From: Pseudodesulfovibrio hydrargyri
GTDB lineage: Bacteria > Desulfobacterota > Desulfovibrionia > Desulfovibrionales > Desulfovibrionaceae
DNA length: 64,000 nt
Direction of reading: 5' to 3'
Assembly: GCF_001874525.1 (NCBI RefSeq)
Contig: NZ_LKAQ01000004.1
Coordinates: 1,805,406-1,869,405, forward strand
The position numbers were made by a program, and so were the translations under genes. The stretch's first letter is position 1. The number at the start of each line of letters is the position of its first letter. Positions 1-64,000 of the stretch are shown here, piece by piece. Below the pieces are notes generated by a model that was not told where the DNA came from, did not search any database, and was given only the letters and a program-made list of their open reading frames with translations.

Positions 1-46
1 CCTTTTCAAAGGGTTTCCCTCCCCCCTTCCCCCGGCCGCCGGAGGC
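1..46 (-). repeat. Truncated copy of gene-3'-end hairpin repeat (family R3)
   Basis: The window opens inside a copy of an element seen four more times (25851-25979, 36873-36953, 37171-37294, 49337-49455). The shared part is the loop CCTTTTCAAAGGG, a pyrimidine arm and the end motif CCGGCCGCCGGAGGC at 32-46. It lies just past the 3' end of the minus-strand YceI gene, in the same relation to a gene end as the other copies. The other arm is cut off by the window edge. Confidence 0.7.
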
Positions 47-55
47 GACAAAAAA

Positions 56-85
56 AGTCCCCGTGCGCGTGAGCGCACGGGGACT
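56..85. terminator. Bidirectional intrinsic terminator after the YceI gene
   Basis: A perfect 13-bp stem (AGTCCCCGTGCGC with GCGCACGGGGACT) has a 4-nt loop. It is flanked by an A run on the left and a T run on the right, so it can act on both strands. It sits 18 bp past the stop of the minus-strand YceI gene. Confidence 0.9.
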
Positions 86-102
86 TTTTCGGTTGTCGTT
101 GT

Positions 103-705
103 CTACTTGGGTTGGATGGCTTCGAGGTCCACGGCTATGTTGACCGTATTGCCGACCATGAAGCCGCCGCCGTCCAGGGGGGCGTTCCAGTCCACGCCGT
201 AGTCGCGGCGGTCGATGGAGAACAGGGCGGTGGCTCCCCGGCGGGTATTGCCCCAGGGGTCCACGCGCGGGTCGTTGAGGCCGGTGAGGTTCAGCTGCAC
301 TTCGCGCGGGGTGCCCTTGATGGTCAGGATGCCGGCCACGGAGAAGCCGTTATCGGCCGGCAGGACCCGGGTGCTCTTGAAGGTCATGGTCGGGTGGCTT
401 TCGGCCGCGAAGAAGTCGCCGCTCTTGAGGTGGGCGTCACGCGCCTCGACCCCGGTGTCGATGCTGTTCACGTCGATGGTGATGTCGAAGGCGGTGGGCT
501 TGTCCTGGTCGAAGTCGATGGTGCCGGTCACGGCCGGGAACATGCCGCGTACCTGGGCGATCATCATGTGCCGGATGGAGAAGTGGGCGGCGGAGTGGTC
601 CGGGTCGACCTTCCAGGTTTGGGCGTTGGCGGTGGCGGCCAGGGCCAGGATGAGCAGCAGGGCCGCGGGCGCGTACAGTACGCGCAGGAATTTTGTCTGT
701 GTCAT
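103..705 (-). CDS. YceI family periplasmic protein
   Basis: A 200-residue exported protein. Residues 1-28 form a Sec signal peptide ending in ATANA before QTWKVDPDHS. The mature part has the YceI lipocalin-like pattern: an N-terminal WxVDPxHSxxxFSIRH motif, the central AxFDIT block and the DPWGNTRRGATALFSIDRRDYG segment. Family members bind isoprenoid or amide lipids inside a beta-barrel and sit in the periplasm; the ligand here is unknown. The start is supported by GAGGAT about 8 nt upstream of ATG. It is followed by a strong terminator and lies downstream of the LapA-like gene on the same strand. Confidence 0.92.
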   Translation of the reverse strand: MTQTKFLRVLYAPAALLLILALAATANAQTWKVDPDHSAAHFSIRHMMIAQVRGMFPAVTGTIDFDQDKPTAFDITIDVNSIDTGVEARDAHLKSGDFFAAESHPTMTFKSTRVLPADNGFSVAGILTIKGTPREVQLNLTGLNDPRVDPWGNTRRGATALFSIDRRDYGVDWNAPLDGGGFMVGNTVNIAVDLEAIQPK

Positions 706-793
706 GATCTGTATCCTCGGGTTATCGTACTCGTTCTGTCCATTCTTCTGAAGATAACCTGTTTTCCGGGAACCGCAAGAGGGAACAGGACAA

Positions 794-1084
794 TCAGGAG
801 AACGGCGGCGGCTTGGGCTGCGATTTCCTGTTTTTGGCGCACAGACGGTAGGTCAGCAGTGCGCCGAGAATGGCGCCCACGGCCAGGGTGCCGAGCAGGA
901 GCAGGATGCGCGAGGTGGCGAAGGTGAACCACAGAAACGCCACCTGGGTCTGTTCGGTGTTCTGGAGCAGGAAGACGATCAACAGGGCGACCAGAGCGGC
1001 GAACGCGCCGAGGCGGATTTTTTGCCAGGTGGTCAGCCCGGATTCGGGCTGGTTTTGGTCCATGGGGGACGGGGTGTTTTCCAT
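794..1084 (-). CDS. LapA-domain (DUF1049) small membrane protein
   Basis: A 96-residue protein with two hydrophobic segments (about residues 22-41 and 53-75) separated by a short NTEQTQVAFLWF stretch, the usual LapA/YciS layout. A basic, proline-rich tail follows. In Escherichia coli, LapA helps control lipopolysaccharide assembly; here only the domain relation can be claimed. A start 11 codons upstream is possible, but the ATG at 1084 has an ideal AAAGGAGG 7 nt before it, so I prefer that one. It lies between CorA and YceI on the same strand, and the upstream in-frame region overlaps the CorA stop. Confidence 0.8.
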   Translation of the reverse strand: MENTPSPMDQNQPESGLTTWQKIRLGAFAALVALLIVFLLQNTEQTQVAFLWFTFATSRILLLLGTLAVGAILGALLTYRLCAKNRKSQPKPPPFS

Positions 1085-1107
1085 GATCGGGCCTCCTTTT
1101 TCGGGGA

Positions 1108-2172
1108 TTATATCCATTTCCGTTTCTTGAAATAGAGGAGCATGCCGACGGCCACGCAGGCCATGCCGCCGAGGAGGAGGAAGTAGCCGTAGCGCATCTT
1201 CAGTTCGGGCATGAACTCGAAGTTCATGCCGTAGACCCCGGCCAGGAAGGACAGGGGGATGAAGATGGTGGCGAAGATGGTCAAAAACTTCATGACGTCG
1301 TTGAGGCGGTTGGCCACGGCCATGTTGTAGCTGTTCAGGTGGTCGTTGAGCATCTCGCGGTAGGTCTCCACGGCCTCGGCTATCTGTTCGGCCAGGTCCT
1401 CGAGGTCGCGCAGGTACGGGGTGATCTCGTCGGTGACCAGCTCGTTTTCGGTCTTGACCAGCTTGAGGGCGATCTCCCGGGCCGGGCGCACGGCCCGGCG
1501 CACGAAGGCCATCTCGCGGCGGTAGACGTTGATCTCCTCGAGCAGCTCCGGTGAGGGGCCGTCCAGGAGGTCCTCGTCAAAGGCCTCGATGCGGTCGCCC
1601 AGAATTTCGATGACCTTGAGGTAGTTTTCGAACACGCAGTCGAGCAGGGCGTAGAGCAGGTAGTCCGGGCCGCGCTGGCGCAGCCTGCCGGACTGGCGGC
1701 GGATGCGTTCGCGCACGGGCTCGAACACGTCGCCGGGCTGTTCCTGGAAGGTCACCAGGCAGTGCCCGGTGAGCACGCAGGAGAGCTGCTCGGACAGGAT
1801 GCGGTCACGGTCCTCGTTGATGGAGAGCATCTTCAGGGTGATGAAGACCATGTCCGGGGATTCGTCCATCTTGGGCCGGTGGCCGGTGTTGACGATGTCC
1901 TCGAGGATAAGCGGGGAGATGGCGAAGGCCGCGCCCACGCGCTCCATGACCTCGGGCACGTGCAGGCCGTCCACGTTGAGCCAGGAGGTGGTCCGGCTGG
2001 CCCGGCAGGGGGCGAGCGAGTTCGCGTCGGGGACGATTTCGTCGCGCAGGGTGTTCTCGTCGTAGTCGATGATCCGCAGGCGCGGCTCGTCGGTCTTCTG
2101 CTGGCCGACGAAGATGAGCGAACCCGGCGGTTTGCCCGCTGTCTGGTCGTATTTTTTCAGGAATCGGGCCAT
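1108..2172 (-). CDS. corA: CorA family magnesium/cobalt transporter
   Basis: A 354-residue inner-membrane divalent cation channel. The long N-terminal cytosolic alpha/beta and coiled helical part ends in two C-terminal membrane helices. The selectivity signature YGMNF, near residues 314-318, lies directly between them, and the protein ends in the basic KKRKW tail typical of the family. CorA works as a pentamer that lets Mg2+, Co2+ or Ni2+ in. Length is slightly above the usual 316-350. The start at 2172 (MARFLKK) has GGAG 6 nt upstream; a start 15 codons earlier lacks such a site. The gene ends 23 nt before the LapA-like start. Confidence 0.93.
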   Translation of the reverse strand: MARFLKKYDQTAGKPPGSLIFVGQQKTDEPRLRIIDYDENTLRDEIVPDANSLAPCRASRTTSWLNVDGLHVPEVMERVGAAFAISPLILEDIVNTGHRPKMDESPDMVFITLKMLSINEDRDRILSEQLSCVLTGHCLVTFQEQPGDVFEPVRERIRRQSGRLRQRGPDYLLYALLDCVFENYLKVIEILGDRIEAFDEDLLDGPSPELLEEINVYRREMAFVRRAVRPAREIALKLVKTENELVTDEITPYLRDLEDLAEQIAEAVETYREMLNDHLNSYNMAVANRLNDVMKFLTIFATIFIPLSFLAGVYGMNFEFMPELKMRYGYFLLLGGMACVAVGMLLYFKKRKWI

Positions 2173-2310
2173 GGGCTTCTCCGGTTGGTCATTGTGGCGG
2201 CAAGGTTCGTTGCGCACGCCGCCGTTGCCGGAAACTCGAAGTATGATATATCGTATTGAAACCGGATGAAACCGTTTTCACACCGGAAAAGTCATCAAGG
2301 GAGTTGTCGC

Positions 2311-3384
2311 ATGGTTTCCACGGATACGGCGGGCTGGCTCGTCAGGGTCCTCCTGGCGCTGGTGGTCGGGGCGGGGGCGTTCATGCTGATCCGCCTGTTC
2401 AAGGGCGGCCAGGCGCGGCGGTGGCGCGACCTGCGCGAGCTGTTGTCGCGGTCCATGAAGCGCCGGGTGGTCCTGTTTCTGACCATCTTCGCCTCGGCCC
2501 TGGCCCTGTCCATCCTGGCCGCGCCGTCCCAGCTGCCGTCCGGCTGGTCCGGCCCGGCGGTGACGGCCATGAACACGGCCTGGGTCCTCCTGGCGGCCTG
2601 GGCCGCGACCCTGGTCATGTCGGCCCTGACCGGCCTGGTCCGCTGGCGCTACGACATGGACGTGGAGGACAATCTGGGCGCGCGCGAGGTCCAGACCAAG
2701 GTGCGCATCCTGAACAGGATCATCGTCATCATGATCTGGTTCGCGGCGGCGGCCGCCGTCCTCATGCAGTTCGAACGCTTCCGCCTGCTGGGCGGGACCA
2801 TGCTGGCCTCGGCCGGGGTGCTCAGCATCGTGCTCGGCATCTCGGCCCAGAAGACCTTCGGGTCGATCATCGCGGGCATCCAGATCGCCCTGGCCCACCC
2901 CATCAACCTGGACGACGTGGTCATCGTCGAGGGCGAGTGGGGGCGTATCGAGGAGATCACCTTCACCTACGTGGTGGTCCGGTTGTGGGACATGCGCCGG
3001 TTGGTGGTGCCGATCACCTATTTCACCGAGACCGTGTTCCAGAACTGGACCAAGAAGTCGGCCGAGATCATCGGCTCGGTCTTCCTGCACGTGGACTACG
3101 CCACCCCGCTGGAACCGTTGCGCGCCGAACTGACCCGGCTGTGCGAGGGGGCGGGCGGATTGTGGAACGGCAAGACCTGCGTGCTCCAGGTGACCGACGC
3201 CGGGGAACAGTCCATGACCCTGCGTGCCATCGTCAGCGCCCCGGACGCGTCCAAGGCATGGGACCTGCGCTGCCTGGTCCGCGAGGGGCTGATCGGGTAT
3301 CTCAACGAGCACCACCCCGAGTGCCTGCCCAAGCGGCGGGTGCTGTTGCAGGAGGCCGGCCCGGGCCGGGAAGGGGAGGCGTGA
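2311..3384 (+). CDS. MscS-type mechanosensitive ion channel
   Basis: A 357-residue membrane channel. There are four hydrophobic helices, then the pore helix region LSIVLGISAQKTFGSIIAGIQIALAHP and the beta-domain start INLDDVVIVEGEWGRIEEIT, which is the MscS signature. A C-terminal alpha/beta cytoplasmic part follows. It opens under membrane tension and releases solutes during hypo-osmotic shock. It is longer at the N terminus than E. coli MscS (286 residues), so it belongs to the larger YbdG/YnaI-like group. The start is set by AAGGGAG 7 nt before ATG. It is divergent from corA, with about 138 bp between the two starts. Confidence 0.93.
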   Translation: MVSTDTAGWLVRVLLALVVGAGAFMLIRLFKGGQARRWRDLRELLSRSMKRRVVLFLTIFASALALSILAAPSQLPSGWSGPAVTAMNTAWVLLAAWAATLVMSALTGLVRWRYDMDVEDNLGAREVQTKVRILNRIIVIMIWFAAAAAVLMQFERFRLLGGTMLASAGVLSIVLGISAQKTFGSIIAGIQIALAHPINLDDVVIVEGEWGRIEEITFTYVVVRLWDMRRLVVPITYFTETVFQNWTKKSAEIIGSVFLHVDYATPLEPLRAELTRLCEGAGGLWNGKTCVLQVTDAGEQSMTLRAIVSAPDASKAWDLRCLVREGLIGYLNEHHPECLPKRRVLLQEAGPGREGEA

Positions 3385-3503
3385 TCCCGCATTCCACGTT
3401 GTGCGCGGGGAGCAAAACGTGTTAAGGTAGCGTATCGTCTTCCTTGGAGAACGGCTCGGGGAAAGGCGGAGGAAAGCTCACTTGAACGCTGGAGTGGAAT
3501 GCT

Positions 3504-3677
3504 ATGATGGGATTTGGCGGATTGCTCGGACTGGTCGTTCTGGTGCTGGACGTCTATGCGCTGGTCAAGATTTTCCAGAGCTCGGCGGGCACCGGAAGCA
3601 AGGTCCTGTGGATCGTGCTGGTGCTGCTCTTCCCGGTGCTCGGCTTCCTGTTCTGGTTCCTGATGGGACCCAAGTGA
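3504..3677 (+). CDS. PLDc_N-domain small membrane protein
   Basis: A 57-residue peptide beginning MMGFGGLLGL. It has two hydrophobic helices flanking a polar SSAGTGSK turn and ends FLFWFLMGPK. This matches the phospholipase D N-terminal (PLDc_N, cardiolipin-synthase-like) membrane domain found as a free-standing peptide in many bacteria, with the typical W-x-x-x-x-x-x-FPxxG pattern. Its function is unknown. A GGAG lies 9 nt upstream of ATG at 3504; the next codon is also ATG. It is convergent with the following minus-strand operon. Confidence 0.8.
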   Translation: MMGFGGLLGLVVLVLDVYALVKIFQSSAGTGSKVLWIVLVLLFPVLGFLFWFLMGPK

Positions 3678-3703
3678 GGCCAACGCATTGAACCCCTTTC
3701 CGG

Positions 3704-4729
3704 TCAGCGCGCCATCCTGGCGTCCATGACCATTTCCGAATACTCGTCCACCGAGGCCTGGGCCTGGCGCGGCGCGTCGAACCGGGCGATGTGCATGACC
3801 GCGTCGCCCTTGTAGACCGAGGCCAGGGACTGGTCGCCGATGATCACCCCGTCCCGGGGCGCGACCAGGTCCGTGGACCTGCCGCCGAAGGGGTCGTGGA
3901 TGGTCCCCAGGACCTCGCCCTGCCCGACGTGCTGGCCGAGCTTGGCCACGGCCCGGAACAGCCCGCTGGCCGGGGCCCGGCACCAGGCCCGGTCCGTGGC
4001 GATCTGCAGCGGGACCTGGCGGCGCTTGCGCTTCCCGGCCGGGAGCATGCCCAGCGATTCCAGCACCGAGGTGATGCCGCGCAGCCCGGCGCGGATGGAG
4101 AATTCGTCGAAGCGCAGGGGCTCGCCCGCCTCGAAGAGCAGGACGCGCACGCCGCTGTCCTTGGCCGCCGCGCGCAGGGAACCCTCCATGCCGGACAGGT
4201 CCAGGGCGAGCGGCGCGCCGAAGGCCTCGGCCATGGACAGGACCGCCGGGTCCTCCATGTCGCCCCGGATGTGCGGCAGGTTCCGGCGGTGGTTGGAGCC
4301 GGTGTGCAGGTCGATGCCGTAGCCGCATTTTCTGACCACGTTCTCGAAGAAGACCGAGGCCAGCTCCGAGGCCAGGGATCCGCCCTCCTTGCCGGGGAAG
4401 AACCGGTTCAGGTCGCGGCGGTCCGGCAGGTAACGGGTGTTGGCCATGAACCCGTAGATGTTCACGATGGGGATGGCGTAGAGGGTCCCGGCCAGCTGGT
4501 TCAGCCTCTTCAGGCGCAGCAGCCGCCGGATGATCTCCACGCCGTTGAGCTCGTCGCCGTGAATGGCCGCGCAGACGAACAGGGCCGGGCCCTCGCGCCT
4601 GCCGTGAAAGACGTGGACCGGCATGGCCGAGCCCTGGCGCAGGAAGGTGTCGGGCACGGGCAGGAGCACCGTGGCGCGGCTGCCCGGGGCCACTTTTTGG
4701 CCGCCGATGGTGACGGACGCTCTGGTCAT
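3704..4729 (-). CDS. Succinylglutamate desuccinylase/aspartoacylase family zinc hydrolase
   Basis: A 341-residue enzyme of the M14-like AstE/AspA family. Visible metal-site motifs are HGDELNG (His and Glu ligands, near residue 50) and DLHTG (near residue 130). A C-terminal beta-barrel ends the protein, with lipoyl-like segments such as GQHVGQGEVLG and PRDGVIIG. Family members cleave N-acyl amino acids or related amide bonds; the substrate here is not known. It is the third gene of an operon with rimB and rimK, 32 nt after rimK, so it may act on glutamate-modified protein tails or on a small rimK product. The start has GGGAGG 9 nt upstream. Confidence 0.85.
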   Translation of the reverse strand: MTRASVTIGGQKVAPGSRATVLLPVPDTFLRQGSAMPVHVFHGRREGPALFVCAAIHGDELNGVEIIRRLLRLKRLNQLAGTLYAIPIVNIYGFMANTRYLPDRRDLNRFFPGKEGGSLASELASVFFENVVRKCGYGIDLHTGSNHRRNLPHIRGDMEDPAVLSMAEAFGAPLALDLSGMEGSLRAAAKDSGVRVLLFEAGEPLRFDEFSIRAGLRGITSVLESLGMLPAGKRKRRQVPLQIATDRAWCRAPASGLFRAVAKLGQHVGQGEVLGTIHDPFGGRSTDLVAPRDGVIIGDQSLASVYKGDAVMHIARFDAPRQAQASVDEYSEMVMDARMAR

Positions 4730-4761
4730 GTTGCAGGTCCTCCCGTGGGGCCGCGCCGGGC

Positions 4762-5667
4762 CTAGCCCTTGCCGCGCGTCTTGGTCTTGCCGGGCTTGGC
4801 GTTCTTCTCGATGAATTCGATGATCTTGTCCGCGATGTCGATGCCCGTGGCCTTTTCGATACCTTCCAGGCCGGGGGAGGAGTTGACCTCCATGACCACC
4901 GGGCCGTGGTTGGACCGCAGCAGGTCCACGCCGCAGACGTTCAGCCCCATGATCCGGGCGGCCCGGACCGCGGTGGAGCGCTCCTCCGGGGTGATCTTGA
5001 TCGGCTCGGCGCTGCCCCCGCGATGGATGTTGGAGCGGAACTCGCCCTTGCCCGCCGTGCGCCGCATGGCCGCGACCACCTTGCCGCCGACCACCAGGCA
5101 GCGGATGTCCGTGCCGCGCGACTCCTTGATGTATTCCTGGACCAGGATGTTGGCGTTCAAGCCCTGGAAGGCCTGGATGACGCTTTCGGCCGCGTGCCGG
5201 GTCTCGGCCAGGACCACGCCGATGCCCTGGGTGCCCTCGAGCAGCTTGACCACCAGGGGCGCGCCGCCGACCACGTCGATGAGGTCGCCGGTGAACTGGG
5301 TGGAACTGGCGAAGCCGGTCACCGGCAGGCCGATGCCCTTGCGCGAGAGCAGCTGCAGGCTGCGCAGCTTGTCGCGGGAGCGGGTGATGGCGATGGACTC
5401 GTTCAGGCTGTACACGCCCATCATCTCGAACTGGCGCACCACGGCGCAGCCGAAGAAGGTGATGGACGCGCCGATGCGCGGGATGACCGCGTCCACGGCC
5501 TCCACCCGCTCGCCCTTGTAGTGGATGGACGGGCTGTGGGAGGTGATGTTCATGTAGCAGCGCAGAGGGTTGATGACCTCCACCTGGTGGCCGCGCGCCT
5601 TGCCTGCGTCGACCAGGGCCGTGGTGGAATACAGGCTGGCCTTGCGCGAGAGGATGACGATTTTCAT
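4762..5667 (-). CDS. rimK: RimK-type ATP-grasp alpha-L-glutamate ligase
   Basis: A 301-residue ATP-grasp ligase whose sequence follows E. coli RimK (300 residues) almost block for block. Shared blocks include [35 protein letters not shown], the ATP-site [14 protein letters not shown] and the Mg-binding end [19 protein letters not shown]. RimK adds glutamate residues to the C terminus of ribosomal protein S6 and thereby changes translation. The start codon overlaps the rimB stop as ATGA, which implies translational coupling; the upstream AAGGA supports the start. Lys-rich residues [11 protein letters not shown] end the protein. Confidence 0.95.
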
Positions 5668-6161
5668 ATGGGCAGTTTTCCTTTGTTCCGATTTGCATAC
5701 GCCCGCTTGCCGGGAGCGTTTCCGGCCTGCATCGATAAGGACGGGTCCACGACCAGCCGCCCGGACATGGCGTTGCGTCCGAGGAGCATGCGGAACTTCA
5801 TCTCGTCCCGGTTGGTCAGGGTCAGTTCGATGGGCCAGGCCCGTCCGGCCAGAAGCAGGGTGGTGGCTATGACATGGCGGTTCTGGCTTTGTCCACCCGA
5901 ATTGGTGACTTTTCTGCGGTCCAGCAGGGGGGCCGTGCACGGGATGACCAGATTATCGTCGCCCTGCAGGGGGTGGACGTTGAAGGACACGTAGCGGACG
6001 CCGTCGCGCTCGAAGGGTTCGACGTTAAAGGCGTGCAGGGCCGAGGTCCGGGCGCCGGTGTCCACCTTGACCTTGATGGCGGGCACGTTCAGGTCCGGCA
6101 GTCCGGCCCACTCCCGCCAGCCGATGATCATTTTCGGTTCTCTGGGTTTCTTCATGGGCAT
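5664..6161 (-). CDS. rimB: RimB-like retropepsin protease (ATP-dependent zinc protease family)
   Basis: A 165-residue protein of the family annotated as ATP-dependent zinc proteases, related in fold to retropepsins. The active-site segment [14 protein letters not shown] (near residues 32-45) holds the DTGA motif, and LLGRNAM near residue 128 is the second family block. In Pseudomonas, the partner RimB is reported to trim glutamate tails made by RimK. Its place directly upstream of rimK, with a 4-nt overlap, supports that role here. Two ATGs, at 6161 and 6155, are possible, with no strong ribosome site for either. The gene lies 79 bp after the transporter gene on the same strand. Confidence 0.85.
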
Positions 6162-6240
6162 CGCTTGTTGATTGTCGGCCCGTCCGACGGAGCGGGCCGG
6201 TTGCGGCGCGGGGACGGGGCCCCGTATGCGCCAGAATGCG

Positions 6241-8076
6241 TCACATGTAGAAGAAAGGCAACAGGAACGAGAACGCCCCCCACATGATCAGGACCAGGGG
6301 CACGCCGACCTTGAGGAAGTCGGAAAAGGCGTATTCGCCCGCGTTCATGACCAGCAGGTTGGTCTTGTAGGCCATGGGCGTGGCATAGCTCATGTTCGCC
6401 CCGAAGAGCACGGCCAGGACGAAGGGCTCCGGGGCCAGCCCCATCTGCCGGGCGATGGACACGGCGATCGGCGTGCCGATGACCGCCGTGGCGTTGTTGG
6501 AGATGATGTTGGTCAGCCCGGCCATGAGCAGCATCAGGCCGCTTAAGACCATGGCGGGCGAGGCGTTCCCGGATAGGGCCACGAAGACCGAGCCGAGGTA
6601 CTGGGCCCCGCCGGTCTTGATCATGGCCGTGCCCAGCGCCAGGCTGGTGACCACGATGAGGACGACTTGGACGCTCAGCGCCCGGGTGGCGTCGCGCCAG
6701 GTCAGGCAGCCGGTCAGGATCATGAGCAGGGCGCCCGCCGTGGCGCTGATGGCGATGGGCAGGAGGCCCGCGGCCGCGGCCACGATCACGGCCAGCATGA
6801 TGGCCAGGGCCAGGGGAGCCTTGCGCGAATACGGCAGGTCCATGGTCGAGTCGAGGACCAGGAAGTCCGTGTTCCGCTTCAGTTCGGCGATGTTCCTGCG
6901 CGGGCCCTGGACGAGCAGGATGTCGCCCACGCGCAGCTGGAGGTCGCCGACGTGGTCCTCGATGCGCTCATAGCGTTTGCCGGAGCGGTGGATGGCCAGG
7001 GCGACAAGCCCGGTGCGTTCGGAAAAATGGTAGTCGTTCAGTGTGGTTCCGTGCAGCCTGGACCCCTGGAACACGGCGATTTCGGTGATCTGCTGGTCCG
7101 GTTCGCGCAGGGGGTTGTCCTCGGTGACGGGCTCGTCCTCGGACCCCGCCGGGTATAGGGTGCCACTCAATATCTTCTCGAATTCCTTGAGTCTTTTCGG
7201 CGTATCGCTGACCACCAAGTGGTCGTCGGGGGCCAGGATCACGTCGGGCAGGAGCATGAGCTTGTTGCCCTCCCCCCGCTCCAGGGCGTCGATTTTCATT
7301 TTGTTGCCGGTCATGTCCAGGGCCTTGAGCAGGGGCTGCCCGTCCAGGGGGCCGCCCGGGGCCACGGCCAGGTGGGCGGTGAAGATTCGGGGCGAGGCGT
7401 CGGTCAGGCATATCTTGCGGTCGGGCAGCAGGCGCGGGGCCACGAGCCAGAGGTAGGCCGCGCCGAGCAACCCCGCGATCACGGCCGGTACGGCGAAGTC
7501 GAACATGTGAAACGGGGCCAGCCCCATCTCCATGGCCACGGCCACCACCAGAAGGTTGGTGGAGGTGCCGATGGTCGTGGTCGTGCCGCCGAGCAGGGTG
7601 GAGAAGCCCATGGGCATGAGCACCTTGGCCGCCGGGGTGTCGGTCTTGAGCGACACGCTGATGAGCACCGGCAGAAGCAGGACCACCACGGGCACGTTGT
7701 TGATGAAGGCGCTGATGAACCCGCCGAGCAGCAGGGTCAGGAGCAGGGACAGGCCCGGACTGACCCGCCAGAACCGGGCCAGGGAGCGGCCCACGGGGTC
7801 GAGCGCGCCGGTGCGCAGGATGCCCTGGCCCGCGATCATCAGTGCGCAGACCGCGACCAGGGCCTCGTTGCCGAATCCGAGGAAGAAGTCCACGGCCCGC
7901 AGGCGCGCGCCGTTTTCCTCGAAGGGGACGGCCTCGAAGCCCACGGCCAGGCAGACGAGGATGACCAGGCTGGAGGTCTCCAGGGGGAGCTTGTCGCGGC
8001 TGAACAGGACCAGGGCCAGTCCGGTCAGCAGGAGGACGGCGACGGCGTGGGGATTGGGCGGGAGGGGGATGGTCAT
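6241..8076 (-). CDS. SLC13-family anion permease with central RCK_C (TrkA-C) domains
   Basis: A 611-residue inner-membrane carrier. Two groups of hydrophobic helices surround a cytosolic middle part (about residues 215-390) holding two TrkA-C/RCK_C repeats; a typical piece is LRVGDILLVQG. The conserved substrate motifs SAFINNVPVVVLL and TNIISNNATAVI fit the SLC13/DASS/CitMHS group, which carry sulfate, dicarboxylates or related anions. Sulfate is tempting in a sulfate reducer, but that is inference. The start at 8076 has AGGA 6 nt upstream; an upstream extension of 23 residues looks non-coding. Confidence 0.88.
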   Translation of the reverse strand: MTIPLPPNPHAVAVLLLTGLALVLFSRDKLPLETSSLVILVCLAVGFEAVPFEENGARLRAVDFFLGFGNEALVAVCALMIAGQGILRTGALDPVGRSLARFWRVSPGLSLLLTLLLGGFISAFINNVPVVVLLLPVLISVSLKTDTPAAKVLMPMGFSTLLGGTTTTIGTSTNLLVVAVAMEMGLAPFHMFDFAVPAVIAGLLGAAYLWLVAPRLLPDRKICLTDASPRIFTAHLAVAPGGPLDGQPLLKALDMTGNKMKIDALERGEGNKLMLLPDVILAPDDHLVVSDTPKRLKEFEKILSGTLYPAGSEDEPVTEDNPLREPDQQITEIAVFQGSRLHGTTLNDYHFSERTGLVALAIHRSGKRYERIEDHVGDLQLRVGDILLVQGPRRNIAELKRNTDFLVLDSTMDLPYSRKAPLALAIMLAVIVAAAAGLLPIAISATAGALLMILTGCLTWRDATRALSVQVVLIVVTSLALGTAMIKTGGAQYLGSVFVALSGNASPAMVLSGLMLLMAGLTNIISNNATAVIGTPIAVSIARQMGLAPEPFVLAVLFGANMSYATPMAYKTNLLVMNAGEYAFSDFLKVGVPLVLIMWGAFSFLLPFFYM

Positions 8077-8277
8077 GGCGGTTCCTGGGCGTTGCGAGGC
8101 TGAGGGTACGAATCGGTCTTTCGCTCGTTTCAGGCAGTATAGCACATTTCGCGGCGGCCGGTAATGGGCTGCCCGCGCCCGATTCTAATCGTATTCCGTC
8201 CCCCCTCGTTTCATGCTACGGGGATGGGGAGGCGCCGTAGTGCGCGACCGACGACCGGTTAACCCTCGGAGGAACTG

Positions 8278-11200
8278 GTGGAATACGAGAATCTTGAGCA
8301 GTGCGGACGACGCATCGCCGAACTCGAGGCCGAGCTGTCGAATTCGGAGCGGCGCTGGCGCAACGTCCTCGAACACGTGCCCCAGATCGGCGTCAGCCTG
8401 GACACGCGGGGGCGGGTGGTCTTCGCCAACCGCCACCTGCTGGCGCTGACCGGCTGGACCCTCGAGGAGGTGCGCGGAAAGAGCTGGTTCGAGACTTTTC
8501 TGCCCGAGGACCTGCGCGCCGGCATCCGCGAGCTGTTTCTGGCCACCATGGCCCGCAGGGACGTGGGCCCGCACTCCTGCCACGTGAACGACATCATCAC
8601 CCGCGACGGAATCCGGCGGACCGTGTCCTGGTTCAACGTCCTGAGCCTGGACGCCGAGGGCAACCTGCAGGACGTGACCAGCCTGGGCATCGATCTGACC
8701 GCCCAGGAGGAGGCCCGCGAGGCGGTCCAGGTCAGCGAGGAGCGCCTCAAGCTCGCTCTGGACGCGGCCAACGACTCGGTCTGGGACCTCAACTGCGAAA
8801 CCCGGGAGGTCTTCGTCAGCCCGCAGCTGACCACCCTGCTGGGGTACCCCCCGGACTCCATTGGCGGCGACTATGCGTCCTGGGGGCGGCTGGTCCATCC
8901 GGATGACAAGAAGGTCATCGAGAAGGCCCTGTGGGGGGCCGTGGAAAGGCGCGACGCCTTTGAATGCGAGATTCGCATCAAAGCCTCGGACGGGAGCTGG
9001 AAGTGGGTCCTGGACCGGGGCAAGGTGGCCGAGTCCGGGGACGCCCGCGGCCCGGTCCGCATGGTCGGAACCCTCCAGGACATCCACGCGCGCAAGACCG
9101 CAGAGGAGGAGCTGCGCCGGGCCAAGATGGCCGCCGACCTGGCCAACAGCGCGCTGAAGGTCAACATGGCCCACCTGCGCACCCTCATGGAGACCATGCC
9201 CGAACTGGTCTGGGTCAAGGACGTGGGCGGGGTCTTCCTGTTCTGCAACCATCGTTTCGAGCGGCTGTACGGTGCCAGGGAGGCGGACATCATCGGGCGC
9301 ACGGATTTCGACTTCGTGGACGCCGAACTGGCCGAGTTCTTCCGCAGGCACGACCGCACGGCCATGGAGTCGGGCAGACCGTGCGTCAACGAGGAGCAGG
9401 TCACCTACCGGGACGACGGCCATGTGGAGTATCTGGAGACCATCAAGACCCCGCTGTACGACAGCGACGGCAAGCTCATCGGCGTGCTCGGCGTGGCCCG
9501 CGACATCACCGAACGCAAGCGCATCCTGGACGAGCTCAAGGAGAGCGAGCTGCGCTTCAAGGTCCTGCACAACGCCTCCTTCGGCGGCATCTTCATCCAC
9601 GACCAGGGAATCCTGCTCGACTGCAACCAGGGGCTCTCGGACATCACCGGATACACCCAGGAGGAACTGGTCGGCATGGAAGGCCTCCTGCTCGTGGCCG
9701 AATCGGTGCGCGAGGAGATCGGCGAGAGGGTCGAGCAGCAGCAGGAGCGCCCCTACGAGACCGTGGGACTGCGCAAGAACGGCGAGGAGTACCCCCTGCG
9801 GATCACGGCCAAGAACATGCCCTACAAGGGCCGCATGGTCCGGGCCGTGGAGTTCCGGGACATCACCGACCGCAAGCGGGCCGAGGACAAGCTCAAGGAC
9901 AGCGAGCGCCGTCATCGGGTCATTTTCGAAAATTCGCCCCTGGGCATGATCCGCTTCGGCCGGGAAGGGCGCATCCTGGACTGCAACGACCGCTTCGTGG
10001 AGATGATGGGGTCCACCAGGGAGGCGCTCATCGGCTTCAGCCTCCTGGACGGCGCCAACCAGAAGATGCGCCGGGCCCTGGAGACCGCCCTCGCCGGGCA
10101 CCCCTCGGCCTACGAGGACTACTACACCTCGCAGACCGGCAACCGGGAGGCTTTCCTGCACATCCAGTTCAATCCCGTGAACCCGGGCCATTCGCCCACG
10201 GAGGTCATCGCCACCCTGGAGGACTTCAGCGAGCGCAAGCGGGACCAGGACACACTGCGCGAGGCCAAGGAGCAGGCCGAGGCGTACAGCCGTTCCAAGA
10301 CGGAATTTCTGACCAACATGAGCCACGAGATCCGGACCCCCTTGAACGGGATCATGGGCATGCTCCAGCTCATGCACTCCACCGGGCTGAGCGCCGAGCA
10401 GACCGAGTACACCGGGGCCGCCCTGCAGTCCACGCGGCGGCTTCTGAACCTGCTGACCGACATCCTGGACCTGTCCCGGGTGGAGGCGGGCAAGCTGGTC
10501 ATGCGCAATGCCCCCTTCGACCTGGTGGAGACCTGCGAGCAAGTCTGCGACTTGTTCAAGCTGACCTCGACCCAGTCCGGGGTTTCCCTGGTCTGCGAGC
10601 TGGGCGAGAACGTCCCGCGCCGCGTGGTCGGGGACGCCGTCCGGCTCCAGCAGGTCCTGACCAATCTTTTGGGCAACGCCTTCAAGTTCACGGCCTCGGG
10701 CCGGATCGTCATGTCCGCGCACCGGCTGTTGGACACGGCCTCGGGCGGCTACCGCATCCTGTTCACCGTGGCCGACACCGGCATGGGCATCCCGGACGGA
10801 ATGGTCGACGTCCTGTTCGACGCCTTCACCCAGGTCAGCCACGGATACAACCGCCAGCACCAGGGGGCCGGGCTCGGGCTGTCCATCTGCCGGAACCTGG
10901 TCGGCCTCATGGGCGGGTCCATGACCATCGAGAGCGAGCTGGGCCAGGGCACCTCCCTGTACGTGTCCCTGCCCTTCGGGGTCGGGGACGATGACGGGCG
11001 CGCGGCCGAGGAGGACCGGGCCGTCTCCGGGGCCCGGGTCCGGCCGCTGTCCATCCTTCTGGCCGAGGACGAGCGGGTCAACAGCCTGGTCATGCGGCGC
11101 ATGCTGGAAAAGAACGGGCATTCCGTGGTCGCTGTGGAGAACGGCGAGCAGGTCCTCAAAACCCTGCCGACCGCGTCCTTCGACGTCATTCTCATGGACA

Positions 11201-11427
11201 TCCAGATGCCGGTCCTGGACGGGGTGGAGGCCGCCCGGGCCATCCGCGCGGGCAAGGCCGGGGAAGGGGCGGCCCGGATTCCCATCGTGGCCGTGACCGC
11301 CTACGCCATGGTCGGGGACCGTGAGAAGTTCCTCGACGCGGGCATGGACGGATACGTGGTCAAACCCATTGAAATGGCGAAGCTGGAGCAGGCCCTGGCC
11401 CAGGTTTGCCCGGGGGGCGCGACATGA
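8278..11427 (+). CDS. Hybrid sensor histidine kinase with five PAS domains and a receiver
   Basis: A 1049-residue soluble hybrid kinase with no membrane helix. After a short coiled start there are about five PAS/PAC repeats (near 20-135, 150-275, 290-415, 420-540, 545-665). The dimerisation domain carries His683 in SHEIRTPLNG, followed by the ATPase domain with GLGLSIC. The C-terminal receiver has its phospho-acceptor Asp974 in LMDIQMP. It should sense cytosolic small-molecule or redox cues and relay phosphate internally. The start is GTG at 8278, set by GGAGGA 4 nt upstream. Its stop overlaps the TorT-like start (ATGA), so the two are coupled. No output regulator is seen nearby. Confidence 0.92.
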   Translation: MEYENLEQCGRRIAELEAELSNSERRWRNVLEHVPQIGVSLDTRGRVVFANRHLLALTGWTLEEVRGKSWFETFLPEDLRAGIRELFLATMARRDVGPHSCHVNDIITRDGIRRTVSWFNVLSLDAEGNLQDVTSLGIDLTAQEEAREAVQVSEERLKLALDAANDSVWDLNCETREVFVSPQLTTLLGYPPDSIGGDYASWGRLVHPDDKKVIEKALWGAVERRDAFECEIRIKASDGSWKWVLDRGKVAESGDARGPVRMVGTLQDIHARKTAEEELRRAKMAADLANSALKVNMAHLRTLMETMPELVWVKDVGGVFLFCNHRFERLYGAREADIIGRTDFDFVDAELAEFFRRHDRTAMESGRPCVNEEQVTYRDDGHVEYLETIKTPLYDSDGKLIGVLGVARDITERKRILDELKESELRFKVLHNASFGGIFIHDQGILLDCNQGLSDITGYTQEELVGMEGLLLVAESVREEIGERVEQQQERPYETVGLRKNGEEYPLRITAKNMPYKGRMVRAVEFRDITDRKRAEDKLKDSERRHRVIFENSPLGMIRFGREGRILDCNDRFVEMMGSTREALIGFSLLDGANQKMRRALETALAGHPSAYEDYYTSQTGNREAFLHIQFNPVNPGHSPTEVIATLEDFSERKRDQDTLREAKEQAEAYSRSKTEFLTNMSHEIRTPLNGIMGMLQLMHSTGLSAEQTEYTGAALQSTRRLLNLLTDILDLSRVEAGKLVMRNAPFDLVETCEQVCDLFKLTSTQSGVSLVCELGENVPRRVVGDAVRLQQVLTNLLGNAFKFTASGRIVMSAHRLLDTASGGYRILFTVADTGMGIPDGMVDVLFDAFTQVSHGYNRQHQGAGLGLSICRNLVGLMGGSMTIESELGQGTSLYVSLPFGVGDDDGRAAEEDRAVSGARVRPLSILLAEDERVNSLVMRRMLEKNGHSVVAVENGEQVLKTLPTASFDVILMDIQMPVLDGVEAARAIRAGKAGEGAARIPIVAVTAYAMVGDREKFLDAGMDGYVVKPIEMAKLEQALAQVCPGGAT

Positions 11428-12596
11428 TTTCGGATCGGCTTCGCCTCCTCACCGTCCCGCGCACGGCATGCGGGCTGCTGGTCCTGGCCCTGCTCGCGGC
11501 GGCCGCGCCGGCGCTCGGCGCGTCCAAGGACCCCGCCTGGTGGCCCATCCAGGTCAAGAGCTGGTACGGCATCTACGATCCGGGCCGCAAGGAGCCGGGC
11601 CATGCCGCGGTCAGCCTGAACCGGCCCAAGCTCGAGGAGTGGGTTCCGCCCCGGGCTCCCTCGGGCCGGTATACCGTGGCCGTGTGCGTTCCCCATCTCA
11701 AGGACCCCTACTGGATCGCCGTGAACTACGGCATCATCGCCGAGGCCCGGCGGCTGGGCGTGGGCGTGCGCATGACCGTGGCCGGGGGCTACAACGAGGG
11801 TGCCCGCCAGGTGGAGCACCTGCGCTCCCATCTCAAGGACGGGGTGGACGGGGTCATCCTCGCGGCCGTGGACTACGAGGGCGCGGGCCCGGTCATCGAC
11901 AAGCTCCGCGAGGCGGGTATCCCGGTGGTGGAGGTGATCAACGACATCCTCGCCCCGGCCGTGTCCGCCAAGGCCCTGGTCTCATTCCACGAGGTCGGCT
12001 ACCTGGTGGGCGAGTACGTGGCCGGGCACGCGGAGAAGGCCGGGCCGGACACCCTGCGCATCGCCTTTTTTCCGGGCCCCAAAAACTCGGGCTGGGCCCC
12101 GGAGACCCTGGGCGGGTTCATGGAGGCCATGGAATATTACCCGGGCCGCGTGGACGTGGTGGACGTGGCCTGGGGAGACACCGGGCGCGAAGAGCAGGCC
12201 CGGCTGCTGCGCCGCAGCCTGGCCGAACATCCGGACGTCAATTTCGTGGTCGGCAACGCCGTGGCCGCCGAGGCCGCGCCGGAGATCCTCCGGGAGATGA
12301 ACCGGGCGGGCAAGGTCAAGGTGGTCTCGTCCTACATCATGCCCTCTCTCTACGACCATATCGTCCGGGGCGAGGTCCTGGCAGCCGCCGCGGACCTGAA
12401 TCTGTTCCAGGGACGCATGGCCGTGGACATGATGGTCCGCATTTTCAACGGCGAGGTGCCGGGCCGGGATTTCCCCTTTCGCTCCGGGCCGTTCATCCCC
12501 ATGGTGACCACCGAAAACATCGCCAGCTACCCCTACGAGGGGCTGTTCGGGCCGCGCGACTACCAGCCGGTCTTCCATCTGGACCCGGGGGAATAG
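11424..12596 (+). CDS. TorT-like periplasmic sugar-binding-fold protein
   Basis: A 390-residue exported protein with a signal peptide at about residues 1-33 (ending PALGA). The mature part has the type I periplasmic binding fold seen in TorT, the partner of the TMAO sensor TorS. Typical pieces are VAVCVPHLKDPYWIAVNYG, GYNEGARQVEHL and VVSSYIMPSLYDHI. TorT binds ligand and passes the signal to a membrane kinase. Here the start overlaps the hybrid kinase stop, and the stop lies 3 nt before a membrane kinase with Cache domains, so the likely partner is that kinase. Ligand identity cannot be read from sequence. Confidence 0.85.
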   Translation: MISDRLRLLTVPRTACGLLVLALLAAAAPALGASKDPAWWPIQVKSWYGIYDPGRKEPGHAAVSLNRPKLEEWVPPRAPSGRYTVAVCVPHLKDPYWIAVNYGIIAEARRLGVGVRMTVAGGYNEGARQVEHLRSHLKDGVDGVILAAVDYEGAGPVIDKLREAGIPVVEVINDILAPAVSAKALVSFHEVGYLVGEYVAGHAEKAGPDTLRIAFFPGPKNSGWAPETLGGFMEAMEYYPGRVDVVDVAWGDTGREEQARLLRRSLAEHPDVNFVVGNAVAAEAAPEILREMNRAGKVKVVSSYIMPSLYDHIVRGEVLAAAADLNLFQGRMAVDMMVRIFNGEVPGRDFPFRSGPFIPMVTTENIASYPYEGLFGPRDYQPVFHLDPGE

Positions 12597-12599
12597 GCC

Positions 12600-14545
12600 A
12601 TGCTCCGCCTCGGCGACTCGCGCATACGAACCAAGCTGTACGTGGCCTACGCCGGGGCCTTCCTGGTCATCTTCCTGGTGGCCGGGGGGATCATCCACGC
12701 CCAGGTCAGGGAGCTTCTGCGCCGCAACACCGAAAACGAGCTGGCCAAGACCACCGAGGCCCTGCGCACCATGGTCCGCGCCACGGTGGACGTGTCCATC
12801 CGCAACTACATGCGGGCCGTGTCCGAGAAGTGCCTGGACGAGGCCCGCAATCTGAACCGCCAGGTCCAGCGCGGGCGGCTGACCGAATCCCAGGCCAGGG
12901 AGCGGGCCCGCGAGGCCTTCCTGAGCATGACCATCGGCCGCACGGGCAGGGTCTACTGCCTGAACAGCCAGGGCATCATGGCCGTCCACCACATGCGCGG
13001 CCTGGTCGGCGTGGACATGGCCGGCCTGTCCTTCGTGCGCGAGCAGATCCGGCGCAAGGAAGGATACATGACCTACGAGTGGAAGGAGCCGCTGGAGACC
13101 GGGCAACGCTCCAAGGCCGTGTACATGACCTATTTCGAGCCCTGGGACTGGATCATCTCCGCCTCTTCCTACCGCTCGGAATTCGCCCAGATCGTCAACG
13201 TCGAGGACTTTCGCCAGCGGTTCTTCGAACTGCGCTCCGGCCGGTCCGGCTACCCCTTTGTCCTGGACCACGACGGCTACCTGCTGATCCACCCCTATCT
13301 GCGCGGGGTCCACTTCCGCGACTACGACTCGCCGATGATGAGCGCCGTGGCCGAGCGCATCGTCACCGAGCGCAACGGGCATTTCGACTACATGTGGCGC
13401 AACCCGGGCGAGACCGGGCTCAAGAAGAAGGTGGTCTATTTCAAGGACATCCCCGAGCTGGGCTGGATAGTTGCCTCGTCCAGCTACTACGAGGACTTCC
13501 AGCAGCCGCTCGACTCCATCGGCTACGTCATGCTCACGGCCCTGGCCGTGGCCGTGTTGCTGATGATCCCGGTTTCGTTCGGCATCGGCGCGCTGATCAC
13601 CCGGCCCATCGACAGGCTCCAGGAGAACTTCGCCCGGGCCGCGGAAGGCGACTTCTCCGTGCGCATGGAGCAGCACTCCCGCGACGAGCTGGGCCTCATG
13701 GCCGGCTACTTCAACTCCTTCATGGAGCGGCTGACCGCCTACAGCGCGGACCTGGAAAGCGAGATCGCCCGCCGCAGACAGAGCGAAAAGGAGCTCATCG
13801 CCATGGACCGTGCCAAGTCCATGTTTCTGGCCTCGGCCTCTCACGAGCTGCGCACCCCGCTGACCTCCATCATCGGCTTCCTGCACCTCATGGAAAAGCG
13901 CTTCCGCACCCGGTTCATGCCCGTGCTCGGTCCCCTGGACCCGGTGGGCCCCCAGGCCCGCAAGTTCGAGAAGAACCTGAATATCGTCCGCGTGGAGGCG
14001 GACCGGCTGGGCCGCCTTGTCAACGACCTCCTGGACCTGAGCAAGATCGAGGCAGGTCGCATGGAGTGGCGCGACAAGATCCTGTCCGTGGACCGGGTCC
14101 TGCACCGCGCCGCCGAGGCCTCGGGCGCGCCGGACGAGGACGGGCCGGGCGTGAAGCTGATGGTCGACCCCCTGGCCGAGCCCATGGCCATCCGGGCCGA
14201 CGAGGACAAGATCCACCAGGTGCTCATCAACCTGCTCAGCAACGCCTTCAAGAACACCGAGGCGGGCAGCGTGACCCTGTCCGCGGTCAGGGCCGGGGAG
14301 GGCGTGACCTTCTCGGTCTGCGACACCGGGCGGGGCATTTCCGAGGACGAGCGGGAGCGGATATTCGATATCTTCTATCAGGGCAGGGACGAGAACAGCC
14401 GCTCCACCCGTGTCTTCGGCACGGGCCTGGGGCTGTCCATATGCCGGAGGATCGTGGCCCACTACGGGAGCCGTCTGGTGGTCGATTCGGTGCTCGGAAA
14501 GGGGAGCTGCTTCCGCTTCACCCTGCCCTTTGCACAGGGGGAGGA

Positions 14546-14549
<4 letters not shown>
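12600..14549 (+). CDS. Membrane histidine kinase with two Cache domains and HAMP
   Basis: A 649-residue sensor. The first membrane helix is at about 18-37. A large periplasmic region follows with two single-Cache units, marked by EGYMTYEWKEP...SKAVYMTYFEPWDW and GHFDYMWRNPGE...KKVVYFKDIPELGW. Then come a second helix near 305-327, HAMP (TRPIDRLQENFARAAEGDFS), the dimerisation domain with His415 in SHELRTPLTS, and the ATPase domain ending GTGLGLSICRRIV. It has no receiver. It sits 3 nt after the TorT-like gene, so the binding protein may dock on its periplasmic part. The last 4 bases overlap the stop of the convergent gene. Confidence 0.92.
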
Positions 14550-15748
<1,199 letters not shown>

Positions 15749-15842
15749 CAGGGCTCCATGAATTCAGGGACTATAAGGGATTTACCGCATTTCCCGGTAC
15801 GGAGCAAGAGACTCGGCGAAGTAATCCCGGGGGAGCCGCTGA

Positions 15843-16826
15843 TCAGAGCCCTTTTTTGGGATCGAAGTCCTGGCCCAGGGCGGCGGGCGCCTCGATGGAC
15901 CAGCCCCTGGACAGGGCCTTGAGGAACGGGTGGCGGCGGACGATGTCCTGGACCCAGCCCACGCGGCCCATGTTCACGGCCAGCAGAGTCAGGATCATCA
16001 TCGGGAAGGGGGCCACCTGGAAGACCGGGGCCGGGATGGACGGGAAGAGCTCCTGGAGGTAGATGCCCGAGACCTGTAGGGCGGCGAAGAAGAACGCGCC
16101 CAGCGCGGTGCGCACCGGGTGCCAGCCGCCGAAGATGACGATGGCCAGGGCGATCCAGCCCGCGCCCTCGCATCCCTGGGGCCTGCCCCAGCCGGGCTTC
16201 ACGGCCAGGGAGTACGCGCCCCCGGCCAGCCCCACCAGGGCCCCGCCCGCCAGACAGTAGCACAGCCGCACCAACCGCACGCGGATGCCGCGTCCGAACG
16301 CCGCGCGCGGGGATTCGCCCACGGCCCGCAGACGCATGCCGCCCTCGGTGCGGTACATCCACCACCAGCTAAAGGCGATGGCCGCCAGGCTCAGGTAGAC
16401 CACCGGGGACTGGGAACCGAAGATCAGCCCGACGAAGGGAGTCTTGCCGAGGCCCGGGACGGTCCACAGGCCGAGGTCCGGCCCGGGCTGGCGGGAAAAG
16501 TTGTGGCCCAGGAAGTAGGCCAGGTCGCGGGACAGCAAGGTCAGGATGAAGCCCACGGCCAGCTGGGACTGGCCGAGAAAGATGCCGATCACGCCGAGCG
16601 CGCCCGCGATGGCCGCGCCCACGGCCGCGCCCGCGGCCATGCCGAGCCACGGGGAATCGAAGGTGGCCGAGCAGGCGAAGGCGGCCATGGCCGAGAGCAG
16701 GATGGAGCCGTCCAGGGACAGGTTGATGATGCCCGCCTTCTCGGTCAGGGTCTCGCCGAGGGTGGCCAGCACCAGCGGCGCTCCGGCCATCAATATGGCG
16801 GCGATGGTCAGGGCGAAGGTGTCCAT
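15843..16826 (-). CDS. BMP-type nucleoside ABC transporter permease (second permease)
   Basis: A 327-residue membrane protein with eight to ten hydrophobic helices. It resembles the YufQ/BmpC-type permease of basic-membrane-protein nucleoside importers; a family piece is LGETLTEKAGIINLSLDG near residue 22. A second block, MRLRAVGESPRAAFGRGIRV, is the cytosolic coupling loop. It is the last gene of the four-gene importer operon and overlaps the preceding permease by one base (TGATG), which shows translational coupling. The likely substrate is purine or pyrimidine nucleosides, judged from the family and from the binding protein. Confidence 0.9.
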   Translation of the reverse strand: MDTFALTIAAILMAGAPLVLATLGETLTEKAGIINLSLDGSILLSAMAAFACSATFDSPWLGMAAGAAVGAAIAGALGVIGIFLGQSQLAVGFILTLLSRDLAYFLGHNFSRQPGPDLGLWTVPGLGKTPFVGLIFGSQSPVVYLSLAAIAFSWWWMYRTEGGMRLRAVGESPRAAFGRGIRVRLVRLCYCLAGGALVGLAGGAYSLAVKPGWGRPQGCEGAGWIALAIVIFGGWHPVRTALGAFFFAALQVSGIYLQELFPSIPAPVFQVAPFPMMILTLLAVNMGRVGWVQDIVRRHPFLKALSRGWSIEAPAALGQDFDPKKGL

Positions 16827-17869
16827 CAATCCGCCTCCTTGCGTTGCCTGAGCCACAGCCGCAGGCCCTGGACGATGAACAGGGACAGAACCATGACGCC
16901 CTGGATCACGCCGGACAGGGAGGAGTCCAGGTTCAGCTGCAGCGGCAGCTGGATGGAGCCCACGTTGAGCACGGCGAAGAACAGGCAGATGAACGGGACC
17001 AGGGACAGGCGGAACGAGGCCATCATGCTGACCAGCAGGGCGGTGTAGCCGTAGCCGGACGAGATGTTCGGCAGCAGCCGGTGGTAGACGCTCAGGACCT
17101 GGGTGGCCCCGGCCAGCCCGGCCAGGCCGCCGCAGAGCATGAAGGCCTGGAGCAGTCGGCGGCGCGGTCCCAGGGCGAACAGGGTGGCCGCCTTGGGGTT
17201 CTCGCCCACGGCGCGCATCTTCAGTCCCCACTTGGTCCGGTGGAGCAGGATGTAGACCAGGACCACGGCCGCGCAGGCCAGGACCAGCCCCACCCAGCTG
17301 ACGGACAGGTTGCCGAGCCTGGGCAGCCACAGGGAGATGTCCAGCGGCTTGGTCCCGGACATGGAGGCCACGCCGGGCCGCTTCCACGGGCCGAAGATGA
17401 GCCACAGGGTCACGCCCAGGGCCACGAAGTTCAGCCCCAGGCCGGAAAAGATTTCGTGCACCCGGCCGAAGACGCGCAGCAGCCCGGCCAGCAGGGCCCA
17501 GAACGCGCCGCCCGCCACCGATGCGGCCAGGGCCAGGAGGATCACCCCGGTCCCGCCGCCGTCCTCGAAGGGGCGCAGGGCCGCGGTGCAGAAGATGGCC
17601 CCCATGATGACCTGTCCCTCCACGCCGATGTTCCACAGCCGGGCCGTGAACGGGATGAGCAGTCCGGCGGAGCAGAGGGTCAGGGGCACCCAGCCGGCCA
17701 GCACTCGGCCGACCTTGGACCAGGAACTGACCCCGCCCTTGAAGAGCACGTAGATGGTCTCAAGCGGCGGTGCCCCGGCGGGCCAGGCCACGATCACGGT
17801 CAGGAGCAGGGCCAGGAGCAGGGCCAGGGCGAGCCAGCCTATCTGGGCCAGGAGGGAATCGCGGTTCAT
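16826..17869 (-). CDS. BMP-type nucleoside ABC transporter permease (first permease)
   Basis: A 347-residue inner-membrane permease of the YufP/BmpB type. The block FTARLWNIGVEGQVIMGAIF near residue 75 and the coupling loop WGLKMRAVGENPKAATLFALG are family marks. It pairs with the downstream permease to form the membrane channel of the importer. It starts inside the ATPase stop (ATGA, 4-nt overlap) and ends overlapping the next gene, so the three genes are tightly coupled. The start MNRDSLLAQIG is the only sensible one. Confidence 0.9.
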   Translation of the reverse strand: MNRDSLLAQIGWLALALLLALLLTVIVAWPAGAPPLETIYVLFKGGVSSWSKVGRVLAGWVPLTLCSAGLLIPFTARLWNIGVEGQVIMGAIFCTAALRPFEDGGGTGVILLALAASVAGGAFWALLAGLLRVFGRVHEIFSGLGLNFVALGVTLWLIFGPWKRPGVASMSGTKPLDISLWLPRLGNLSVSWVGLVLACAAVVLVYILLHRTKWGLKMRAVGENPKAATLFALGPRRRLLQAFMLCGGLAGLAGATQVLSVYHRLLPNISSGYGYTALLVSMMASFRLSLVPFICLFFAVLNVGSIQLPLQLNLDSSLSGVIQGVMVLSLFIVQGLRLWLRQRKEAD

Positions 17870-19344
17870 GCCGCCGCCTCCTTGAGCTCGTCGTACTTCT
17901 TGCCGGCCATGAGCGCGCCGACCACCTCCATGGAGATGTCGTCGCCCTCGACCACGGCGGCCAGGGTCCGGTCATAGAAGACGATGACCCGGTGGCTGTG
18001 CTCGAGCACCTCCTCCAGGTCCGGGGAAAAGAATATCAACGTGGCTCCGTCCGCGCAGCGCCGTTTCAGGTGGTTCCAGACCTGCCGGGCCGAGCCCGCG
18101 TCCAGGCCGCGCGTGGGGTGCTCCATGAGCAGCAGCTTCGTCTCGTCCGGGATGAGCGAGAGCAGCAGCCGCTGCTGGTTGCCGCCGGACAGTTCCACGG
18201 AGCGGGTCTCCGGGTGGGCCTGGAGGTTGAAGCGGTCCACGCACTGGGAACGGTAGAAACCGGCCAGGTCGCCGTCCCGGTCCGGAAAGGCCAGGGTGAT
18301 GTGCTCCATGAGGTTCAGGTCCGGGAACAGGGCCAGCCCCAGCCGGTCGGCGGGCACGAACTGGACCCCGGCCCGGCGCAGGGCGTTGAAGTCGTTGGTG
18401 GCGAAGGGCGCGCCGTCCAGGTCGAACGCGCCGCCGGGCATGCGGTCCAGGCCGCACAGGCCGCGCAGGAACAGTTCCTGGCCCGAGCCGTCGAGCCCGG
18501 CCAGACCGATGCATTCGCCGGGCCTGGCCGTGAAATTCAGTCCGCCCATGGAATACTTGGGCCCGGCAAAGAGCACGTCGCGCATGGCCAGCCGGGGCGT
18601 ACCGCCCTCGGGGGACGGTTCGGGCAGGGGCTCCACCTCGCCGTCGGCCCCCTCGCCGAACATGAGCTGGATCAGTTCGCGCTCGTCGTAGGGCGGGTTC
18701 AGGGTGGAGACCAGCCGCCCCTGGCGCATGATGAAGATGGAGTCGGCCATCTCGAAGGCCTCGGACAGCTTGTGGGTGACGAGCACGATGGTGTGCCCTT
18801 CCTCGCGGGCCAGCTTCATGAGCAGGTCGAAGAGGTCCTGCTTCTGCTCCGGGGTGATGCCGGTGGTCGGCTCGTCCAGGATCAGGGTGGTGGCCCCCAG
18901 GTCGAGCAGGCGCAAAAGTTCCAGGAGCTGGCGTTCGCCCACGGTCAGGCTGGACACGGGCTCGTCGGGCAGGAAGCAGGCGTCCAGTCGGAAGGAGAGT
19001 TCGCCGATGACGTCGACCACTTCCTTCTTGCTGCGCTTGGGCGCGCCCAGCTGGAAGTTCTCCCACACGGGCATGGCCGGGAAGTCCAGCGGGTCCTGGT
19101 AGAGCATGCCCACGCCCCTTTCCCGGGCCAGGGCAGGGGTCAGGTGGGACAGGGACTCGCCGTTCACGACCAGTTCGCCGGACGTGGGCCGGGTGTGGCC
19201 CGCGAGAATGCGCATGAGCGTGGACTTGCCCGCGCCGTTCTCGCCGACCAGGGCATAGATGCGGCCGGGTTCGAGGGTCAGGCTGATGCCGTCGTTGGCC
19301 CGAACCCGGCCGTAGTGCTTATGTATGTCGTTGAGAACGATCAT
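17866..19344 (-). CDS. BMP-type nucleoside ABC transporter ATPase (two nucleotide-binding domains)
   Basis: A 492-residue cytosolic ATPase with two tandem ABC cassettes, as in sugar and nucleoside importers of the RbsA/YufO type. The N-terminal cassette has Walker A GENGAGKST (about residue 34), signature LTVGERQLLELL and Walker B LILDEPT. The C-terminal cassette has a degenerate Walker A (GLDGSGQE), signature LSGGNQQRLLLSL and LLLMEHPTRGLD, where the catalytic Glu position reads Glu-His instead of Asp-Glu. One active and one altered site is usual in this family. It starts 2 nt after the binding-protein stop. Confidence 0.92.
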   Translation of the reverse strand: MIVLNDIHKHYGRVRANDGISLTLEPGRIYALVGENGAGKSTLMRILAGHTRPTSGELVVNGESLSHLTPALARERGVGMLYQDPLDFPAMPVWENFQLGAPKRSKKEVVDVIGELSFRLDACFLPDEPVSSLTVGERQLLELLRLLDLGATTLILDEPTTGITPEQKQDLFDLLMKLAREEGHTIVLVTHKLSEAFEMADSIFIMRQGRLVSTLNPPYDERELIQLMFGEGADGEVEPLPEPSPEGGTPRLAMRDVLFAGPKYSMGGLNFTARPGECIGLAGLDGSGQELFLRGLCGLDRMPGGAFDLDGAPFATNDFNALRRAGVQFVPADRLGLALFPDLNLMEHITLAFPDRDGDLAGFYRSQCVDRFNLQAHPETRSVELSGGNQQRLLLSLIPDETKLLLMEHPTRGLDAGSARQVWNHLKRRCADGATLIFFSPDLEEVLEHSHRVIVFYDRTLAAVVEGDDISMEVVGALMAGKKYDELKEAAA

Positions 19345-19346
19345 CC

Positions 19347-20522
19347 CTATTCGGGGGAGGACTGTCCTTCCATGCCCTCGAGCAGCTGCTCCATGTACCA
19401 GATCCGCTTGTCGGCGGCCTTTTCCCCGGCCTTGAGGAACGGGGTGCCGTCCTGGTAATTGAGCGGGCCGGTGAAGAGGTTCAGCTCGCCGGAGCCGAGC
19501 CCGGCGGTGAACCTGGCCAGTTCGGCCTTGGTCTCGGCGGACATGCCCGGGCCGGGCATGAAGCCCACCGGGGACTTGTCGTGGTCGTTGATGTCGGCCC
19601 AGTAGGGAGCGTCCCATTCGAAGCCGGGCTTGTAGGAGCCGTCGGCCACGGACTTGGCGAGCTTGAGGAAGCCCGGGCCCCAGTTGAAGTAGGGCACGCC
19701 GAGGCAGATGCCGCCCTGGCCCTCGCAGGCCTTTTCATAGTCGTAGGGCAGGGCCCAGACCCGCTTGCCCGCGTCGGCGCGCTGCTTGGCCACGGTCACG
19801 ACCTCGGGGGTGTCGATGCCGGAGATGAGCACGTCGTAACCGGCGTCATACAGGGAACCGGCCACCTGGGTGGGGTCCGCGGTCACGCCGGGGATGTTGA
19901 ACCAGAAGCCGATCCACTTGACGTTGAAAGTCAGGTCCTTGATGTCCTTGCCGCGCACCTCGGTCCAGGCGTAGCGCGCGCCCAGGTAGGCGGCGGACAT
20001 CAGGCGGCGGGTCTCTTCATTGATCAGCGGGCCGACCACGCCGATCTTGCCGGTCTGGGTGGTCATGGCCGCGGTGAAACCGCCCATCATCTTGGCGTAG
20101 ATCATCTTGCCGAACAGGTTGCCCAGGTTGGCCGGGGCCTTGCCGGACCAGGCGGAGTCGCCGGACACGTGCACGAAGGTCTTGTCCGGGTGCATGGCCG
20201 CGGCCTCCAGGATGCCGTCCTTCATGTCGTCGGAACCGGCGATGATCAGGTCCGCGCCCTTTTCGATCAGGTCGTCGGCCACCTGCGGGATGGTCAGGCC
20301 GGGGCGGTCGGCCGGGTTGACCTTGTCGAGGTAGATCAGTTTGGCGCCGTCCATGTGGGCCTCGACGTACTTGCCGCCCTCATACTGGGCCTGGCTGTAC
20401 CCCTTGTCGTTGTAGGGGCCGACCAGGATCAGGCCGATGGTGAAATCCTTGGCGAAGGCCAGCCCGGACATGAGCAAAAAGGCGCTCAGGACCAGGACCG
20501 GCAGCATGGTTGTCCGTTTCAT
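19347..20522 (-). CDS. BMP family nucleoside-binding protein of ABC importer
   Basis: A 391-residue exported binding protein. Residues 1-24 are a signal peptide ending LAFA before KDFTIGLILVGPYNDKGYS, the standard BmpA/Med N-terminal block; no lipobox Cys is present, so it is soluble in the periplasm. The FVHVSGDSAWSGKAPANLGN and VLISGIDTPEV segments fit the family, which binds purine nucleosides such as guanosine or adenosine. It is the first gene of a four-gene importer operon. A strong GGAGGAG sits 4 nt before the ATG. Its leader holds a terminator-like hairpin, so expression may be controlled by attenuation. Confidence 0.92.
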   Translation of the reverse strand: MKRTTMLPVLVLSAFLLMSGLAFAKDFTIGLILVGPYNDKGYSQAQYEGGKYVEAHMDGAKLIYLDKVNPADRPGLTIPQVADDLIEKGADLIIAGSDDMKDGILEAAAMHPDKTFVHVSGDSAWSGKAPANLGNLFGKMIYAKMMGGFTAAMTTQTGKIGVVGPLINEETRRLMSAAYLGARYAWTEVRGKDIKDLTFNVKWIGFWFNIPGVTADPTQVAGSLYDAGYDVLISGIDTPEVVTVAKQRADAGKRVWALPYDYEKACEGQGGICLGVPYFNWGPGFLKLAKSVADGSYKPGFEWDAPYWADINDHDKSPVGFMPGPGMSAETKAELARFTAGLGSGELNLFTGPLNYQDGTPFLKAGEKAADKRIWYMEQLLEGMEGQSSPE

Positions 20523-20611
20523 CCTCTCCTCCAGATTCGGTGCCCGCCCGTGACGGTGCGCGGCGAATGCTGCGGGCTGTTGTTGTGTGGCGGCCCCGAA
20601 CGGGGTCGGCA

Positions 20612-20648
20612 AAAAAGCGGCGGGACCGGTGTAGCCGACACTCCCGCA
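20612..20648 (-). terminator. Terminator-like hairpin in the bmp importer leader
   Basis: Read on the minus strand, GCGGGA-GTGT-CGGCT-ACAC-CGG-TCCCGC forms a two-part stem, followed after CGC by six T. It lies about 90-125 nt upstream of the binding-protein ATG, with no other minus-strand gene above it to terminate, so it is best read as a 5' leader attenuator or the 3' end of a short leader RNA. A preQ1 riboswitch was considered and rejected. Confidence 0.6.
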
Positions 20649-20759
20649 AAAGTCTATTCTTGGATTAGAAGTCCGGGTCGTGTCAACAGGTTGTTCTTTC
20701 GATTAAGGATATGTACGGGCCGACCAAACGCCCCGTGCGCGCGGGCGGGGGGCGGCCAC

Positions 20760-20788
20760 TTGACCATGGCGTTCGGATGTTCTATCTG
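20760..20788 (+). promoter_or_regulatory. Sigma-70-type promoter for greA
   Basis: TTGACC at 20760-20765, a 17-bp spacer, then TATCTG at 20783-20788. This predicts a transcript start near 20795, about 113 nt before the greA ATG, long enough to include the leader hairpin at 20821. Confidence 0.55.
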
Positions 20789-20820
20789 AACATGCAGTCA
20801 GTTGGATTGACGAGCATGCA

Positions 20821-20866
20821 GCCGCGCGGCTTTTAAGGATCGCCGCGCGGCCTGTATCTTTTTTTT
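20821..20866 (+). terminator. Hairpin with T run in the greA leader
   Basis: Two identical, self-complementary GCCGCGCGGC blocks (20821-20830, 20842-20851) can pair over an 11-nt loop. A run of eight T follows at 20859-20866 after a 7-nt gap. This is terminator-like and lies between the greA promoter match and the ATG. In E. coli, greA leader transcripts end early at such hairpins (GraL RNA); the same logic may apply here. Confidence 0.5.
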
Positions 20867-20907
20867 ACTCTCCGACTGAGAATACAATTTAGAGAGGTTT
20901 TTTGACC

Positions 20908-21396
20908 ATGGATCGCATTCCCATTTCGAAACAGGGATTTGAAAAGATTTCCCAAGAATTGGAAGATCTGAAGGCCCAACGGCCGGCCATCATCCAGGCG
21001 ATCGCCGAAGCGCGCGCCGAGGGTGATCTCTCCGAGAACGCCGGGTATGACGCCGCCCGCGAGCGCCAGGGCATGCTCGAGGCGCGCATCACCTACATCA
21101 ATTCGCACATGCCGCTGTTCGATGTGCTCGACCTGGACGCCCTTTCCGGCGAACGGGCCATATTCGGGGCCACCGTGGTGGTCGAGGACATCGACACCGA
21201 GGAGCGGCGCACCTTCACCCTGCTCGGCCCGGACGACGCGGACCACAAGAAGGGCTCCATCTCCGTGCTCTCGCCCATGGGCAAGGCCATCCTGGGCAAG
21301 GAGGAGGGCGACGAGGTCATCGTGGACGCCCCGCGCGGGCGCATCGAATACGAGATCGTCTCCGTGGAGTTCCGCGGCTCGGCCGGGTTGAAATAG
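20908..21396 (+). CDS. greA: Transcription elongation factor GreA
   Basis: A 162-residue factor that rescues backtracked RNA polymerase by stimulating transcript cleavage through the secondary channel. The N-terminal coiled coil carries the tip motif GDLSENAGYDAARERQ, with the acidic Asp and Glu that hold the catalytic Mg2+. The C-terminal FKBP-like domain ends in SPMGKAILGKEEGDEV. The family norm is about 158 residues. The ATG at 20908 is preferred; an in-frame TTG two codons earlier is nearer to the GAGAGG site (4-nt spacing against 10), so the true start is not certain. A terminator follows the stop. Confidence 0.95.
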   Translation: MDRIPISKQGFEKISQELEDLKAQRPAIIQAIAEARAEGDLSENAGYDAARERQGMLEARITYINSHMPLFDVLDLDALSGERAIFGATVVVEDIDTEERRTFTLLGPDDADHKKGSISVLSPMGKAILGKEEGDEVIVDAPRGRIEYEIVSVEFRGSAGLK

Positions 21397-21421
21397 CGCC
21401 GGCGCATACCCATGCCATACC

Positions 21422-21454
21422 CGCCCCGCCGCCCCAGGGCGGCGGGGCGTTTTC
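21422..21454 (+). terminator. Intrinsic terminator after greA
   Basis: CGCCCCGCCGCC and GGCGGCGGGGCG form a GC-rich stem over a short loop and are followed by TTTT. It lies 26 nt past the greA stop and ends just before the next start codon, so the next gene needs its own promoter or read-through. Confidence 0.85.
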
Positions 21455-21457
21455 AAT

Positions 21458-22234
21458 ATGCAGCCAACACCGATCCGTTCCCTCGGGGAGTTCGACCCCG
21501 CCATCGCCTGCCGGGGGTGGTGCGTCCGCTGCGGCCGGGAGCACGCCCTGCCCATCGGCCCGGCGCGCGGCCCGGCGCTGGAACTGTTCGACCGCATGGA
21601 GGCGGCCGGGCGCATCGACTTCGACTCGCCCGAGCCCGACCCCAGGCTGTCCACCGACTACCTCTTCGGCCGGGCCGGAGGGCAGATGTTCGGCGTGCTT
21701 TCGGCCCGCGACCAAAACGGCGCGACCGTGGTTCTCAAGGCCTTCTCGGGTCAGTACAATTCGATCTGGGAACTGGACGGCTGGGTCCCGCCGCTGATCG
21801 ACACCGCCCGGTTCAGGCGGGACACCTTCGAGGCCGAGCAGCGCATCAAGGTGCTCGGCCGCGAGATCGTGGCCCAGCCCCTGGGCTCGCCCGCCCGCGA
21901 CCGCCTCATCCACAAGCGCAGGCGGGCGTCCGCGACCCTGATGCAGGAGATCCACGCCATGTACCGGCTGCCCAATTTCCGGGGCCAGGTCGTGCCCCTG
22001 CCCCTGGCCGTGCACCCCGAAGGCAACGCGCCCACGGGCACGGGCGACTGCTGCGCGCCCAAGCTGCTCGGCTACGCCGCCGCCAACGGGCTCACTCCCC
22101 TCGGGCTGGCCGAGTTCTACTTCGGCCGGACCAACCCCTCGGGTTCCCGGGAGCACGGCCGGTTCTATCCGTCCTGCCTGGACAAGTGCGGCCGCATCCT
22201 CGGTTTTATGCTCTGCGGTCTGGAGGGCGCGTGA
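21458..22234 (+). CDS. Conserved protein associated with RluA-type pseudouridine synthase
   Basis: A 258-residue protein that resembles the N-terminal half of the long, two-part RluA-family proteins found in some gammaproteobacteria. Conserved-looking pieces are DYLFGRAGGQMFGVL, VVLKAFSGQYNS, GTGDCCAPKLLGYAA and FYPSCLDKCGRIL. The paired cysteines (CRGWCVRCG near residue 19, DCCAPK near 197, SCLDKC near 240) could bind metal. Its own activity is unknown. The stop overlaps the GTG start of the pseudouridine synthase by 4 nt, so both are made together and probably act together. There is only a weak ribosome site, because the start follows the greA terminator directly. Confidence 0.75.
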   Translation: MQPTPIRSLGEFDPAIACRGWCVRCGREHALPIGPARGPALELFDRMEAAGRIDFDSPEPDPRLSTDYLFGRAGGQMFGVLSARDQNGATVVLKAFSGQYNSIWELDGWVPPLIDTARFRRDTFEAEQRIKVLGREIVAQPLGSPARDRLIHKRRRASATLMQEIHAMYRLPNFRGQVVPLPLAVHPEGNAPTGTGDCCAPKLLGYAAANGLTPLGLAEFYFGRTNPSGSREHGRFYPSCLDKCGRILGFMLCGLEGA

Positions 22235-22875
22235 ACATCCCCGAAGGGCTGAACGTGGTCTATGAGGACGACGTCCTTGTGGTCGTGGACAAGCCGTCCG
22301 GCCTGCTGTCCGTGCCCGGCAAGGGCGAGGCCAACCAGGACTGCGTGGCCGCCCGGGTCAGGGCCCGCCATCCCGGCTGCATCGACCAACCCTCGGTCCA
22401 CCGGCTGGACCAGGACACCTCGGGACTGCTCGCCCTGGCCCTGACCGCCGAGGCCCACCGCGACCTGTCCGGCCAGTTCATGGACCGGCTGGTGGGCAAG
22501 CGGTACATCGCGCTCATTGACGGCGTGGTCGAGGAAGAGGGCGGGACCATCGAACTGAGGTTCCGCCTGGACCCGGACAACCGTCCGTACCAGGTCTATG
22601 ACCCGGTGAACGGCAAGCGCGGCGTGACCCGCTGGCGCAGGCTGGCAGTGGAGAACGGCCGCACCCGGGTGGAGTTCATGCCGCACACCGGGCGCACGCA
22701 CCAGCTCAGATTGCACTCGGCCCACGAGATGGGGCTCGGCTTTCCCATCGTGGGCGACCGCCTCTACGGCACCGGCACAGGACCGGGCCAGCTCAAGCTC
22801 CACGCCTCGCTGCTGCGCCTGCGCCATCCCGTGACCCGCGCCCCCCTGGAATTCGTCTCCCCGGCCCCGTTCTGA
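22231..22875 (+). CDS. RluA family pseudouridine synthase
   Basis: A 214-residue enzyme that isomerises uridine to pseudouridine in RNA. The catalytic block HRLDQDTSGLLALAL (near residue 53) has the required Asp. The VVDKPSGLLSVPGKG start and HTGRTHQLRLHSAHEMG segment are family marks. It lacks an S4 domain. Size fits the RluA/TruC group that modifies 23S rRNA or tRNA; the exact target cannot be told. The start is GTG at 22231, with GGAGGG 4 nt upstream, overlapping the stop of the preceding gene. Confidence 0.92.
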   Translation: MNIPEGLNVVYEDDVLVVVDKPSGLLSVPGKGEANQDCVAARVRARHPGCIDQPSVHRLDQDTSGLLALALTAEAHRDLSGQFMDRLVGKRYIALIDGVVEEEGGTIELRFRLDPDNRPYQVYDPVNGKRGVTRWRRLAVENGRTRVEFMPHTGRTHQLRLHSAHEMGLGFPIVGDRLYGTGTGPGQLKLHASLLRLRHPVTRAPLEFVSPAPF

Positions 22876-23027
22876 ACCGGCCCGTCCGGTATCGGTTTGA
22901 GGTCGCCCGGATACCATTTTTGTGCTTTTTTGCGCGGCCGCTCCGGCGGCCTGTGGGAAGCCCCCGAAGTGCCCGTGGTTGCGGCCTTTTTCCCTTTCCA
23001 TTTCCGTCAAAGACTTCGGGAATGAAA

Positions 23028-23071
23028 TGACATGGTTGTGAAAAAAAGCGTTTTTTATCACAAAATTGTCA
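23028..23071. promoter_or_regulatory. Nested inverted repeat, possible regulator site
   Basis: TGACA...TTGTGA and TCACAA...TGTCA face each other around an A7-GCG-T6 core, with 11 of 14 positions pairing in the outer arms. The inner halves TGTGA/TCACA are like CRP/FNR half-sites, but 16 bp apart instead of 6, one extra helix turn. It lies about 120 bp upstream of the possible promoter, so it could bind a regulator or form a cruciform. Confidence 0.35.
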
Positions 23072-23190
23072 TGGCAAAAGGACGGAAAAACGGGGTTAAA
23101 CTACATTTTCGTAGTAAATATCGGTTTTTTGGGAAACGGCCTCCGCGTATCCGCCTGGATATACGACATTTTCATTGTTTGGCATGTAAC

Positions 23191-23218
23191 TTGGTATAAA
23201 GGGCGACTAGACTATAAG
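23191..23218 (+). promoter_or_regulatory. Possible promoter of glutamine synthetase gene
   Basis: TTGGTA at 23191, a 16-bp spacer and TATAAG at 23213. This gives a leader of about 65 nt before the ATG. The match is moderate; a sigma-54 site was looked for and not convincingly found. Confidence 0.35.
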
Positions 23219-23287
23219 GGTCAGGCGCCCTTTGGCCCGGCCGGACGCCGGAAAACCCCATATTTAATTGCCTGGAAGGAGTATTAC

Positions 23288-25471
23288 ATGAGCGGATACC
23301 AGACTCGTCAGAACGCAATCAATGCGGTGACCAACTATCAACCCAGCACCGAGACCCTGAATTTCGCGGAGACCTCCCCGGCCGAGATCTTCGGCTCCAA
23401 CGTCTTCAACGAAAAAGTCATGAAGGCCATGCTGCCCAAGGAAGTCTACAAATCCTTGATGAAGACCAAGATGAACGGCGAGAAGCTGGACCCCTCCGTG
23501 GCCGGTCCGGTGGCCGCCGCCATGCGCGAATGGGCCATGGCCAAGGGCGCGACGCATTACACCCACGTCTTCTATCCGCTGACCGGCCTGACCGCCGAGA
23601 AGCATGACAGCTTCCTGAACCCCGACGGCGCGGGCGGCGCCATCGCCGAATTCGAGGGCAAGCTGCTCATCCAGGGCGAGCCCGACGCCTCCTCCTTCCC
23701 GTCCGGCGGCCTGCGCGCCACCTTCGAAGCCCGCGGCTACACCGCCTGGGACATGACCAACCCGGCCTACATCCTCGAGAACCCCAACGGCACCTTCCTG
23801 TGCATCCCGACCGCCTTCGTCTCCTGGAAAGGCCACGCCCTGGACAAGAAGACCCCGCTGCTGCGCGCCAACCAGGCCCTGAACAAGGCCGGCCGCCGCT
23901 TCCTCAAGCTGTTCGGCGCCGACGACGGCTCCATGGTCGTGTCCAACGCCGGTCCGGAGCAGGAATACTTCCTGGTGGACCGCAACTTCTTCTTCGCCCG
24001 CCCCGACCTGATGGTCTGCGGCCGGACCCTGTTCGGCGCCAAGCCCTCCAAGGGCCAGGAGCTGGACGACCACTACTTCGGCGCCATCCCGCGCCGCGTG
24101 CTCTCCTTCATGATGGAGGTCGAGCGTGAACTGTACAAGCTGGGCGTGCCGGTCAAGACCCGCCACAACGAAGTGGCCCCCGGCCAGTTCGAGATCGCCC
24201 CGGTCTACGAGCAGTCCAACCTGGCCACCGACCACAACCAGATGGTCATGACCACCCTCAAGTCCGTGGCCAAGAAGCACGGCATGGCCTGCCTGCTGCA
24301 CGAGAAGCCGTTCGCCGGCATCAACGGCTCGGGCAAGCACCTGAACTACTCCATCTCCACCGCCTCCCTGGGCTCCCTGTACTCCCCGGGCGACACCCCG
24401 CACAAGAACATGCAGTTCCTGGCGGTCACCGCGGCCACCATCCGCGCCGTGGAAAAATACTCCAAGCTGCTCCGCGCCGTGGTCGCCTCCGCAGGCAACG
24501 ACCATCGCCTGGGCGCCAACGAGGCCCCGCCGGCCATCATCTCCATCTTCCTGGGTGAGGAGCTGGCCGAGATCTTCAACCAGATCGAACTGGGCGACCT
24601 CAAGGGCTGCAAGGCCAAGGGCTGCCTCGAGCTGGGTGTCGACACCCTGCCCCCGCTGCCCATGGATTCCGGCGACCGCAACCGCACCTCCCCGTTCGCC
24701 TTCACCGGCAACCGCTTCGAGTTCCGCGCGGTCGGCTCCAACCAGTCCATCGCCGGCGCCCAGGTGGCCCTGAACACCATCCTGGCCGAGTCCCTGGACT
24801 ACATCACCGACGAGATCACCAAGATCACCGGCGGCAAGAAGTCCGGCCTCAAGGAAGCCTGCCAGAAGGTCCTGCAGGGCATCATGAAGCAGCACGGCCA
24901 CGTGATCTTCAACGGCGACGGCTACGCCGACGCCTGGCAGAAGGAAGCCGCCAAGCGCGGTCTGCCCAACCTGAAGACCACCCCGGACGCGCTGCCCGCC
25001 CTTATCGACAAGGACGTGGTCGCGGTCTTCGAGAAGTACGGCGTCCTGTCCAAGGACGAACTGCACTCCCGCTACGAGATCTACCACGAGCAGTACTGCC
25101 AGCACATCGTCACCGAGTCCCTGCTGACCATCAAGGTCGCCAAGACCATCATCCTGCCCTCCGCCATCCGCTACCAGGGCGAACTGGCCCAGGTCGCCGC
25201 GTCCATCAAGGCCGCCGGCATCGAGCCCCGCACCATCCTGCTCCAGGAAGTCACCGACAAGCTGCGTGACCTCCAGCAGAACATCGTGGCCCTGGAAAAG
25301 ATCGTGGCCAAGGAGGACTTCAAGTCCGTCGAGGAAGACGCCAAGTACAAGGTCACCAAGACCCTGCCCGCCATGCTCGCCGTCCGCGAAGTGGCCGACG
25401 CCCTCGAAGGCATTGTGGCCGACGACCTCTGGCCCCTGCCCAGCTACCAGGAAATGCTCTTCATCAAGTAA
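23288..25471 (+). CDS. glnN: Glutamine synthetase type III
   Basis: A 727-residue enzyme that joins ammonium to glutamate using ATP. Length and pattern fit the large type III group (about 700-730), not type I (about 470). The GSIII-type N-terminal block [13 protein letters not shown], the catalytic region [11 protein letters not shown], the [11 protein letters not shown] segment and the ATP-site [24 protein letters not shown] are visible. An ideal AAGGAG 6 nt before ATG sets the start; the open frame continues upstream but is not protein-like there. Codon use is very biased (TCC, CCC, AAG, CTG), which suggests strong expression. A large terminator hairpin follows. Confidence 0.95.
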
Positions 25472-25484
25472 GCGCGCTCCTGCC

Positions 25485-25534
25485 AAGCGTAAAAACAAGG
25501 GCTCCGGCGTTGCCGGGGCCCTTTTTTTACGCTT
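25485..25534. terminator. Strong terminator after glutamine synthetase
   Basis: AAGCGTAAAAA pairs with TTTTTACGCTT around an inner stem of AGGGC/GCCCT and CCGGC/GCCGG. Seven T follow the inner stem at 25522-25528, and the A/T outer arms make it work on both strands. Confidence 0.88.
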
Positions 25535-25553
25535 GTGGAGCGCGCGGGCGCGC

Positions 25554-25672
25554 GGCTTCCGATAGCGGGCCATCCGCACATTTTTTCCGGGGGCTTCCAT
25601 CCTCACGTAGACGGCTACGCTGCGGTGAAAGCCCCCGGAAGAAAATGCACGGCTGACCCACTCTCGAAAGCC
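25554..25672. repeat. Palindromic repeat element R1, copy 1
   Basis: This 119-bp element forms one long imperfect inverted repeat from GGCTTCCGATAGCGGGCC to CTCTCGAAAGCC. The inner arms CCGGGGGCTT and AAGCCCCCGG surround a conserved loop with CGTAGACGGCTACG. A second copy at 49096-49216 has the same outer arms and loop, but the inner arm is CCGGCGGGCGCTGA with its matching complement, so pairing is kept while sequence changes. Confidence 0.85.
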
Positions 25673-25694
25673 CTGGTCCGTGCCAGCGCGGGGG

Positions 25695-25740
25695 AGAGAG
25701 CCGCTGTCGGGTGGCGTTGCCACCCGAATCGCTCCAAAGA
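25695..25740. repeat. Hairpin unit R2, copy 1
   Basis: GAGCCGCTGT, a hairpin CGGGTGGC-GTT-GCCACCCG, then AATCGCTCCAAAGAG. Related units are at 25770-25810 (hairpin TTTGGGGC/GCCCCAAA) and 49231-49277 (CGGGT/ACCCG). The flanks are kept and the stems differ with matching changes. It follows element R1 in both places. Confidence 0.75.
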
Positions 25741-25769
25741 GGACGCATTGTGCGAGGGGAGGGAGAGGG

Positions 25770-25810
25770 GAGAGCCGCTGTTTGGGGCTGGCGCCCCAAA
25801 GGCGCTCCAT
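25770..25810. repeat. Hairpin unit R2, copy 2
   Basis: GAGCCGCTGT, stem TTTGGGGC with GCCCCAAA, then GGCGCTCCATGAG. It has the same frame as copy 1 but a wholly different paired stem. Confidence 0.6.
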
Positions 25811-25850
25811 GAGGGAGAGCGGGAAAGCGGGGCCTAATAGGGTGGAAGCA

Positions 25851-25979
25851 CCCCGCGAAGCAGCTACAAAAAGTTTGGGAAAAGGAGGGGGGGCCGGGGG
25901 AGCGGCGGCTCTTGGCGAGTCTTCAAGCCTTAGAGATGGCGACAGCAGCGATAGGGGACTTCCCCCGGCCGCCGGAGGC
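25851..25979 (-). repeat. Gene-3'-end hairpin repeat R3, diverged copy
   Basis: It starts CCCCGCGAAGCAGCTACAAA and AAGTTTGGGA like the other copies and ends CCGGCCGCCGGAGGC. The central arm-loop is replaced: only GGCCGGGGG (25892-25900) and CCCCCGGCC (25962-25970) remain paired. It sits beyond the 3' end of the minus-strand GAK operon. Confidence 0.65.
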
Positions 25980-25981
25980 GG

Positions 25982-26025
25982 AACCAAAGCGGGCCCGGCA
26001 CCACAGTGCCGGGCCCGCTTTGGTT
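25982..26025. terminator. Terminator of the GAK operon
   Basis: A perfect 20-bp stem with a CACA loop. The arms begin AACCAAAGCGGG and end CCCGCTTTGGTT. On the minus strand it lies 16 bp after the last stop of the operon. The T run is short, but the stem is very stable. Confidence 0.85.
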
Positions 26026-26040
26026 AGCACATGGTGGTGG

Positions 26041-26499
26041 CTATTCGCCGGAGATTTTGAGGGATTCGGCTTGGGAGCCGTCGTCGAGCCATTCAAGTTC
26101 GATCTCGCATTTGGCCTTGTCTTTTTTGCGGGCGAGTTTGAGTTCCACCTGCATGGTGTCGGGCACGCCGAGGACCAGGGAGTCGTTCTCGTTTTCGGCG
26201 CGGATGACGCCGGATTCGAGCGAGTCGGCCAGGTCCTTGAGGTAGGCGACGACCTGGGCCGTGTCCATGGTCTGTTCGATCTTGATCTTGCCTTTGCCCA
26301 TAGTCATCTCCTCGTTGCTCCCGTGGGCCCGGAACAGCGGGGTTCGCGGGGCGGCCGTTTCGGCGGCCTTGGCGGCGCAGGCCGGGGGAGCGGGTTGCGT
26401 GGTTTCGTCGGACGGGCGGTTCGCCGTCATCGGGCGGGCCGGGGCCGCGTCCGGGGTGACCCAGTCCAGGGGGTTGGTCCCGAGTCTCTCGTCGCTCAT
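26041..26499 (-). CDS. Amphi-Trp domain protein with N-terminal extension (GAK cassette, last gene)
   Basis: A 152-residue product if read from the ATG at 26499, which overlaps the parA stop as ATGA. Residues 1-66 are a Pro/Ala-rich tail beginning MSDERLGTNPLDWVTP; residues 67-152 are an amphi-Trp domain (GKIKIEQTMDTAQVVAYLKDLADSLESG ... IELEWLDD). A second in-frame ATG at 26301 has its own good site, GAGGAG 7 nt before it, and would give only the 86-residue domain. Both products may be made. Amphi-Trp proteins are small, of unknown function, and in the GAK cassette travel with an ATP-grasp ligase and an HprK-like kinase. A strong terminator follows. Confidence 0.8.
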   Translation of the reverse strand: MSDERLGTNPLDWVTPDAAPARPMTANRPSDETTQPAPPACAAKAAETAAPRTPLFRAHGSNEEMTMGKGKIKIEQTMDTAQVVAYLKDLADSLESGVIRAENENDSLVLGVPDTMQVELKLARKKDKAKCEIELEWLDDGSQAESLKISGE

Positions 26500-27251
26500 G
26501 GGGCACCTCTGCGGAGCAGTTCCAGGGCCAGGTTCCGGTAGTCGGCGGCCCCGTGGCTGCGGGGTTTGTAGGTGAAGATGTCCTTGCCGAAGCTGGGGGC
26601 CTCGGCCAGGGAAATGTTGTCGCGGATGGTCGTTTCCAGCAGGGCGTCGCCGAAGTAGTCCTTGATCTTGCGCCGGATTTCCCGGTTGAGCTTGCGGGTG
26701 CGCTGGTAGCGGGTCATGAGGATGCCGGACAGGGCCAGGTCCGGGTTCCAGCCCTCGCGGATGGCCTTGACCGTCTCCATGAGCTTGCCCAGGGACTGCA
26801 GGGCCAGGAATTCCGGCTGCACCGGGACGAGCAGTTCGCCCGCCGCGACCATGGCGTTCAGGGTGAGCATGCCGAGGTTGGGCGGGCAGTCGATGATGGC
26901 GAAGTCGTAGTCCCGGGCCCGGGAGAGTGCGTCGCGCAACCGCGTCTCGCGGTCCGTTGCCGAGGCCAGGTCCACCTCGGTCCCGGCCAGGGCCACGGAG
27001 GCGGGGACCACCTTGAGCGGTCCGACCTCCATGGTCACGGCGTCGAGCGGGCATTCGCGCATCAAGGCCGCGCCCATGGTCCGGGGCAGCTCGTGGGCCA
27101 TGATGCCCAGGGAATAGGTCAGGTGCGCCTGGGGATCGAGGTCCAGCAGCAGCACGCGCCGGTCCTGCCGGGCCAGGGCCCCGCCGAGGTTCACGGCCGT
27201 GGACGTCTTGCCCACGCCTCCCTTCTGGTTCAGTACGGCGATGATGCGCAT
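26496..27251 (-). CDS. ParA/Soj family ATPase
   Basis: A 251-residue P-loop ATPase of the ParA/MinD superfamily. The deviant Walker A QKGGVGKTSTAVNLGGALA (about residues 9-27), the LLLDLDPQAHLT block and the IIDCPPNLGMLTLNAM block are complete, so it should dimerise with ATP and may bind DNA or membrane. No ParB or parS site is seen. It lies in the GAK operon between a 61-residue protein and an amphi-Trp protein, and its stop is overlapped by the latter's start. It may position the other products in the cell; that is inference. GGAG lies 4 nt before the ATG. Confidence 0.92.
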   Translation of the reverse strand: MRIIAVLNQKGGVGKTSTAVNLGGALARQDRRVLLLDLDPQAHLTYSLGIMAHELPRTMGAALMRECPLDAVTMEVGPLKVVPASVALAGTEVDLASATDRETRLRDALSRARDYDFAIIDCPPNLGMLTLNAMVAAGELLVPVQPEFLALQSLGKLMETVKAIREGWNPDLALSGILMTRYQRTRKLNREIRRKIKDYFGDALLETTIRDNISLAEAPSFGKDIFTYKPRSHGAADYRNLALELLRRGAP

Positions 27252-27267
27252 GGGGCTCCGTATCGGT

Positions 27268-27453
27268 CTAGTGCGTGGTCTGCAGGGTGATCTTCTTGAT
27301 GACGTATTCCCGCCCGTAGCGGCAGCTCAGGGAGTTGATCCGCTCGAGTATCCGGTCGCGCTCGTCCTCGAGCAGGTCGGGATTCTCCTCCTCGATGCCG
27401 AACAGGTCGGCCACCTCGGTCCATTCGAAACTCTGGTCGTGCGTTTCAGTCAT
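27268..27453 (-). CDS. Small acidic protein of the GAK operon, unknown function
   Basis: A 61-residue protein, MTETHDQSFEWTEVADLFG..., rich in Glu and Asp in its first 40 residues, ending REYVIKKITLQTTH. It has no signal peptide or membrane segment, and I do not recognise a family. It is supported as a gene by GGAG 8 nt before ATG, by clean spacing (16 nt to parA, 35 nt from the upstream gene) and by shared strand. It may be an adaptor or regulator of the ParA ATPase or the amphi-Trp protein on either side. Confidence 0.6.
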   Translation of the reverse strand: MTETHDQSFEWTEVADLFGIEEENPDLLEDERDRILERINSLSCRYGREYVIKKITLQTTH

Positions 27454-27488
27454 TGTCGTTTCTCCACATTGCGCCTGGGCGCCGTGTC

Positions 27489-28061
27489 TTATTTGTTCCC
27501 GGCGGGTTTGGCCGGTGCTTTCTCGGCAGGGGGTTTCCCGGCGGCGGACTTTTTGGCCGCCTTCTTGGCCGCGCTCTTTTTCGGGGTCGACTTTTTGGCC
27601 ACGGGTTTCCGGGCCGCCGTCTTCGCGGCCGCATCCTTTTGAGGCGCGGCGTCCTTGGTTTCGGGGGTGGCTACGGGCGTCGGGGCGGGCTTGGCGGGCA
27701 CCTTGGCCGCCTCGGTCTTGGCCGGGGCCATGGCGGGCTTTTGGGCCGCCGGGGGCTTGGCCTCGGGCTGGATTGCGGGCGCACCGCCCTCGGGCTGGAC
27801 CGCTGGCACGGTCTCGCCGATCTTCAGGTCGGCGGACGCGGCCTCGGTCCAGCTCAGTTCAAAGGAAATCTTCTGCTTGTCTTTCTTGGTCTTGGCCTCC
27901 ACCTTGATGCCCACCTGGGCCGCAGGCTTCATGACCACGTGTTCCTCGCCGCTCTCCAGCACGATGGTGCCGGACCGGAAGCTCTTGGCCAGGTCCTCGA
28001 TGTAGGACACGGCGTCCTTGTATTCCAGGACCTTCTTGACGCTGATCTTCTGCTTATCCAT
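27489..28061 (-). CDS. Amphi-Trp domain protein with histone-H1-like Ala/Pro/Lys tail
   Basis: A 190-residue protein. Residues 1-80 form an amphi-Trp domain (MDKQKISVKKVLEYKDAVSYIEDLAKSF ... FELSWTEA). The remaining 110 residues are low-complexity, first Pro/Ala/Gln rich, then very basic with repeated AKK, KKSAAKKAAKK and KPPAEKAPAKP patterns like bacterial histone-H1-like or AlgP-type tails that bind DNA or polyanions. A perfect AAAGGAGG 9 nt before ATG sets the start. It lies 26 nt after the CofD-like gene. Confidence 0.82.
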   Translation of the reverse strand: MDKQKISVKKVLEYKDAVSYIEDLAKSFRSGTIVLESGEEHVVMKPAAQVGIKVEAKTKKDKQKISFELSWTEAASADLKIGETVPAVQPEGGAPAIQPEAKPPAAQKPAMAPAKTEAAKVPAKPAPTPVATPETKDAAPQKDAAAKTAARKPVAKKSTPKKSAAKKAAKKSAAGKPPAEKAPAKPAGNK

Positions 28062-28087
28062 GTTCGCAACCTCCTTTGGGTAGGCCG

Positions 28088-29272
28088 TCAGCACAGCGAC
28101 AGCAAAAATTCGCTCAACGCTCGCCCGTCGATGTCCGGGGCGCTCTGCTCGGTGACGAGCGGGGCCTCGATCACCGTGAATCCGCGTTCCTCGAGGCGTT
28201 TCTTGTCGATTCCGCCCGCGTACCGGCCGTTCTTGGCATCCACCAGGACGTAGCCCAGGACCTCGCCGTTCCCGGCCCCGGCGTCGGCGCGCAGGTGGCG
28301 GCAGAGGACCTCGGCCCGGTCGGCCACGGACATGCCCGGGGTCTCGGGGTCCGCGCCCGTGGACGGGACGAAAATCTTGGGGCAGGTGTTGGCGGCCACG
28401 GCCCGGCCCACGCCGTCGGCCAGCAGGTTGGCCACCACGCTGGAATAGAAGCTGCCCGGCGGGTAGCAGATCAGGTCCGCCTTGCCGATCCACTCCTTGA
28501 CCTTGTTGCGGATGGCCGTGCGCACGCGCTCCCCGGAGTCCAGGGAGGACGTCAGCCAGATGTCCTCCACGGCCGCTTTGAGCGGGGCGGATTCCTTGCC
28601 GGTGATCAGGTGCTGGCCCACGATGGTCCGGCCGTCGGTCAGGCGTACGGCCAGGTGCAGGTCCTTGTTCACGGTCGGGCGGACCACGCCGCAGACCTGG
28701 ACCAGCTTGGAGAAGAGATAGACGACCGGGTCGAGCTGGCGGCGGTTGGACAGATACCCGGCGGTCAGGACCAGGTTGCCGATGGATGCCCCCCCGAGGT
28801 CGAAGTCGGCGGGCATGCGCTCCAGGAACTCGTAGAAATGGTTGCGGATGATCTTGCGCATGGGGTCCGGGATGCGCCGGACCAGGGGGTGCACCCCGGC
28901 GGCCATGGCGTCCAGCTCCCCGCGCAGGGCGTCGGGCTCGCCGTCCTTGGGCAGCCGGTGGGTGAACAGGGCGTATATCTCGGGGTTGCCCTTGACCGAC
29001 TGGTCGGCCAGGGCCATGAGCCGGTTGCGGATGTCGCCCACGGCGGGCATGGCGAAGGCCTTGCGGATGACCGCCGAACTGCCGCCCGAGTCGAACGGGG
29101 TGATCAGGTGGATGGAGTTGTGGGTGTAGCGGATGAGCTCCCGGGAGGTGTCCCGCAATGCCGTGCCGCCGCTGAAGAAGAGCACGGACGGCCCGAGTTC
29201 GGGGGCCCGCCTGAACTGCTCAAGCTTGCGGGGGTCCGGGATGGTGACGTCCCTGGTGACTCGAATGCGCAC
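28088..29272 (-). CDS. CofD-like protein, GAK cassette
   Basis: A 394-residue protein of the CofD/YvcK superfamily, whose fold joins phospho-sugar or lactyl-phosphate groups to cofactors (CofD makes coenzyme F420) or binds UDP-sugars (YvcK). Visible family blocks are the nucleotide loop VLFFSGGTALRDTSREL near residue 30, ITPFDSGGSSAVIR near 58, and NLVLTAGYL near 170. It matches the CofD-related group known only from GAK cassettes. The start is GTG at 29272, with GGAG 6 nt upstream; a longer in-frame extension overlaps the kinase gene and is not protein-like. It follows the HprK-like gene by 11 nt. Confidence 0.85.
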   Translation of the reverse strand: MRIRVTRDVTIPDPRKLEQFRRAPELGPSVLFFSGGTALRDTSRELIRYTHNSIHLITPFDSGGSSAVIRKAFAMPAVGDIRNRLMALADQSVKGNPEIYALFTHRLPKDGEPDALRGELDAMAAGVHPLVRRIPDPMRKIIRNHFYEFLERMPADFDLGGASIGNLVLTAGYLSNRRQLDPVVYLFSKLVQVCGVVRPTVNKDLHLAVRLTDGRTIVGQHLITGKESAPLKAAVEDIWLTSSLDSGERVRTAIRNKVKEWIGKADLICYPPGSFYSSVVANLLADGVGRAVAANTCPKIFVPSTGADPETPGMSVADRAEVLCRHLRADAGAGNGEVLGYVLVDAKNGRYAGGIDKKRLEERGFTVIEAPLVTEQSAPDIDGRALSEFLLSLC

Positions 29273-29283
29273 TGTCCGCTCCG

Positions 29284-30381
29284 TCAGTCGGTCGGCAGAA
29301 GGCCGGTTTCCATGAAATGCAAGCATACATCGGAAGCGCGGTCGAAGTCCACGCCCCCGTCGATCTCGATGACCTTGCCCCGGGCCAGCAGTTCGGCGTA
29401 GGCCCCGGCGTCCGGATCGTCCCGGCGGGCCGGGTCGTCGGGCAGGTAGAACAGCCCCGTGGGCTTCATGAACGCGGGCAAGAGGTCGGTGCGCTCCCTG
29501 GGGTCCACCAGGCGCGCGCGCAGGGGCGAGTCGTCCCGCTGCCAGTTGAGGATGACCAGCGCGTCCATGGGGCAGCGCAGCTCGAACCGGCCAGGGCCGT
29601 AGCACTCGTCGATGAGCGCGTCGTACTTGTGCTCCAGTTGCCAGAGCTCGTCCTGGGGCATGGACAGGAATTTCTCGCGCAGGCCCGGCTCCACGATGCC
29701 GCGCAGGTCCGGGTTGTTCAGGGCCGTGCCCGGATTGATGCGCGGCTGTTTGGCCACCCCGTACATGACCAGCCCCTTGCCGTCCGCTTCGACCATGACC
29801 CGGTCGTTGGAGATGAAGGTGGTCCCCTTGCTCATCAGGTGCAGGGCCAGGGTGGACTTGCCCGCGCCCGAGAACCCGGCCAGCGAGATACCGCGTTCTC
29901 CCCAACGCACCCCGGCCGCGTGGCCCAGGAAACCGCCCCGGTTGAGCTTCCACTCGATGAACCGGTTGTTTACGAAATTGATGACCTGGTTGGCATTCTC
30001 CAGGCACGGCCCCACCGCCACGTTTTCGCCCTGGCCGAAGAGGAAGTGCATGCCGGTCAACCGCTTGCGGACCACGCGCCCGTCCGGCAGGTCGACCCAC
30101 TCCTCCTTGATCTTGGTCTTGCCCGGATCGGGCCGCTTGACGTTGAAGGCGAGATCGCTCTCCACATTCGGGCATTCGTGGGCCGAAATGACGATCCGGG
30201 CCTCGCCCGGTTCGGCCAGGAACTCCTTGAAATAGTCGGTCAGGGCGTCGTGTAGTCCGTCCGTGGAGCAGGCCACCCTGATGCGGCAGCCGCCCAAATC
30301 GAGGTGGAGTTCACGGATGGCCGGGCAGGCCGTTTTCACGGCCTCGGCCAGTTGCCCGCGGGTCGTGCCGGTCAGCTTCAT
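29284..30381 (-). CDS. HprK-related kinase B, GAK cassette
   Basis: A 365-residue protein related in its centre to HPr kinase/phosphorylase. The P-loop AGFSGAGKSTLALHL is at about residues 168-182, with the following SNDRVMVEADG block (Walker-B-like, HprK style). The N-terminal 140 residues are unlike HprK and hold ISAHECPNVESD. It probably phosphorylates a protein or small molecule within the cassette; no HPr protein is in the window. Its start overlaps the ATP-grasp stop by 4 nt (ATGA), so kinase and ligase are translationally coupled. Confidence 0.88.
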   Translation of the reverse strand: MKLTGTTRGQLAEAVKTACPAIRELHLDLGGCRIRVACSTDGLHDALTDYFKEFLAEPGEARIVISAHECPNVESDLAFNVKRPDPGKTKIKEEWVDLPDGRVVRKRLTGMHFLFGQGENVAVGPCLENANQVINFVNNRFIEWKLNRGGFLGHAAGVRWGERGISLAGFSGAGKSTLALHLMSKGTTFISNDRVMVEADGKGLVMYGVAKQPRINPGTALNNPDLRGIVEPGLREKFLSMPQDELWQLEHKYDALIDECYGPGRFELRCPMDALVILNWQRDDSPLRARLVDPRERTDLLPAFMKPTGLFYLPDDPARRDDPDAGAYAELLARGKVIEIDGGVDFDRASDVCLHFMETGLLPTD

Positions 30382-31250
30382 TTGAGTCTCTCCATGACGT
30401 AGTCCACGTAGCGCGCGGCCGCGTCGATGCCGCTGGTCTCCTGGATGCCCCGGAAGCCCCCGAACACCGAGACCTCGAAGACGTAGGGGCCGTTGTCGGT
30501 GATGGCCACGTCCACGCAGGTGAAGTCGAGATTGAAGTCGGCCTGGGCCCTGCGGGCCAGTTCGATGATCTCGGGCGCGGGCTCGTAGGGCCGGTACTTG
30601 CCGCCCGAGGCCGTGGTCGTGTTCCACGCCCCGTTGGTCTTGCACCGGGCATAGGTGGTCAGGTACTCGCCGCCCAGGAAGGCGATGCCCAGGTCCAGGT
30701 CGCCCAGGTCGATGGTCTTCTGGATGTACATGATCGGGTTTTCCGCCCGGTATTCCTCGATGGCCGCCCGGGCGTCCGGGCCGTTTCGCAGCACGGACAT
30801 GCCCCGCGCCTTGGAGGTGTACAGCGGCTTGAACACGGCCTCGCCGTAGTTCTTAAGCGCCACCAGGGCCTGGTCCACGGATTCGGTGATGGTCGTGGGC
30901 GGCATGGGGATGTCCTTGAGCTGGAGCGAGACGGTGCAGGACAGCCGGTCCAGGGCGCGCAGGATGGAGTAGGGCGAGCTGAAAATCCTGAGCCCCTTCT
31001 CGTGCAGGTAGCGCAGGACCTCGAGGCGGTCCAGCAGGTCCGGGGAGTAGCGCGCGCCGATCTTCTTGATGATCAGCGCATCGAAATCCGTCAGGTTGTG
31101 CCCGTTGTAGAAGGCGTCGCCCGAAGGCAGGTCCAGGCGCACGTCCTCCATGTTGATGAGCACGCGCTCGCCGCCGGTCTTCTCGGCCACGGTGTCCGCC
31201 AGTTTTTCCGAGGACCAGCCGCCCTCGATGCCAATGACTCCTATCTTCAC
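30378..31250 (-). CDS. ATP-grasp ligase, GAK cassette
   Basis: A 290-residue RimK-like ATP-grasp enzyme, distant from the rimK at 4762. The ATP-site segments EAVFKPLYTSKARGMSVLRNG (near residue 137) and the C-terminal TCVDVAITDNGPYVFEVSVFGGF metal-binding strand are present. In the last strand, FEVSVFGG replaces the usual MEVNSSPG, so one Mg ligand (Asn) is changed to Ser. Such ligases join a carboxylate to an amine; the substrate is unknown. The start is GTG at 31250 with AGGAG 7 nt upstream. It lies 19 nt after the PhoU-APH gene and overlaps the kinase gene. Confidence 0.88.
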   Translation of the reverse strand: MKIGVIGIEGGWSSEKLADTVAEKTGGERVLINMEDVRLDLPSGDAFYNGHNLTDFDALIIKKIGARYSPDLLDRLEVLRYLHEKGLRIFSSPYSILRALDRLSCTVSLQLKDIPMPPTTITESVDQALVALKNYGEAVFKPLYTSKARGMSVLRNGPDARAAIEEYRAENPIMYIQKTIDLGDLDLGIAFLGGEYLTTYARCKTNGAWNTTTASGGKYRPYEPAPEIIELARRAQADFNLDFTCVDVAITDNGPYVFEVSVFGGFRGIQETSGIDAAARYVDYVMERLK

Positions 31251-31269
31251 GAAACGGCTCCTTGATTGC

Positions 31270-32922
31270 CTAGTAGTAGAGGACGTCCTCGGGCAGGGAG
31301 AACTGTTCCCAGGCCCCGCCCCGGTATTGCTCGATCTTTTCCAGCAGGAACATGGACCGGTTGTACATCTCCTTGGCGAACTTGTAGTTCAGCTCGAACC
31401 GGGTGGAGGTGTAGAAGCTGCGCGCCAGGGCGAAGGCCAGCCGGGCCTGGACCGTGGCGTCACGGTGGCGCTGGGCGAATTCCCGGATGAACCCGTAGAA
31501 CTGCTTGATGACCGCGTTGATGCGATCGCGGTGGTCGCGGTCGAACAGGGGCACGCGGAAGTTGGAGATCAGGAAGACCGAGGCGTCCTGGATGTAGTCG
31601 AAGTCCCGCGAACGGTACAGGTCGATGTAGTGTATCTGCTGGGCCTCGTGGTTGTAGACCACGTTGTTGATGTTGAAATCCCCGTGGATGAAGACCGAGA
31701 AGGGCGCTTCCAGCTCGTCCTCGGCATTGGCGCAGGCCGACAGCAGTGCCTCGGTGGAACGGACCTCGGACCCGCCCAGGGACTTGGGAGAGCGCCAGAA
31801 CTCGGGGTGGGTCTGGAGCACGCCCTCCAGCCGGGACTGTATCTGCCACATGTAATTGGTCTTGATGGGCAGGTCGACCATGGTTTTCGTCCACGTCTCG
31901 AGCACGGTGTTTTCCAGGATGAACAGGGCGTTGCGGACCAGTTCGTCGTCGCCGGACAGGATCACTTCGTCCAGGGTGCAGCCGTTGAGGAACTCCACCA
32001 GCATGGAGCCCTTGTCCGCGTCCTCGTGGAAGCCGTAGATGTCGGCCACCAGGTCCGGGAAGAGCTGCTTCCAGCGCTGGATGGACTCCCGCTCCTTGCG
32101 GATCTTCTCCAGGTTGCCCTCCTTGTAGATGGACCCCTGCTTCTTCTCCTCGGAGGTCAGCTCGGCCTCGCGCTGCTCCACCTTGCCGATGCGGCAGCCC
32201 GAGCGCGTGCCCCAGATGGCGCTGAAGTCGATGTCGGAAAAGGAGTCGCTGAACCCGGACTTGGTCAGGGTCTGCTGCAGAGCCTCGAACTGCTCGATCT
32301 TGATGCGCTCGCCGAGCAGGGAGAAGATGACCGCCTCGCCGATGTTCAGCAGGGCGTCGCCCACCCGCTCGAAATAGCGGAAGATGAACAGCACCGTGAC
32401 CAGGGATTGCGCGTCGCGGCCCATGCCCATTTCGTTCATGACCCGGTCGAAGCGGACCTTGTACACGTCGTCGAGCATGGGCTCGGCCTTGCAGATGTAC
32501 AGGGCCTTGGACATGTCCTCCTCGTGGAAGGCGTCCAGGATGGCCCCCAGCCGGGAGAGCATGATCTCGAAGACCTCGGTGTAGTCGTAGCGCTGCACGA
32601 AGGACTGGTCGTCGAGATATTGCATCTGCTTGACGATGTTGACGAAATAGTCGGCGATCTTCTCCAGGTTCACGCAGATGACCTGGATGGCCCGGATCTT
32701 GTTCAGCTGGCGCTTGTCCAGGGAATGGTCCAGGTGGATGCGCGAGTAGCACTTGTTCTCGATGATCGTCTTGAGGTTGTCGATGTAGTCGTCGCGAGAG
32801 GTGATCTTGGCGTACCGTTTGCGCGACGGGGCATCCATGAACTTCTGCGTGGAGCGGGCCTGGTTCTCCACCTCGAAGACGATGAACTTGAAGTTCTCGT
32901 CCAGTCCTTCGAATGTCATCAT
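31270..32922 (-). CDS. PhoU-domain and APH-kinase fusion protein
   Basis: A 550-residue two-part protein. The first 230 residues are helical and resemble PhoU, the phosphate-signalling helical bundle (for example RAIQVICVNLEKIADYFVNIVKQM and FIFRYFERVGDALLNIGEAV, each with the E(K/R)xxD metal-cluster pattern). The second half is an aminoglycoside-phosphotransferase-like kinase with the catalytic loop IHGDFNINNVVY (His413) and the Mg motif HYIDLYRSRDFDYIQD. Such a fusion suggests phosphate- or metal-sensed control of a small-molecule kinase. It follows the amphi-Trp gene by 4 nt; ATG codons at 32922 and 32919 are both possible. Confidence 0.85.
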   Translation of the reverse strand: MMTFEGLDENFKFIVFEVENQARSTQKFMDAPSRKRYAKITSRDDYIDNLKTIIENKCYSRIHLDHSLDKRQLNKIRAIQVICVNLEKIADYFVNIVKQMQYLDDQSFVQRYDYTEVFEIMLSRLGAILDAFHEEDMSKALYICKAEPMLDDVYKVRFDRVMNEMGMGRDAQSLVTVLFIFRYFERVGDALLNIGEAVIFSLLGERIKIEQFEALQQTLTKSGFSDSFSDIDFSAIWGTRSGCRIGKVEQREAELTSEEKKQGSIYKEGNLEKIRKERESIQRWKQLFPDLVADIYGFHEDADKGSMLVEFLNGCTLDEVILSGDDELVRNALFILENTVLETWTKTMVDLPIKTNYMWQIQSRLEGVLQTHPEFWRSPKSLGGSEVRSTEALLSACANAEDELEAPFSVFIHGDFNINNVVYNHEAQQIHYIDLYRSRDFDYIQDASVFLISNFRVPLFDRDHRDRINAVIKQFYGFIREFAQRHRDATVQARLAFALARSFYTSTRFELNYKFAKEMYNRSMFLLEKIEQYRGGAWEQFSLPEDVLYY

Positions 32923-32926
32923 GGGC

Positions 32927-33193
32927 TCAGCGGACCTTGAGGAAGGCGTCTTCGGCCGGTTGGATGGAGGGGGCGTCCTTCCAGGACACCTTGATGGACA
33001 GCTTGTTCTCCGCCCCCTTCTTCTTGGCCTTGACCGTGAAGTTGAGCAGTCCCTGGGGCGCGAGATGGATCTCGTCGCCGTTGGTGGACAGGTCGATGGA
33101 GTGCTTTTCGAATCCCTCGATCAGGGATTCGAGGAATTCCTTGATGGACTCACAGTCCTGCAGCGAATCGAATACGAACTTTTCTTCTGCCAT
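32927..33193 (-). CDS. Amphi-Trp domain protein (first of three)
   Basis: An 88-residue stand-alone domain, MAEEKFVFDSLQDCESIKEFLESLIEGFEKHS ... LSIKVSWKDAPS. It has the amphi-Trp pattern: an N-terminal helix after a short strand, alternating polar and hydrophobic strands, and a Trp near the end (SWKD). It has no membrane segment and its function is unknown. AAGGA lies 9 nt before ATG. It sits between a PHP-like gene (18 nt) and the PhoU-APH gene (4 nt), so it is part of the same operon as the other two amphi-Trp proteins at 27489 and 26041, with little sequence identity to them. Confidence 0.8.
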   Translation of the reverse strand: MAEEKFVFDSLQDCESIKEFLESLIEGFEKHSIDLSTNGDEIHLAPQGLLNFTVKAKKKGAENKLSIKVSWKDAPSIQPAEDAFLKVR

Positions 33194-33211
33194 GGGGATG
33201 TCCTTGCCTGC

Positions 33212-34378
33212 CTATCCCGCCAGGCGGGCTTTGTACTCCTTGATCACAGAGCGTCTGGAGATGTTGTTGACGATGAGCTTCTTGCGGATGCGCAGGTCCT
33301 CCCAGGCCGGTTGGTAGCCGATCTCGCGGCCCGCCTTTTCCGGGTCCTGCTGGTCCTCGGGCTTGGTCTTCTCGCCCATGTGGCAGTCGTCGCCCATGAA
33401 GATGAGCTTGTCCCTGCCGGACGCGCGCCGCCCGTTCTGTTCGTTGACCACGGAGATCAGAAACTCCGTGTATTCCTGTGACTGGGGGTTCCAGACCTCG
33501 ATGCCGTCCACGTCGTAGTCGCGCAGCAGAATGGGCCAGAACTGTTCCGGGTGGGGGATGACGATGCAGCCGCCAAGCCCCCGGACCTCTTCGATGACCT
33601 CGCTGGCCCGGTAGAAGAAGGACAGGTCGAACCCCTCCTTGACCAGCTGCTTGACCGCCTTGAGATAGGCCTGGACGCGATCGGTCGCGGTATCGCCGAG
33701 CTCCTTGCGCATGGCGTCGAACCAGTTGCGCAAGAGCTTGTTCTTGACCGACTGGCGCGGCACGTCGGTCCAGTGTTTGTCCAGCAATCGCTCCACCTTG
33801 GAGACGTTGATGCGGACGAAATCGATAAGTTCCCGGTCGGCGCCCGTGGACTTGGCCGCGCGTTCGATGCGCGCCCCGTCCGGCCGGGTGATGGTGTGCA
33901 TGAATTCGAACAGCTGGCCCGAGCGGTACTTGAAGGTGTGGGCCAGCATGGACTTGAGTACGCCCGCGTCCTCGACCCGCTCGTTGGCGAAGTGCAGCAG
34001 CAGCTGGACCTTGCGGTTGAAGCCGGACGAAAAGCAGTCCACCTCCACCCCGGTGTAGCCGTCCCAGCTCATGAGCTGGTTGTGCTGGGTGGGGATGAGC
34101 AGCTCGTCCGTGCGGTTGGGGAACATGGCGTCCACCCGGGCGCGGATGTGCTCCATGGGCACGAACTCCGGGTGCCAGTGCGTGGCCAGCAGGCTCTCCT
34201 GGCGCACGTGGACGTTCTTCGGCGAGACCACCTGCTCCACCTGCCAGGGTTCGAGGTCGGTGGAGACCACGGCGAAGAACCGCTTTTCGTCGGCCTCGGT
34301 GATCTCCTCGTCGGCCTCTACCGGGATGGTCCGGCAGTCGCACGCCTTGGGGTCGGTCTTGATCAGTTTCATGGGCAT
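33212..34378 (-). CDS. PHP-like metal-dependent phosphoesterase in the GAK operon
   Basis: A 388-residue protein with motifs of the PHP superfamily, whose members use two or three metals to cleave phosphoester bonds. Candidate ligands are in LLATHWHPEFVP (near residue 66), GGCIVIPHPEQFWP (near 273), DGIEVWNPQSQEYTEF and LIFMGDDCHMGEK (near 335). The N-terminal part includes an acidic stretch, EADEEITEADEK. I cannot name the substrate. It may reverse a phosphate mark set by the kinases in this operon. The start is ATG at 34378 or 34372, with no clear ribosome site, 18 nt after the XXXCH gene. Confidence 0.7.
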   Translation of the reverse strand: MPMKLIKTDPKACDCRTIPVEADEEITEADEKRFFAVVSTDLEPWQVEQVVSPKNVHVRQESLLATHWHPEFVPMEHIRARVDAMFPNRTDELLIPTQHNQLMSWDGYTGVEVDCFSSGFNRKVQLLLHFANERVEDAGVLKSMLAHTFKYRSGQLFEFMHTITRPDGARIERAAKSTGADRELIDFVRINVSKVERLLDKHWTDVPRQSVKNKLLRNWFDAMRKELGDTATDRVQAYLKAVKQLVKEGFDLSFFYRASEVIEEVRGLGGCIVIPHPEQFWPILLRDYDVDGIEVWNPQSQEYTEFLISVVNEQNGRRASGRDKLIFMGDDCHMGEKTKPEDQQDPEKAGREIGYQPAWEDLRIRKKLIVNNISRRSVIKEYKARLAG

Positions 34379-34396
34379 GATCCGGGGTCGGGTGTT

Positions 34397-34921
34397 TCAG
34401 TCGTACTTGGCGTGGCAGCGGCTCTTTTCATGGACCAGGGCGTCCACGGCCGCGTGCATCCGCTCCAGTTCGCCGGATTCGAAGGCCGCTTTCAGCTCCG
34501 CGCACGCCTTGCCGTAGCTCTCGTAATACTCGTCCCCGTATCCGGGGTAGGTGACCATCAGGGCCGAGTCGGCCAGGAAGGCGTCCACCGCCTCCTTGGG
34601 CGGCATGGTCCCTTCGTGGGCCATCTTGACCAGCATCTTGAAGCTGCCGCGCATGCGCTTCTTGAGGTCCTTGTACTTGGGCTTGACGATCTCGCCGTCC
34701 TCGCCCACGACATCGGGCGCGCACGGCTTGGCCGCCTTGAACTTGGCCTTGAGGCTGATCTGCCCGTATTCGCTCTTCACGCCGATCTTGATCTTGCGGA
34801 AGTCGTCCACGCAGGCGAATTCGTCGTGGCCGCCGTTCTCCACGGCGTCGGCCAGCTCGCGGAAGAAGGCGGCCAGCTCCTTGGGCTCGAGGTATTTGCT
34901 GATGGTCATGTCGTTGCTCAT
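34397..34921 (-). CDS. XXXCH domain protein, GAK cassette, first gene
   Basis: A 174-residue protein beginning MSNDMTISKYLEPKELAAFFRELADAVENG, which is amphi-Trp-like, and ending ALVHEKSRCHAKYD. The Cys-His pair close to the C terminus is the mark of the XXXCH domain described for GAK cassettes. The Cys-His could bind metal or a haem-like group, or be a modification site; this is unproven. AAGGGAG lies 7 nt before the ATG. It is the first gene of the minus-strand operon and is divergent from the 5'-nucleotidase gene, with 189 bp between. Confidence 0.8.
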   Translation of the reverse strand: MSNDMTISKYLEPKELAAFFRELADAVENGGHDEFACVDDFRKIKIGVKSEYGQISLKAKFKAAKPCAPDVVGEDGEIVKPKYKDLKKRMRGSFKMLVKMAHEGTMPPKEAVDAFLADSALMVTYPGYGDEYYESYGKACAELKAAFESGELERMHAAVDALVHEKSRCHAKYD

Positions 34922-35110
34922 GAAGAATCTCCCTTGAGTATGAGTGTTTCGACCATACCGGGAAAACGCGTTGCAATACAATGCGCGTTGCGGAATTGTC
35001 ACAATTGTTCACACAGCGGTCCGCGCCCTTGGGGACGGCCGTTCCCCGCACGCAGACATTCCATTTTGAAGGAAATGCTGGTACCCAGCCCGTAATAGCC
35101 GGAGGTTCCC
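34922..35110. promoter_or_regulatory. Divergent promoter region of the GAK operon and 5'-nucleotidase
   Basis: A 189-bp gap with a 7-bp direct repeat GCGTTGC at 34968 and 34985 (17 bp apart, inside an AT-richer piece) and the AATTGTCACAATT inverted repeat near 34993-35005. No consensus promoter is clear on either strand. The repeats are candidate regulator sites for the GAK operon. Confidence 0.35.
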
Positions 35111-36835
35111 ATGATACGCCTTGCTGCCCGACTTGTCCTGGCCGTCCTCATCCTTTCCTGGCCGGTCACGGCCCGCGCCTTTGACGTCACCCTGCTGCAC
35201 GTCAACGACTCCCATTCCTACCTGGATCCCACCGCCGAAACGCTCGCCCTGCAGGGCAAGCCCGTCTACGCCCGCCTGGGCGGCTGGGCGCGCCTCAAGA
35301 GCGCGGTGGACGCGGTCCGCGCCGGGAGGGGAGACGTGGTCCTGCTTCACGCGGGCGACGCGGTGCAGGGCGGCCTCTACTACATGAAGTACGGGGGCAA
35401 ACCCGAGATGGAGTTCCTGGACAGGCTCGGCTTCGACGCCTTTGTCCCGGGCAACCACGAGTTCGACCGGGGGGCGCCGTACCTGGCCCGGGTCCTCGGC
35501 TATACCAAGGTCCCGGTGGTCTGCGCCAACCTGGACGGATCGGCGGTCCCGGCCCTGGCCGCGCGGGTCCGGCCCTACGTCATCGCCGAGCGAAGTGGCG
35601 AGCGGATCGGGATCGTCGGCCTGATCACCCCGGAGACCGAATCCATCTCCAGTCCCGGCGAGGTGCGATTCACCGACACGGTCCACACGGCCACCCTCAT
35701 CGTGCGCGAGCTTCAGGCGCGCGGCGTGAACAAGATCGTGCTCCTGACACACCAGGGGTTCGAGGCGGACAAGCGGCTGGCCGCCGAGGTCCCGGGCGTG
35801 GACGTCATCGTGGGCGGCCACTCCCACACCCTGCTCGGCAACTCCGGCATCGAGGCCATGGGCCTGCGCCCGGCCGCCGCCTACCCGACCGTGGTTAAGG
35901 GCGCGGACGGCGACGACGTGTACGTGGTCACGGCCTGGAAATGGGGCCGCGTGCTCGGCCGCCTGGACCTGACCTTCGACGACGAGGGCCATGTCACCAG
36001 GGCCGAGGGCAAGCCCCTCCTGATCCTGGCCGACGGCTTCAAGCGCAAGAACGACGCCGGGCAGAAAGTCGCGCTCCAGGGCGCGGAGCGCGACGAACTG
36101 CTGGCCTTCATCCAGGCCGATCCCGAGGCCGCCGTGGTGCCCGCCGACCCGGTCGCGCGCAAGTTTCTCGGCCCGTTCAGCGAAGGCGTGGAGGCCATGC
36201 GCACCGAGGTCATCGGCGAGGCCGTCCTGCCCCTGCCGCACATCCGCGTGCCCGGCACGACCGACTCCGGCGAATCCCTGCCGCGCGGCAGCCTCATCGC
36301 GCCCCTGGTCTGCCGGTCCATGCTCGCCCGGCTCGAGGGTACCGGCGAGCCCGCAGACATCGCCCTGCAGAACGCGGGCGGCGTGCGCGAATCCGTGGAC
36401 CAGGGCGACATCACCATGGGCACCGCCTACACCCTGCTGCCGTTCAACAACACCCTGGTGCTGCTCGAACTGACCGGCGAACAGGTCCGCCAGACGCTCG
36501 AAACCGGCGTGGACCGGGGCGGCGGAGCGTTCCTCTACGCCGGCGGGTTGCGCTACACCGCCGACATGCGCCGCCCCGAAGGCGAACGCGTGCTCTGCAT
36601 CGATACCCTCGACAACGCGGGCAACTGGACACCGCTCGACCCGGCCCGGGCCTACCGCGTGGTCACCAATTCCTACCTCGCCTCGGGCGGCGACGGCTTC
36701 GATATCCTCAAATCCGCGGCGTCCAGCTACGACACCGGCTTCGTCGACGCCCAGGCGTTCATCGACTACGTCCGGCAACAACGCATGCTCAAGCCGCTGC
36801 CTACCACGGGCGTGACGTACATCCCCGCCAAATAG
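35111..36835 (+). CDS. Periplasmic 5'-nucleotidase/metallophosphatase (UshA type)
   Basis: A 574-residue exported enzyme. Residues 1-23 are a signal peptide ending ARA before FDVTLLHVNDSHSYLD. The N-terminal metallophosphatase domain has LHAGDAVQGG, PGNHEFDRG and VGGHSHTLLG, all the two-metal ligands. The C-terminal 5'-nucleotidase domain has LQNAGGVRESVDQG and the base-stacking region SYLASGGDGF. It should release nucleosides and phosphate from nucleotides in the periplasm, and could feed the nucleoside importer at 15843-20522. GGAGG lies 5 nt before the ATG. Confidence 0.94.
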   Translation: MIRLAARLVLAVLILSWPVTARAFDVTLLHVNDSHSYLDPTAETLALQGKPVYARLGGWARLKSAVDAVRAGRGDVVLLHAGDAVQGGLYYMKYGGKPEMEFLDRLGFDAFVPGNHEFDRGAPYLARVLGYTKVPVVCANLDGSAVPALAARVRPYVIAERSGERIGIVGLITPETESISSPGEVRFTDTVHTATLIVRELQARGVNKIVLLTHQGFEADKRLAAEVPGVDVIVGGHSHTLLGNSGIEAMGLRPAAAYPTVVKGADGDDVYVVTAWKWGRVLGRLDLTFDDEGHVTRAEGKPLLILADGFKRKNDAGQKVALQGAERDELLAFIQADPEAAVVPADPVARKFLGPFSEGVEAMRTEVIGEAVLPLPHIRVPGTTDSGESLPRGSLIAPLVCRSMLARLEGTGEPADIALQNAGGVRESVDQGDITMGTAYTLLPFNNTLVLLELTGEQVRQTLETGVDRGGGAFLYAGGLRYTADMRRPEGERVLCIDTLDNAGNWTPLDPARAYRVVTNSYLASGGDGFDILKSAASSYDTGFVDAQAFIDYVRQQRMLKPLPTTGVTYIPAK

Positions 36836-36872
36836 ACGGATGATGTCTCCGGCGGGCCCTCGCCGGGCGGGC

Positions 36873-36953
36873 GTCTCCGACGGCCAGGGAACCCTTTGGG
36901 AAAAGGGTTCCCTGGACCCTCCCAAACCTTTTGTGTCGCCTTTGGCGAAGGGG
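36873..36953 (+). repeat. Gene-3'-end hairpin repeat R3, plus orientation
   Basis: GTCTCCGACGGCC, then the hairpin AGGGAACCC-TTTGGGAAAA-GGGTTCCCT, then GGACCCTCCCAAACCTTTTG and CGCCTTTGGCG. This is the R3 layout in the other direction, placed after the plus-strand 5'-nucleotidase, so the element keeps its orientation relative to the gene end. Confidence 0.75.
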
Positions 36954-37011
36954 CGTGAGTGGAAAGGCGGCTCTTTTCGCGCGGGTGTTGGATGGGCCCG
37001 GCTCGGCGGTG

Positions 37012-37076
37012 TCCCGAAGGGTTCGCGCCGGGCGTCCATGGGCCTCGGAGGGCCGTTCGGCGCGAACCCTTCGGGA
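37012..37076. repeat. Perfect 19-bp inverted repeat
   Basis: TCCCGAAGGGTTCGCGCCG (37012-37030) and its exact complement (37058-37076) enclose a 27-bp loop. It lies between the two facing R3 copies in the gap between convergent genes. It does not have a T run, so it is not a plain terminator. Confidence 0.85.
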
Positions 37077-37170
37077 CGGTTGCCGACGCCGCCAGGCAGG
37101 ACGCGGGTCAAGAATTTATGAGAAGGCGGCGTTTTTAGCCGAGGCGGGAGAAGGCAGCTTTATCGTTCTG

Positions 37171-37294
37171 TTGCCGTCCGCGAAGCGGCAACAAAAAGTT
37201 TAGGAGGGAAGAGGGGATGGGGGTCCGGGGAAAGGGGAGAAGGGAACCCCTTTTCAAAGGGTTCCCTTCTCCCCTTTCCCCGGCCGCCGGAGGC
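37171..37294 (-). repeat. Gene-3'-end hairpin repeat R3, best-preserved copy
   Basis: It begins with the small stem TTGCCG...CGGCAA, then AAAAAGTTTAGGAGGG and GGGGATGGGGGT. A perfect 25-bp stem follows (37225-37249 with 37259-37283) around the 9-nt loop CTTTTCAAA, and the element ends CCGGCCGCCGGAGGC. It abuts the 3' end of the minus-strand oxidoreductase gene. Confidence 0.85.
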
Positions 37295-37306
37295 TCCAAC
37301 CGCCGG

Positions 37307-38296
37307 TCAGCAGTTTTGCCAGGTACCGGTTTCGGCGCTTTGGAACAGGGCGTCCACGGTGTGTTGGTTGGCGAAGGAGTCCATGATGGAGATGGGCGCG
37401 GGGGTGTCTTCGAGTATGGATTGGGCGAAGGTGTCGGCCTGGAGGGTGTACTGGTCGCAGGGGTCGAAGGTGATGGCTTTGGTCTCGTCGCCTTGCTGGA
37501 GCAGGATTTCCGTGGGGGCGTCCGGCGGGGCGTTGAACGGGATGATGATTTCGATGCGGCCTTGTTCGCCCAGGAGGTTGACCCGCTGGTAGGGGGCCAG
37601 CTGGGTGGAGCAGGTGAAGGTGGACAGCCTGCCGCCGAAGTCCAGCATGCCCGAGAAGGTCCGGTCCGTGCAGAAGCAGGGATCCTTGTCCATCCAGCCG
37701 AAGGCGCGCCGGGGTTGGGCGTTGAACAGCAGGCGCGACAGGGAGACCTGGTAGCAGCCGATGTCCATGAGTCCGCCACCGCCCATGTCGGCCTTGTTGC
37801 GGATGTTGCCGGGGTCGTTGTTGAAATAGGAGAAGAAGGACTGGATCGCGGTCGGCGCGCCGATGGCGCCCTGGTCCACGAGCCGCTTGGTCTCCACCCA
37901 TTGCGGGTGGAAGCGGTACATGAACGCCTCCATGACCTTGATGTCGGGATGCGCGGCCAGGGCGTTGATCAGCCGGTTGACCTCGCCGTCGTTCAACCCC
38001 ATGGGCTTCTCGCAGAGCACGTGCTTGTTCCGGGCCATGGCCTTGAGGGTCCATTCCACGTGCAGGTGGTTGGGCAGGGGGATGTAGACCGCGTCGATGT
38101 CCCGGTCGGCCAACAGGTCCTCGTAGGAGCCGTAGGCCTTGGGAATGCCCAGCTCCTCGGCGGCCCGGCTTGCGGCCTGGGCGTCGCGGGAGCAGATGGC
38201 CGCGACCTCGCAGTTGTTGGCCCGCTGCATGCCGGGTATGACCTTGGTGCGGCCGATCTTGGCGGTGGACAGTACGCCGATGCGGATTTTCTTCAT
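37307..38296 (-). CDS. Gfo/Idh/MocA family NAD(P)-dependent oxidoreductase
   Basis: A 329-residue dehydrogenase. The N-terminal Rossmann start IGVLSTAKIGRTKVIPGMQRA and the CEKPMGLNDGEVNRLI block (EKP motif, catalytic Lys, near residue 94) are typical. The C-terminal sheet domain carries GGGGLMDIGCYQ, which holds the Asp/Gly/Tyr region at the substrate site. It oxidises or reduces a sugar or inositol-like alcohol; the substrate cannot be told. The start at 38296 has GGGAG 6 nt upstream; the 20-codon upstream extension is not protein-like. It stands alone on its strand, divergent from ppnP. Confidence 0.9.
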   Translation of the reverse strand: MKKIRIGVLSTAKIGRTKVIPGMQRANNCEVAAICSRDAQAASRAAEELGIPKAYGSYEDLLADRDIDAVYIPLPNHLHVEWTLKAMARNKHVLCEKPMGLNDGEVNRLINALAAHPDIKVMEAFMYRFHPQWVETKRLVDQGAIGAPTAIQSFFSYFNNDPGNIRNKADMGGGGLMDIGCYQVSLSRLLFNAQPRRAFGWMDKDPCFCTDRTFSGMLDFGGRLSTFTCSTQLAPYQRVNLLGEQGRIEIIIPFNAPPDAPTEILLQQGDETKAITFDPCDQYTLQADTFAQSILEDTPAPISIMDSFANQHTVDALFQSAETGTWQNC

Positions 38297-38404
38297 GGGC
38301 TCTCCCAGGGTTGACGGTGATTGCCGCCACCCAGTATAACCGGAATTCGTTACCACGCAAGCGCGGATATCCCCGCGACCCAGCCACCAACAACCGGAGA
38401 GAGC

Positions 38405-38719
38405 ATGACCGCATTCGCCAACGTCACCGTTAACAAAAAAGCCAACATCTATTTCGACGGCAAAGTCACCAGCCGGGTCATCACCTTGAATGACGGCAGC
38501 GTGAAGACGCTCGGCATCATGCTGCCCGGCGAATACGAGTTCAGCACCGACAAGCCGGAATTCATGGAGATCACCGCAGGCGAACTGTGCGTGCAGCTGC
38601 CCGGCTTCGACGAATGGGTGGCCGTGACCGCCGGGCAGAGCTTCAATGTCCCGGGTGAGGCCAAGTTCCGTCTCAAGGTCAGCACCGTGACCGACTACTG
38701 TTGTTCCTACCTGGACTAG
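38405..38719 (+). CDS. ppnP: Pyrimidine/purine nucleoside phosphorylase (DUF1255 family)
   Basis: A 104-residue cupin-like enzyme that follows E. coli PpnP (YaiE, 94 residues): NIYFDGKVTSRVITLNDGS, GVMLPGEYEFST-like GIMLPGEYEFSTDKPEFMEITAGE, FNVPGEAKFRLKV and the end DYCCSYLD. PpnP splits nucleosides into base and ribose-1-phosphate using phosphate. This fits with the 5'-nucleotidase and nucleoside importer in the window. GGAGAG lies 4 nt before the ATG. It is the first gene of a small plus-strand group, 8 nt before the next. Confidence 0.92.
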   Translation: MTAFANVTVNKKANIYFDGKVTSRVITLNDGSVKTLGIMLPGEYEFSTDKPEFMEITAGELCVQLPGFDEWVAVTAGQSFNVPGEAKFRLKVSTVTDYCCSYLD

Positions 38720-38727
38720 GAGGGGCC

Positions 38728-39138
38728 GTGTCCGATCAAGGCCAGAGAATCGAGTTTGAAGGCAAGGGCCCCTATCTGTTTCAGTTGTTGGCCGATCCGC
38801 CCGAAGCCACGCTGCTGGAGGACCACGAGGTCTGCCTGTTCCAGTTCGGCCAGCTGTACCTGCCCGTGGCCCTGTCCGCCTGCGGCCCCATGGCCGAGGC
38901 TCTGACCGAGATGTCGCAGGCCGCCTCGGGCCCGGAGCGCGAGGGTATGATTCCCCTGCAGTTCGACCTCTCCGAGACCCTGGAACTGCCCCCCCTGACC
39001 GGCGTGGCCGGGACGAGCTTCCAGCATGACGACGTCATCTATCTCGACGTGTTCTTCGGCCAGGCCGAGGCGCGGTTGTGCTTCTCCATCCTGGCAGCCG
39101 CGGTCATAGGCCAGGTCCTGTCCCAGGTGGCCGGGTAG
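38728..39138 (+). CDS. Hypothetical protein downstream of ppnP
   Basis: A 136-residue soluble protein beginning with GTG at 38728, with GGAGGG 3 nt upstream and only 8 nt after the ppnP stop, so it is likely co-transcribed. It has an acidic, beta-rich look (IEFEGKGPYLFQLLADPPEATLLEDHEVCLFQFG) and ends in a hydrophobic helix, LCFSILAAAVIGQVLSQVAG. I do not recognise the family and give no function. Confidence 0.6.
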   Translation: MSDQGQRIEFEGKGPYLFQLLADPPEATLLEDHEVCLFQFGQLYLPVALSACGPMAEALTEMSQAASGPEREGMIPLQFDLSETLELPPLTGVAGTSFQHDDVIYLDVFFGQAEARLCFSILAAAVIGQVLSQVAG

Positions 39139-39197
39139 CGGGGCCGGTCTTGGCCCCGGCACGGCGTCTCCGGGACAACCGGTTGCGGCCGCGCCTC

Positions 39198-39959
39198 ATG
39201 GCGCGGCCGCTGCGCCTGCTTCTGCCGTGCCTGCTCCTGCTGACCGTTCCCTGCCTGGCCGACGGCCTGTCGGATTCCGTCCTCCTGACCAGCGGAGAGT
39301 GGCCCCCGTTCTATTCCGCCTCCCTGCCCGGCGGCGGATTCGCCAACCGCGTCATCCGGGAGAGCTTCGCCCTGGAGGGGATCGCGGCCGATTTCACCTT
39401 TCTCCCCTGGCGGCGCGCCCTGGAGACGGCCGATCACGGGCCCGCCGCGGGGTCCGCCGGGTGGATGCCCATGGCGGTGCGGGAAAAGCGGTTCCTGTTC
39501 AGCGACCCGGTCTTCTCCTCGACCAGGGTCTTTTTCCACCTCCGGGACGTCCCTTTTGACTGGCGCAGGCTCGAAGACGTGCGGGACCTGCGGGTGGGCA
39601 TCACCCTGGGCAGCGCCGAGGAGTTCCCGTTTAAGGATGCCATGGCCGGCGGTCGGGGCAAGCTGGACGTGGCCTCGAGCTATGAGGCGGGCATGAAGAT
39701 GCTCATCGCCGGGCGGGTGGACGTCTACGCCTGCAACAAGGCCGTGGGCCTCTTCATCCTGGTCAACCGGATCGGCGCGGGCGCGGACCGGGTCGTCTAC
39801 AACCCCAGGCCGATCTTCACCGAGACCAACCACCTCATCCTCAGCCGACGCCTGCCCGATGCCGAGGCCCTTATGGCCCGCTTCAACAAGGGGTTGCGCA
39901 GGCTGCGCGGAAGCGGCCGCTACGACCGGATCAGGCTGGATTATCCCGGCCTGGACTGA
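39198..39959 (+). CDS. Periplasmic solute-binding protein of the amino-acid-binding (SBP_bac_3) type
   Basis: A 253-residue exported protein. The signal peptide is at about residues 1-21, ending PCLA before DGLSDSVLLTSGEWPPFYS. The SGEWPPFYS start, the PWRRALETA, GWMPMAVREKRFLFSDPVF and VGITLGSAEEFPF blocks are typical of the short polar-amino-acid binding-protein family found without transporter genes in sulfate reducers. No permease or ATPase lies next to it, so it may be a solitary sensor or scavenger. No ribosome site is obvious at the chosen ATG; the start is moderately sure. A terminator follows. Confidence 0.78.
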   Translation: MARPLRLLLPCLLLLTVPCLADGLSDSVLLTSGEWPPFYSASLPGGGFANRVIRESFALEGIAADFTFLPWRRALETADHGPAAGSAGWMPMAVREKRFLFSDPVFSSTRVFFHLRDVPFDWRRLEDVRDLRVGITLGSAEEFPFKDAMAGGRGKLDVASSYEAGMKMLIAGRVDVYACNKAVGLFILVNRIGAGADRVVYNPRPIFTETNHLILSRRLPDAEALMARFNKGLRRLRGSGRYDRIRLDYPGLD

Positions 39960-39968
39960 CCTTTCCCC

Positions 39969-39992
39969 ATCCCCTTGACGGGGATCGTTTTT
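39969..39992 (+). terminator. Terminator after the solitary binding-protein gene
   Basis: ATCCCC and GGGGAT form a short stem over TTGAC and are followed by CGTTTTT. It is 10 nt past the stop. Confidence 0.65.
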
Positions 39993-40004
39993 CCCTTCCC
40001 CCGG

Positions 40005-40070
40005 TTGACAAAGTGTCGTTTCTGTGATCTTTTTTCAGACGCACCGCAAACGTTTGCGGCAACGTTTGCG
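40005..40070 (+). promoter_or_regulatory. Promoter and LacI-type operators of the gal operon
   Basis: TTGACA at 40005-40010 is a good -35, while the -10 at about 17 bp (TCTTTT) is poor. Directly downstream, CGCAAACGTTTGCG at 40045-40058 is a perfect 14-bp palindrome with the central CG of LacI/GalR operators. A second, weaker copy, GCAACGTTTGCG, is centred 12 bp further. They would sit at the transcript start, where a repressor blocks polymerase. The gene for a LacI-family regulator is in the same operon at 42528. Confidence 0.75.
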
Positions 40071-40156
40071 GTGCCGATCGCACCGGATCCGGAGGGGCCG
40101 GGAGCCTTGGGAAAGGCTTTCCCTCCGGGGCGACCATCTAGGGCTGAGGGGAAGGC

Positions 40157-41221
40157 ATGTTTTTCGAGGACCATCCGCACAGGCGGCTGAACCAGCTCAC
40201 CGGCGAGTGGGTCCTGGTTTCTCCGCACCGCACCAAACGGCCCTGGCAGGGCCAGCAGGAAGCGCCCGACCGGGCGGCCCTGCCTGCCTATGACGAGCAC
40301 TGCTACCTCTGCCCCGGCAACGGCCGGGCGGGCGGAGCGGTCAACCCCCTGTACGACGATACCTTTGTCTTCACCAACGATTTCGCTGCGCTGCTGCCCG
40401 AGCCGCCCGAGGCCGGACTGGCTCCCCAGAGCGACGGCCTGCTGGTGGCCGAGGCCGAGACCGGCACCTGCCGGGTCATCTGCTATTCCCCGCGCCACGA
40501 CCTGACCATGGCCAGGTTGGGCAGGGACCGGGCCGCGCGGGTGGTGGACGTGTGGTGCGACGAGTTCGCCCACCTGGGCTGGCGCGAGGACATCGGCTAC
40601 GTCCAGATATTCGAAAACCGGGGCGCGGCCATGGGCTGCTCCAACCCGCACCCGCACGGCCAGATATGGGCCACCCGGGGGGTGCCCATGTACCCGGCCG
40701 TCGAGGACCGCCGCCAGGCCGGGCACCTGCGGGACAAGGGCAAGTGCCTGCTGTGCGCCTACCTGGAGACCGAGCTGGCGCGGGGCGAGCGGATCGTCTT
40801 CGAGAACGACTCGTTCGCGGTCCTGGTGCCGTTCTGGGCCCTGTGGCCCTTCGAGACCATGATCCTGCCCAAGGGGCACCTGGCCAACATCCTGGAGATG
40901 AGCCCGGACCAGCGCAGGGACCTGGCCGACGCCATGGTCCGGCTGAACGTGCGCTACGACAATCTTTTCCAGACCTCGTTCCCCTATTCCATGGGCATCC
41001 ACCAGGCCCCGACCGATGGCGGCGGGTATCCGCACTGGCATTTTCACCTGCACTACTACCCGCCGCTGCTGCGTTCCAGGTCGGTCAGGAAGTTCATGGT
41101 CGGCTACGAGATGATGGCCATGCCCCAGCGCGACCTGACCGCCGAGTCGGCGGCCGCCCGGCTGCGCGAGCTGTCCGAGGTCCACTACATGGACGCTCCG
41201 GGCACCGGAGAGGGCGCGTAA
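40157..41221 (+). CDS. galT: Galactose-1-phosphate uridylyltransferase
   Basis: A 354-residue enzyme of the Leloir pathway that swaps UMP between UDP-glucose and galactose-1-phosphate. The active-site NPHPHGQIW is present, with HPH at residues 165-167. Zinc-ligand candidates are CYLCPGN (near 50) and the following His residues. The second HIT half has [11 protein letters not shown] near 295. It is the first gene of the galactose operon, about 98 bp after the operator. GGGGAAGG lies just before the ATG. Its TAA stop shares a base with the galK start. Confidence 0.95.
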
Positions 41222-42531
41222 TGGCCACCGCGGCCGCCTACGCCGAGGCCCTGCGCCGGGGAGCACTGGACCCGGTCCTGGCCGAGCTGTACCGGCCCGG
41301 GGACGTGGCGGCCCAGCGCGCCCGCTATCTCGACCTTCTGGACTGTTTCGAGTCCCGTGTCGGGCCCGGCCCGGCGGTCCTGGTCCTGGCTCCCGGTCGG
41401 ACCGAGCTGGGCGGCAACCACACCGACCACAACCTGGGCGTGGTCCTGGCCGCCGCCGTGCACTTCGACTGCCTGGCCGTGGCCCGAGGCAACGACGACG
41501 GGGTGGTGCGCATCCGGTCCAAAGGGTTCGAAGGCGAAATTGTTGTGGATCTGGGCAACCTGAGCCCGAGGGCCGGTGAGGCGGATACCTCCATGGCCCT
41601 GGTGCGCGGAGTGGCCGCCGGGCTGGCCGAAAGCGGCCGCAAGGTGGCCGGGTTCGACGCCTGCGTGGACGGCGAGGTGCCCATGGGCGCGGGGCTGAGC
41701 TCCTCGGCGGCCTTCGAGATACTGGTCGGGCGGATTTTCAGCGAGCTTTTCAACGGGGGGGAGTGCACGCCCCTGGAACTGGCCGTGGCCGGCCGCGCGG
41801 CGGAGAATACCTATTTCGGCAAGCCGTGCGGACTGATGGACCAGATCTCCTGCGCGGCCCAGGGCATCCTGTCCATCGACTTCGCGGACCCGGCCCTGCC
41901 CGTGGTGCGGGAGGTGGACTTCGACTTCGAGCGCACCGGATACCGGCTGGCCGTGGTCGACACCGGCGGCAGCCACGCGGACCTGACCCCGGACTACGCG
42001 GCCATCCCGGACGAGATGGGCCGGGCCGCCCGCGCCCTGGGCCAGGCCCACGCGCGCGGGCTGACCGTGGACGCGGTCCTGGCCCATGCCGGGCGCATCC
42101 GCGAGGCCGCCGGGGACCGGGGCGTGCTCCGGCTCATCCATTTCATCGAGGAGACCGACCGCGCCGCCGAACAGGCCGAGGTCCTGGCCGCAGGGCGCAT
42201 GGACGACTTTCTCCGGCTGGTCCGCAGGGCGGGTGATTCCTCCTGGCGGCTGCTGCAGAACTGCATCTCGGCCACCGATCCGCTCGACCAGCCCATCCCC
42301 CTGGCCCTGACCCTGACCGAACGGTTCCTGCGCGGCCGGGGCGCGTGCCGCATCCAGGGCGGCGGGTTCGCCGGGACCATCCAGGCCTATGTGCCCGATG
42401 CGTGCTTTGCGGCCTACGCGCAGTATATGGAGGAGATATTCGGGCAGGGCGCGGTCATGCCGCTCAAGGTCCGCAGGCCCGGCTTCGAGCGTATCTCACT
42501 CGACATGATCGACGGGGAGGGGCGGGCATGA
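41221..42531 (+). CDS. galK: Galactokinase
   Basis: A 436-residue GHMP-family kinase that phosphorylates galactose at C1. The galactokinase signature APGRTELGGNHTDHN is near residue 58, the ATP loop VPMGAGLSSSAAFE is near 158, and the C-terminal GHMP block IQGGGFAGTIQAYVPD is near 378. It is longer than E. coli GalK (382), with an N-terminal extension of about 50 residues as in some Gram-positive and spirochaete versions. It starts within the galT stop (TAATG), so the two are coupled. It overlaps the lacI start by 4 nt. Confidence 0.94.
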   Translation: MATAAAYAEALRRGALDPVLAELYRPGDVAAQRARYLDLLDCFESRVGPGPAVLVLAPGRTELGGNHTDHNLGVVLAAAVHFDCLAVARGNDDGVVRIRSKGFEGEIVVDLGNLSPRAGEADTSMALVRGVAAGLAESGRKVAGFDACVDGEVPMGAGLSSSAAFEILVGRIFSELFNGGECTPLELAVAGRAAENTYFGKPCGLMDQISCAAQGILSIDFADPALPVVREVDFDFERTGYRLAVVDTGGSHADLTPDYAAIPDEMGRAARALGQAHARGLTVDAVLAHAGRIREAAGDRGVLRLIHFIEETDRAAEQAEVLAAGRMDDFLRLVRRAGDSSWRLLQNCISATDPLDQPIPLALTLTERFLRGRGACRIQGGGFAGTIQAYVPDACFAAYAQYMEEIFGQGAVMPLKVRRPGFERISLDMIDGEGRA

Positions 42532-43556
42532 GCCAGTTCACCATCAAGGACCTGGCCCGGACGCTGGGCGTGTCGCCGTCCACGGTATCCCGCGCCCTGC
42601 GCGGTCACCCGGACATCAGCCCGGCCACCAAGCAACGCGTGGCCGAGGCGGCCGAGAAGTATCACTACCACCCCAACCAGCTCGCCCAGTCCCTGCAGAA
42701 AAAACGCAGCAACGTCATCGGGGTCATCGTACCCGCCATTCGGCATCAATTTTTCTCCAGCGTCATAAGTGGGATAGAAGAACTCGCCTACGACAACGGC
42801 TATACCATCATGGTCTGCCAGTCCAACGAGACCCTGGCCCGCGAGATCCTCAACGTCCAGGCGCTGGTGGCCAACCGCGTGGCCGGGCTGCTCATCGCCA
42901 TCTCGTCCGAGACCACCTCCCACGAGCACCTCTCGCGGGCCATGCGCCAGCACGTGCCCCTGGTCCAGTTCGACCGGGTGGTGGAGGGACTGGACACCGG
43001 CAAGGTGGTGGTGGACGACTACGCGGCCTCCTACGGCGCGGTGGAGCATCTCATCCGGTCCGGCTACCGGCGCATCGGCCACATGGCCGGGCAGGACGGC
43101 ATCGCCCTGAACCGCAAGCGGTTCGAGGGGTACCGCGACGCGCTTGCGGCCCACGGCCTGCCGCTGGAGGAGAAGTTCCATCTGCACGGCGGGTATCGCG
43201 AGGAGGATGGGCGGGCCGGGGCCGAGCGCTATCTGGCCATGGACGAGCTGCCCGAGGCCATCCTGGCCATCAACGACCCGGTGGCCGTGGGCCTGTTCAC
43301 CCGGTTCAAGGAGGCCGGCGTGCGCATCCCGGCGGACGTGGCCCTGGTGGGCTTTTCCGACACCCCGGTGGCGGCGCTCATCGACCCGCCCCTGACAACG
43401 GTGCACCAGCCCGCCTTTGAAATGGGCCGGACCGCCGTGTCCCTGCTGCTGCGCCAGTTTGACGAGGGCGCGGACTTCGTGCCCGGGACCGTGGTGCTCA
43501 AGACCGAATTGCGCGTGCGGGGCAGCTCCGCCCCAAGGGGGGGATTATGCAACTGA
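42528..43556 (+). CDS. LacI-family transcription regulator of the gal operon
   Basis: A 342-residue repressor. The N-terminal helix-turn-helix TIKDLARTLGVSPSTVSRALRGHPDISPATKQRV (residues 5-38) is complete, followed by the hinge YHPNQLAQSLQKKRS and a ribose-binding-like effector domain (VGFSDTPVAALIDPPLTTVHQP is typical). Placed between galK and galM with overlaps on both sides, it most likely senses galactose or a derivative and binds the palindrome at 40045, so it regulates its own operon. Target and effector are inferred. Confidence 0.9.
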   Translation: MSQFTIKDLARTLGVSPSTVSRALRGHPDISPATKQRVAEAAEKYHYHPNQLAQSLQKKRSNVIGVIVPAIRHQFFSSVISGIEELAYDNGYTIMVCQSNETLAREILNVQALVANRVAGLLIAISSETTSHEHLSRAMRQHVPLVQFDRVVEGLDTGKVVVDDYAASYGAVEHLIRSGYRRIGHMAGQDGIALNRKRFEGYRDALAAHGLPLEEKFHLHGGYREEDGRAGAERYLAMDELPEAILAINDPVAVGLFTRFKEAGVRIPADVALVGFSDTPVAALIDPPLTTVHQPAFEMGRTAVSLLLRQFDEGADFVPGTVVLKTELRVRGSSAPRGGLCN

Positions 43557-44599
43557 GTTCGCGTCCCTTCGGCACAACCCGGGACGGCGTTCCGGTGGAA
43601 CTGTACACCCTGTCCAACGCGGCGGGCATGGAAGCGGACATCGCCACTTTCGGCGGCGCGCTGGTCCGGCTGACCGCGCCCGACCGGGACGGGAACCTGG
43701 CCGACGTGGTCCTGGGCTACGACGATCTGGACGGCTACCTGGACGACCAATGCTATTTCGGCAGGCTGGTGGGCCGCGTGGCCAACCGCATCGGCGGGGC
43801 GCGCCTGGTCCTGGACGGGCGGGAGTACGCGCTGGACCGCAACAACGGCCGCCACCACCTGCACGGCGGGGCGGGCGGGTTCCACAGCCGGGTCTGGAAG
43901 GCGGAGCCCATCGAGACCCGGGTCGGGCCCGCGCTGGTCCTGCGCCACGAGAGCCCGGACGGGGACCAGGGCTATCCCGGCAACCTCGCGGTCTCGGCCA
44001 TCTACACCCTGACAGGCGACGGTCTGCGCCTGGATTTTTCGGCGGCCACGGACAAGACCACGGCGGTCAACCTGACCGCCCACTCCTATTTCAACCTGAG
44101 CGGGAGGCCGGGCGAGGACTGCCTGGGCCACGTCCTGACCATTCCGGCACGCCGCTGCCTGGAGACGGACGCGGAACTGATCCCCACCGGGTGCCTGGCC
44201 GAGGTGGCCGGGACGCCCCTCGATTTCAAGGCCGGGGTTGCCATCGGCGCGCGCATCCGGCAGGATTTCCTGCCCCTCGTGAACGGCCACGGCTACGACC
44301 ACTGCTACGTGCTCGACAGCCGGGCCGGGCTGCGGCCGGCGGCCTCGGTGGTCGAACCGGTCTCGGGCCGGGGCCTGGAGGTCCTGACCACGCAGCCGTG
44401 CGTCCAGTTCTATTCCGGCAATCACATCCCGGAAGGCTTGCCCGGCAAGGGCGGCGCGGTTTATGCTGAGCGGTCGGGACTGTGCCTCGAGCCCCAGGGG
44501 TTCGTGGACGCACCCGGGCACGCCCCCTTCCCGGAGGTCGCGCTGCGCCCGGGCGAGGCGTACAGGCAAACGATTTTGTACAGGTTTTTCGTGAAGTAG
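43547..44599 (+). CDS. galM: Galactose mutarotase (aldose 1-epimerase)
   Basis: A 350-residue enzyme that interconverts alpha and beta galactose before phosphorylation by GalK. The catalytic segments NNGRHHLHGGAGGFHSRVW (near residue 103), LTAHSYFNLSG with the proton-donor His (near 183) and the glutamate-bearing end PQGFVDAPGHAPF (near 308) are present. It overlaps the lacI gene by 10 nt. The ABC importer genes follow after 36 bp, joining sugar uptake to breakdown. Confidence 0.93.
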   Translation: MQLSSRPFGTTRDGVPVELYTLSNAAGMEADIATFGGALVRLTAPDRDGNLADVVLGYDDLDGYLDDQCYFGRLVGRVANRIGGARLVLDGREYALDRNNGRHHLHGGAGGFHSRVWKAEPIETRVGPALVLRHESPDGDQGYPGNLAVSAIYTLTGDGLRLDFSAATDKTTAVNLTAHSYFNLSGRPGEDCLGHVLTIPARRCLETDAELIPTGCLAEVAGTPLDFKAGVAIGARIRQDFLPLVNGHGYDHCYVLDSRAGLRPAASVVEPVSGRGLEVLTTQPCVQFYSGNHIPEGLPGKGGAVYAERSGLCLEPQGFVDAPGHAPFPEVALRPGEAYRQTILYRFFVK

Positions 44600-44635
44600 C
44601 GCAGCAGTGCGCACAGGCAAAAAGAGACGGTCAAC

Positions 44636-45733
44636 ATGGCTAACGTGCAATTGAAGAAAGTGGTCAAGCGGTACGGCGACGTGGAAGTGGTCCACGGTAT
44701 CGATCTCGACATCCCGGACAACGAGTTCATCGTCCTGGTCGGCCCTTCGGGCTGCGGCAAGTCCACGGTGCTGCGCATGATCGCGGGGCTGGAAAAGATA
44801 TCCGGCGGCGAGGTGTTCATCGGCGGCAGGCTGGTCAACCAGGTCTCGCCCAAGGACCGCAACGTGGCCATGGTCTTCCAGAACTACGCCCTGTATCCGC
44901 ACATGTCCGTGCGCGACAACATGGGCTTTTCCCTGAAGATGCGCGGCCAGGGCGCGGACGAGATCGGGGCCAAGGTGGACGAGGCGGCCCGCGTTCTGGA
45001 GCTGACCCCGTATCTCGACCGCAAGCCGTCCGAGCTGTCAGGCGGCCAGCGCCAGCGCGTGGCCATGGGCAGGGCCATCGTCCGCCAGCCGGACGTCTTC
45101 CTGTTCGACGAGCCCCTGTCCAACCTGGACGCCCAGCTGCGCACCCAGATGCGCATGGAATTGCGCAAGATGCACATGAAGCTGGCGACCACGACCATCT
45201 ACGTGACCCACGACCAGATCGAGGCCATGACCCTGGCCGACCGCATCGTCATCCTCAAGGACGGCCACATCCAGCAGGTGGGCACGCCCATCGACGTGTT
45301 CGAGCGGCCCGCCAACGCGTTCGTGGCCCGGTTCATCGGCAACCCGCCCATGAACATCCTGGAGGGCACCTTCCGGGTGGAGGACGGACGCCGCTACGTC
45401 CAGGCCGGGCCGTCCAAGTTCCCGGTGGCCGAGGCCCAGGGCGGCCCCCTTCAGGACGGCTCGCCCGTGCTCGCGGGCATTCGCCCGGACTCCATCAAGA
45501 TGGGCGACCGCATCGAGAAGCTGCCCGAGGAGTGGATGTGCCAGGGCGAGGTGGTTGTCTCCGAGATTCTCGGCGGGCACTCCCACCTGGAGATCGTGGT
45601 GGACGGCGAGAACGAACTCATCGCCGAGGTCGAGGGCAGGGTGGTGGCCCACCCCGGCGAGATCGTGCCCATCGGCTTCGAATTCAACCGGATGGTCCTG
45701 TTCGACCCGGAGACGAAAGAGGCGATTTATTAA
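44636..45733 (+). CDS. Sugar ABC transporter ATPase (UgpC/MalK type)
   Basis: A 365-residue ATPase for a carbohydrate importer. Walker [10 protein letters not shown] (near residue 38), signature [14 protein letters not shown], Walker [13 protein letters not shown] and the switch His in VTHDQ are intact. The C-terminal 120 residues form the TOBE/regulatory domain of the CUT1 family ([16 protein letters not shown]). It should power the permeases encoded downstream. No clear ribosome site beyond an AGAGA stretch is seen before the ATG. Confidence 0.93.
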
Positions 45734-45787
45734 ATTTGCGGTTCGACAACCGTTTGATTTGCTTGATATCTGATTGTCCGAAGTGGA

Positions 45788-45797
45788 GTTTGCAAAC
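45788..45797. promoter_or_regulatory. Small palindromes before the sugar-binding-protein gene
   Basis: GTTTGCAAAC is a perfect 10-bp palindrome 15 nt before the ATG. CAACCGTTTG, near 45747-45756, resembles half of the gal operator. The 79-bp gap may hold a second promoter or regulator site; no clear promoter is seen. Confidence 0.3.
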
Positions 45798-45812
45798 CTT
45801 TAGGAGGTACGT

Positions 45813-47069
45813 ATGAAAAAGGCTTTTGCGAAAATGTTGATCGTGTTCGCGGCCGCGCTGCTCATCGGCGCTCCGCAGGCGGCCCAGGCCAGCGATCTGA
45901 AGGGTGAACTGGAGATTTTCTCCTGGTGGGCAGGCGACGAAGGTCCGGCTCTGGACGCGTTGATCGAGATATACAAGAAAGAGAACCCCGGCGTGAAGGT
46001 CATCAACGCCACCGTGACCGGCGGTTCGGGCGTCAACGCCCAGGCCGTGCTCAAGACCCGCATGCTCGGCGGCGAGCCGCCGGATTCCTTCCAGGTCCAC
46101 GCCGGGCAGGAGCTCATCGGCACCTGGGTCAAGGCCGACCGCATGGAAGACCTGACCCCGCTGTTCAAGGAACAGGGCTGGCTGGACGCCTTCCCCGAAG
46201 GGCTGATCAAGCTGATCGGCACCGACAAGGGCATCTGGTCCGTGCCGGTCAACGTCCACCGCTCCAACGTCATGTGGTACATCCCGGCCAACCTGAAGAA
46301 GTGGGGCGTGCAGGCTCCCAAGACCTGGGACGACTTCCTGGCCATCGCGCCCAAGCTGAAGGCCGAGGGCGTGGTGCCCCTGGCCCTGGCCCAGAACTGG
46401 ACCGCCAACCACCTGTGGGAATCAGTGGCCCTGGCCTCCATGGGCGCGGACAACTGGGACGCCCTGTGGGCAGGGAAGCTGTCCTTCGACTCCCCCGAAG
46501 TGGTCAAGGCGTGGGAACTGTACGGCAAGGTCCTGCAGTACACCAATTCGGACGCCTCCTCCCTGTCCTGGCAGCAGGCCACGGACATGGTCGTGGACGG
46601 CCGCGCCGCCTTCAACATCATGGGCGACTGGGCCGCCGGCTACATGTCCACCACCAAGAAGCTCGCCCCGGGCGAGGGGTACGGCTGGCTGGCCTCTCCC
46701 GGCACCGAGGGCACCTTCATGTTCCTGGCCGACTCCTTCGGCCTGCCCAAGGGCTCCCCGCACCGCGACAACGCCGTCGCCTGGCTGAAGGTCCTGGGCT
46801 CCCAGGAGGGCTCGGACGCCTTCAACCCGCTCAAGGGGTCCATCTCGGCGCGCAAGGACTCGGACCTGTCCAAGTACAACGCGTACTCCCAGTCCGCGGC
46901 CAAGGACTGGAACAGCAACCGCGTGGTCGGTTCCCTGGTCCACGGCGTGGCCGCCAACGACACCTTCAAGAACGGTTTCGCCTCCATCATGGAGATGTTC
47001 CTGAAGGCCAAGAACCCCCAGGCCGCTGCCAAGGCGTGCGCGCAGCTCGCCAAGAAAGCCGGCATCTAG
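45813..47069 (+). CDS. Glucose/galactose-type sugar-binding protein of ABC importer
   Basis: A 418-residue exported protein. Residues 1-26 are a signal peptide ending AQA before [19 protein letters not shown]. The mature part has the CUT1 fold of glucose/mannose-binding proteins of the GtsA type, with [33 protein letters not shown] and [11 protein letters not shown], including Trp residues likely to stack on sugar. An AGGAGG 7 nt before the ATG gives strong translation. Gene order and the gal enzymes upstream point to galactose or glucose as ligand; this is inferred. Confidence 0.92.
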
Positions 47070-47076
47070 CTAGAAT

Positions 47077-48261
47077 ATGAACCAGCCGCGCCGCGCCGGG
47101 AAAGCTCCCGGCACGGCGCGGCCCGACCAACCGGATTTGCCTATGCGGGAAGCCTCGCTCGATAAACTGAAAGCGTTCCTGACGCTTCTGCCGTCCATGA
47201 TCCTCGTCGGCGTCTTCGTCTACGGGTTCATCGGCAACACCATCTGGACCTCCATGACCGACTGGGGCGGCTCGGGCGCCATGGCGCTCGAACCGCAGAA
47301 GCATTTCGTCGGCCTGGAGAACTACATTGATCTGTTCACCGGATTTCTGGGCGGCAATTTTCGCCAGGACCTGGTCAACGCGGTCTACTATTCGGTCATG
47401 CTCCTGGCCGGGGCCGTGGGCCTGGGCATGTTCATCGCCATCCTGCTCGACCAGAAGCCCAAGGGCGAGGACCTGCTGCGGACCATCTTTCTCTACCCCA
47501 TGTCCCTGTCCTTCATCGTCTCCGGGACCATCTGGCGCTGGCTGCTCGCCCCCCAGGGCGGAGTCAACGTCCTGCCCAAGTATCTCGGTTTCGAGCCGCT
47601 GACCTTCAAGTGGCTGTCCAGCCAGTCGGCCGTCCTGGTCTTCAACTGGCAGGACATCCTGCGCATCCTGGTCTACGTGGCGGCCTTCATCCTGATCCTG
47701 GTCGGCGTGTTCAAGCTGAAGAAGGACGCGGGCCGGGCCATGAAGCGCTGGCTCATCCCCGGCATCGTGCTCGGGGCCCTGGTCTGGGTCTTCGGCTCCA
47801 TCCTTCCGGACGCCCTGTTCATGGAGGAGGAGCACGGCTTCAACCTGGCCACGCTGGGCATCATCATCGCCACCATCTGGCAGTACTCGGGCTACACCAT
47901 GGCCCTGTACCTGGCCGGGTTCAACGGCATATCCCAGGACCTGCGCGACGCGGCCATGCTCGACGGCGCGTCCCACGCGGGCTACTACCGCCACGTGGCC
48001 ATCCCCATGCTCAAACCGATCACCATCTCGGCGGTGATCATATTGTCCCACATCTCGCTGAAGATGTTCGACCTGATCTTCGCCATGACCGGGCCGGACA
48101 ACGCGGCCACCGGCCACCCCGCACTGAACATGTACCTGACCACCTTCCGGGGCAACGAGTTCTCCAAGGGCGCGGCCATCGCCATCGTCCTGTTCCTCAT
48201 CGCGGCCATGTTCATCGTGCCCTACCTGGTCGGCCAATACCGCCAGCAGGGGAGGCGCTAG
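47077..48261 (+). CDS. Sugar ABC transporter permease 1 (GtsB type)
   Basis: A 394-residue inner-membrane permease. It has about eight helices; the coupling loop is DLRDAAMLDGASHAGYYRHVAIPML near residue 290 (EAA motif). It is about 90 residues longer than MalF-like minimal permeases, because of a loop and an extra helix around 200-250 (LILVGVFKLKKDAGRAMKRW), as seen in GtsB homologues. It begins 7 nt after the binding-protein stop and ends directly at the next start. Confidence 0.9.
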   Translation: MNQPRRAGKAPGTARPDQPDLPMREASLDKLKAFLTLLPSMILVGVFVYGFIGNTIWTSMTDWGGSGAMALEPQKHFVGLENYIDLFTGFLGGNFRQDLVNAVYYSVMLLAGAVGLGMFIAILLDQKPKGEDLLRTIFLYPMSLSFIVSGTIWRWLLAPQGGVNVLPKYLGFEPLTFKWLSSQSAVLVFNWQDILRILVYVAAFILILVGVFKLKKDAGRAMKRWLIPGIVLGALVWVFGSILPDALFMEEEHGFNLATLGIIIATIWQYSGYTMALYLAGFNGISQDLRDAAMLDGASHAGYYRHVAIPMLKPITISAVIILSHISLKMFDLIFAMTGPDNAATGHPALNMYLTTFRGNEFSKGAAIAIVLFLIAAMFIVPYLVGQYRQQGRR

Positions 48262-49089
48262 ATGACCGCCCGGAAATTCACCCTCGGCAACGTGTTCCTG
48301 TACGGAACCCTGGCCCTGCTGTCCCTGTTCTTCCTCATGCCCGCCTATATGGCGGCCGTGACCGCCCTGAAGCTGCCCGCGGACATCAGTCTGCCCACGG
48401 CCTGGGAATGGCCGTCCGTGGTCAACTGGTCGAGCTTCTCCGACGCCCTGGCCAAGCTCAGGCCGGACTTCATCAACTCGCTCATCCTGACCATCTGCGG
48501 CACGGCGGGCTCCACGGTGCTCGGTTCGCTCAACGGGTACGTCTTCTCCAAGTGGAAGTTCAAGGGCTCGGACGTGATCTTCACACTGTTCCTGTTCGGC
48601 ATGTTCATCCCCTACCAGGTCATCCTGATCCCGCTGTTCCAGACCCTGCGGGCCATGAACCTGTACGGCGGCCTGCCCGGCCTGATCCTGGCCCACATAG
48701 TCTACGGGCTGCCGATCACCTCGCTCATCTTCCGCAACTTCTACGCCCAGATTCCCACGGCCCTGATCGAGTCGGCCCGGCTGGACGGCGCGGGTTTCTT
48801 CTCCATCTACCTGCGCATCGTCTTCCCTCTGTCCATCCCCGGGTTCGTGGTCACCTCCCTGTGGCAGTTCACCCAGATCTGGAACGAATTCCTGTGGGGC
48901 ATCTGCCTGACCCGCCACACGGCCAACCCCATCACCGTGGGCCTGGCCAACCTGGCGGGCGGCCAGGCCGTCACCTGGAACCTCCCCATGGCCGGCTCCA
49001 TTTTGGCCGCCTTGCCGGTGCTGGCCATCTACATCTTCCTAGGAAGGTACTTCATCCGGGGCTTGTTGGCCGGTTCTGTGAAGGAGTAG
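48262..49089 (+). CDS. Sugar ABC transporter permease 2 (GtsC type)
   Basis: A 275-residue permease with six helices and the EAA loop [27 protein letters not shown] near residue 170. It forms the channel with permease 1. Its ATG follows the permease 1 TAG with no gap. It is the last gene of the galactose uptake and use operon. A palindromic R1 element begins 7 nt after its stop, then a strong terminator at 49279. Confidence 0.93.
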
Positions 49090-49095
49090 GCCAGC

Positions 49096-49216
49096 GGCTT
49101 CCGATAGCGGGCCATCTGCACATTTTTTCCGGCGGGCGCTGATCCTCGCGTAGACGGCTACGCTGCGGTCAGCGCCCGCCGGAAGAAAATGCACAGCTGA
49201 CCCACTCTCGAAAGCC
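49096..49216. repeat. Palindromic repeat element R1, copy 2
   Basis: This 121-bp copy has the outer arm GGCTTCCGATAGCGGGCC and its partner CTCTCGAAAGCC, plus the loop CGTAGACGGCTACG, as in copy 1 (25554-25672). The inner stem is CCGGCGGGCGCTGA with TCAGCGCCCGCCGG, a perfect pair different from copy 1. Confidence 0.85.
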
Positions 49217-49230
49217 TATCCCGGGCGCGG

Positions 49231-49277
49231 GGGACTGAGCCGCTGTCGGGTACTGCGCACCCGAATCGCTCCAAAGA
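49231..49277. repeat. Hairpin unit R2, copy 3
   Basis: GAGCCGCTGT, stem CGGGT/ACCCG, AATCGCTCCAAAGAG. It matches copy 1 in the flanks. Confidence 0.7.
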
Positions 49278-49278
49278 G

Positions 49279-49324
49279 AAGAAAAAGGGCCTCCGACTTG
49301 ATGAGAGTCGGAGGCCCTTTTCTT
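49279..49324. terminator. Bidirectional terminator after the sugar importer
   Basis: AAGAAAAAGGGCCTCCGACT pairs with AGTCGGAGGCCCTTTTCTT over a 7-nt loop, with a one-base bulge. A and T rich ends make it fit both strands. It closes the galactose operon. Confidence 0.9.
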
Positions 49325-49336
49325 GTGCGGCCAACC

Positions 49337-49455
49337 CCGCGAAGCGGCGATAAAAAAGTTTAGGAGGGGAGAGGGGATGGGGGGTCCGGGGGAAGGGGAG
49401 AGGGGAAGCCCTTTTCAAAGGGTTCCCCTCTCCCCTTCCCCCGGCCGCCGGAGGC
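49337..49455 (-). repeat. Gene-3'-end hairpin repeat R3
   Basis: CGCGAAGCGGCGATAAAAAAG, TTTAGGAGGGGAGAGGGGATG, then a long stem CCGGGGGAAGGGG.../...CCCCTTCCCCCGG around CTTTTCAAA with one mismatch, ending GGCCGCCGGAGGC. It lies beyond the 3' end of the minus-strand small cysteine protein gene. Confidence 0.82.
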
Positions 49456-49466
49456 GCGGTAAAGGA

Positions 49467-49498
49467 AAAGGCCCGGACGGGTGTCCGGGCCTTTTTTT
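49467..49498. terminator. Terminator of the small cysteine protein gene
   Basis: AAAGGCCCGGAC and GTCCGGGCCTTT make a perfect 12-bp stem over GGGT, flanked by A and T runs. It is 25 bp from the stop of the minus-strand gene. Confidence 0.88.
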
Positions 49499-49522
49499 GG
49501 TGTATCTGTTTGGTCGGGGGTC

Positions 49523-49651
49523 CTAGTTGCGGTCGCGGTCTTCCTCTTCGGAAGAACGTTCGTCCTTGCTCTCCGAGACGTTTTCATCCCACAGCCCGCA
49601 GCTGTGATCGATGCAGGAGAGGCACGGTCCGGGATAATCCATGTTGGGCAT
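49523..49651 (-). CDS. Small cysteine-containing acidic peptide
   Basis: A 42-residue peptide, MPNMDYPGPCLSCIDHSCGLWDEN, then a highly charged Ser/Glu/Asp/Arg tail. Three Cys (CxxCxxxxC) close to each other could bind metal or form a redox pair. An excellent AGGAGG 5 nt before ATG and a dedicated terminator support it as a gene. The family and role are not recognised. Confidence 0.6.
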   Translation of the reverse strand: MPNMDYPGPCLSCIDHSCGLWDENVSESKDERSSEEEDRDRN

Positions 49652-49796
49652 AGTCGCCTCCTGGGTATAGGTACGGAAAGGCCCGACGCGAAACGCCGAG
49701 CTGATCACACTTGAGCATACGTGATAAATAAGCACCAAACCGGACTTGGCAAGGACTGGTGCGAAAAAAAGTGTGGCCCGGGGAAGGGAAGGTCGG

Positions 49797-50525
49797 CTAG
49801 GCGTGTTTCTGGCAGTATTTGAGGAACTTCTGCGCTTCGACGAAGGCGGGGTTGATCTTCAGGGCCTGTTCGAGGTTGGTCACGCAGTGGTCATTGTGCC
49901 CTTTTTCGAAATAGACGCGGGCCAGGTTGAAGTAGACGTTCTCGTCGGTGTCCACGATCTCCAGCGACTTCTCGTAGTAGCGGATGGACTCGTCGTAGTG
50001 GCCGTTTTTGCGCAGGGATATGCCGAAGGAGTTGAACTTTTGGCGGAACTCGAAGGTGAACGCCTCTTCCAGGCCGAGCAGGGTGTCCAGGACCTTCTTG
50101 AGCTTGTCGAAATCCTTTTTCTCGGAATAGACCTCGCCCAGCCCGTAGTGGGCCTCGATGTTCCTGTCGTCGATCATCAGGGCCTTGAGAAACTGCCGTT
50201 CGGCCTCATCCAGGTCGCCGTTGACAAAGGCGTCCTGGCCCATCTCGATCTTGCGCCGCAGGGTCTCCAGGGCCGGGACCGTATGCACCCGGTAGTAGGT
50301 CGGTTCCGGAGTATACTGCCTCAGGAAGTCCAACTCGCCGAGGACGCTGCGCACGCCCGAGGGGACGTGGTGCGCGTTGAGAGGCTGGATCTCGAACTGT
50401 TCGGGGGAGAGCTGGCGGGCGTACCAGTAGGTGACGTTCTCATGTCTGACGGAAGTGCCGCCTGTGCCCACATCGGCCTCGATCGACAATGAATATACAC
50501 CGAGAATAGCCGGATAATCGTCCAC
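49797..50525 (-). CDS. TPR-repeat protein
   Basis: A 242-residue soluble protein. The first 80 residues (MDDYPAILGVYSLSIEADVGTGGTSVRHENVTYWYARQL) are not of a known family to me. From about residue 85 there are three to four tetratricopeptide repeats, such as DAFVNGDLDEAERQFLKALMID and VYFNLARVYFEKGHNDHCVTNLEQAL. TPR units mediate protein contacts; the partner is unknown. The start is GTG at 50525 with AAGGGAG 9 nt upstream. It lies between the small cysteine gene and the Tad pilus genes, on its own. Confidence 0.8.
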   Translation of the reverse strand: MDDYPAILGVYSLSIEADVGTGGTSVRHENVTYWYARQLSPEQFEIQPLNAHHVPSGVRSVLGELDFLRQYTPEPTYYRVHTVPALETLRRKIEMGQDAFVNGDLDEAERQFLKALMIDDRNIEAHYGLGEVYSEKKDFDKLKKVLDTLLGLEEAFTFEFRQKFNSFGISLRKNGHYDESIRYYEKSLEIVDTDENVYFNLARVYFEKGHNDHCVTNLEQALKINPAFVEAQKFLKYCQKHA

Positions 50526-50629
50526 GGCTGAAGACTCCCTTATTGATCTTTCTGCATGTTCGGGCCGAAAGGAAAGTAATGCAGGTCAAGGCATATATCA
50601 ATACCAAATATTGATCGAGGGCGGAGTGG

Positions 50630-50669
50630 AGTCCCGAAAAAGGCCCTTGGTAGGGCCTTTTTCGGGACT
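50630..50669. terminator. Terminator of the left Tad operon
   Basis: A perfect 18-bp stem (AGTCCCGAAAAAGGCCCT and complement) with loop TGGT, A/T rich within the stem. It lies 14 bp past the tadE stop on the minus strand. Confidence 0.85.
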
Positions 50670-50683
50670 ATGGAAAAACCGGT

Positions 50684-51151
50684 TTAGTTGCACGGCTTCC
50701 AGGGCTCGTTGACCTTGCGGTCGAATCCCCGGAGCGGGATGGTGTCCGGCAGCAGCGGGGCGACCAGGGGGGTGAACGGCTCGTAGTTGTAGACCACGGC
50801 CACCTCGGCCAGTTGGCAGGGCGCGCCCGGGTCGTTGTCGATGCCGTCACCCGTGGCCCGCACGTCGGGCCAGGAGCGGACGGAGATCACTATGTTGGAC
50901 TGCTTCAGGGTGGTCAGCCCGGCCTGGGTGGCCTCGATGATGTCGTTCAGCCGGGTGCCCTCTTCCGCGCCCCGGCCGGTGGCGGCGTAGCGGGCGCCGA
51001 GCTGGGCGGCCTTCTGCACGGTCATGTATGCGTACACGGCATTGCCGCCTTCGATCACGGCCATGACGAGCATGAACAGGATGGGCAGGATCAGGGCGGT
51101 TTCCACGGCTGCCAACCCTGCTCGGCGGGTGTTGTTGCGGTTCTTGTGCAT
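50684..51151 (-). CDS. tadE: TadE-like pseudopilin of the Tad pilus
   Basis: A 155-residue minor pseudopilin. The N-terminal RRAGLAAVETALILPILFMLVMAVIEGG carries the TadE motif, with Glu at +5 after the likely prepilin peptidase cut, and one hydrophobic helix. A periplasmic domain follows (VQKAAQLGARYAATG). TadE/TadF pseudopilins start pilus assembly. It is the third gene of the left Tad operon, 13 nt after the von Willebrand gene; AAGGGAGG lies 7 nt before the ATG. Confidence 0.9.
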   Translation of the reverse strand: MHKNRNNTRRAGLAAVETALILPILFMLVMAVIEGGNAVYAYMTVQKAAQLGARYAATGRGAEEGTRLNDIIEATQAGLTTLKQSNIVISVRSWPDVRATGDGIDNDPGAPCQLAEVAVVYNYEPFTPLVAPLLPDTIPLRGFDRKVNEPWKPCN

Positions 51152-51164
51152 GGCTAAACCTCCC

Positions 51165-52496
51165 TTAGAGCAGGCGCCAGCCGAGCTGCTTGCCGATCTG
51201 CTTGAAGATGTCGGGAATGTCGTACACGGACGGGGCGTCGAAGTAGTGGTCGTCGGTCCCCTGCTTGCTCGAGGCGATCTGTTTCATCAGGTTGATGTCG
51301 GTGTTGTCCGAGGAGCCGAAGCGGATGGAGAAGATCTCGATGCCCGCGTCCTTGGCCGCCTGGGCCTCGGCGAGCATGTCCGCGTTGAGCACGCCGCCGT
51401 CGTTGCAGTGGGCGGTGTCCACGCCCATGCCGTAGTAGGCGTTGGTCCAGTAGTTGTTGGGCCGGTACGAGGCGCGGTAGGACCCGCCGCACTCGCCGTC
51501 CTCGGTGTCGCCGTCGGTGAGCACGATCATGATCTTGCGGAAGTCCTCCTTGTCCCCGGCCTGGGTGAACGGCGGGGTTGGGGTGAGGATGTTGCGCGCC
51601 CACTTGATGCCCTCGGAGATGACCGTGCCCGAGGCCGCACCGGTGGCGGTCTGGGAGTCGATGGCCGCGACGATCGTTCGCTTGTCCTTGCTCAGGGGCA
51701 GCACGGCCGGGATGTTGGAGCAGGTGTCCAGGGTGATGTAGGACCGGTAGTAATAGGGCAGGGCGTAGTATTCGTCCATGAAGTCCTCGTGGATGCCCTG
51801 GTTCAGGGAGCCGTCCGCGTTGACGCAGCCCTTGGCGTAGCCGTCCACGGCTTCGCCAAGGCGGATTTTGCCGCGGAAGGGCACCAGGCCGACCTTGGTG
51901 TCCGGTGTGGTGCCGTCCGGGATGAGCAGGTCGGCCAACTCGTTGGAGGCCCGCTTGACCAGGTCGATGGGGGTGCCCTTCATGGAGCCGGAGTTGTCGA
52001 TGACGAAGACCACCTCGAGTTTGTTGAAGCCCGCCATGGCGTTGGCCTCCACATAGCCGTCGGCCATGCCCAGGACCTCCATGAGGAGCACCTTGACTTC
52101 GGCCCGGGCCGTGACCTTGACGCTGCGGATTTCGGTGCCCGCCGAGATGTCCGTGACCACGGCCCCCTCCATGTTGTCCGCGACCATGTCCTCCACCGCC
52201 TGGCGGACCACGCCCTTGGACAGATCCGGGTCGTAGGGCAACTCCAGGCTCCCGGCCAGGGCGCCCGCGTCCACCGCGGCCTGCAGCCTGGTGTGGGTCA
52301 TGTACATGTTGCCCATGTCCACGGCAATGCCCACCATCCCGATGAGGACGGGGAGCAGCAGAGCCATGATGGCGCTGGTGGAGCCCCGGCGGGCTCCCTT
52401 ACGGGAGCGGCATGGTGGTCTGTGCGACGAACGTGGGGGCGGTGTCGTTTCCGAACATGTCTTGGCCGCTTTGCGAGCCGAACATCTGGTAAACAT
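51165..52496 (-). CDS. tadG: TadG-like protein with von Willebrand A domain
   Basis: A 443-residue membrane-anchored protein. After a basic N-terminus, one hydrophobic segment (IMALLLPVLIGMVGIAVDMGNMYMTHTRLQAAVDAGALAG) is the Tad-G/TadE-like pilus domain. The von Willebrand A domain follows with MIDAS VVFVIDNSGSMKG and IMIVLTDGDTEDG. TadG helps anchor or polymerise the pilus. The ATG at 52496 has GAGG 6 nt upstream, but it lies 98 bases inside the preceding gene; no ATG or GTG lies nearer to the conserved part, so the start is uncertain. Confidence 0.85.
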   Translation of the reverse strand: MFTRCSARKAAKTCSETTPPPRSSHRPPCRSRKGARRGSTSAIMALLLPVLIGMVGIAVDMGNMYMTHTRLQAAVDAGALAGSLELPYDPDLSKGVVRQAVEDMVADNMEGAVVTDISAGTEIRSVKVTARAEVKVLLMEVLGMADGYVEANAMAGFNKLEVVFVIDNSGSMKGTPIDLVKRASNELADLLIPDGTTPDTKVGLVPFRGKIRLGEAVDGYAKGCVNADGSLNQGIHEDFMDEYYALPYYYRSYITLDTCSNIPAVLPLSKDKRTIVAAIDSQTATGAASGTVISEGIKWARNILTPTPPFTQAGDKEDFRKIMIVLTDGDTEDGECGGSYRASYRPNNYWTNAYYGMGVDTAHCNDGGVLNADMLAEAQAAKDAGIEIFSIRFGSSDNTDINLMKQIASSKQGTDDHYFDAPSVYDIPDIFKQIGKQLGWRLL

Positions 52497-52788
52497 AGGA
52501 AACCTCTACTGTGACGGTGTTGGCAACGGTGTCGGTGGTCACCTTGGTGGACAGGCCATTGGAATCGAGATCGGCGAGGACGGCGGCCACAAGGCCCTCC
52601 ACGTCGGCGTTCTCGCCTTCCATGACCACATGGCGCGCCCCTTCGCGGCTGGCTTCCACCAGGGCGGAGTAGGTATGCATGGCATTGCTGCCCTCCACCA
52701 GAAGCAGGATCAGAAGCACTATTACGGGAAGCAGCAGGGCGAATTCGACTGCGGCGATGCCCTGGCGTCTGTCATCTCTTCTTCTCAT
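52399..52788 (-). CDS. TadE-like pseudopilin, first gene of the left Tad operon
   Basis: A 129-residue pseudopilin: RRQGIAAVEFALLLPVIVLLILLLVEGSNAMHTYSALVEASREGARHVV is the typical TadE N-terminal block, with the cut site before AAVEF. The second half is a short beta domain. AAGGAG lies 7 nt before the ATG at 52788. About 60 bp upstream is a sigma-54 promoter match on the same strand. It overlaps the tadG gene by 98 nt. Confidence 0.88.
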   Translation of the reverse strand: MRRRDDRRQGIAAVEFALLLPVIVLLILLLVEGSNAMHTYSALVEASREGARHVVMEGENADVEGLVAAVLADLDSNGLSTKVTTDTVANTVTVEVSYVYQMFGSQSGQDMFGNDTAPTFVAQTTMPLP

Positions 52789-52845
52789 TCCCGTTCTCCT
52801 TGCAGTCCGGAATTGGCCCGGCGGAAGGCCGGTTCCACCGTATAA

Positions 52846-52861
52846 AGCATCGTGCGTGCCA
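52846..52861 (-). promoter_or_regulatory. Sigma-54 promoter of the left Tad operon
   Basis: On the minus strand TGGCAC-GCACG-ATGCT matches the sigma-54 consensus TGGCAC-N5-TTGCA, with GG and GC at the correct 10-nt spacing. The predicted start is about 52835, 47 nt before the tadE ATG. It faces the activator gene at 53053. Confidence 0.75.
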
Positions 52862-53052
52862 AACCAGGATGGTTTCGTCAGAAGGATGCACACAACATGT
52901 CGTTTAAACAGGGTAAATTTTTTTGTGTTCCACCTATGGAGATGCCTGTGGAGGAATCGTCCGGACGGCTTTATCTATTTTTTATGGATAAGCGCCCCTG
53001 TTTCATGTAGGGTTGTCCTCACGCGGGAACTACACCATCAGGGAGCGAACCG

Positions 53053-54438
53053 GTGGCCGAGAAAATACTTGTGGTCGACGACGACCGCGCCTTTCAGGGA
53101 ATGCTGGTCGAGGCGCTGGCCGACAAGGGCTACGCGGTGGAGACCGCGGCGAGTGCCGAGGAGGGCTTGAAAAAGGCCGGGGCATCGGGTTTCGATCTCA
53201 TCCTGCACGATATCCAGCTGCCCGGCATGTCCGGATTGGAGGCGCTGGGACATCTGGCCGACGCGGCCCCGGGTGTGGACGTCATCGTCATGACCGGCTT
53301 CGGCTCCAAGGAGACCGGGGTCACGGCCATGCAGCAGGGGGCCTATGACTATTTCGAAAAGCCGTTCTCCCTGCGCGAGATGGAGGTGGTGGTCCGGCGC
53401 GCCCTGGAGAAGCGCCGCCTCCAGGTGGAGCTGGCCGAGCTGAAACGGCGCGGCGGGGGCAGCCCGCTGCACAACATCATCGGCCATAGTGCGCCCATGA
53501 TGGCCGTCAAGGAGCGCATCGGCCGGGTGGCCGAACTCAACGCGGACGTGCTCATCATGGGCGAGACCGGCACCGGCAAGGAACTGGTGGCCGACACCAT
53601 CCACGCCATGAGCGCGCGGGCCAAGGCCCCGTTCGTCAAGATCAACTGCGCGGCCATCCCCGAGACCCTCATTGAATCCGAGTTGTTCGGCCACGAGAAG
53701 GGGGCCTTCACCGGGGCGACCTCCATGAAGCAGGGCAAGTTCGAGCTGGCCAAGGGCGGCTCGCTCATGCTCGACGAGATAGGCGACATGCCCCTGCACC
53801 TGCAGCCCCGGCTGCTGCGCGCCGTGGAGCAGAAGCAGGCCGAGCGCGTGGGCGGGGCCAAGCCCATCCAGTACGACGTGCGCATCATCGCGGCCACCAA
53901 CCAGGAGCTGGAGCAGCGGGTTCGGGACGGTGAATTCCGCAGCGATCTATACTATAGACTCAACGTGGCCACCCTGATTCTGCCGCCTCTGCGCGAACGC
54001 AAGTCCGACCTGCCGCAACTGGCCGAATTCTTCCTGGACCGGGCCAACCGCAGGCTCGGCACGGACATCGCCGGGGTCTCGCCCGAGGCCATGGAGATTT
54101 TCTTCAACTACGACTGGCCGGGCAACGTGCGCCAGTTCGCCAATGCCATCGAGCGCGCGGCCATCTTCTGCACCTCCACCCGGATCACCCCGGCCGAGGT
54201 GGACCAGGCCTTCTCCAACGCCCGGCCGTGCGGTGACAGCGGGGTGTGCGTGCCCACGGGCGAGGGACTGCCCCTGAAACAGGCCCTCATCGAGTATGAG
54301 CGGGCCTTGATCGAGAACGCCCTGCGCGTCTGCGGCGGCGTCCAGACCGAGGCCGCCACGGCCCTGGGCGTGTCGGCCAAGAACCTTTGGAACAAGCTGC
54401 AAAAGCACCGTATTGATCCGATATTATTCAAAAAATAG
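53053..54438 (+). CDS. NtrC-type sigma-54-dependent response regulator
   Basis: A 461-residue activator. The receiver (residues 1-120) has phospho-acceptor Asp53 in ILHDIQLPGMSG and Lys in YFEKPF. The AAA+ domain has Walker A GETGTGKE, the sigma-54 contact loop GAFTGA (217-222) and Walker B GSLMLDEIGDM. The C-terminal Fis-type helix-turn-helix (VQTEAATALGVSAKNLWNKLQKHRI) binds DNA. It is placed between two Tad operons that both have sigma-54 promoter matches, so these are its likely targets. No cognate kinase is adjacent. GTG start, GGGAG 8 nt upstream. Confidence 0.94.
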   Translation: MAEKILVVDDDRAFQGMLVEALADKGYAVETAASAEEGLKKAGASGFDLILHDIQLPGMSGLEALGHLADAAPGVDVIVMTGFGSKETGVTAMQQGAYDYFEKPFSLREMEVVVRRALEKRRLQVELAELKRRGGGSPLHNIIGHSAPMMAVKERIGRVAELNADVLIMGETGTGKELVADTIHAMSARAKAPFVKINCAAIPETLIESELFGHEKGAFTGATSMKQGKFELAKGGSLMLDEIGDMPLHLQPRLLRAVEQKQAERVGGAKPIQYDVRIIAATNQELEQRVRDGEFRSDLYYRLNVATLILPPLRERKSDLPQLAEFFLDRANRRLGTDIAGVSPEAMEIFFNYDWPGNVRQFANAIERAAIFCTSTRITPAEVDQAFSNARPCGDSGVCVPTGEGLPLKQALIEYERALIENALRVCGGVQTEAATALGVSAKNLWNKLQKHRIDPILFKK

Positions 54439-54492
54439 CTTAACAGCCTCAACCGGTCCGCCCCTTGCGGGCGGCGTGCGCCGAGTCAACCT

Positions 54493-54514
54493 CCACATTT
54501 TGTGGTCTCCCACA
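54493..54514. promoter_or_regulatory. Possible activator binding sites upstream of flp
   Basis: CCACATTTTGTGG is a perfect inverted repeat, and it overlaps TGTGGTCTCCCACA, a near-perfect one. They lie about 320 bp before the predicted flp transcript start, a possible enhancer place for an NtrC-type activator. There is no direct proof of binding. Confidence 0.35.
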
Positions 54515-54810
54515 CCTCGTTACTCCCTTCATCCAGGGGATTTCCTCGCCTTTCAACTCCGGAAAGGTCCCTTCGAGCCACTTTGCACAAGTTGATCTAT
54601 TAAAAATGGATACTTTAACATATTGAATTTGTATACTAAATAATTTGATCGGAGTGAAAGGTTCCACGACGGGACTCTATTATTCGTAGATTTCGAGGCG
54701 TTGGAAGGTCATTCGGACGGGGGGCGGGGCTGGCTGATTGTGAATGGGAAATTTTTATTCCTTTTTATAACAAGTGGTTGAATTGAAGCTGTTCACTCGT
54801 TTTCCGCTCT

Positions 54811-54826
54811 GGCACGCGGGTTGCTC
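54811..54826 (+). promoter_or_regulatory. Sigma-54 promoter of the right Tad (flp) operon
   Basis: TGGCAC-GCGGG-TTGCT is a full match to TGGCAC-N5-TTGCW. Transcription should begin near 54838, about 63 nt before the flp ATG. Confidence 0.9.
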
Positions 54827-54900
54827 AAGGGAGGGCGTGGCTGGTGCTGAAAGGCACTGAAAAAAATTTAAGACTCGAATTTAAACCAAGGAGAACGACA

Positions 54901-55086
54901 ATGACCAAGCTGATGAACCTCATCCGTGACGAAGAAGGCGCGACCGCCATCGAATACGGCCTGATCGCCGCCCTGATCGCCGCCGGCATCGCCGGCGCCA
55001 CCCAGCTCCTGGGGGAGCAGGTCGTCGCCACCTTCAACTATGTGAAGACCAAGATGGCCGAGGCCATGACGACCCCGGCAAGCTAG
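54901..55086 (+). CDS. flp: Flp-type IVb pilin
   Basis: A 61-residue pilin subunit. MTKLMNLIRDEEGATAIEYGLIAALIAAGIAG holds the prepilin peptidase site (Gly before ATAIEYGL, with the Flp Glu-Tyr pair) and one hydrophobic helix that packs in the pilus core. AAGGAG lies 7 nt before the ATG. It is the first gene of the right Tad operon, after a sigma-54 promoter, and is followed by a strong hairpin that may keep its mRNA more abundant than the downstream genes. Confidence 0.95.
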   Translation: MTKLMNLIRDEEGATAIEYGLIAALIAAGIAGATQLLGEQVVATFNYVKTKMAEAMTTPAS

Positions 55087-55116
55087 ACTTTCAACCGGAA
55101 GCAGCCAGAGCAGCCG

Positions 55117-55155
55117 AACCGGGGCTGGCGGGATGGTCCCGCGAGCCCCGGTTTT
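55117..55155 (+). terminator. Hairpin terminator/attenuator between flp and the prepilin peptidase gene
   Basis: AACCGGGGCT pairs with AGCCCCGGTT around an inner stem GCGGGA/TCCCGC, followed by TT-TG. It lies 30 bp after the flp stop and before the rest of the operon. Partial termination here would give excess pilin mRNA over assembly genes. Confidence 0.75.
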
Positions 55156-55213
55156 GTCTCCGGGGGAAAGCGGAGACAACCAAGTCGGTCTGCCCCTGGC
55201 CATCGGGGGAACC

Positions 55214-55762
55214 ATGGATATTCTCGTCACCGCCGTGCTGGCAACGGCACTCGTCGCCGCATCCGTCACCGACATCAGGAATCAACGCATCTACAATTGG
55301 CTGACCTTCCCGCTCATCCTGTCCGGGCTGGCCACGCACACCGTGTTCGGCGGATTCGCCGGGCTGAAGTTCGCGGCGAGCGGCTTCGCCCTCGGGTTCG
55401 CGGCCATGGCCATTCCCTATTTCCTGGGCGTGATGGGCGCGGGCGACGTCAAGCTCATGGCCGGCGTGGGGGCCTGGCTCGGCCTGGACGCCACGCTGAC
55501 CGCGTTTCTGTGCACCTGCATGGCGGGCGGCGTGTACGCGCTCGGCGTCCTGGCCTTTGATCGCAAGACCATGATGGCCGTGCTGCGCAACATCGCCAAC
55601 GTCTTTCTCGTGTTCATCGCGACGCGCAGCTTCAATTTCGCTCCCACGTCCACGGAAAAGGCCCTGCCCAGGCTCTGCTACGGCCTGGCCATCGCCGCGG
55701 GCACCTTTACGGCCATGGGCCTGTACGCCTGGCGGACCGGTTCCATCCACATCGGATATTAG
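55214..55762 (+). CDS. cpaA: A24-type prepilin peptidase of the Tad pilus
   Basis: A 182-residue inner-membrane aspartyl protease (TadV/CpaA) with six helices. Catalytic Asp residues are in VAASVTDIRNQRIYN (near residue 20) and GAGDVKLMAG (the GxGD motif, near 77). It trims and so matures Flp, TadE and TadG-type prepilins. The start has GGGGGA 4 nt before the ATG. Confidence 0.93.
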   Translation: MDILVTAVLATALVAASVTDIRNQRIYNWLTFPLILSGLATHTVFGGFAGLKFAASGFALGFAAMAIPYFLGVMGAGDVKLMAGVGAWLGLDATLTAFLCTCMAGGVYALGVLAFDRKTMMAVLRNIANVFLVFIATRSFNFAPTSTEKALPRLCYGLAIAAGTFTAMGLYAWRTGSIHIGY

Positions 55763-55774
55763 AGGAGGGACGTC

Positions 55775-56587
55775 ATGAGCAAGTCAACCAGAGCCCTGGT
55801 CCAGATCGGCCTGTCCCTTGTCCTCGCCGTGGTCGCGGGCGCCCTCATCTTCAATTGGGCCAGCAGCGTGAAGCGGGTCGCCCCGGCGGCCTCGGCCGAC
55901 GCCACCGTGCCGGTGGTCGTGGCCAAGACGGACCTCGGACGCGGCGTCAGGCTGACCGGGGAAATGATTGAGGTCCGCAAGTTCACCGCCGACTCCGCTC
56001 CTTCCGGCGCCTTTGCGGATCCGCAGGAGCTGGCCGGGCGCGTGCTCAATCAGCCCGTGGGCCGGGGCGACGCCCTGACCCCTCTCAAGCTGGCCGACGA
56101 ATCGGTCATCGGCGGCGGCGTGTCCGCGCTCATCGAGCCCGGCAAGCGGGCCATGGCCGTCAAGGGTAACTCGGTCATGGGATTGTCCGGCTTCGTCCGT
56201 CCCGGCGACCGGGTGGACGTCATCGTCTCCATGACCCAGGGCAAGGACGAGGAGCCGGTGACCAAGCTCGTGCTCGAGCAGATCAAGGTCATCGCCACCG
56301 GGACCCAGCTGTCCCCGCCCGACAAGGACGGCGAGGCCGCGTCGGTGGACGTCTACACCCTGGAACTGACGCCCGAGGAATCCGAACGCCTGGCTCTGGC
56401 CGCCACCCGGGGAACCCTCAATTTCGCCCTGCGGAACGAGCAGGACAAGGAACGGGTCCTGACCAGCGGCTCCACGGTGCCCAAGACCCTAGCCGCCCTG
56501 CGTCCCCAGGCCGCCCGGGCCGCGAGCAGGCAGGCTTCCAAGGTCGAGGTCATCATGGGCGGCACCCGTTCCTCGGTGAAGTTCTAG
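55775..56587 (+). CDS. cpaB: Pilus assembly protein CpaB/RcpC
   Basis: A 270-residue protein with one N-terminal membrane helix (residues 7-28) and a periplasmic SAF domain, VPVVVAKTDLGRGVRLTGEMIEVRKF, then the CpaB block GKRAMAVKGNSVMGLSGFVRPGDRVDVIVSM. It is thought to help the secretin channel or gate in the periplasm. GGAGG lies 6 nt before the ATG. It is 9 nt before cpaC. Confidence 0.92.
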   Translation: MSKSTRALVQIGLSLVLAVVAGALIFNWASSVKRVAPAASADATVPVVVAKTDLGRGVRLTGEMIEVRKFTADSAPSGAFADPQELAGRVLNQPVGRGDALTPLKLADESVIGGGVSALIEPGKRAMAVKGNSVMGLSGFVRPGDRVDVIVSMTQGKDEEPVTKLVLEQIKVIATGTQLSPPDKDGEAASVDVYTLELTPEESERLALAATRGTLNFALRNEQDKERVLTSGSTVPKTLAALRPQAARAASRQASKVEVIMGGTRSSVKF

Positions 56588-56596
56588 GAGACCGTC

Positions 56597-58021
56597 ATGC
56601 GCAGTCAACGATCCATACGCATCGTCCACGCGGCCCTGGCCGTGCTGGTGCTCCTGCTGGCCTCGGCCGCGGCCCAGGCCGCGGTGTACGAGACCGAGGC
56701 CCAGAAGGAAATCCGGCTGGTGGTCGGCAAGTCCACGGTCATCAACACCGAGTCCAAGATATCCCGCGTCTCCCTCGGAGCCGACGACGTGGTCTCCATG
56801 GTGCTTCTGTCGCCCCGGCAAATCTACCTGACCGGCTCGGCGCTGGGTTCCACCACGCTGACCATGTGGACCGACGGCCATGTGTCCGACGTCGTCGACG
56901 TGGTGGTCACCCCCGACGTGACCCACCTCAAGCGGATGATCCACGAGATCATGCCCGACGAGCACAACGTCCAGGTGCTTTCGTCCGGCGATTCCGTGAC
57001 CTTGTCCGGCCATGTATCCAGCGCCACGAACCTCTCCTCGGTCCTGGCCCTGGCCGAGGCCGCAGCGCCCGAGAAGGTGGTCAACCTGCTCTCCGTGGAC
57101 GGCATCCACCAGGTCATGCTCGAGGTCCGCGTGGCCGAGATGTCCCGCTCCGTGATCAAGCGCCTGGGCATCAACTTCGCGGCCTTCGGCTCCAATTTCT
57201 CCATCTATTCCATCATCAACAACCTGACCAGCTACGACGCCGAGAAGGGCATCTTCAACCTGACGGACAACATCAACATGACCGGGGCCTATCGGACCGG
57301 CAACACGAGCGTCTACGGCATGCTCGACGCGCTCAAGTCCAACGGCCTGGTGCGCATGCTGGCCGAGCCCAACCTGACCTGCGTGTCCGGCGAGCCCGCC
57401 GAATTCCTGGTCGGCGGCGAAGTGCCCATTCCCATGCCCAGCGCGCTGGGCACCGTGTCCATCGATTACAAGCCGTTCGGCATCGGGCTGAAGTTCACGG
57501 CCACGGTCATGTCCACCGGCAGGATCAACCTGCAGGTCAACCCCGAGGTCTCGGAATTGGATTACTCCAAGTCCGTGCCCGTCCAGGGGTACGAGGTCCC
57601 GACCATCTCCACCCGCCGCGCCAATACCGTGGTGGAGCTCGCCGACGGCCAGTCCTTCGTCATCGCGGGCCTGATCAGCGATTCCCTGAAGGAGAATTCA
57701 CACAAGTTTCCGGGACTGGGCGAGATTCCGGTGCTCGGCACCCTGTTCAGCTCCAAGGATTTTTCCAGCAACAAGACCGAACTGGTCGTTCTGGTGACCG
57801 TCCATCTGGCCAAGCCCGTGGACATGGCCGCCCAGACCCTGCCCACCGACGGGTTCCGCGAGCCGGACGACAAGGAATTCTATCTCTTCGGCCTGCTCGA
57901 AGGGCAGGGCGGGCCCGGCGGACACGTCCCGGCCGGGCGGACCGGCGCCGCCGAACCCGGCACCGTGATCCGTCCCGAATCCGGTTTCGACGGGGAATTC
58001 GGCCATTCCTGGCCCAACTGA
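56597..58021 (+). CDS. cpaC: Tad pilus secretin CpaC/RcpA
   Basis: A 474-residue outer-membrane secretin. The signal peptide is at residues 1-32, ending AAAQA. It then has the pilus-specific N domain (EIRLVVGKSTVINTESKISRVSLGADDV), a BON-like part, and the secretin core GEPAEFLVGGEVPIPMPS ... FGIGLKFTATV and RRANTVVELADGQSFVIAGLI. It makes the ring through which the Flp pilus leaves the cell. The C-terminal tail of about 45 residues is Gly/Pro rich. GGAG lies 7 nt before the ATG. Confidence 0.94.
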   Translation: MRSQRSIRIVHAALAVLVLLLASAAAQAAVYETEAQKEIRLVVGKSTVINTESKISRVSLGADDVVSMVLLSPRQIYLTGSALGSTTLTMWTDGHVSDVVDVVVTPDVTHLKRMIHEIMPDEHNVQVLSSGDSVTLSGHVSSATNLSSVLALAEAAAPEKVVNLLSVDGIHQVMLEVRVAEMSRSVIKRLGINFAAFGSNFSIYSIINNLTSYDAEKGIFNLTDNINMTGAYRTGNTSVYGMLDALKSNGLVRMLAEPNLTCVSGEPAEFLVGGEVPIPMPSALGTVSIDYKPFGIGLKFTATVMSTGRINLQVNPEVSELDYSKSVPVQGYEVPTISTRRANTVVELADGQSFVIAGLISDSLKENSHKFPGLGEIPVLGTLFSSKDFSSNKTELVVLVTVHLAKPVDMAAQTLPTDGFREPDDKEFYLFGLLEGQGGPGGHVPAGRTGAAEPGTVIRPESGFDGEFGHSWPN

Positions 58022-58040
58022 TCCGAGAGGAGGAAGCGGC

Positions 58041-58319
58041 ATGCGCAATATTCTCATCTACCTCGCCATGGTGGGCATCATGCTCCAGGCCGGTTGCGGG
58101 ACCATGTTCCAGAGCCGGGAATCCACGCCGCCCTTCGGCAGTTCGGTGCGCATGGCCGTGGCCGACCAGACCGCCAACCCCGAGGCCGGTTCCGACGCCC
58201 CGGTGGTGGGACTGGACGGCAGGTACGCCGCCAAGGTCGCCGAGAAGTACCATGACGGTCCCAAGAAGGAGTCCGAGCGGAAGTTCGGTTCGATCTTCGG
58301 CGTGGTGGAGCCCAAGTGA
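58041..58319 (+). CDS. Short CpaD-like outer-membrane lipoprotein
   Basis: A 92-residue lipoprotein: the lipobox LQAGC is at residues 15-19. The middle FGSSVRMAVADQTANPEAG...LDGRYAAKVAEKYHDG recalls the C-terminal part of CpaD/RcpB, which is usually about 200 residues, so this is a shortened form. It lies where cpaD is expected, between the secretin and cpaE genes. GGAGGA lies 6 nt before the ATG. The stop is overlapped by the next small gene (TGATG). Confidence 0.7.
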   Translation: MRNILIYLAMVGIMLQAGCGTMFQSRESTPPFGSSVRMAVADQTANPEAGSDAPVVGLDGRYAAKVAEKYHDGPKKESERKFGSIFGVVEPK

Positions 58320-58471
58320 TGGCGGAGCGGGCGTGTTTCGAATATTGGCGCGAGACTGTGCTCATGCTCCTGATGCTGCTCGTGCTTGTCCTGGATCTGG
58401 CGTTTTTCAAAGACCTTCGGGCTGACGGGGAAAAGGGCGTCCACGCGGGCGTCTTTGTCAGCACCGAGTAG
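58319..58471 (+). CDS. 50-residue single-helix membrane peptide in the Tad operon
   Basis: MAERACFEYWRETVLM, one hydrophobic helix (about residues 14-30: VLMLLMLLVLVLDLAFF) and a charged tail KDLRADGEKGVHAGVFVSTE. The ATG overlaps the stop of the lipoprotein gene by one base, and the next gene starts 27 bp later, so coupling supports it as real. I know no family for it; it may be a Tad subunit specific to this group. Confidence 0.5.
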   Translation: MAERACFEYWRETVLMLLMLLVLVLDLAFFKDLRADGEKGVHAGVFVSTE

Positions 58472-58498
58472 AAAGGGAGAGGGGGAAAAGGGGGAACC

Positions 58499-59692
58499 AT
58501 GAACAACCGAGTGATACCCATATCGCTGGCCGTCATCGACAAGGAACAGCGTGATCGCCTGGAAAGGATGATCGGCGCCAATCCCATGGTCCGGCTGGTG
58601 GGCGAGGACGCCGAGGAGATGGGCGTGCTCATCTACGAACCCGGCGACACCGTCGAAGAGGACATGCCGCACATCATCCACGCCCTGGAATCGGGGCAGG
58701 CCGAGGACGTCTACCTGGCCGGCGACGTGGCCGACCCCGAGATCCTCATCCGGGCCATGCGCAGCGGCATCCGCGAATACCTCAAGTTTCCCCTGGACGA
58801 GAACGACCTGCGCGCCGCGGTCATGCGTACGGCCATGCGGCTGAGCCTGGTCGTGGACGACGGCGACAAGGGCCGCATCTTCACGGTCATGGGCTGCAAG
58901 CCCGGCGTGGGGACCACCACCCTGGCCGTGAACACGGCCTGCGCCCTGAACGAACGCGCGCCCGGCCGGACCGTGCTCCTGGACCTGCGCCCGCCCCTGG
59001 GCGAGATCCCCTATTTCCTGGACCTCAAGTACGAATACAGTTGGGGCGACCTGGTGGCCGACATTTCCCGGCTGGACGCAACCTACCTGCGCAGCGTCGT
59101 GACCGAGCACGAATCCGGCCTGCACGTCCTGCCCGGCCCGGTCTCGGGCGAGCGCCCGGACGAACACTCCCTGTTCCTCATCCTGGAGCAGCTCCGCCAC
59201 AGCTACGACTTCGTGGTCGTGGACGCCGCCACTCCGGGCGAGGACGAACTGCCCAAGGAAGCGGAGCTGGCCAACCTCATCCTGGTGGCCATGCAGCTTT
59301 CCCTGCCGTGCCTGGCCCGGGTCTCGAGGCTGGCCGACTCCCTCGGCGGCCAGGACCCGGACGCGGACCGGCGCATGCGCCTGGTGGCCACCCGCGTGGC
59401 CCGCAACGGCTCCATCGGCCTGCCCGAGGCGGCCGAGGTCCTGGGCCGCGAGATACCCTGGTCCATCCCCGAGGACGGCGAGACCGTGCTCTCCGCCATC
59501 AACCAGGGCACCCCCCTGGTCCAGGCCTATCCCAAGTCGGTGTCCGCCAAGGCCGTCCAGGCCCTGGTCGCGGATCTGGCCCCCAAGGCCAGGAAGTCCC
59601 CCAAGCGGTTGTCCCTGCCGTTTTCCTCGCTCTTCCGCAGGAAGGGCAAGGAATCGGGAGCCAATGAAAACCTGGCGGGGGCGGCCTTATGA
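58499..59692 (+). CDS. cpaE: CpaE/TadZ-type pilus localisation ATPase
   Basis: A 397-residue protein. The N-terminal 120 residues are a receiver-like domain lacking the full phosphorylation site. The MinD/ParA-like ATPase follows with GCKPGVGTTTLAVNTACAL, in which the usual KGGVGKT reads KPGVGTT, so the second lysine of Walker A is replaced by Thr. VLLDLRPPLGEIPYFLDL and FVVVDAATPGEDEL are the other ATPase blocks. It marks the pole or site of pilus assembly. It overlaps cpaF by 4 nt. Confidence 0.9.
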   Translation: MNNRVIPISLAVIDKEQRDRLERMIGANPMVRLVGEDAEEMGVLIYEPGDTVEEDMPHIIHALESGQAEDVYLAGDVADPEILIRAMRSGIREYLKFPLDENDLRAAVMRTAMRLSLVVDDGDKGRIFTVMGCKPGVGTTTLAVNTACALNERAPGRTVLLDLRPPLGEIPYFLDLKYEYSWGDLVADISRLDATYLRSVVTEHESGLHVLPGPVSGERPDEHSLFLILEQLRHSYDFVVVDAATPGEDELPKEAELANLILVAMQLSLPCLARVSRLADSLGGQDPDADRRMRLVATRVARNGSIGLPEAAEVLGREIPWSIPEDGETVLSAINQGTPLVQAYPKSVSAKAVQALVADLAPKARKSPKRLSLPFSSLFRRKGKESGANENLAGAAL

Positions 59693-61119
59693 ACCTCGCG
59701 GAAAGACTGAATCGGAACGCGTCCCGGCGCACCGTCCAGGCGGCCGCGCCCGAAAGCGCCACGCCCAAGGCGGCCCCGAAGGCCAAGGCCAGGCCCCAGC
59801 CCAAGGCGGCCCCCAAAGACGATGCCGCGGAGCACTATTTCGAACTCAAGACCCGCATCCACGGCCGGCTCATCGACATGATCGACCTCTCGCTCCTGGA
59901 TTCCCTGAGCGAGACCGAGATGCGCAGCGAGATATCCAAGGTCACCGAAGGGCTGCTCTGGGGCGAGTTCCGCAACGCGCCGCTCAACCTGGCCGAGCGC
60001 AAGCGCATGCTGGCCGAGATCCAGGACGAGGTCATCGGCCTGGGGCCGCTGGAACCCTACGTCCAGGACCCCACGGTCAACGATATCCTGGTCAACGGCT
60101 ACAAGCAGATATTCGTGGAGCGCTCGGGCAAGCTGGAGTTGACCCCGGCCCGGTTCAAGGACGACGACCACCTGCGCAAGATCATCGACCGCATCGTCTC
60201 CAAGGTCGGGCGGCGCATCGATGAATCCCAGCCCCTGTGCGACGCGCGCCTGCTGGACGGCTCGCGCGTCAACGCGGTCATCCCGCCCCTGGCCATCGAC
60301 GGCCCCTCGCTGTCCATCCGCAAGTTTTCCAAGGACCCGCTGGAAGTGGCCGACCTGATCGGCTTCAACTCCCTGACTCCGGAGATGGCCCTGCTCATGA
60401 AGGGCATCGTCCAGACCCAGCTCAACGTGCTCATATCCGGCGGCACCGGCTCGGGCAAGACCACGCTGCTGAACTGCCTGTCGCGCAACGTGCCCGAGGA
60501 CGAGCGCATCGTGACCATCGAGGACGCGGCCGAGCTGCAGCTCAAGCAGGAGCACGTGGTCCGTCTGGAGACCCGCCCGGCCAACATCGAGGGGCGCGGC
60601 GAGATCACCATGCGCGACCTGGTCAAGAACTGCCTGCGCATGCGTCCGGACCGGATCATCGTCGGCGAGGTCCGTTCGGCCGAGGCCCTGGACATGCTCC
60701 AGGCCATGAACACCGGCCACGACGGCTCCCTGACCACCATCCACGCCAACAGCGCGCGGGACGCGCTCATGCGCCTGGAAACCATGATCTCCATGGCCGG
60801 GCTGAACCTGAATCCCCTGTCCATGAAGCGCTACATCTCCTCGGCCATCGACGTCATCATCCAGGCCACCCGGCTGGTGGACGGCACCAGAAAGGTCATC
60901 TCCATCCAGGAAGTGACCGGCATGGAAGGAGAGATGATCACCATGCAGGAGATCTTCGCCTTCGAACAGACCGGGATGAGCGCCGACGGCAAGGTGGAGG
61001 GCCATTTCACGGCCCGGGGCATCCGGCCCAAGTTCGCGGCCAAGCTCGCGCGCATGGGCTTCCCGTTCCCTGCCGACATGTTTCAGGTCACCCCCAGGCC
61101 CACAAGAGGGAAGGAGTAA
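59689..61119 (+). CDS. cpaF: Tad secretion ATPase CpaF/TadA
   Basis: A 476-residue cytosolic hexameric ATPase that powers pilus growth and retraction. After a 40-residue Ala/Pro/Lys-rich tail, the family N domain (LGPLEPYVQDPTVNDILVNG) leads to Walker A ISGGTGSGKTTLLNCL (near residue 250), the Asp box IVTIEDAAELQL, Walker B RPDRIIVGEVRSAEALDML and the His box DGSLTTIHANS. All catalytic parts are intact. It starts inside the cpaE stop. Confidence 0.95.
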   Translation: MNLAERLNRNASRRTVQAAAPESATPKAAPKAKARPQPKAAPKDDAAEHYFELKTRIHGRLIDMIDLSLLDSLSETEMRSEISKVTEGLLWGEFRNAPLNLAERKRMLAEIQDEVIGLGPLEPYVQDPTVNDILVNGYKQIFVERSGKLELTPARFKDDDHLRKIIDRIVSKVGRRIDESQPLCDARLLDGSRVNAVIPPLAIDGPSLSIRKFSKDPLEVADLIGFNSLTPEMALLMKGIVQTQLNVLISGGTGSGKTTLLNCLSRNVPEDERIVTIEDAAELQLKQEHVVRLETRPANIEGRGEITMRDLVKNCLRMRPDRIIVGEVRSAEALDMLQAMNTGHDGSLTTIHANSARDALMRLETMISMAGLNLNPLSMKRYISSAIDVIIQATRLVDGTRKVISIQEVTGMEGEMITMQEIFAFEQTGMSADGKVEGHFTARGIRPKFAAKLARMGFPFPADMFQVTPRPTRGKE

Positions 61120-61122
61120 GTC

Positions 61123-62097
61123 ATGACCATGACGTTGATGATCGCCGGCGTGGCCGTGCTCGTCGTCTTCCTGCTCATAATGGGCGTCGGCTCGCTCATG
61201 CAGTCCGGATCGGACAAGGCCGAGCGGCGCGTCAAAAACCGCCTCCGGGCCATGGCCTTGAGCGCCGACCTCGACGCCGCCTCCGTGGACCTGGTCCTGC
61301 GCGAGTCCGCCATGAGCGAAGTGCCGCTGTTCAACCGTCTGCTTGAGGGCATGCGCTGGTCCGCCAATTTCAACCGGCTCCTGTACCAGGCCGACGCCAA
61401 GGGCACGGCGGGCGTGTACCTGCTCGTCTGCATGCTCCTGGCCGTGGTCGGCTTCTACGCCGGGACCTTGTCGGGCCGACTGTGGGTCTCGGCGGCCGGG
61501 GCGCTCCTGCTCGGCTACCTGCCGATCTGGAACCTGCAGGGCAGGAAGCGCAGGCGTATGGACCGGTTCCAGAAGCAGCTTCCCGAGGCGCTCGACCTCA
61601 TGGCCCGCGCGCTCAAGGCCGGGCACACCTTCGGCGGCGGCATGCGCATGGTGGCCGACGAATTCGACGCCCCCATCGGCCCCGAGTTCGGCAAGACCCT
61701 GGACGAGATGAACTACGGCATGGACGTGGACCGCGCGCTGACCAACCTGCAGGGCCGCGTGGACTGCTCGGACCTGAAGTTTTTCGTGGTCTCGGTGAAC
61801 ATCCAGCGCGAGACCGGCGGCAACCTGGCCGAGATCATCGCCAAGATCGCCGCCCTGGTGCGCGAGCGGTTCGCCCTGTTCGGCAAGATCCGGGTCCTGT
61901 CCGCCGAGGGCAGGGTATCCGCCTATATCCTCACGGCCCTGCCGTTCTTTCTGACCGGCATTCTGTACCTCATCAGCCCCGATTACATCAGCCTGCTGTG
62001 GTCTCGGGAAATGGGCCAGAACATGGCCTGGGGCGCGGCCGTGTCCATGACCATCGGCGCGATCATCATCCGCAAGATCATCAAGATCAAAGTGTAG
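61123..62097 (+). CDS. tadB: Tad inner-membrane platform protein TadB
   Basis: A 324-residue GspF-fold membrane protein with helices at about residues 1-21, 98-135 and two near the C-terminus (VSAYILTALPFFLTGILYLI, WGAAVSMTIGAIII). The T2SS-F domain has LPEALDLMARALKAGHTFGGGMRMVADEF. It forms the platform with TadC that the ATPase turns. AAGGAG lies 6 nt before the ATG; it is 3 nt after cpaF. Confidence 0.93.
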   Translation: MTMTLMIAGVAVLVVFLLIMGVGSLMQSGSDKAERRVKNRLRAMALSADLDAASVDLVLRESAMSEVPLFNRLLEGMRWSANFNRLLYQADAKGTAGVYLLVCMLLAVVGFYAGTLSGRLWVSAAGALLLGYLPIWNLQGRKRRRMDRFQKQLPEALDLMARALKAGHTFGGGMRMVADEFDAPIGPEFGKTLDEMNYGMDVDRALTNLQGRVDCSDLKFFVVSVNIQRETGGNLAEIIAKIAALVRERFALFGKIRVLSAEGRVSAYILTALPFFLTGILYLISPDYISLLWSREMGQNMAWGAAVSMTIGAIIIRKIIKIKV

Positions 62098-62107
62098 GGA
62101 GGCGGCC

Positions 62108-63064
62108 ATGGACATCCAGATCATTCCCCTGTTCGCGGCAGGCATCGGCTTTGTCTCCGTGCTCCTGGCGGGCTACGGCCTGATCGGCTATCTGGGCGGC
62201 GCCAGCGACTCGGCCCGGCTCAAGGAGCGTGTCTCGGGCACGGCGGTCAAGCGCTCGGACGCCTTGGCCGCGCCGCTGGGGCAGGCCCTCAAGGGCGCCG
62301 TGGATTTCTTCGGGCGGCTGGGTACCAGGATCGGCCCCTCCGAGACGGCCGAGATCGAAAAGGGCCGGTTGCGCCTGATCCAGGCCGGGCTGCGCAAGGC
62401 GGATTCCCACAGAACCTTCCAGGGGCTCAAGGGCGTTCTGGGCGTGGGGCTGGCCGGGAGTTTCCTGCTCGTCAAAGTGCTTTTTCTGCCCGACACTTCC
62501 GTGGCCATGGCCGCCTTCGGCGCGGTCGTGCTGGCTGCGGTGGGCGTGTACGGGCCCGAATACTGGCTGTCCAAGAGGATCGTTCGGCGCAGGCTGGCGC
62601 TCAGCGACGAGTTGCCCGATGCCCTGGACATGCTGGTGGTCTGCGTGGAGTCCGGCATGGGGCTGGACCAGGCCGTGGACCGGGTCTGTCACGAGACGCG
62701 TCATTCCGGTCCGATCCTCAGCTCCGAATTCAAGCTGCTCACCCTGGAGTTGCGCGCGGGCAAGTCCCGCGCGGAGGCCCTGCGGGCCTTGGCCGAGAGG
62801 ACGGCCCTGGACGACCTGAACAGCCTGACCTCCCTGCTCATCCAGGCCGACGCCTTCGGCATCAGCATCGGCCGGACCCTGCGCGTCTACTCGGACGCCA
62901 TGCGCGTCAAGCGTTCCCAGCGCGCCGAGGAGAAGGCCGCCAAGATGCCGGTGCTGCTCCTGCTTCCCCTCGTGCTGTTCATTCTGCCTTCGCTGTTCGT
63001 GGTCATTCTCGGACCGGCGGGAATCATGTGCATGGACATGTTCCTCAAGATGAACAGCCATTAG
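62108..63064 (+). CDS. tadC: Tad inner-membrane platform protein TadC
   Basis: A 318-residue GspF-fold protein and partner of TadB. The T2SS-F domain reads LPDALDMLVVCVESGMGLDQAVDRV, and the C-terminal helix LLLPLVLFILPSLFVVILGPAGI is typical. GGGAGG lies 5 nt before the ATG, and the gene begins 10 nt after tadB. Confidence 0.93.
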   Translation: MDIQIIPLFAAGIGFVSVLLAGYGLIGYLGGASDSARLKERVSGTAVKRSDALAAPLGQALKGAVDFFGRLGTRIGPSETAEIEKGRLRLIQAGLRKADSHRTFQGLKGVLGVGLAGSFLLVKVLFLPDTSVAMAAFGAVVLAAVGVYGPEYWLSKRIVRRRLALSDELPDALDMLVVCVESGMGLDQAVDRVCHETRHSGPILSSEFKLLTLELRAGKSRAEALRALAERTALDDLNSLTSLLIQADAFGISIGRTLRVYSDAMRVKRSQRAEEKAAKMPVLLLLPLVLFILPSLFVVILGPAGIMCMDMFLKMNSH

Positions 63065-63087
63065 GACAAACCGCAAAGGAGACCGTC

Positions 63088-64000
63088 ATGAAAAAGTTTT
63101 TCATCATCGCCGTGGCCCTGTTCGCCGGGATCGTCCTGTCCGGCTGCATGGGCAAATCGTACGACGACAAGACCTTCGACCAGCTGGCCTACGGGGAGGA
63201 TTCCCCGGTCAAGCTGACCAGCGAGCAGCACGAGCAGGTGGGCGACGGCTACGTCCGCCGCAACAAGCCCGAAATGGCCCTGATCCACTTCAACAAGGCT
63301 ATCGAGCTGGACGGGGACAATCTCGACGCCCGGGTCAAACGCGGCAACCTGCTGGTCTCCCAGGGGCTGGATGAACAGGCCCTGGCCGAATACAACGCGG
63401 TTCTGGAAAAGAACCCGGACCACGCCATCGCCAACGAGGCGGCGGGCTGCGTGTATTTCCGGGCCGGGCTGAACGGCGAGGCCGAGGCGCATCTGAACCG
63501 CGCCGTGGCCCTCAATCCCATGCTCTGGAAGGCCCACAATTTCCTGGGCATCATCCATGACCGGAACAAGGAATACGAAAAGGCCGCCAAGGAGTTTTCC
63601 GCCGCCCTGGAACTGCACCAGGGCAACGGCGTGGACGAGATCTACAACAATCTGGGCGTGGTCCACATCGCCCGCAGGCAGTACGCCGAGGCGGTGGAGA
63701 CCTTCCGCCGGGCCCTGCAGGCGGGCGGGGTGTCCGCGCGCACCTACAACAATCTGGGCCTGGCCCTGGCCCGCATGGGCCGACTGGACGAGGCCCTCGA
63801 ATCCTTCAAGTACGCCGGGGGCGAAGCCAAGGCCAACAACAATCTCGGATACGTCCTGTTGACGGAGGACCAGCCCGCCAAGGCGGTGCCCTATTTCGAG
63901 AAGGCCATCGAACTCTCTCCCAGCTACTACGTGAAGGCCGCCGACAACCTGAAGCGCGCCCGCCTGGCGGCCCGCTTCCAGGGCGGCGCCCACCAATCAA
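63088..64000 (+). CDS. tadD: TadD-like TPR lipoprotein (runs off the window)
   Basis: At least 304 residues, open to the window end. MKKFFIIAVALFAGIVLSGC is a lipoprotein signal with lipobox LSGC. Seven or more tetratricopeptide repeats follow, such as GDGYVRRNKPEMALIHFNKAIELD and YNNLGLALARMGRLDEALESFK. TadD-type lipoproteins help stabilise the secretin or pilus base. GGAG lies 7 nt before the ATG. It is the last Tad gene visible; the operon may go on. Confidence 0.88.
   Translation, partial: MKKFFIIAVALFAGIVLSGCMGKSYDDKTFDQLAYGEDSPVKLTSEQHEQVGDGYVRRNKPEMALIHFNKAIELDGDNLDARVKRGNLLVSQGLDEQALAEYNAVLEKNPDHAIANEAAGCVYFRAGLNGEAEAHLNRAVALNPMLWKAHNFLGIIHDRNKEYEKAAKEFSAALELHQGNGVDEIYNNLGVVHIARRQYAEAVETFRRALQAGGVSARTYNNLGLALARMGRLDEALESFKYAGGEAKANNNLGYVLLTEDQPAKAVPYFEKAIELSPSYYVKAADNLKRARLAARFQGGAHQS

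What the first reader, a model, noticed from the sequence alone, without database searches (positions are those of the whole stretch)
26041..34921. Eleven-gene GAK cassette: an uncharacterised modification/phosphorylation system
The sequence shows a minus-strand run of 11 genes with gaps of at most about 35 nt and three ATGA overlaps, ended by a 20-bp stem terminator. It joins an ATP-grasp ligase, an HprK-like kinase, a CofD-like protein, an XXXCH protein and three amphi-Trp proteins, known from family databases as the GAK set with no assigned role. Here it also contains a PHP-like phosphoesterase, a PhoU-APH kinase, a ParA ATPase and a 61-residue protein. Ligase, two kinases, a phosphoesterase and several small accessory proteins together suggest a reversible modification of the amphi-Trp/XXXCH proteins or synthesis of a phosphorylated small molecule.
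Basis: partly seen in the sequence, partly recalled or inferred. Interest (0 to 1): 0.88.

Follow-up and report, generated by a model that had tools for sequence, protein, structure and literature searches.

The report
Phosphate-linked GAK storage gene cassette
An eleven-gene bacterial cassette of unknown purpose turns up repeatedly beside phosphate-uptake genes and occurs in two granule-forming sulfate reducers that lack the known polyphosphate-making enzymes, so it may be an unrecognised way of storing phosphate.

Summary
The eleven-gene minus-strand run is real (26041-34921) and its GAK families score above NCBIfam cut-offs. Corrections: two ATGA overlaps, not three; the hairpin lacks a T tract. 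In 57 loci with full flanks the PHP-like protein (50), PhoU-APH kinase (56) and first amphi-Trp protein (55) are core, like the ligase (57), HprK-B (57) and CofD-like protein (50); ParA (5) and the 61-aa protein (4) are local additions. New finding: GAK is tied to phosphate. pstB lies within 10 kb of HprK-B in 12 of 124 loci (about 0.6 expected), in several arrangements. Desulfovibrio gigas reads phoB-like, phoR-like, pstB, phoU, GAK; D. magneticus has pstB-phoU-hprKB-cofD. The window's divergent neighbour is a 5'-nucleotidase, and the promoter between them holds a near-match to the D. vulgaris PhoB box. In 247 Desulfovibrionales genomes GAK (107) and PPK1 (40) never coincide. D. gigas and D. 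magneticus, both reported to form phosphorus-rich granules, have GAK but neither PPK1 nor PPK2. Best explanation: a PPK-independent system that makes and remobilises a phosphate-rich storage compound, perhaps D. gigas's glucose pentakis(diphosphate) (recalled). The phosphate link is well supported; the product is inferred.

The parts
34397..34921 (-). XXXCH protein: amphi-Trp-like N-terminal domain plus four-helix bundle with C-terminal CHxxYD (CHxxYK in most relatives)
   Evidence: TIGR04358 114 bits; AlphaFold pLDDT 91; Foldseek's first 21 hits are cytochrome c', best E 4.8e-3
33212..34378 (-). PHP-like phosphoesterase, core gene
32927..33193 (-). amphi-Trp protein 1, core
   Evidence: TIGR04354 70 bits; 55 of 57 full-flank loci
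31270..32922 (-). PhoU domain fused to APH-type kinase, core
   Evidence: PF01895 65 bits; EcKL 25.6 bits; APH 21.2 bits, just under its cut-off 23.2; HGD..N and Asp in 79 of 79
30378..31250 (-). GAK ATP-grasp enzyme, RimK/MptN-like, with Ser at the usual metal-site Asn
   Evidence: TIGR04356 450 bits; S261 in 75 of 77, K147 in 76 of 76; aligned to RimK
29284..30381 (-). HprK-related kinase B
   Evidence: TIGR04355 553 bits; H154, P-loop, NDR in 83 of 83
28088..29272 (-). GAK CofD-like protein (probable GTG start 29272; searches used the longer form from 29326)
   Evidence: TIGR04357 539 bits; nearest solved structures by sequence are UPF0052/YvcK-type proteins
27489..28061 (-). amphi-Trp protein 2 with Lys/Ala/Pro-rich histone-H1-like tail
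   Evidence: TIGR04354 65 bits; HC2 match of the tail, E 6e-4, below the Pfam cut-off; such tails, by a composition criterion of my own, in 10 of 86 relatives
27268..27453 (-). 61-aa protein, peripheral
   Evidence: no family; 4 of 57 full-flank loci
26496..27251 (-). ParA-family ATPase, peripheral
   Evidence: PDB ParA family protein 8ray, 209 bits; 5 of 57 full-flank loci
26041..26499 (-). amphi-Trp protein 3 (alternative start 26301)
   Evidence: PF20068 51 bits; TIGR04354 63.8 bits
34998..35013 (-). PhoB-box-like site TGTGAACAATTGTGAC in the divergent promoter
   Evidence: 9 of 10 positions of the D. vulgaris consensus (consensus from PMC3333781); a site of 9 or 10 at the same distance in five relatives, none in nine others of 16 promoters tested
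35111..36835 (+). divergent 5'-nucleotidase, NadN/UshA-like, signal-peptide-like N terminus (by eye)
   Evidence: TIGR01530 376 bits (below cut-off 436), UshA model 158 bits; homologue in the same place in L136
25982..26025 (-). hairpin with 20-base arms after the last gene, no T tract
   Evidence: z -5.65 against shuffles; not in the terminator list

Best explanation
The cassette is a phosphate-regulon-linked pathway that builds, organises and remobilises a phosphate-rich storage compound without polyphosphate kinase. Proposed working: Pst brings in phosphate. The PhoU-APH protein (phosphate-sensing PhoU half, sugar-kinase-like half), HprK-B and the ATP-grasp enzyme load phosphate onto a small acceptor, possibly a sugar. 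The YvcK/CofD-like protein handles a nucleotide-sugar or phosphoryl transfer. The PHP phosphoesterase (in roseobacters a histidine phosphatase, a calcineurin-type phosphatase and in one case a NUDIX hydrolase) removes phosphate again. Amphi-Trp and XXXCH proteins organise the deposit, and in the window and a few relatives a ParA ATPase and a histone-H1-like tail could space it on the nucleoid. In D. gigas the product would be its reported glucose pentakis(diphosphate). Shown: gene content, order, intact kinase motifs, pst/pho adjacency, a PhoB-box-like promoter site, absence of PPK1 and PPK2 in the two granule-formers. Inferred: every catalytic assignment, the product and the granule role.
For: Core order PHP-aW1-PhoUAPH-ATPg-HprKB-CofD recurs in Desulfobacterota, Zixibacteria, Phycisphaerae, SAR324/Lambdaproteobacteria and a spirochaete; in the Nitrospinota loci no CofD was seen. 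46 of 57 full-flank loci hold all five enzymes. pstB within 10 kb of HprK-B: 6 of 84 loci and 6 of 40 others (the sets share five loci, none with pstB), about 0.6 expected at one pstB per 4 Mb; arrangements differ. D. gigas: phoB-like, phoR-like, pstB, phoU, GAK on one strand (PstB and PhoU above their NCBIfam cut-offs, PhoB and PhoR below). D. magneticus: pstB-phoU-hprKB-cofD. PhoB-like promoter site. PPK1 in 0 of 107 GAK-positive against 40 of 140 GAK-negative Desulfovibrionales. PPK2 in 0 of 7 GAK-positive genomes including both granule-formers. Granules: D. gigas 'polyphosphate' granules and D. magneticus Fe-P granules that resemble but do not fit ferrous triphosphate (PMC5134017, passages). 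Phosphatase swap in roseobacters. H1-like tails resemble AlgP, which spaces polyP granules.
Against: No product or activity is shown. The ATP-grasp enzyme is closest to amide-forming ligases (MptN 143 bits, RimK family 101 bits), which a pure polyphosphorylated sugar does not need. 100 of 247 Desulfovibrionales have neither GAK nor PPK1. The exclusion is clustered by lineage (genus-level p 0.015; phylum sample p 0.15), and Desulfogranum japonicum has both. Most loci are not beside pst genes (112 of 124). D. magneticus shows neither PHP nor XXXCH in the two stretches read. The window genome's pstB-phoU lies elsewhere with no 9-of-10 box nearer than 2.5 kb upstream (operon start not determined); exact boxes are no commoner in the genome than the reversed control (5 against 10); 9 of 16 relatives' promoters have none; the D. 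gigas stretches show only 9-of-10 sites, away from the cassette start. The D. magneticus Fe-P granules are, from memory, explained as ferrosomes made by other genes. The D. gigas glucose compound is recalled; I found no held paper stating it.
Confidence: 0.5

Rival explanations
1. Phosphate signalling module: PhoU-APH and HprK-B phosphorylate PhoU, Pst or a second messenger so that uptake matches supply; the small proteins are regulators.
For: PhoU domain fused to a kinase; hprKB-cofD directly behind pstB-phoU in one genus; phoB-like and phoR-like genes next to GAK in D. gigas, L115 and L117.
Against: Five conserved enzymes and up to three phosphatases are many for a signal; most loci are not beside pst (112 of 124); does not explain the missing PPK1.
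Confidence: 0.2
2. Cofactor or natural-product route: RimK/MptN-like ligase and YvcK/CofD-like transferase build a glutamylated, phosphorylated cofactor made under phosphate control.
For: MptN and RimK similarity; Pfam CofD 137 bits.
Against: The MptN, CofF and RimK cut-offs are missed; Asn to Ser at the ATP-grasp metal site in 75 of 77 and a basic loop; nearest solved CofD relatives are YvcK type.
Confidence: 0.17
3. First reader's protein-modification reading: the ligase and kinases reversibly modify the amphi-Trp and XXXCH proteins.
For: An amphi-Trp protein is nearly always present (56 of 57); RimK modifies a protein (recalled); conserved C-terminal CH in XXXCH.
Against: XXXCH is absent from 27 of 57 full-flank loci; the conserved CH fits an inherited haem-ligand site of a cytochrome c'-like fold; the phosphate context is unexplained.
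Confidence: 0.1

Closest known systems
GAK set of NCBIfam (TIGR04354-TIGR04358), families without assigned function
   Same: All five named families are present above cut-off
   Different: The core seen here also holds a PHP-like phosphoesterase and PhoU-APH; XXXCH is optional (30 of 57); ties to pst/pho genes are new here
Polyphosphate storage by PPK1/PPK2 with AlgP-type granule spacing
   Same: Link to phosphate uptake, histone-H1-like tail, granules reported in two carriers
   Different: No PPK1 or PPK2 in the window genome, D. gigas or D. magneticus; kinases of other families
McdA/ParA organelle positioning
   Same: ParA-family ATPase beside proteins proposed to coat a deposit
   Different: Present in only 5 of 57 full-flank loci; no McdB partner looked for
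Coenzyme F420 / tetrahydromethanopterin glutamylation (CofD, CofF, MptN)
   Same: Pfam CofD family and RimK-type ATP-grasp
   Different: CofF and MptN cut-offs missed; HprK-like and PhoU-APH kinases have no counterpart there (recalled)

Membership tests
GAK system (NCBIfam) | GAK ATP-grasp TIGR04356 above cut-off | tested here: met
   450 bits, cut-off 300
GAK system (NCBIfam) | HprK-related kinase B TIGR04355 above cut-off | tested here: met
   553 bits, cut-off 200
GAK system (NCBIfam) | CofD-like TIGR04357, XXXCH TIGR04358 and amphi-Trp TIGR04354 above cut-off | tested here: met
   539/340, 114/40, 70 and 65/31 bits; third amphi-Trp 63.8
Polyphosphate kinase system | PPK1 in the genome | tested here: not met
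   TIGR03705: no match in G000
Polyphosphate kinase system | PPK2 in the genome | tested here: not met
   PF03976: no match in G000, D. gigas, D. magneticus or four others
Pho regulon | PhoB box in the promoter | tested here: inconclusive
   9 of 10 positions in the window; 10 of 10 in three and 9 of 10 in two relatives at the same place; none in nine of 16 promoters; binding not tested
Pho regulon | phosphate-dependent expression | not testable with these tools
   no transcriptome held
PHP phosphoesterase | PHP fold | tested here: met
PHP phosphoesterase | conserved His/Asp/Glu metal ligands | tested here: met
   H67 H69 H99 E112 H276 D330 H333 invariant in 56 sequences; which of them bind metal is inferred
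HPr kinase | hpr-ser equivalog cut-off | tested here: not met
   24 bits, cut-off 240; only the P-loop region
F420 CofF / MptN | equivalog cut-offs | tested here: not met
   CofF 14.8/300, MptN 143.5/350 bits
Cytochrome c' (XXXCH domain) | four-helix cytochrome c' fold | tested here: inconclusive
Cytochrome c' (XXXCH domain) | CxxCH haem-c motif | tested here: not met
   first Cys missing; CH kept: H170 invariant, C169 in over 90% of 33
Glucose pentakis(diphosphate) granule pathway of D. gigas | cassette present in D. gigas and no PPK there | tested here: met
Glucose pentakis(diphosphate) granule pathway of D. gigas | cassette required for the compound | not testable with these tools
   needs mutant and 31P NMR

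The most novel reading that the evidence does not exclude
GAK is a second, PPK-independent way in which bacteria store phosphate: a Pho-regulated kinase set makes a polyphosphorylated small molecule (in D. gigas glucose pentakis(diphosphate)), deposited with amphi-Trp/XXXCH proteins and, in the window and a few relatives, spaced by ParA and a histone-H1-like tail.
Probability: 0.33. Interest if true: 0.93.

Novelty: new variant of a known kind. Interest (0 to 1): 0.8.

Why it matters
GAK has been a named but functionless gene set; two full-text searches of the held library found no paper that treats it. Tying it to pst, phoU and phoB-like genes gives it a testable role. It also offers genes for an old puzzle: D. 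gigas is reported to form large phosphate granules, and its genome lacks both PPK1 and PPK2. If true, phosphate storage in many anaerobes would be overlooked when genomes are screened only for ppk. D. gigas and D. magneticus have both been mutated (PMC6210102, passages), so the test is practical.

Tried and rejected
An E. coli-type Pho box was not found in the window promoter; the D. vulgaris form was then taken from PMC3333781 (passages). The window genome's pstB-phoU had no such box nearby, and the exact pattern has five hits genome-wide against ten for the reversed control, so the box is a hint only. No Rfam family, no tRNA. Anti-phage defence: only weak or generic-ATPase PADLOC matches, rejected. 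HprK-B found no solved relative by sequence beyond P-loops of ABC proteins. Papers on the D. gigas glucose compound: searches did not give it and look-up was not held; it is recalled from memory (Hensgens and others 1996, Eur J Biochem). In the D. gigas genome paper (PMC4287179) a term search found no 'granules' or 'polyphosphate' in the main text. PMC9764997 (passages) reports dense granules in Desulfobacterota but thinks them likely glycogen; not used. The D. magneticus granules were weighed as direct support and kept only as weak support, because I recall ferrosome genes as their maker. A recurrent glycosyltransferase (15 of 84 loci) was left out of the model for want of a background rate. 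The strict 'GAK replaces PPK1' claim was rejected because of the phylum-level p of 0.15 and one genome with both.

Count notes: gene counts use 84 loci (the window, 3 of 5 plasmid records, 80 loci kept of 284 relatives), of which 57 have full flanks by my criterion; 27 do not. In one search the window's CofD was displaced by an antisense ORF and was added by hand for the profile; in some rows a gene is likewise hidden by an antisense ORF. The second set of 40 loci is one per genus for 29 genera, 9 lower-scoring copies and 2 extras, chosen before their neighbours were seen. D. gigas and D. magneticus loci chosen by name are not in the 12 of 124. HprK-B matches below the cut-off (18 genomes, 139) were not counted as GAK. 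The genus count of 30 and the overlap of 0 were made by hand. PPK1 was sought in 49 of 50 handles given, 50 of the 80 named loci.
Full report
OBSERVATION. The window (64 kb, 65% G+C) carries eleven minus-strand ORFs between 26041 and 34921. All five GAK families of NCBIfam are present above their cut-offs. Corrections: two ATGA overlaps, not three (30378-30381, 26496-26499); the probable CofD start is GTG 29272; the hairpin at 25982-26025 folds strongly but has no T tract.

WHICH GENES BELONG. A scan of species-representative genomes with an HprK-B alignment found 284 relatives; the best 80 loci were kept. With three of five annotated roseobacter plasmid records and the window this gives 84 loci. 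In the 57 with full flanks: HprK-B 57, ATP-grasp 57, PhoU-APH 56, first amphi-Trp 55, PHP-like 50, CofD-like 50, second/third amphi-Trp 40, XXXCH 30, ParA 5, 61-aa protein 4; all five enzymes in 46. The order PHP-aW1-PhoUAPH-ATPg-HprKB-CofD is nearly constant in Desulfobacterota, Zixibacteria, Phycisphaerae, SAR324/Lambdaproteobacteria and a spirochaete; in the Nitrospinota loci no CofD was seen. The three roseobacter versions show no PHP or XXXCH and carry a histidine phosphatase and a calcineurin-type phosphatase (Pfam scores around its cut-off), one also a NUDIX hydrolase. So the kinases, ligase and amphi-Trp protein are constant and the phosphatase is exchangeable.

PHOSPHATE LINK. pstB (E below 1e-80 to the D. 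gigas protein, the next candidate being 3e-36) lies in 6 of 84 loci: L017, L020, L029, L042, L044, L057, on the cassette's strand and upstream; in L020, L029 and L042 genes like pstC and pstA precede it. NCBIfam confirms, above cut-off, PstB of D. gigas and L057, PhoU of D. gigas, and PstC and PstA of L020; the others rest on similarity. In a second set of 40 loci from the order search (29 genera once each, 9 lower-scoring copies, 2 extras) pstB (358-458 bits to the D. gigas protein) lies in L115, L117, L118, L124, L126 and L133. At one pstB per 4 Mb, 0.6 would be expected in 124 loci (Poisson p 4e-12); two pstB per genome and relatedness weaken this but hardly remove it, since arrangements differ: pstB-phoU-XXXCH-PHP, pstC-pstA-hprKB, hprKB then pstCAB, and pstB-phoU-hprKB-cofD. 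In the other 112 of 124 no such pstB was seen, some because contigs end.

D. GIGAS AND D. MAGNETICUS. G093 was recognised as D. gigas by a rubredoxin 100% identical to the PDB chain and a chromosome of 3,693,899 bp, as in the genome paper PMC4287179 (passages). It reads phoB-like, phoR-like, pstB, phoU, XXXCH, PHP, aW1, PhoUAPH, ATPg, HprKB, CofD on one strand (PhoB 255/296 and PhoR 228/334 bits are below their cut-offs; one stretch of that locus is withheld). It has aW1-PhoUAPH-ATPg-HprKB in one place and pstB-phoU-hprKB-cofD in another, with no PHP or XXXCH found in these stretches. PMC5134017 (passages) speaks of large polyphosphate granules in D. gigas, citing Jones and Chambers 1975, and reports Fe-P granules in RS-1 whose spectra resemble ferrous triphosphate but fit badly. 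Neither genome has PPK1 or PPK2. That D. gigas granules consist of glucose pentakis(diphosphate) is recalled from memory; no held paper confirmed it.

GAK AND PPK1. In 247 Desulfovibrionales genomes HprK-B is over cut-off in 107, PPK1 in 40, both in none (Fisher p 1e-11); by genus 30 and 7 of 51, one shared genus but different genomes (p 0.015); in a phylum sample of 345, 23 and 36, none shared (p 0.15). Of 49 named GAK-positive genomes searched, one, Desulfogranum japonicum, has PPK1. 100 of the 247 have neither. In the window's own genus 13 of 30 genomes carry HprK-B over cut-off, a patchy pattern.

PROMOTER. The divergent neighbour (35111-36835) is a NadN/UshA-like 5'-nucleotidase, also beside the cassette in L136. 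The D. vulgaris PhoB box is (c/t)GTnAC-N4-(c/t)GTnAC (PMC3333781, passage). The shared promoter has TGTGAACAATTGTGAC (9 of 10) at 35013-34998, one of four such sites in the 64 kb. Of 16 promoters tested, L007, L010 and L097 have 10 of 10 and L009 and L136 9 of 10 within 2 nt of the same distance from the start codon; the L136 promoter is nearly that of the window, the others differ more around the site; L108 has a 9 elsewhere and nine have none. Five of 66 loci have a site of 9 or better, against 15 of 1320 random stretches; two of 66 have 10, against none. Against: the genome's pstB-phoU has none nearby, and exact sites are no commoner than the reversed control.

VERDICT. That GAK serves phosphate metabolism I hold at about 0.9. 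That it makes a phosphate-rich storage compound independent of PPK, about 0.5. That in D. gigas the compound is glucose pentakis(diphosphate) and the deposit is organised by the small proteins, about 0.33.

Noticed in passing
L126, L133, L137 (one genus, includes D. magneticus): A second HprK-B with CofD-like gene sits directly behind pstB-phoU, apart from the main cassette.
   Followed up: partly
window 34397-34921: XXXCH domain looks like a cytoplasmic, degenerate cytochrome c' (CH kept, first Cys lost).
   Followed up: partly
L022, L034, L038, L041, L043, L045, L051, L059, L069, L085 and five more; L137: A protein of mostly 800-1000 aa with a GT4 glycosyltransferase part (Pfam, two members) and an N-terminal HxH stretch that looks like PHP by eye lies within about 10 kb of HprK-B in 15 of 84 loci and in D. 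magneticus.
   Followed up: partly
L034, L035, L075, L082, L084: A phosphatidylserine decarboxylase (Pfam for L034) next to an 800-aa protein without Pfam hit recurs near GAK.
   Followed up: no
L020:3645-4073, L029:3238-3681: ArsC-like low-molecular-weight protein between phoU and the cassette (for L020, below the family cut-off).
   Followed up: no
L001, L002, L003 (roseobacter plasmids): GAK on plasmids with histidine and calcineurin-type phosphatases in place of PHP, and in L002 a NUDIX hydrolase.
   Followed up: partly
L017:2912-4579 (-) and L116 near its start: Further 5'-nucleotidase-like genes near GAK (the L017 one is weak).
   Followed up: no
window 23066-25471 (+): Long ORF convergent with the cassette that looks like a type III glutamine synthetase (by eye, not searched).
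   Followed up: no
model me23c348330bd, N-terminal domain: YiiS (2k3i) is a weak Foldseek match, rank 34, 69 columns, perhaps to the amphi-Trp-like domain.
   Followed up: no
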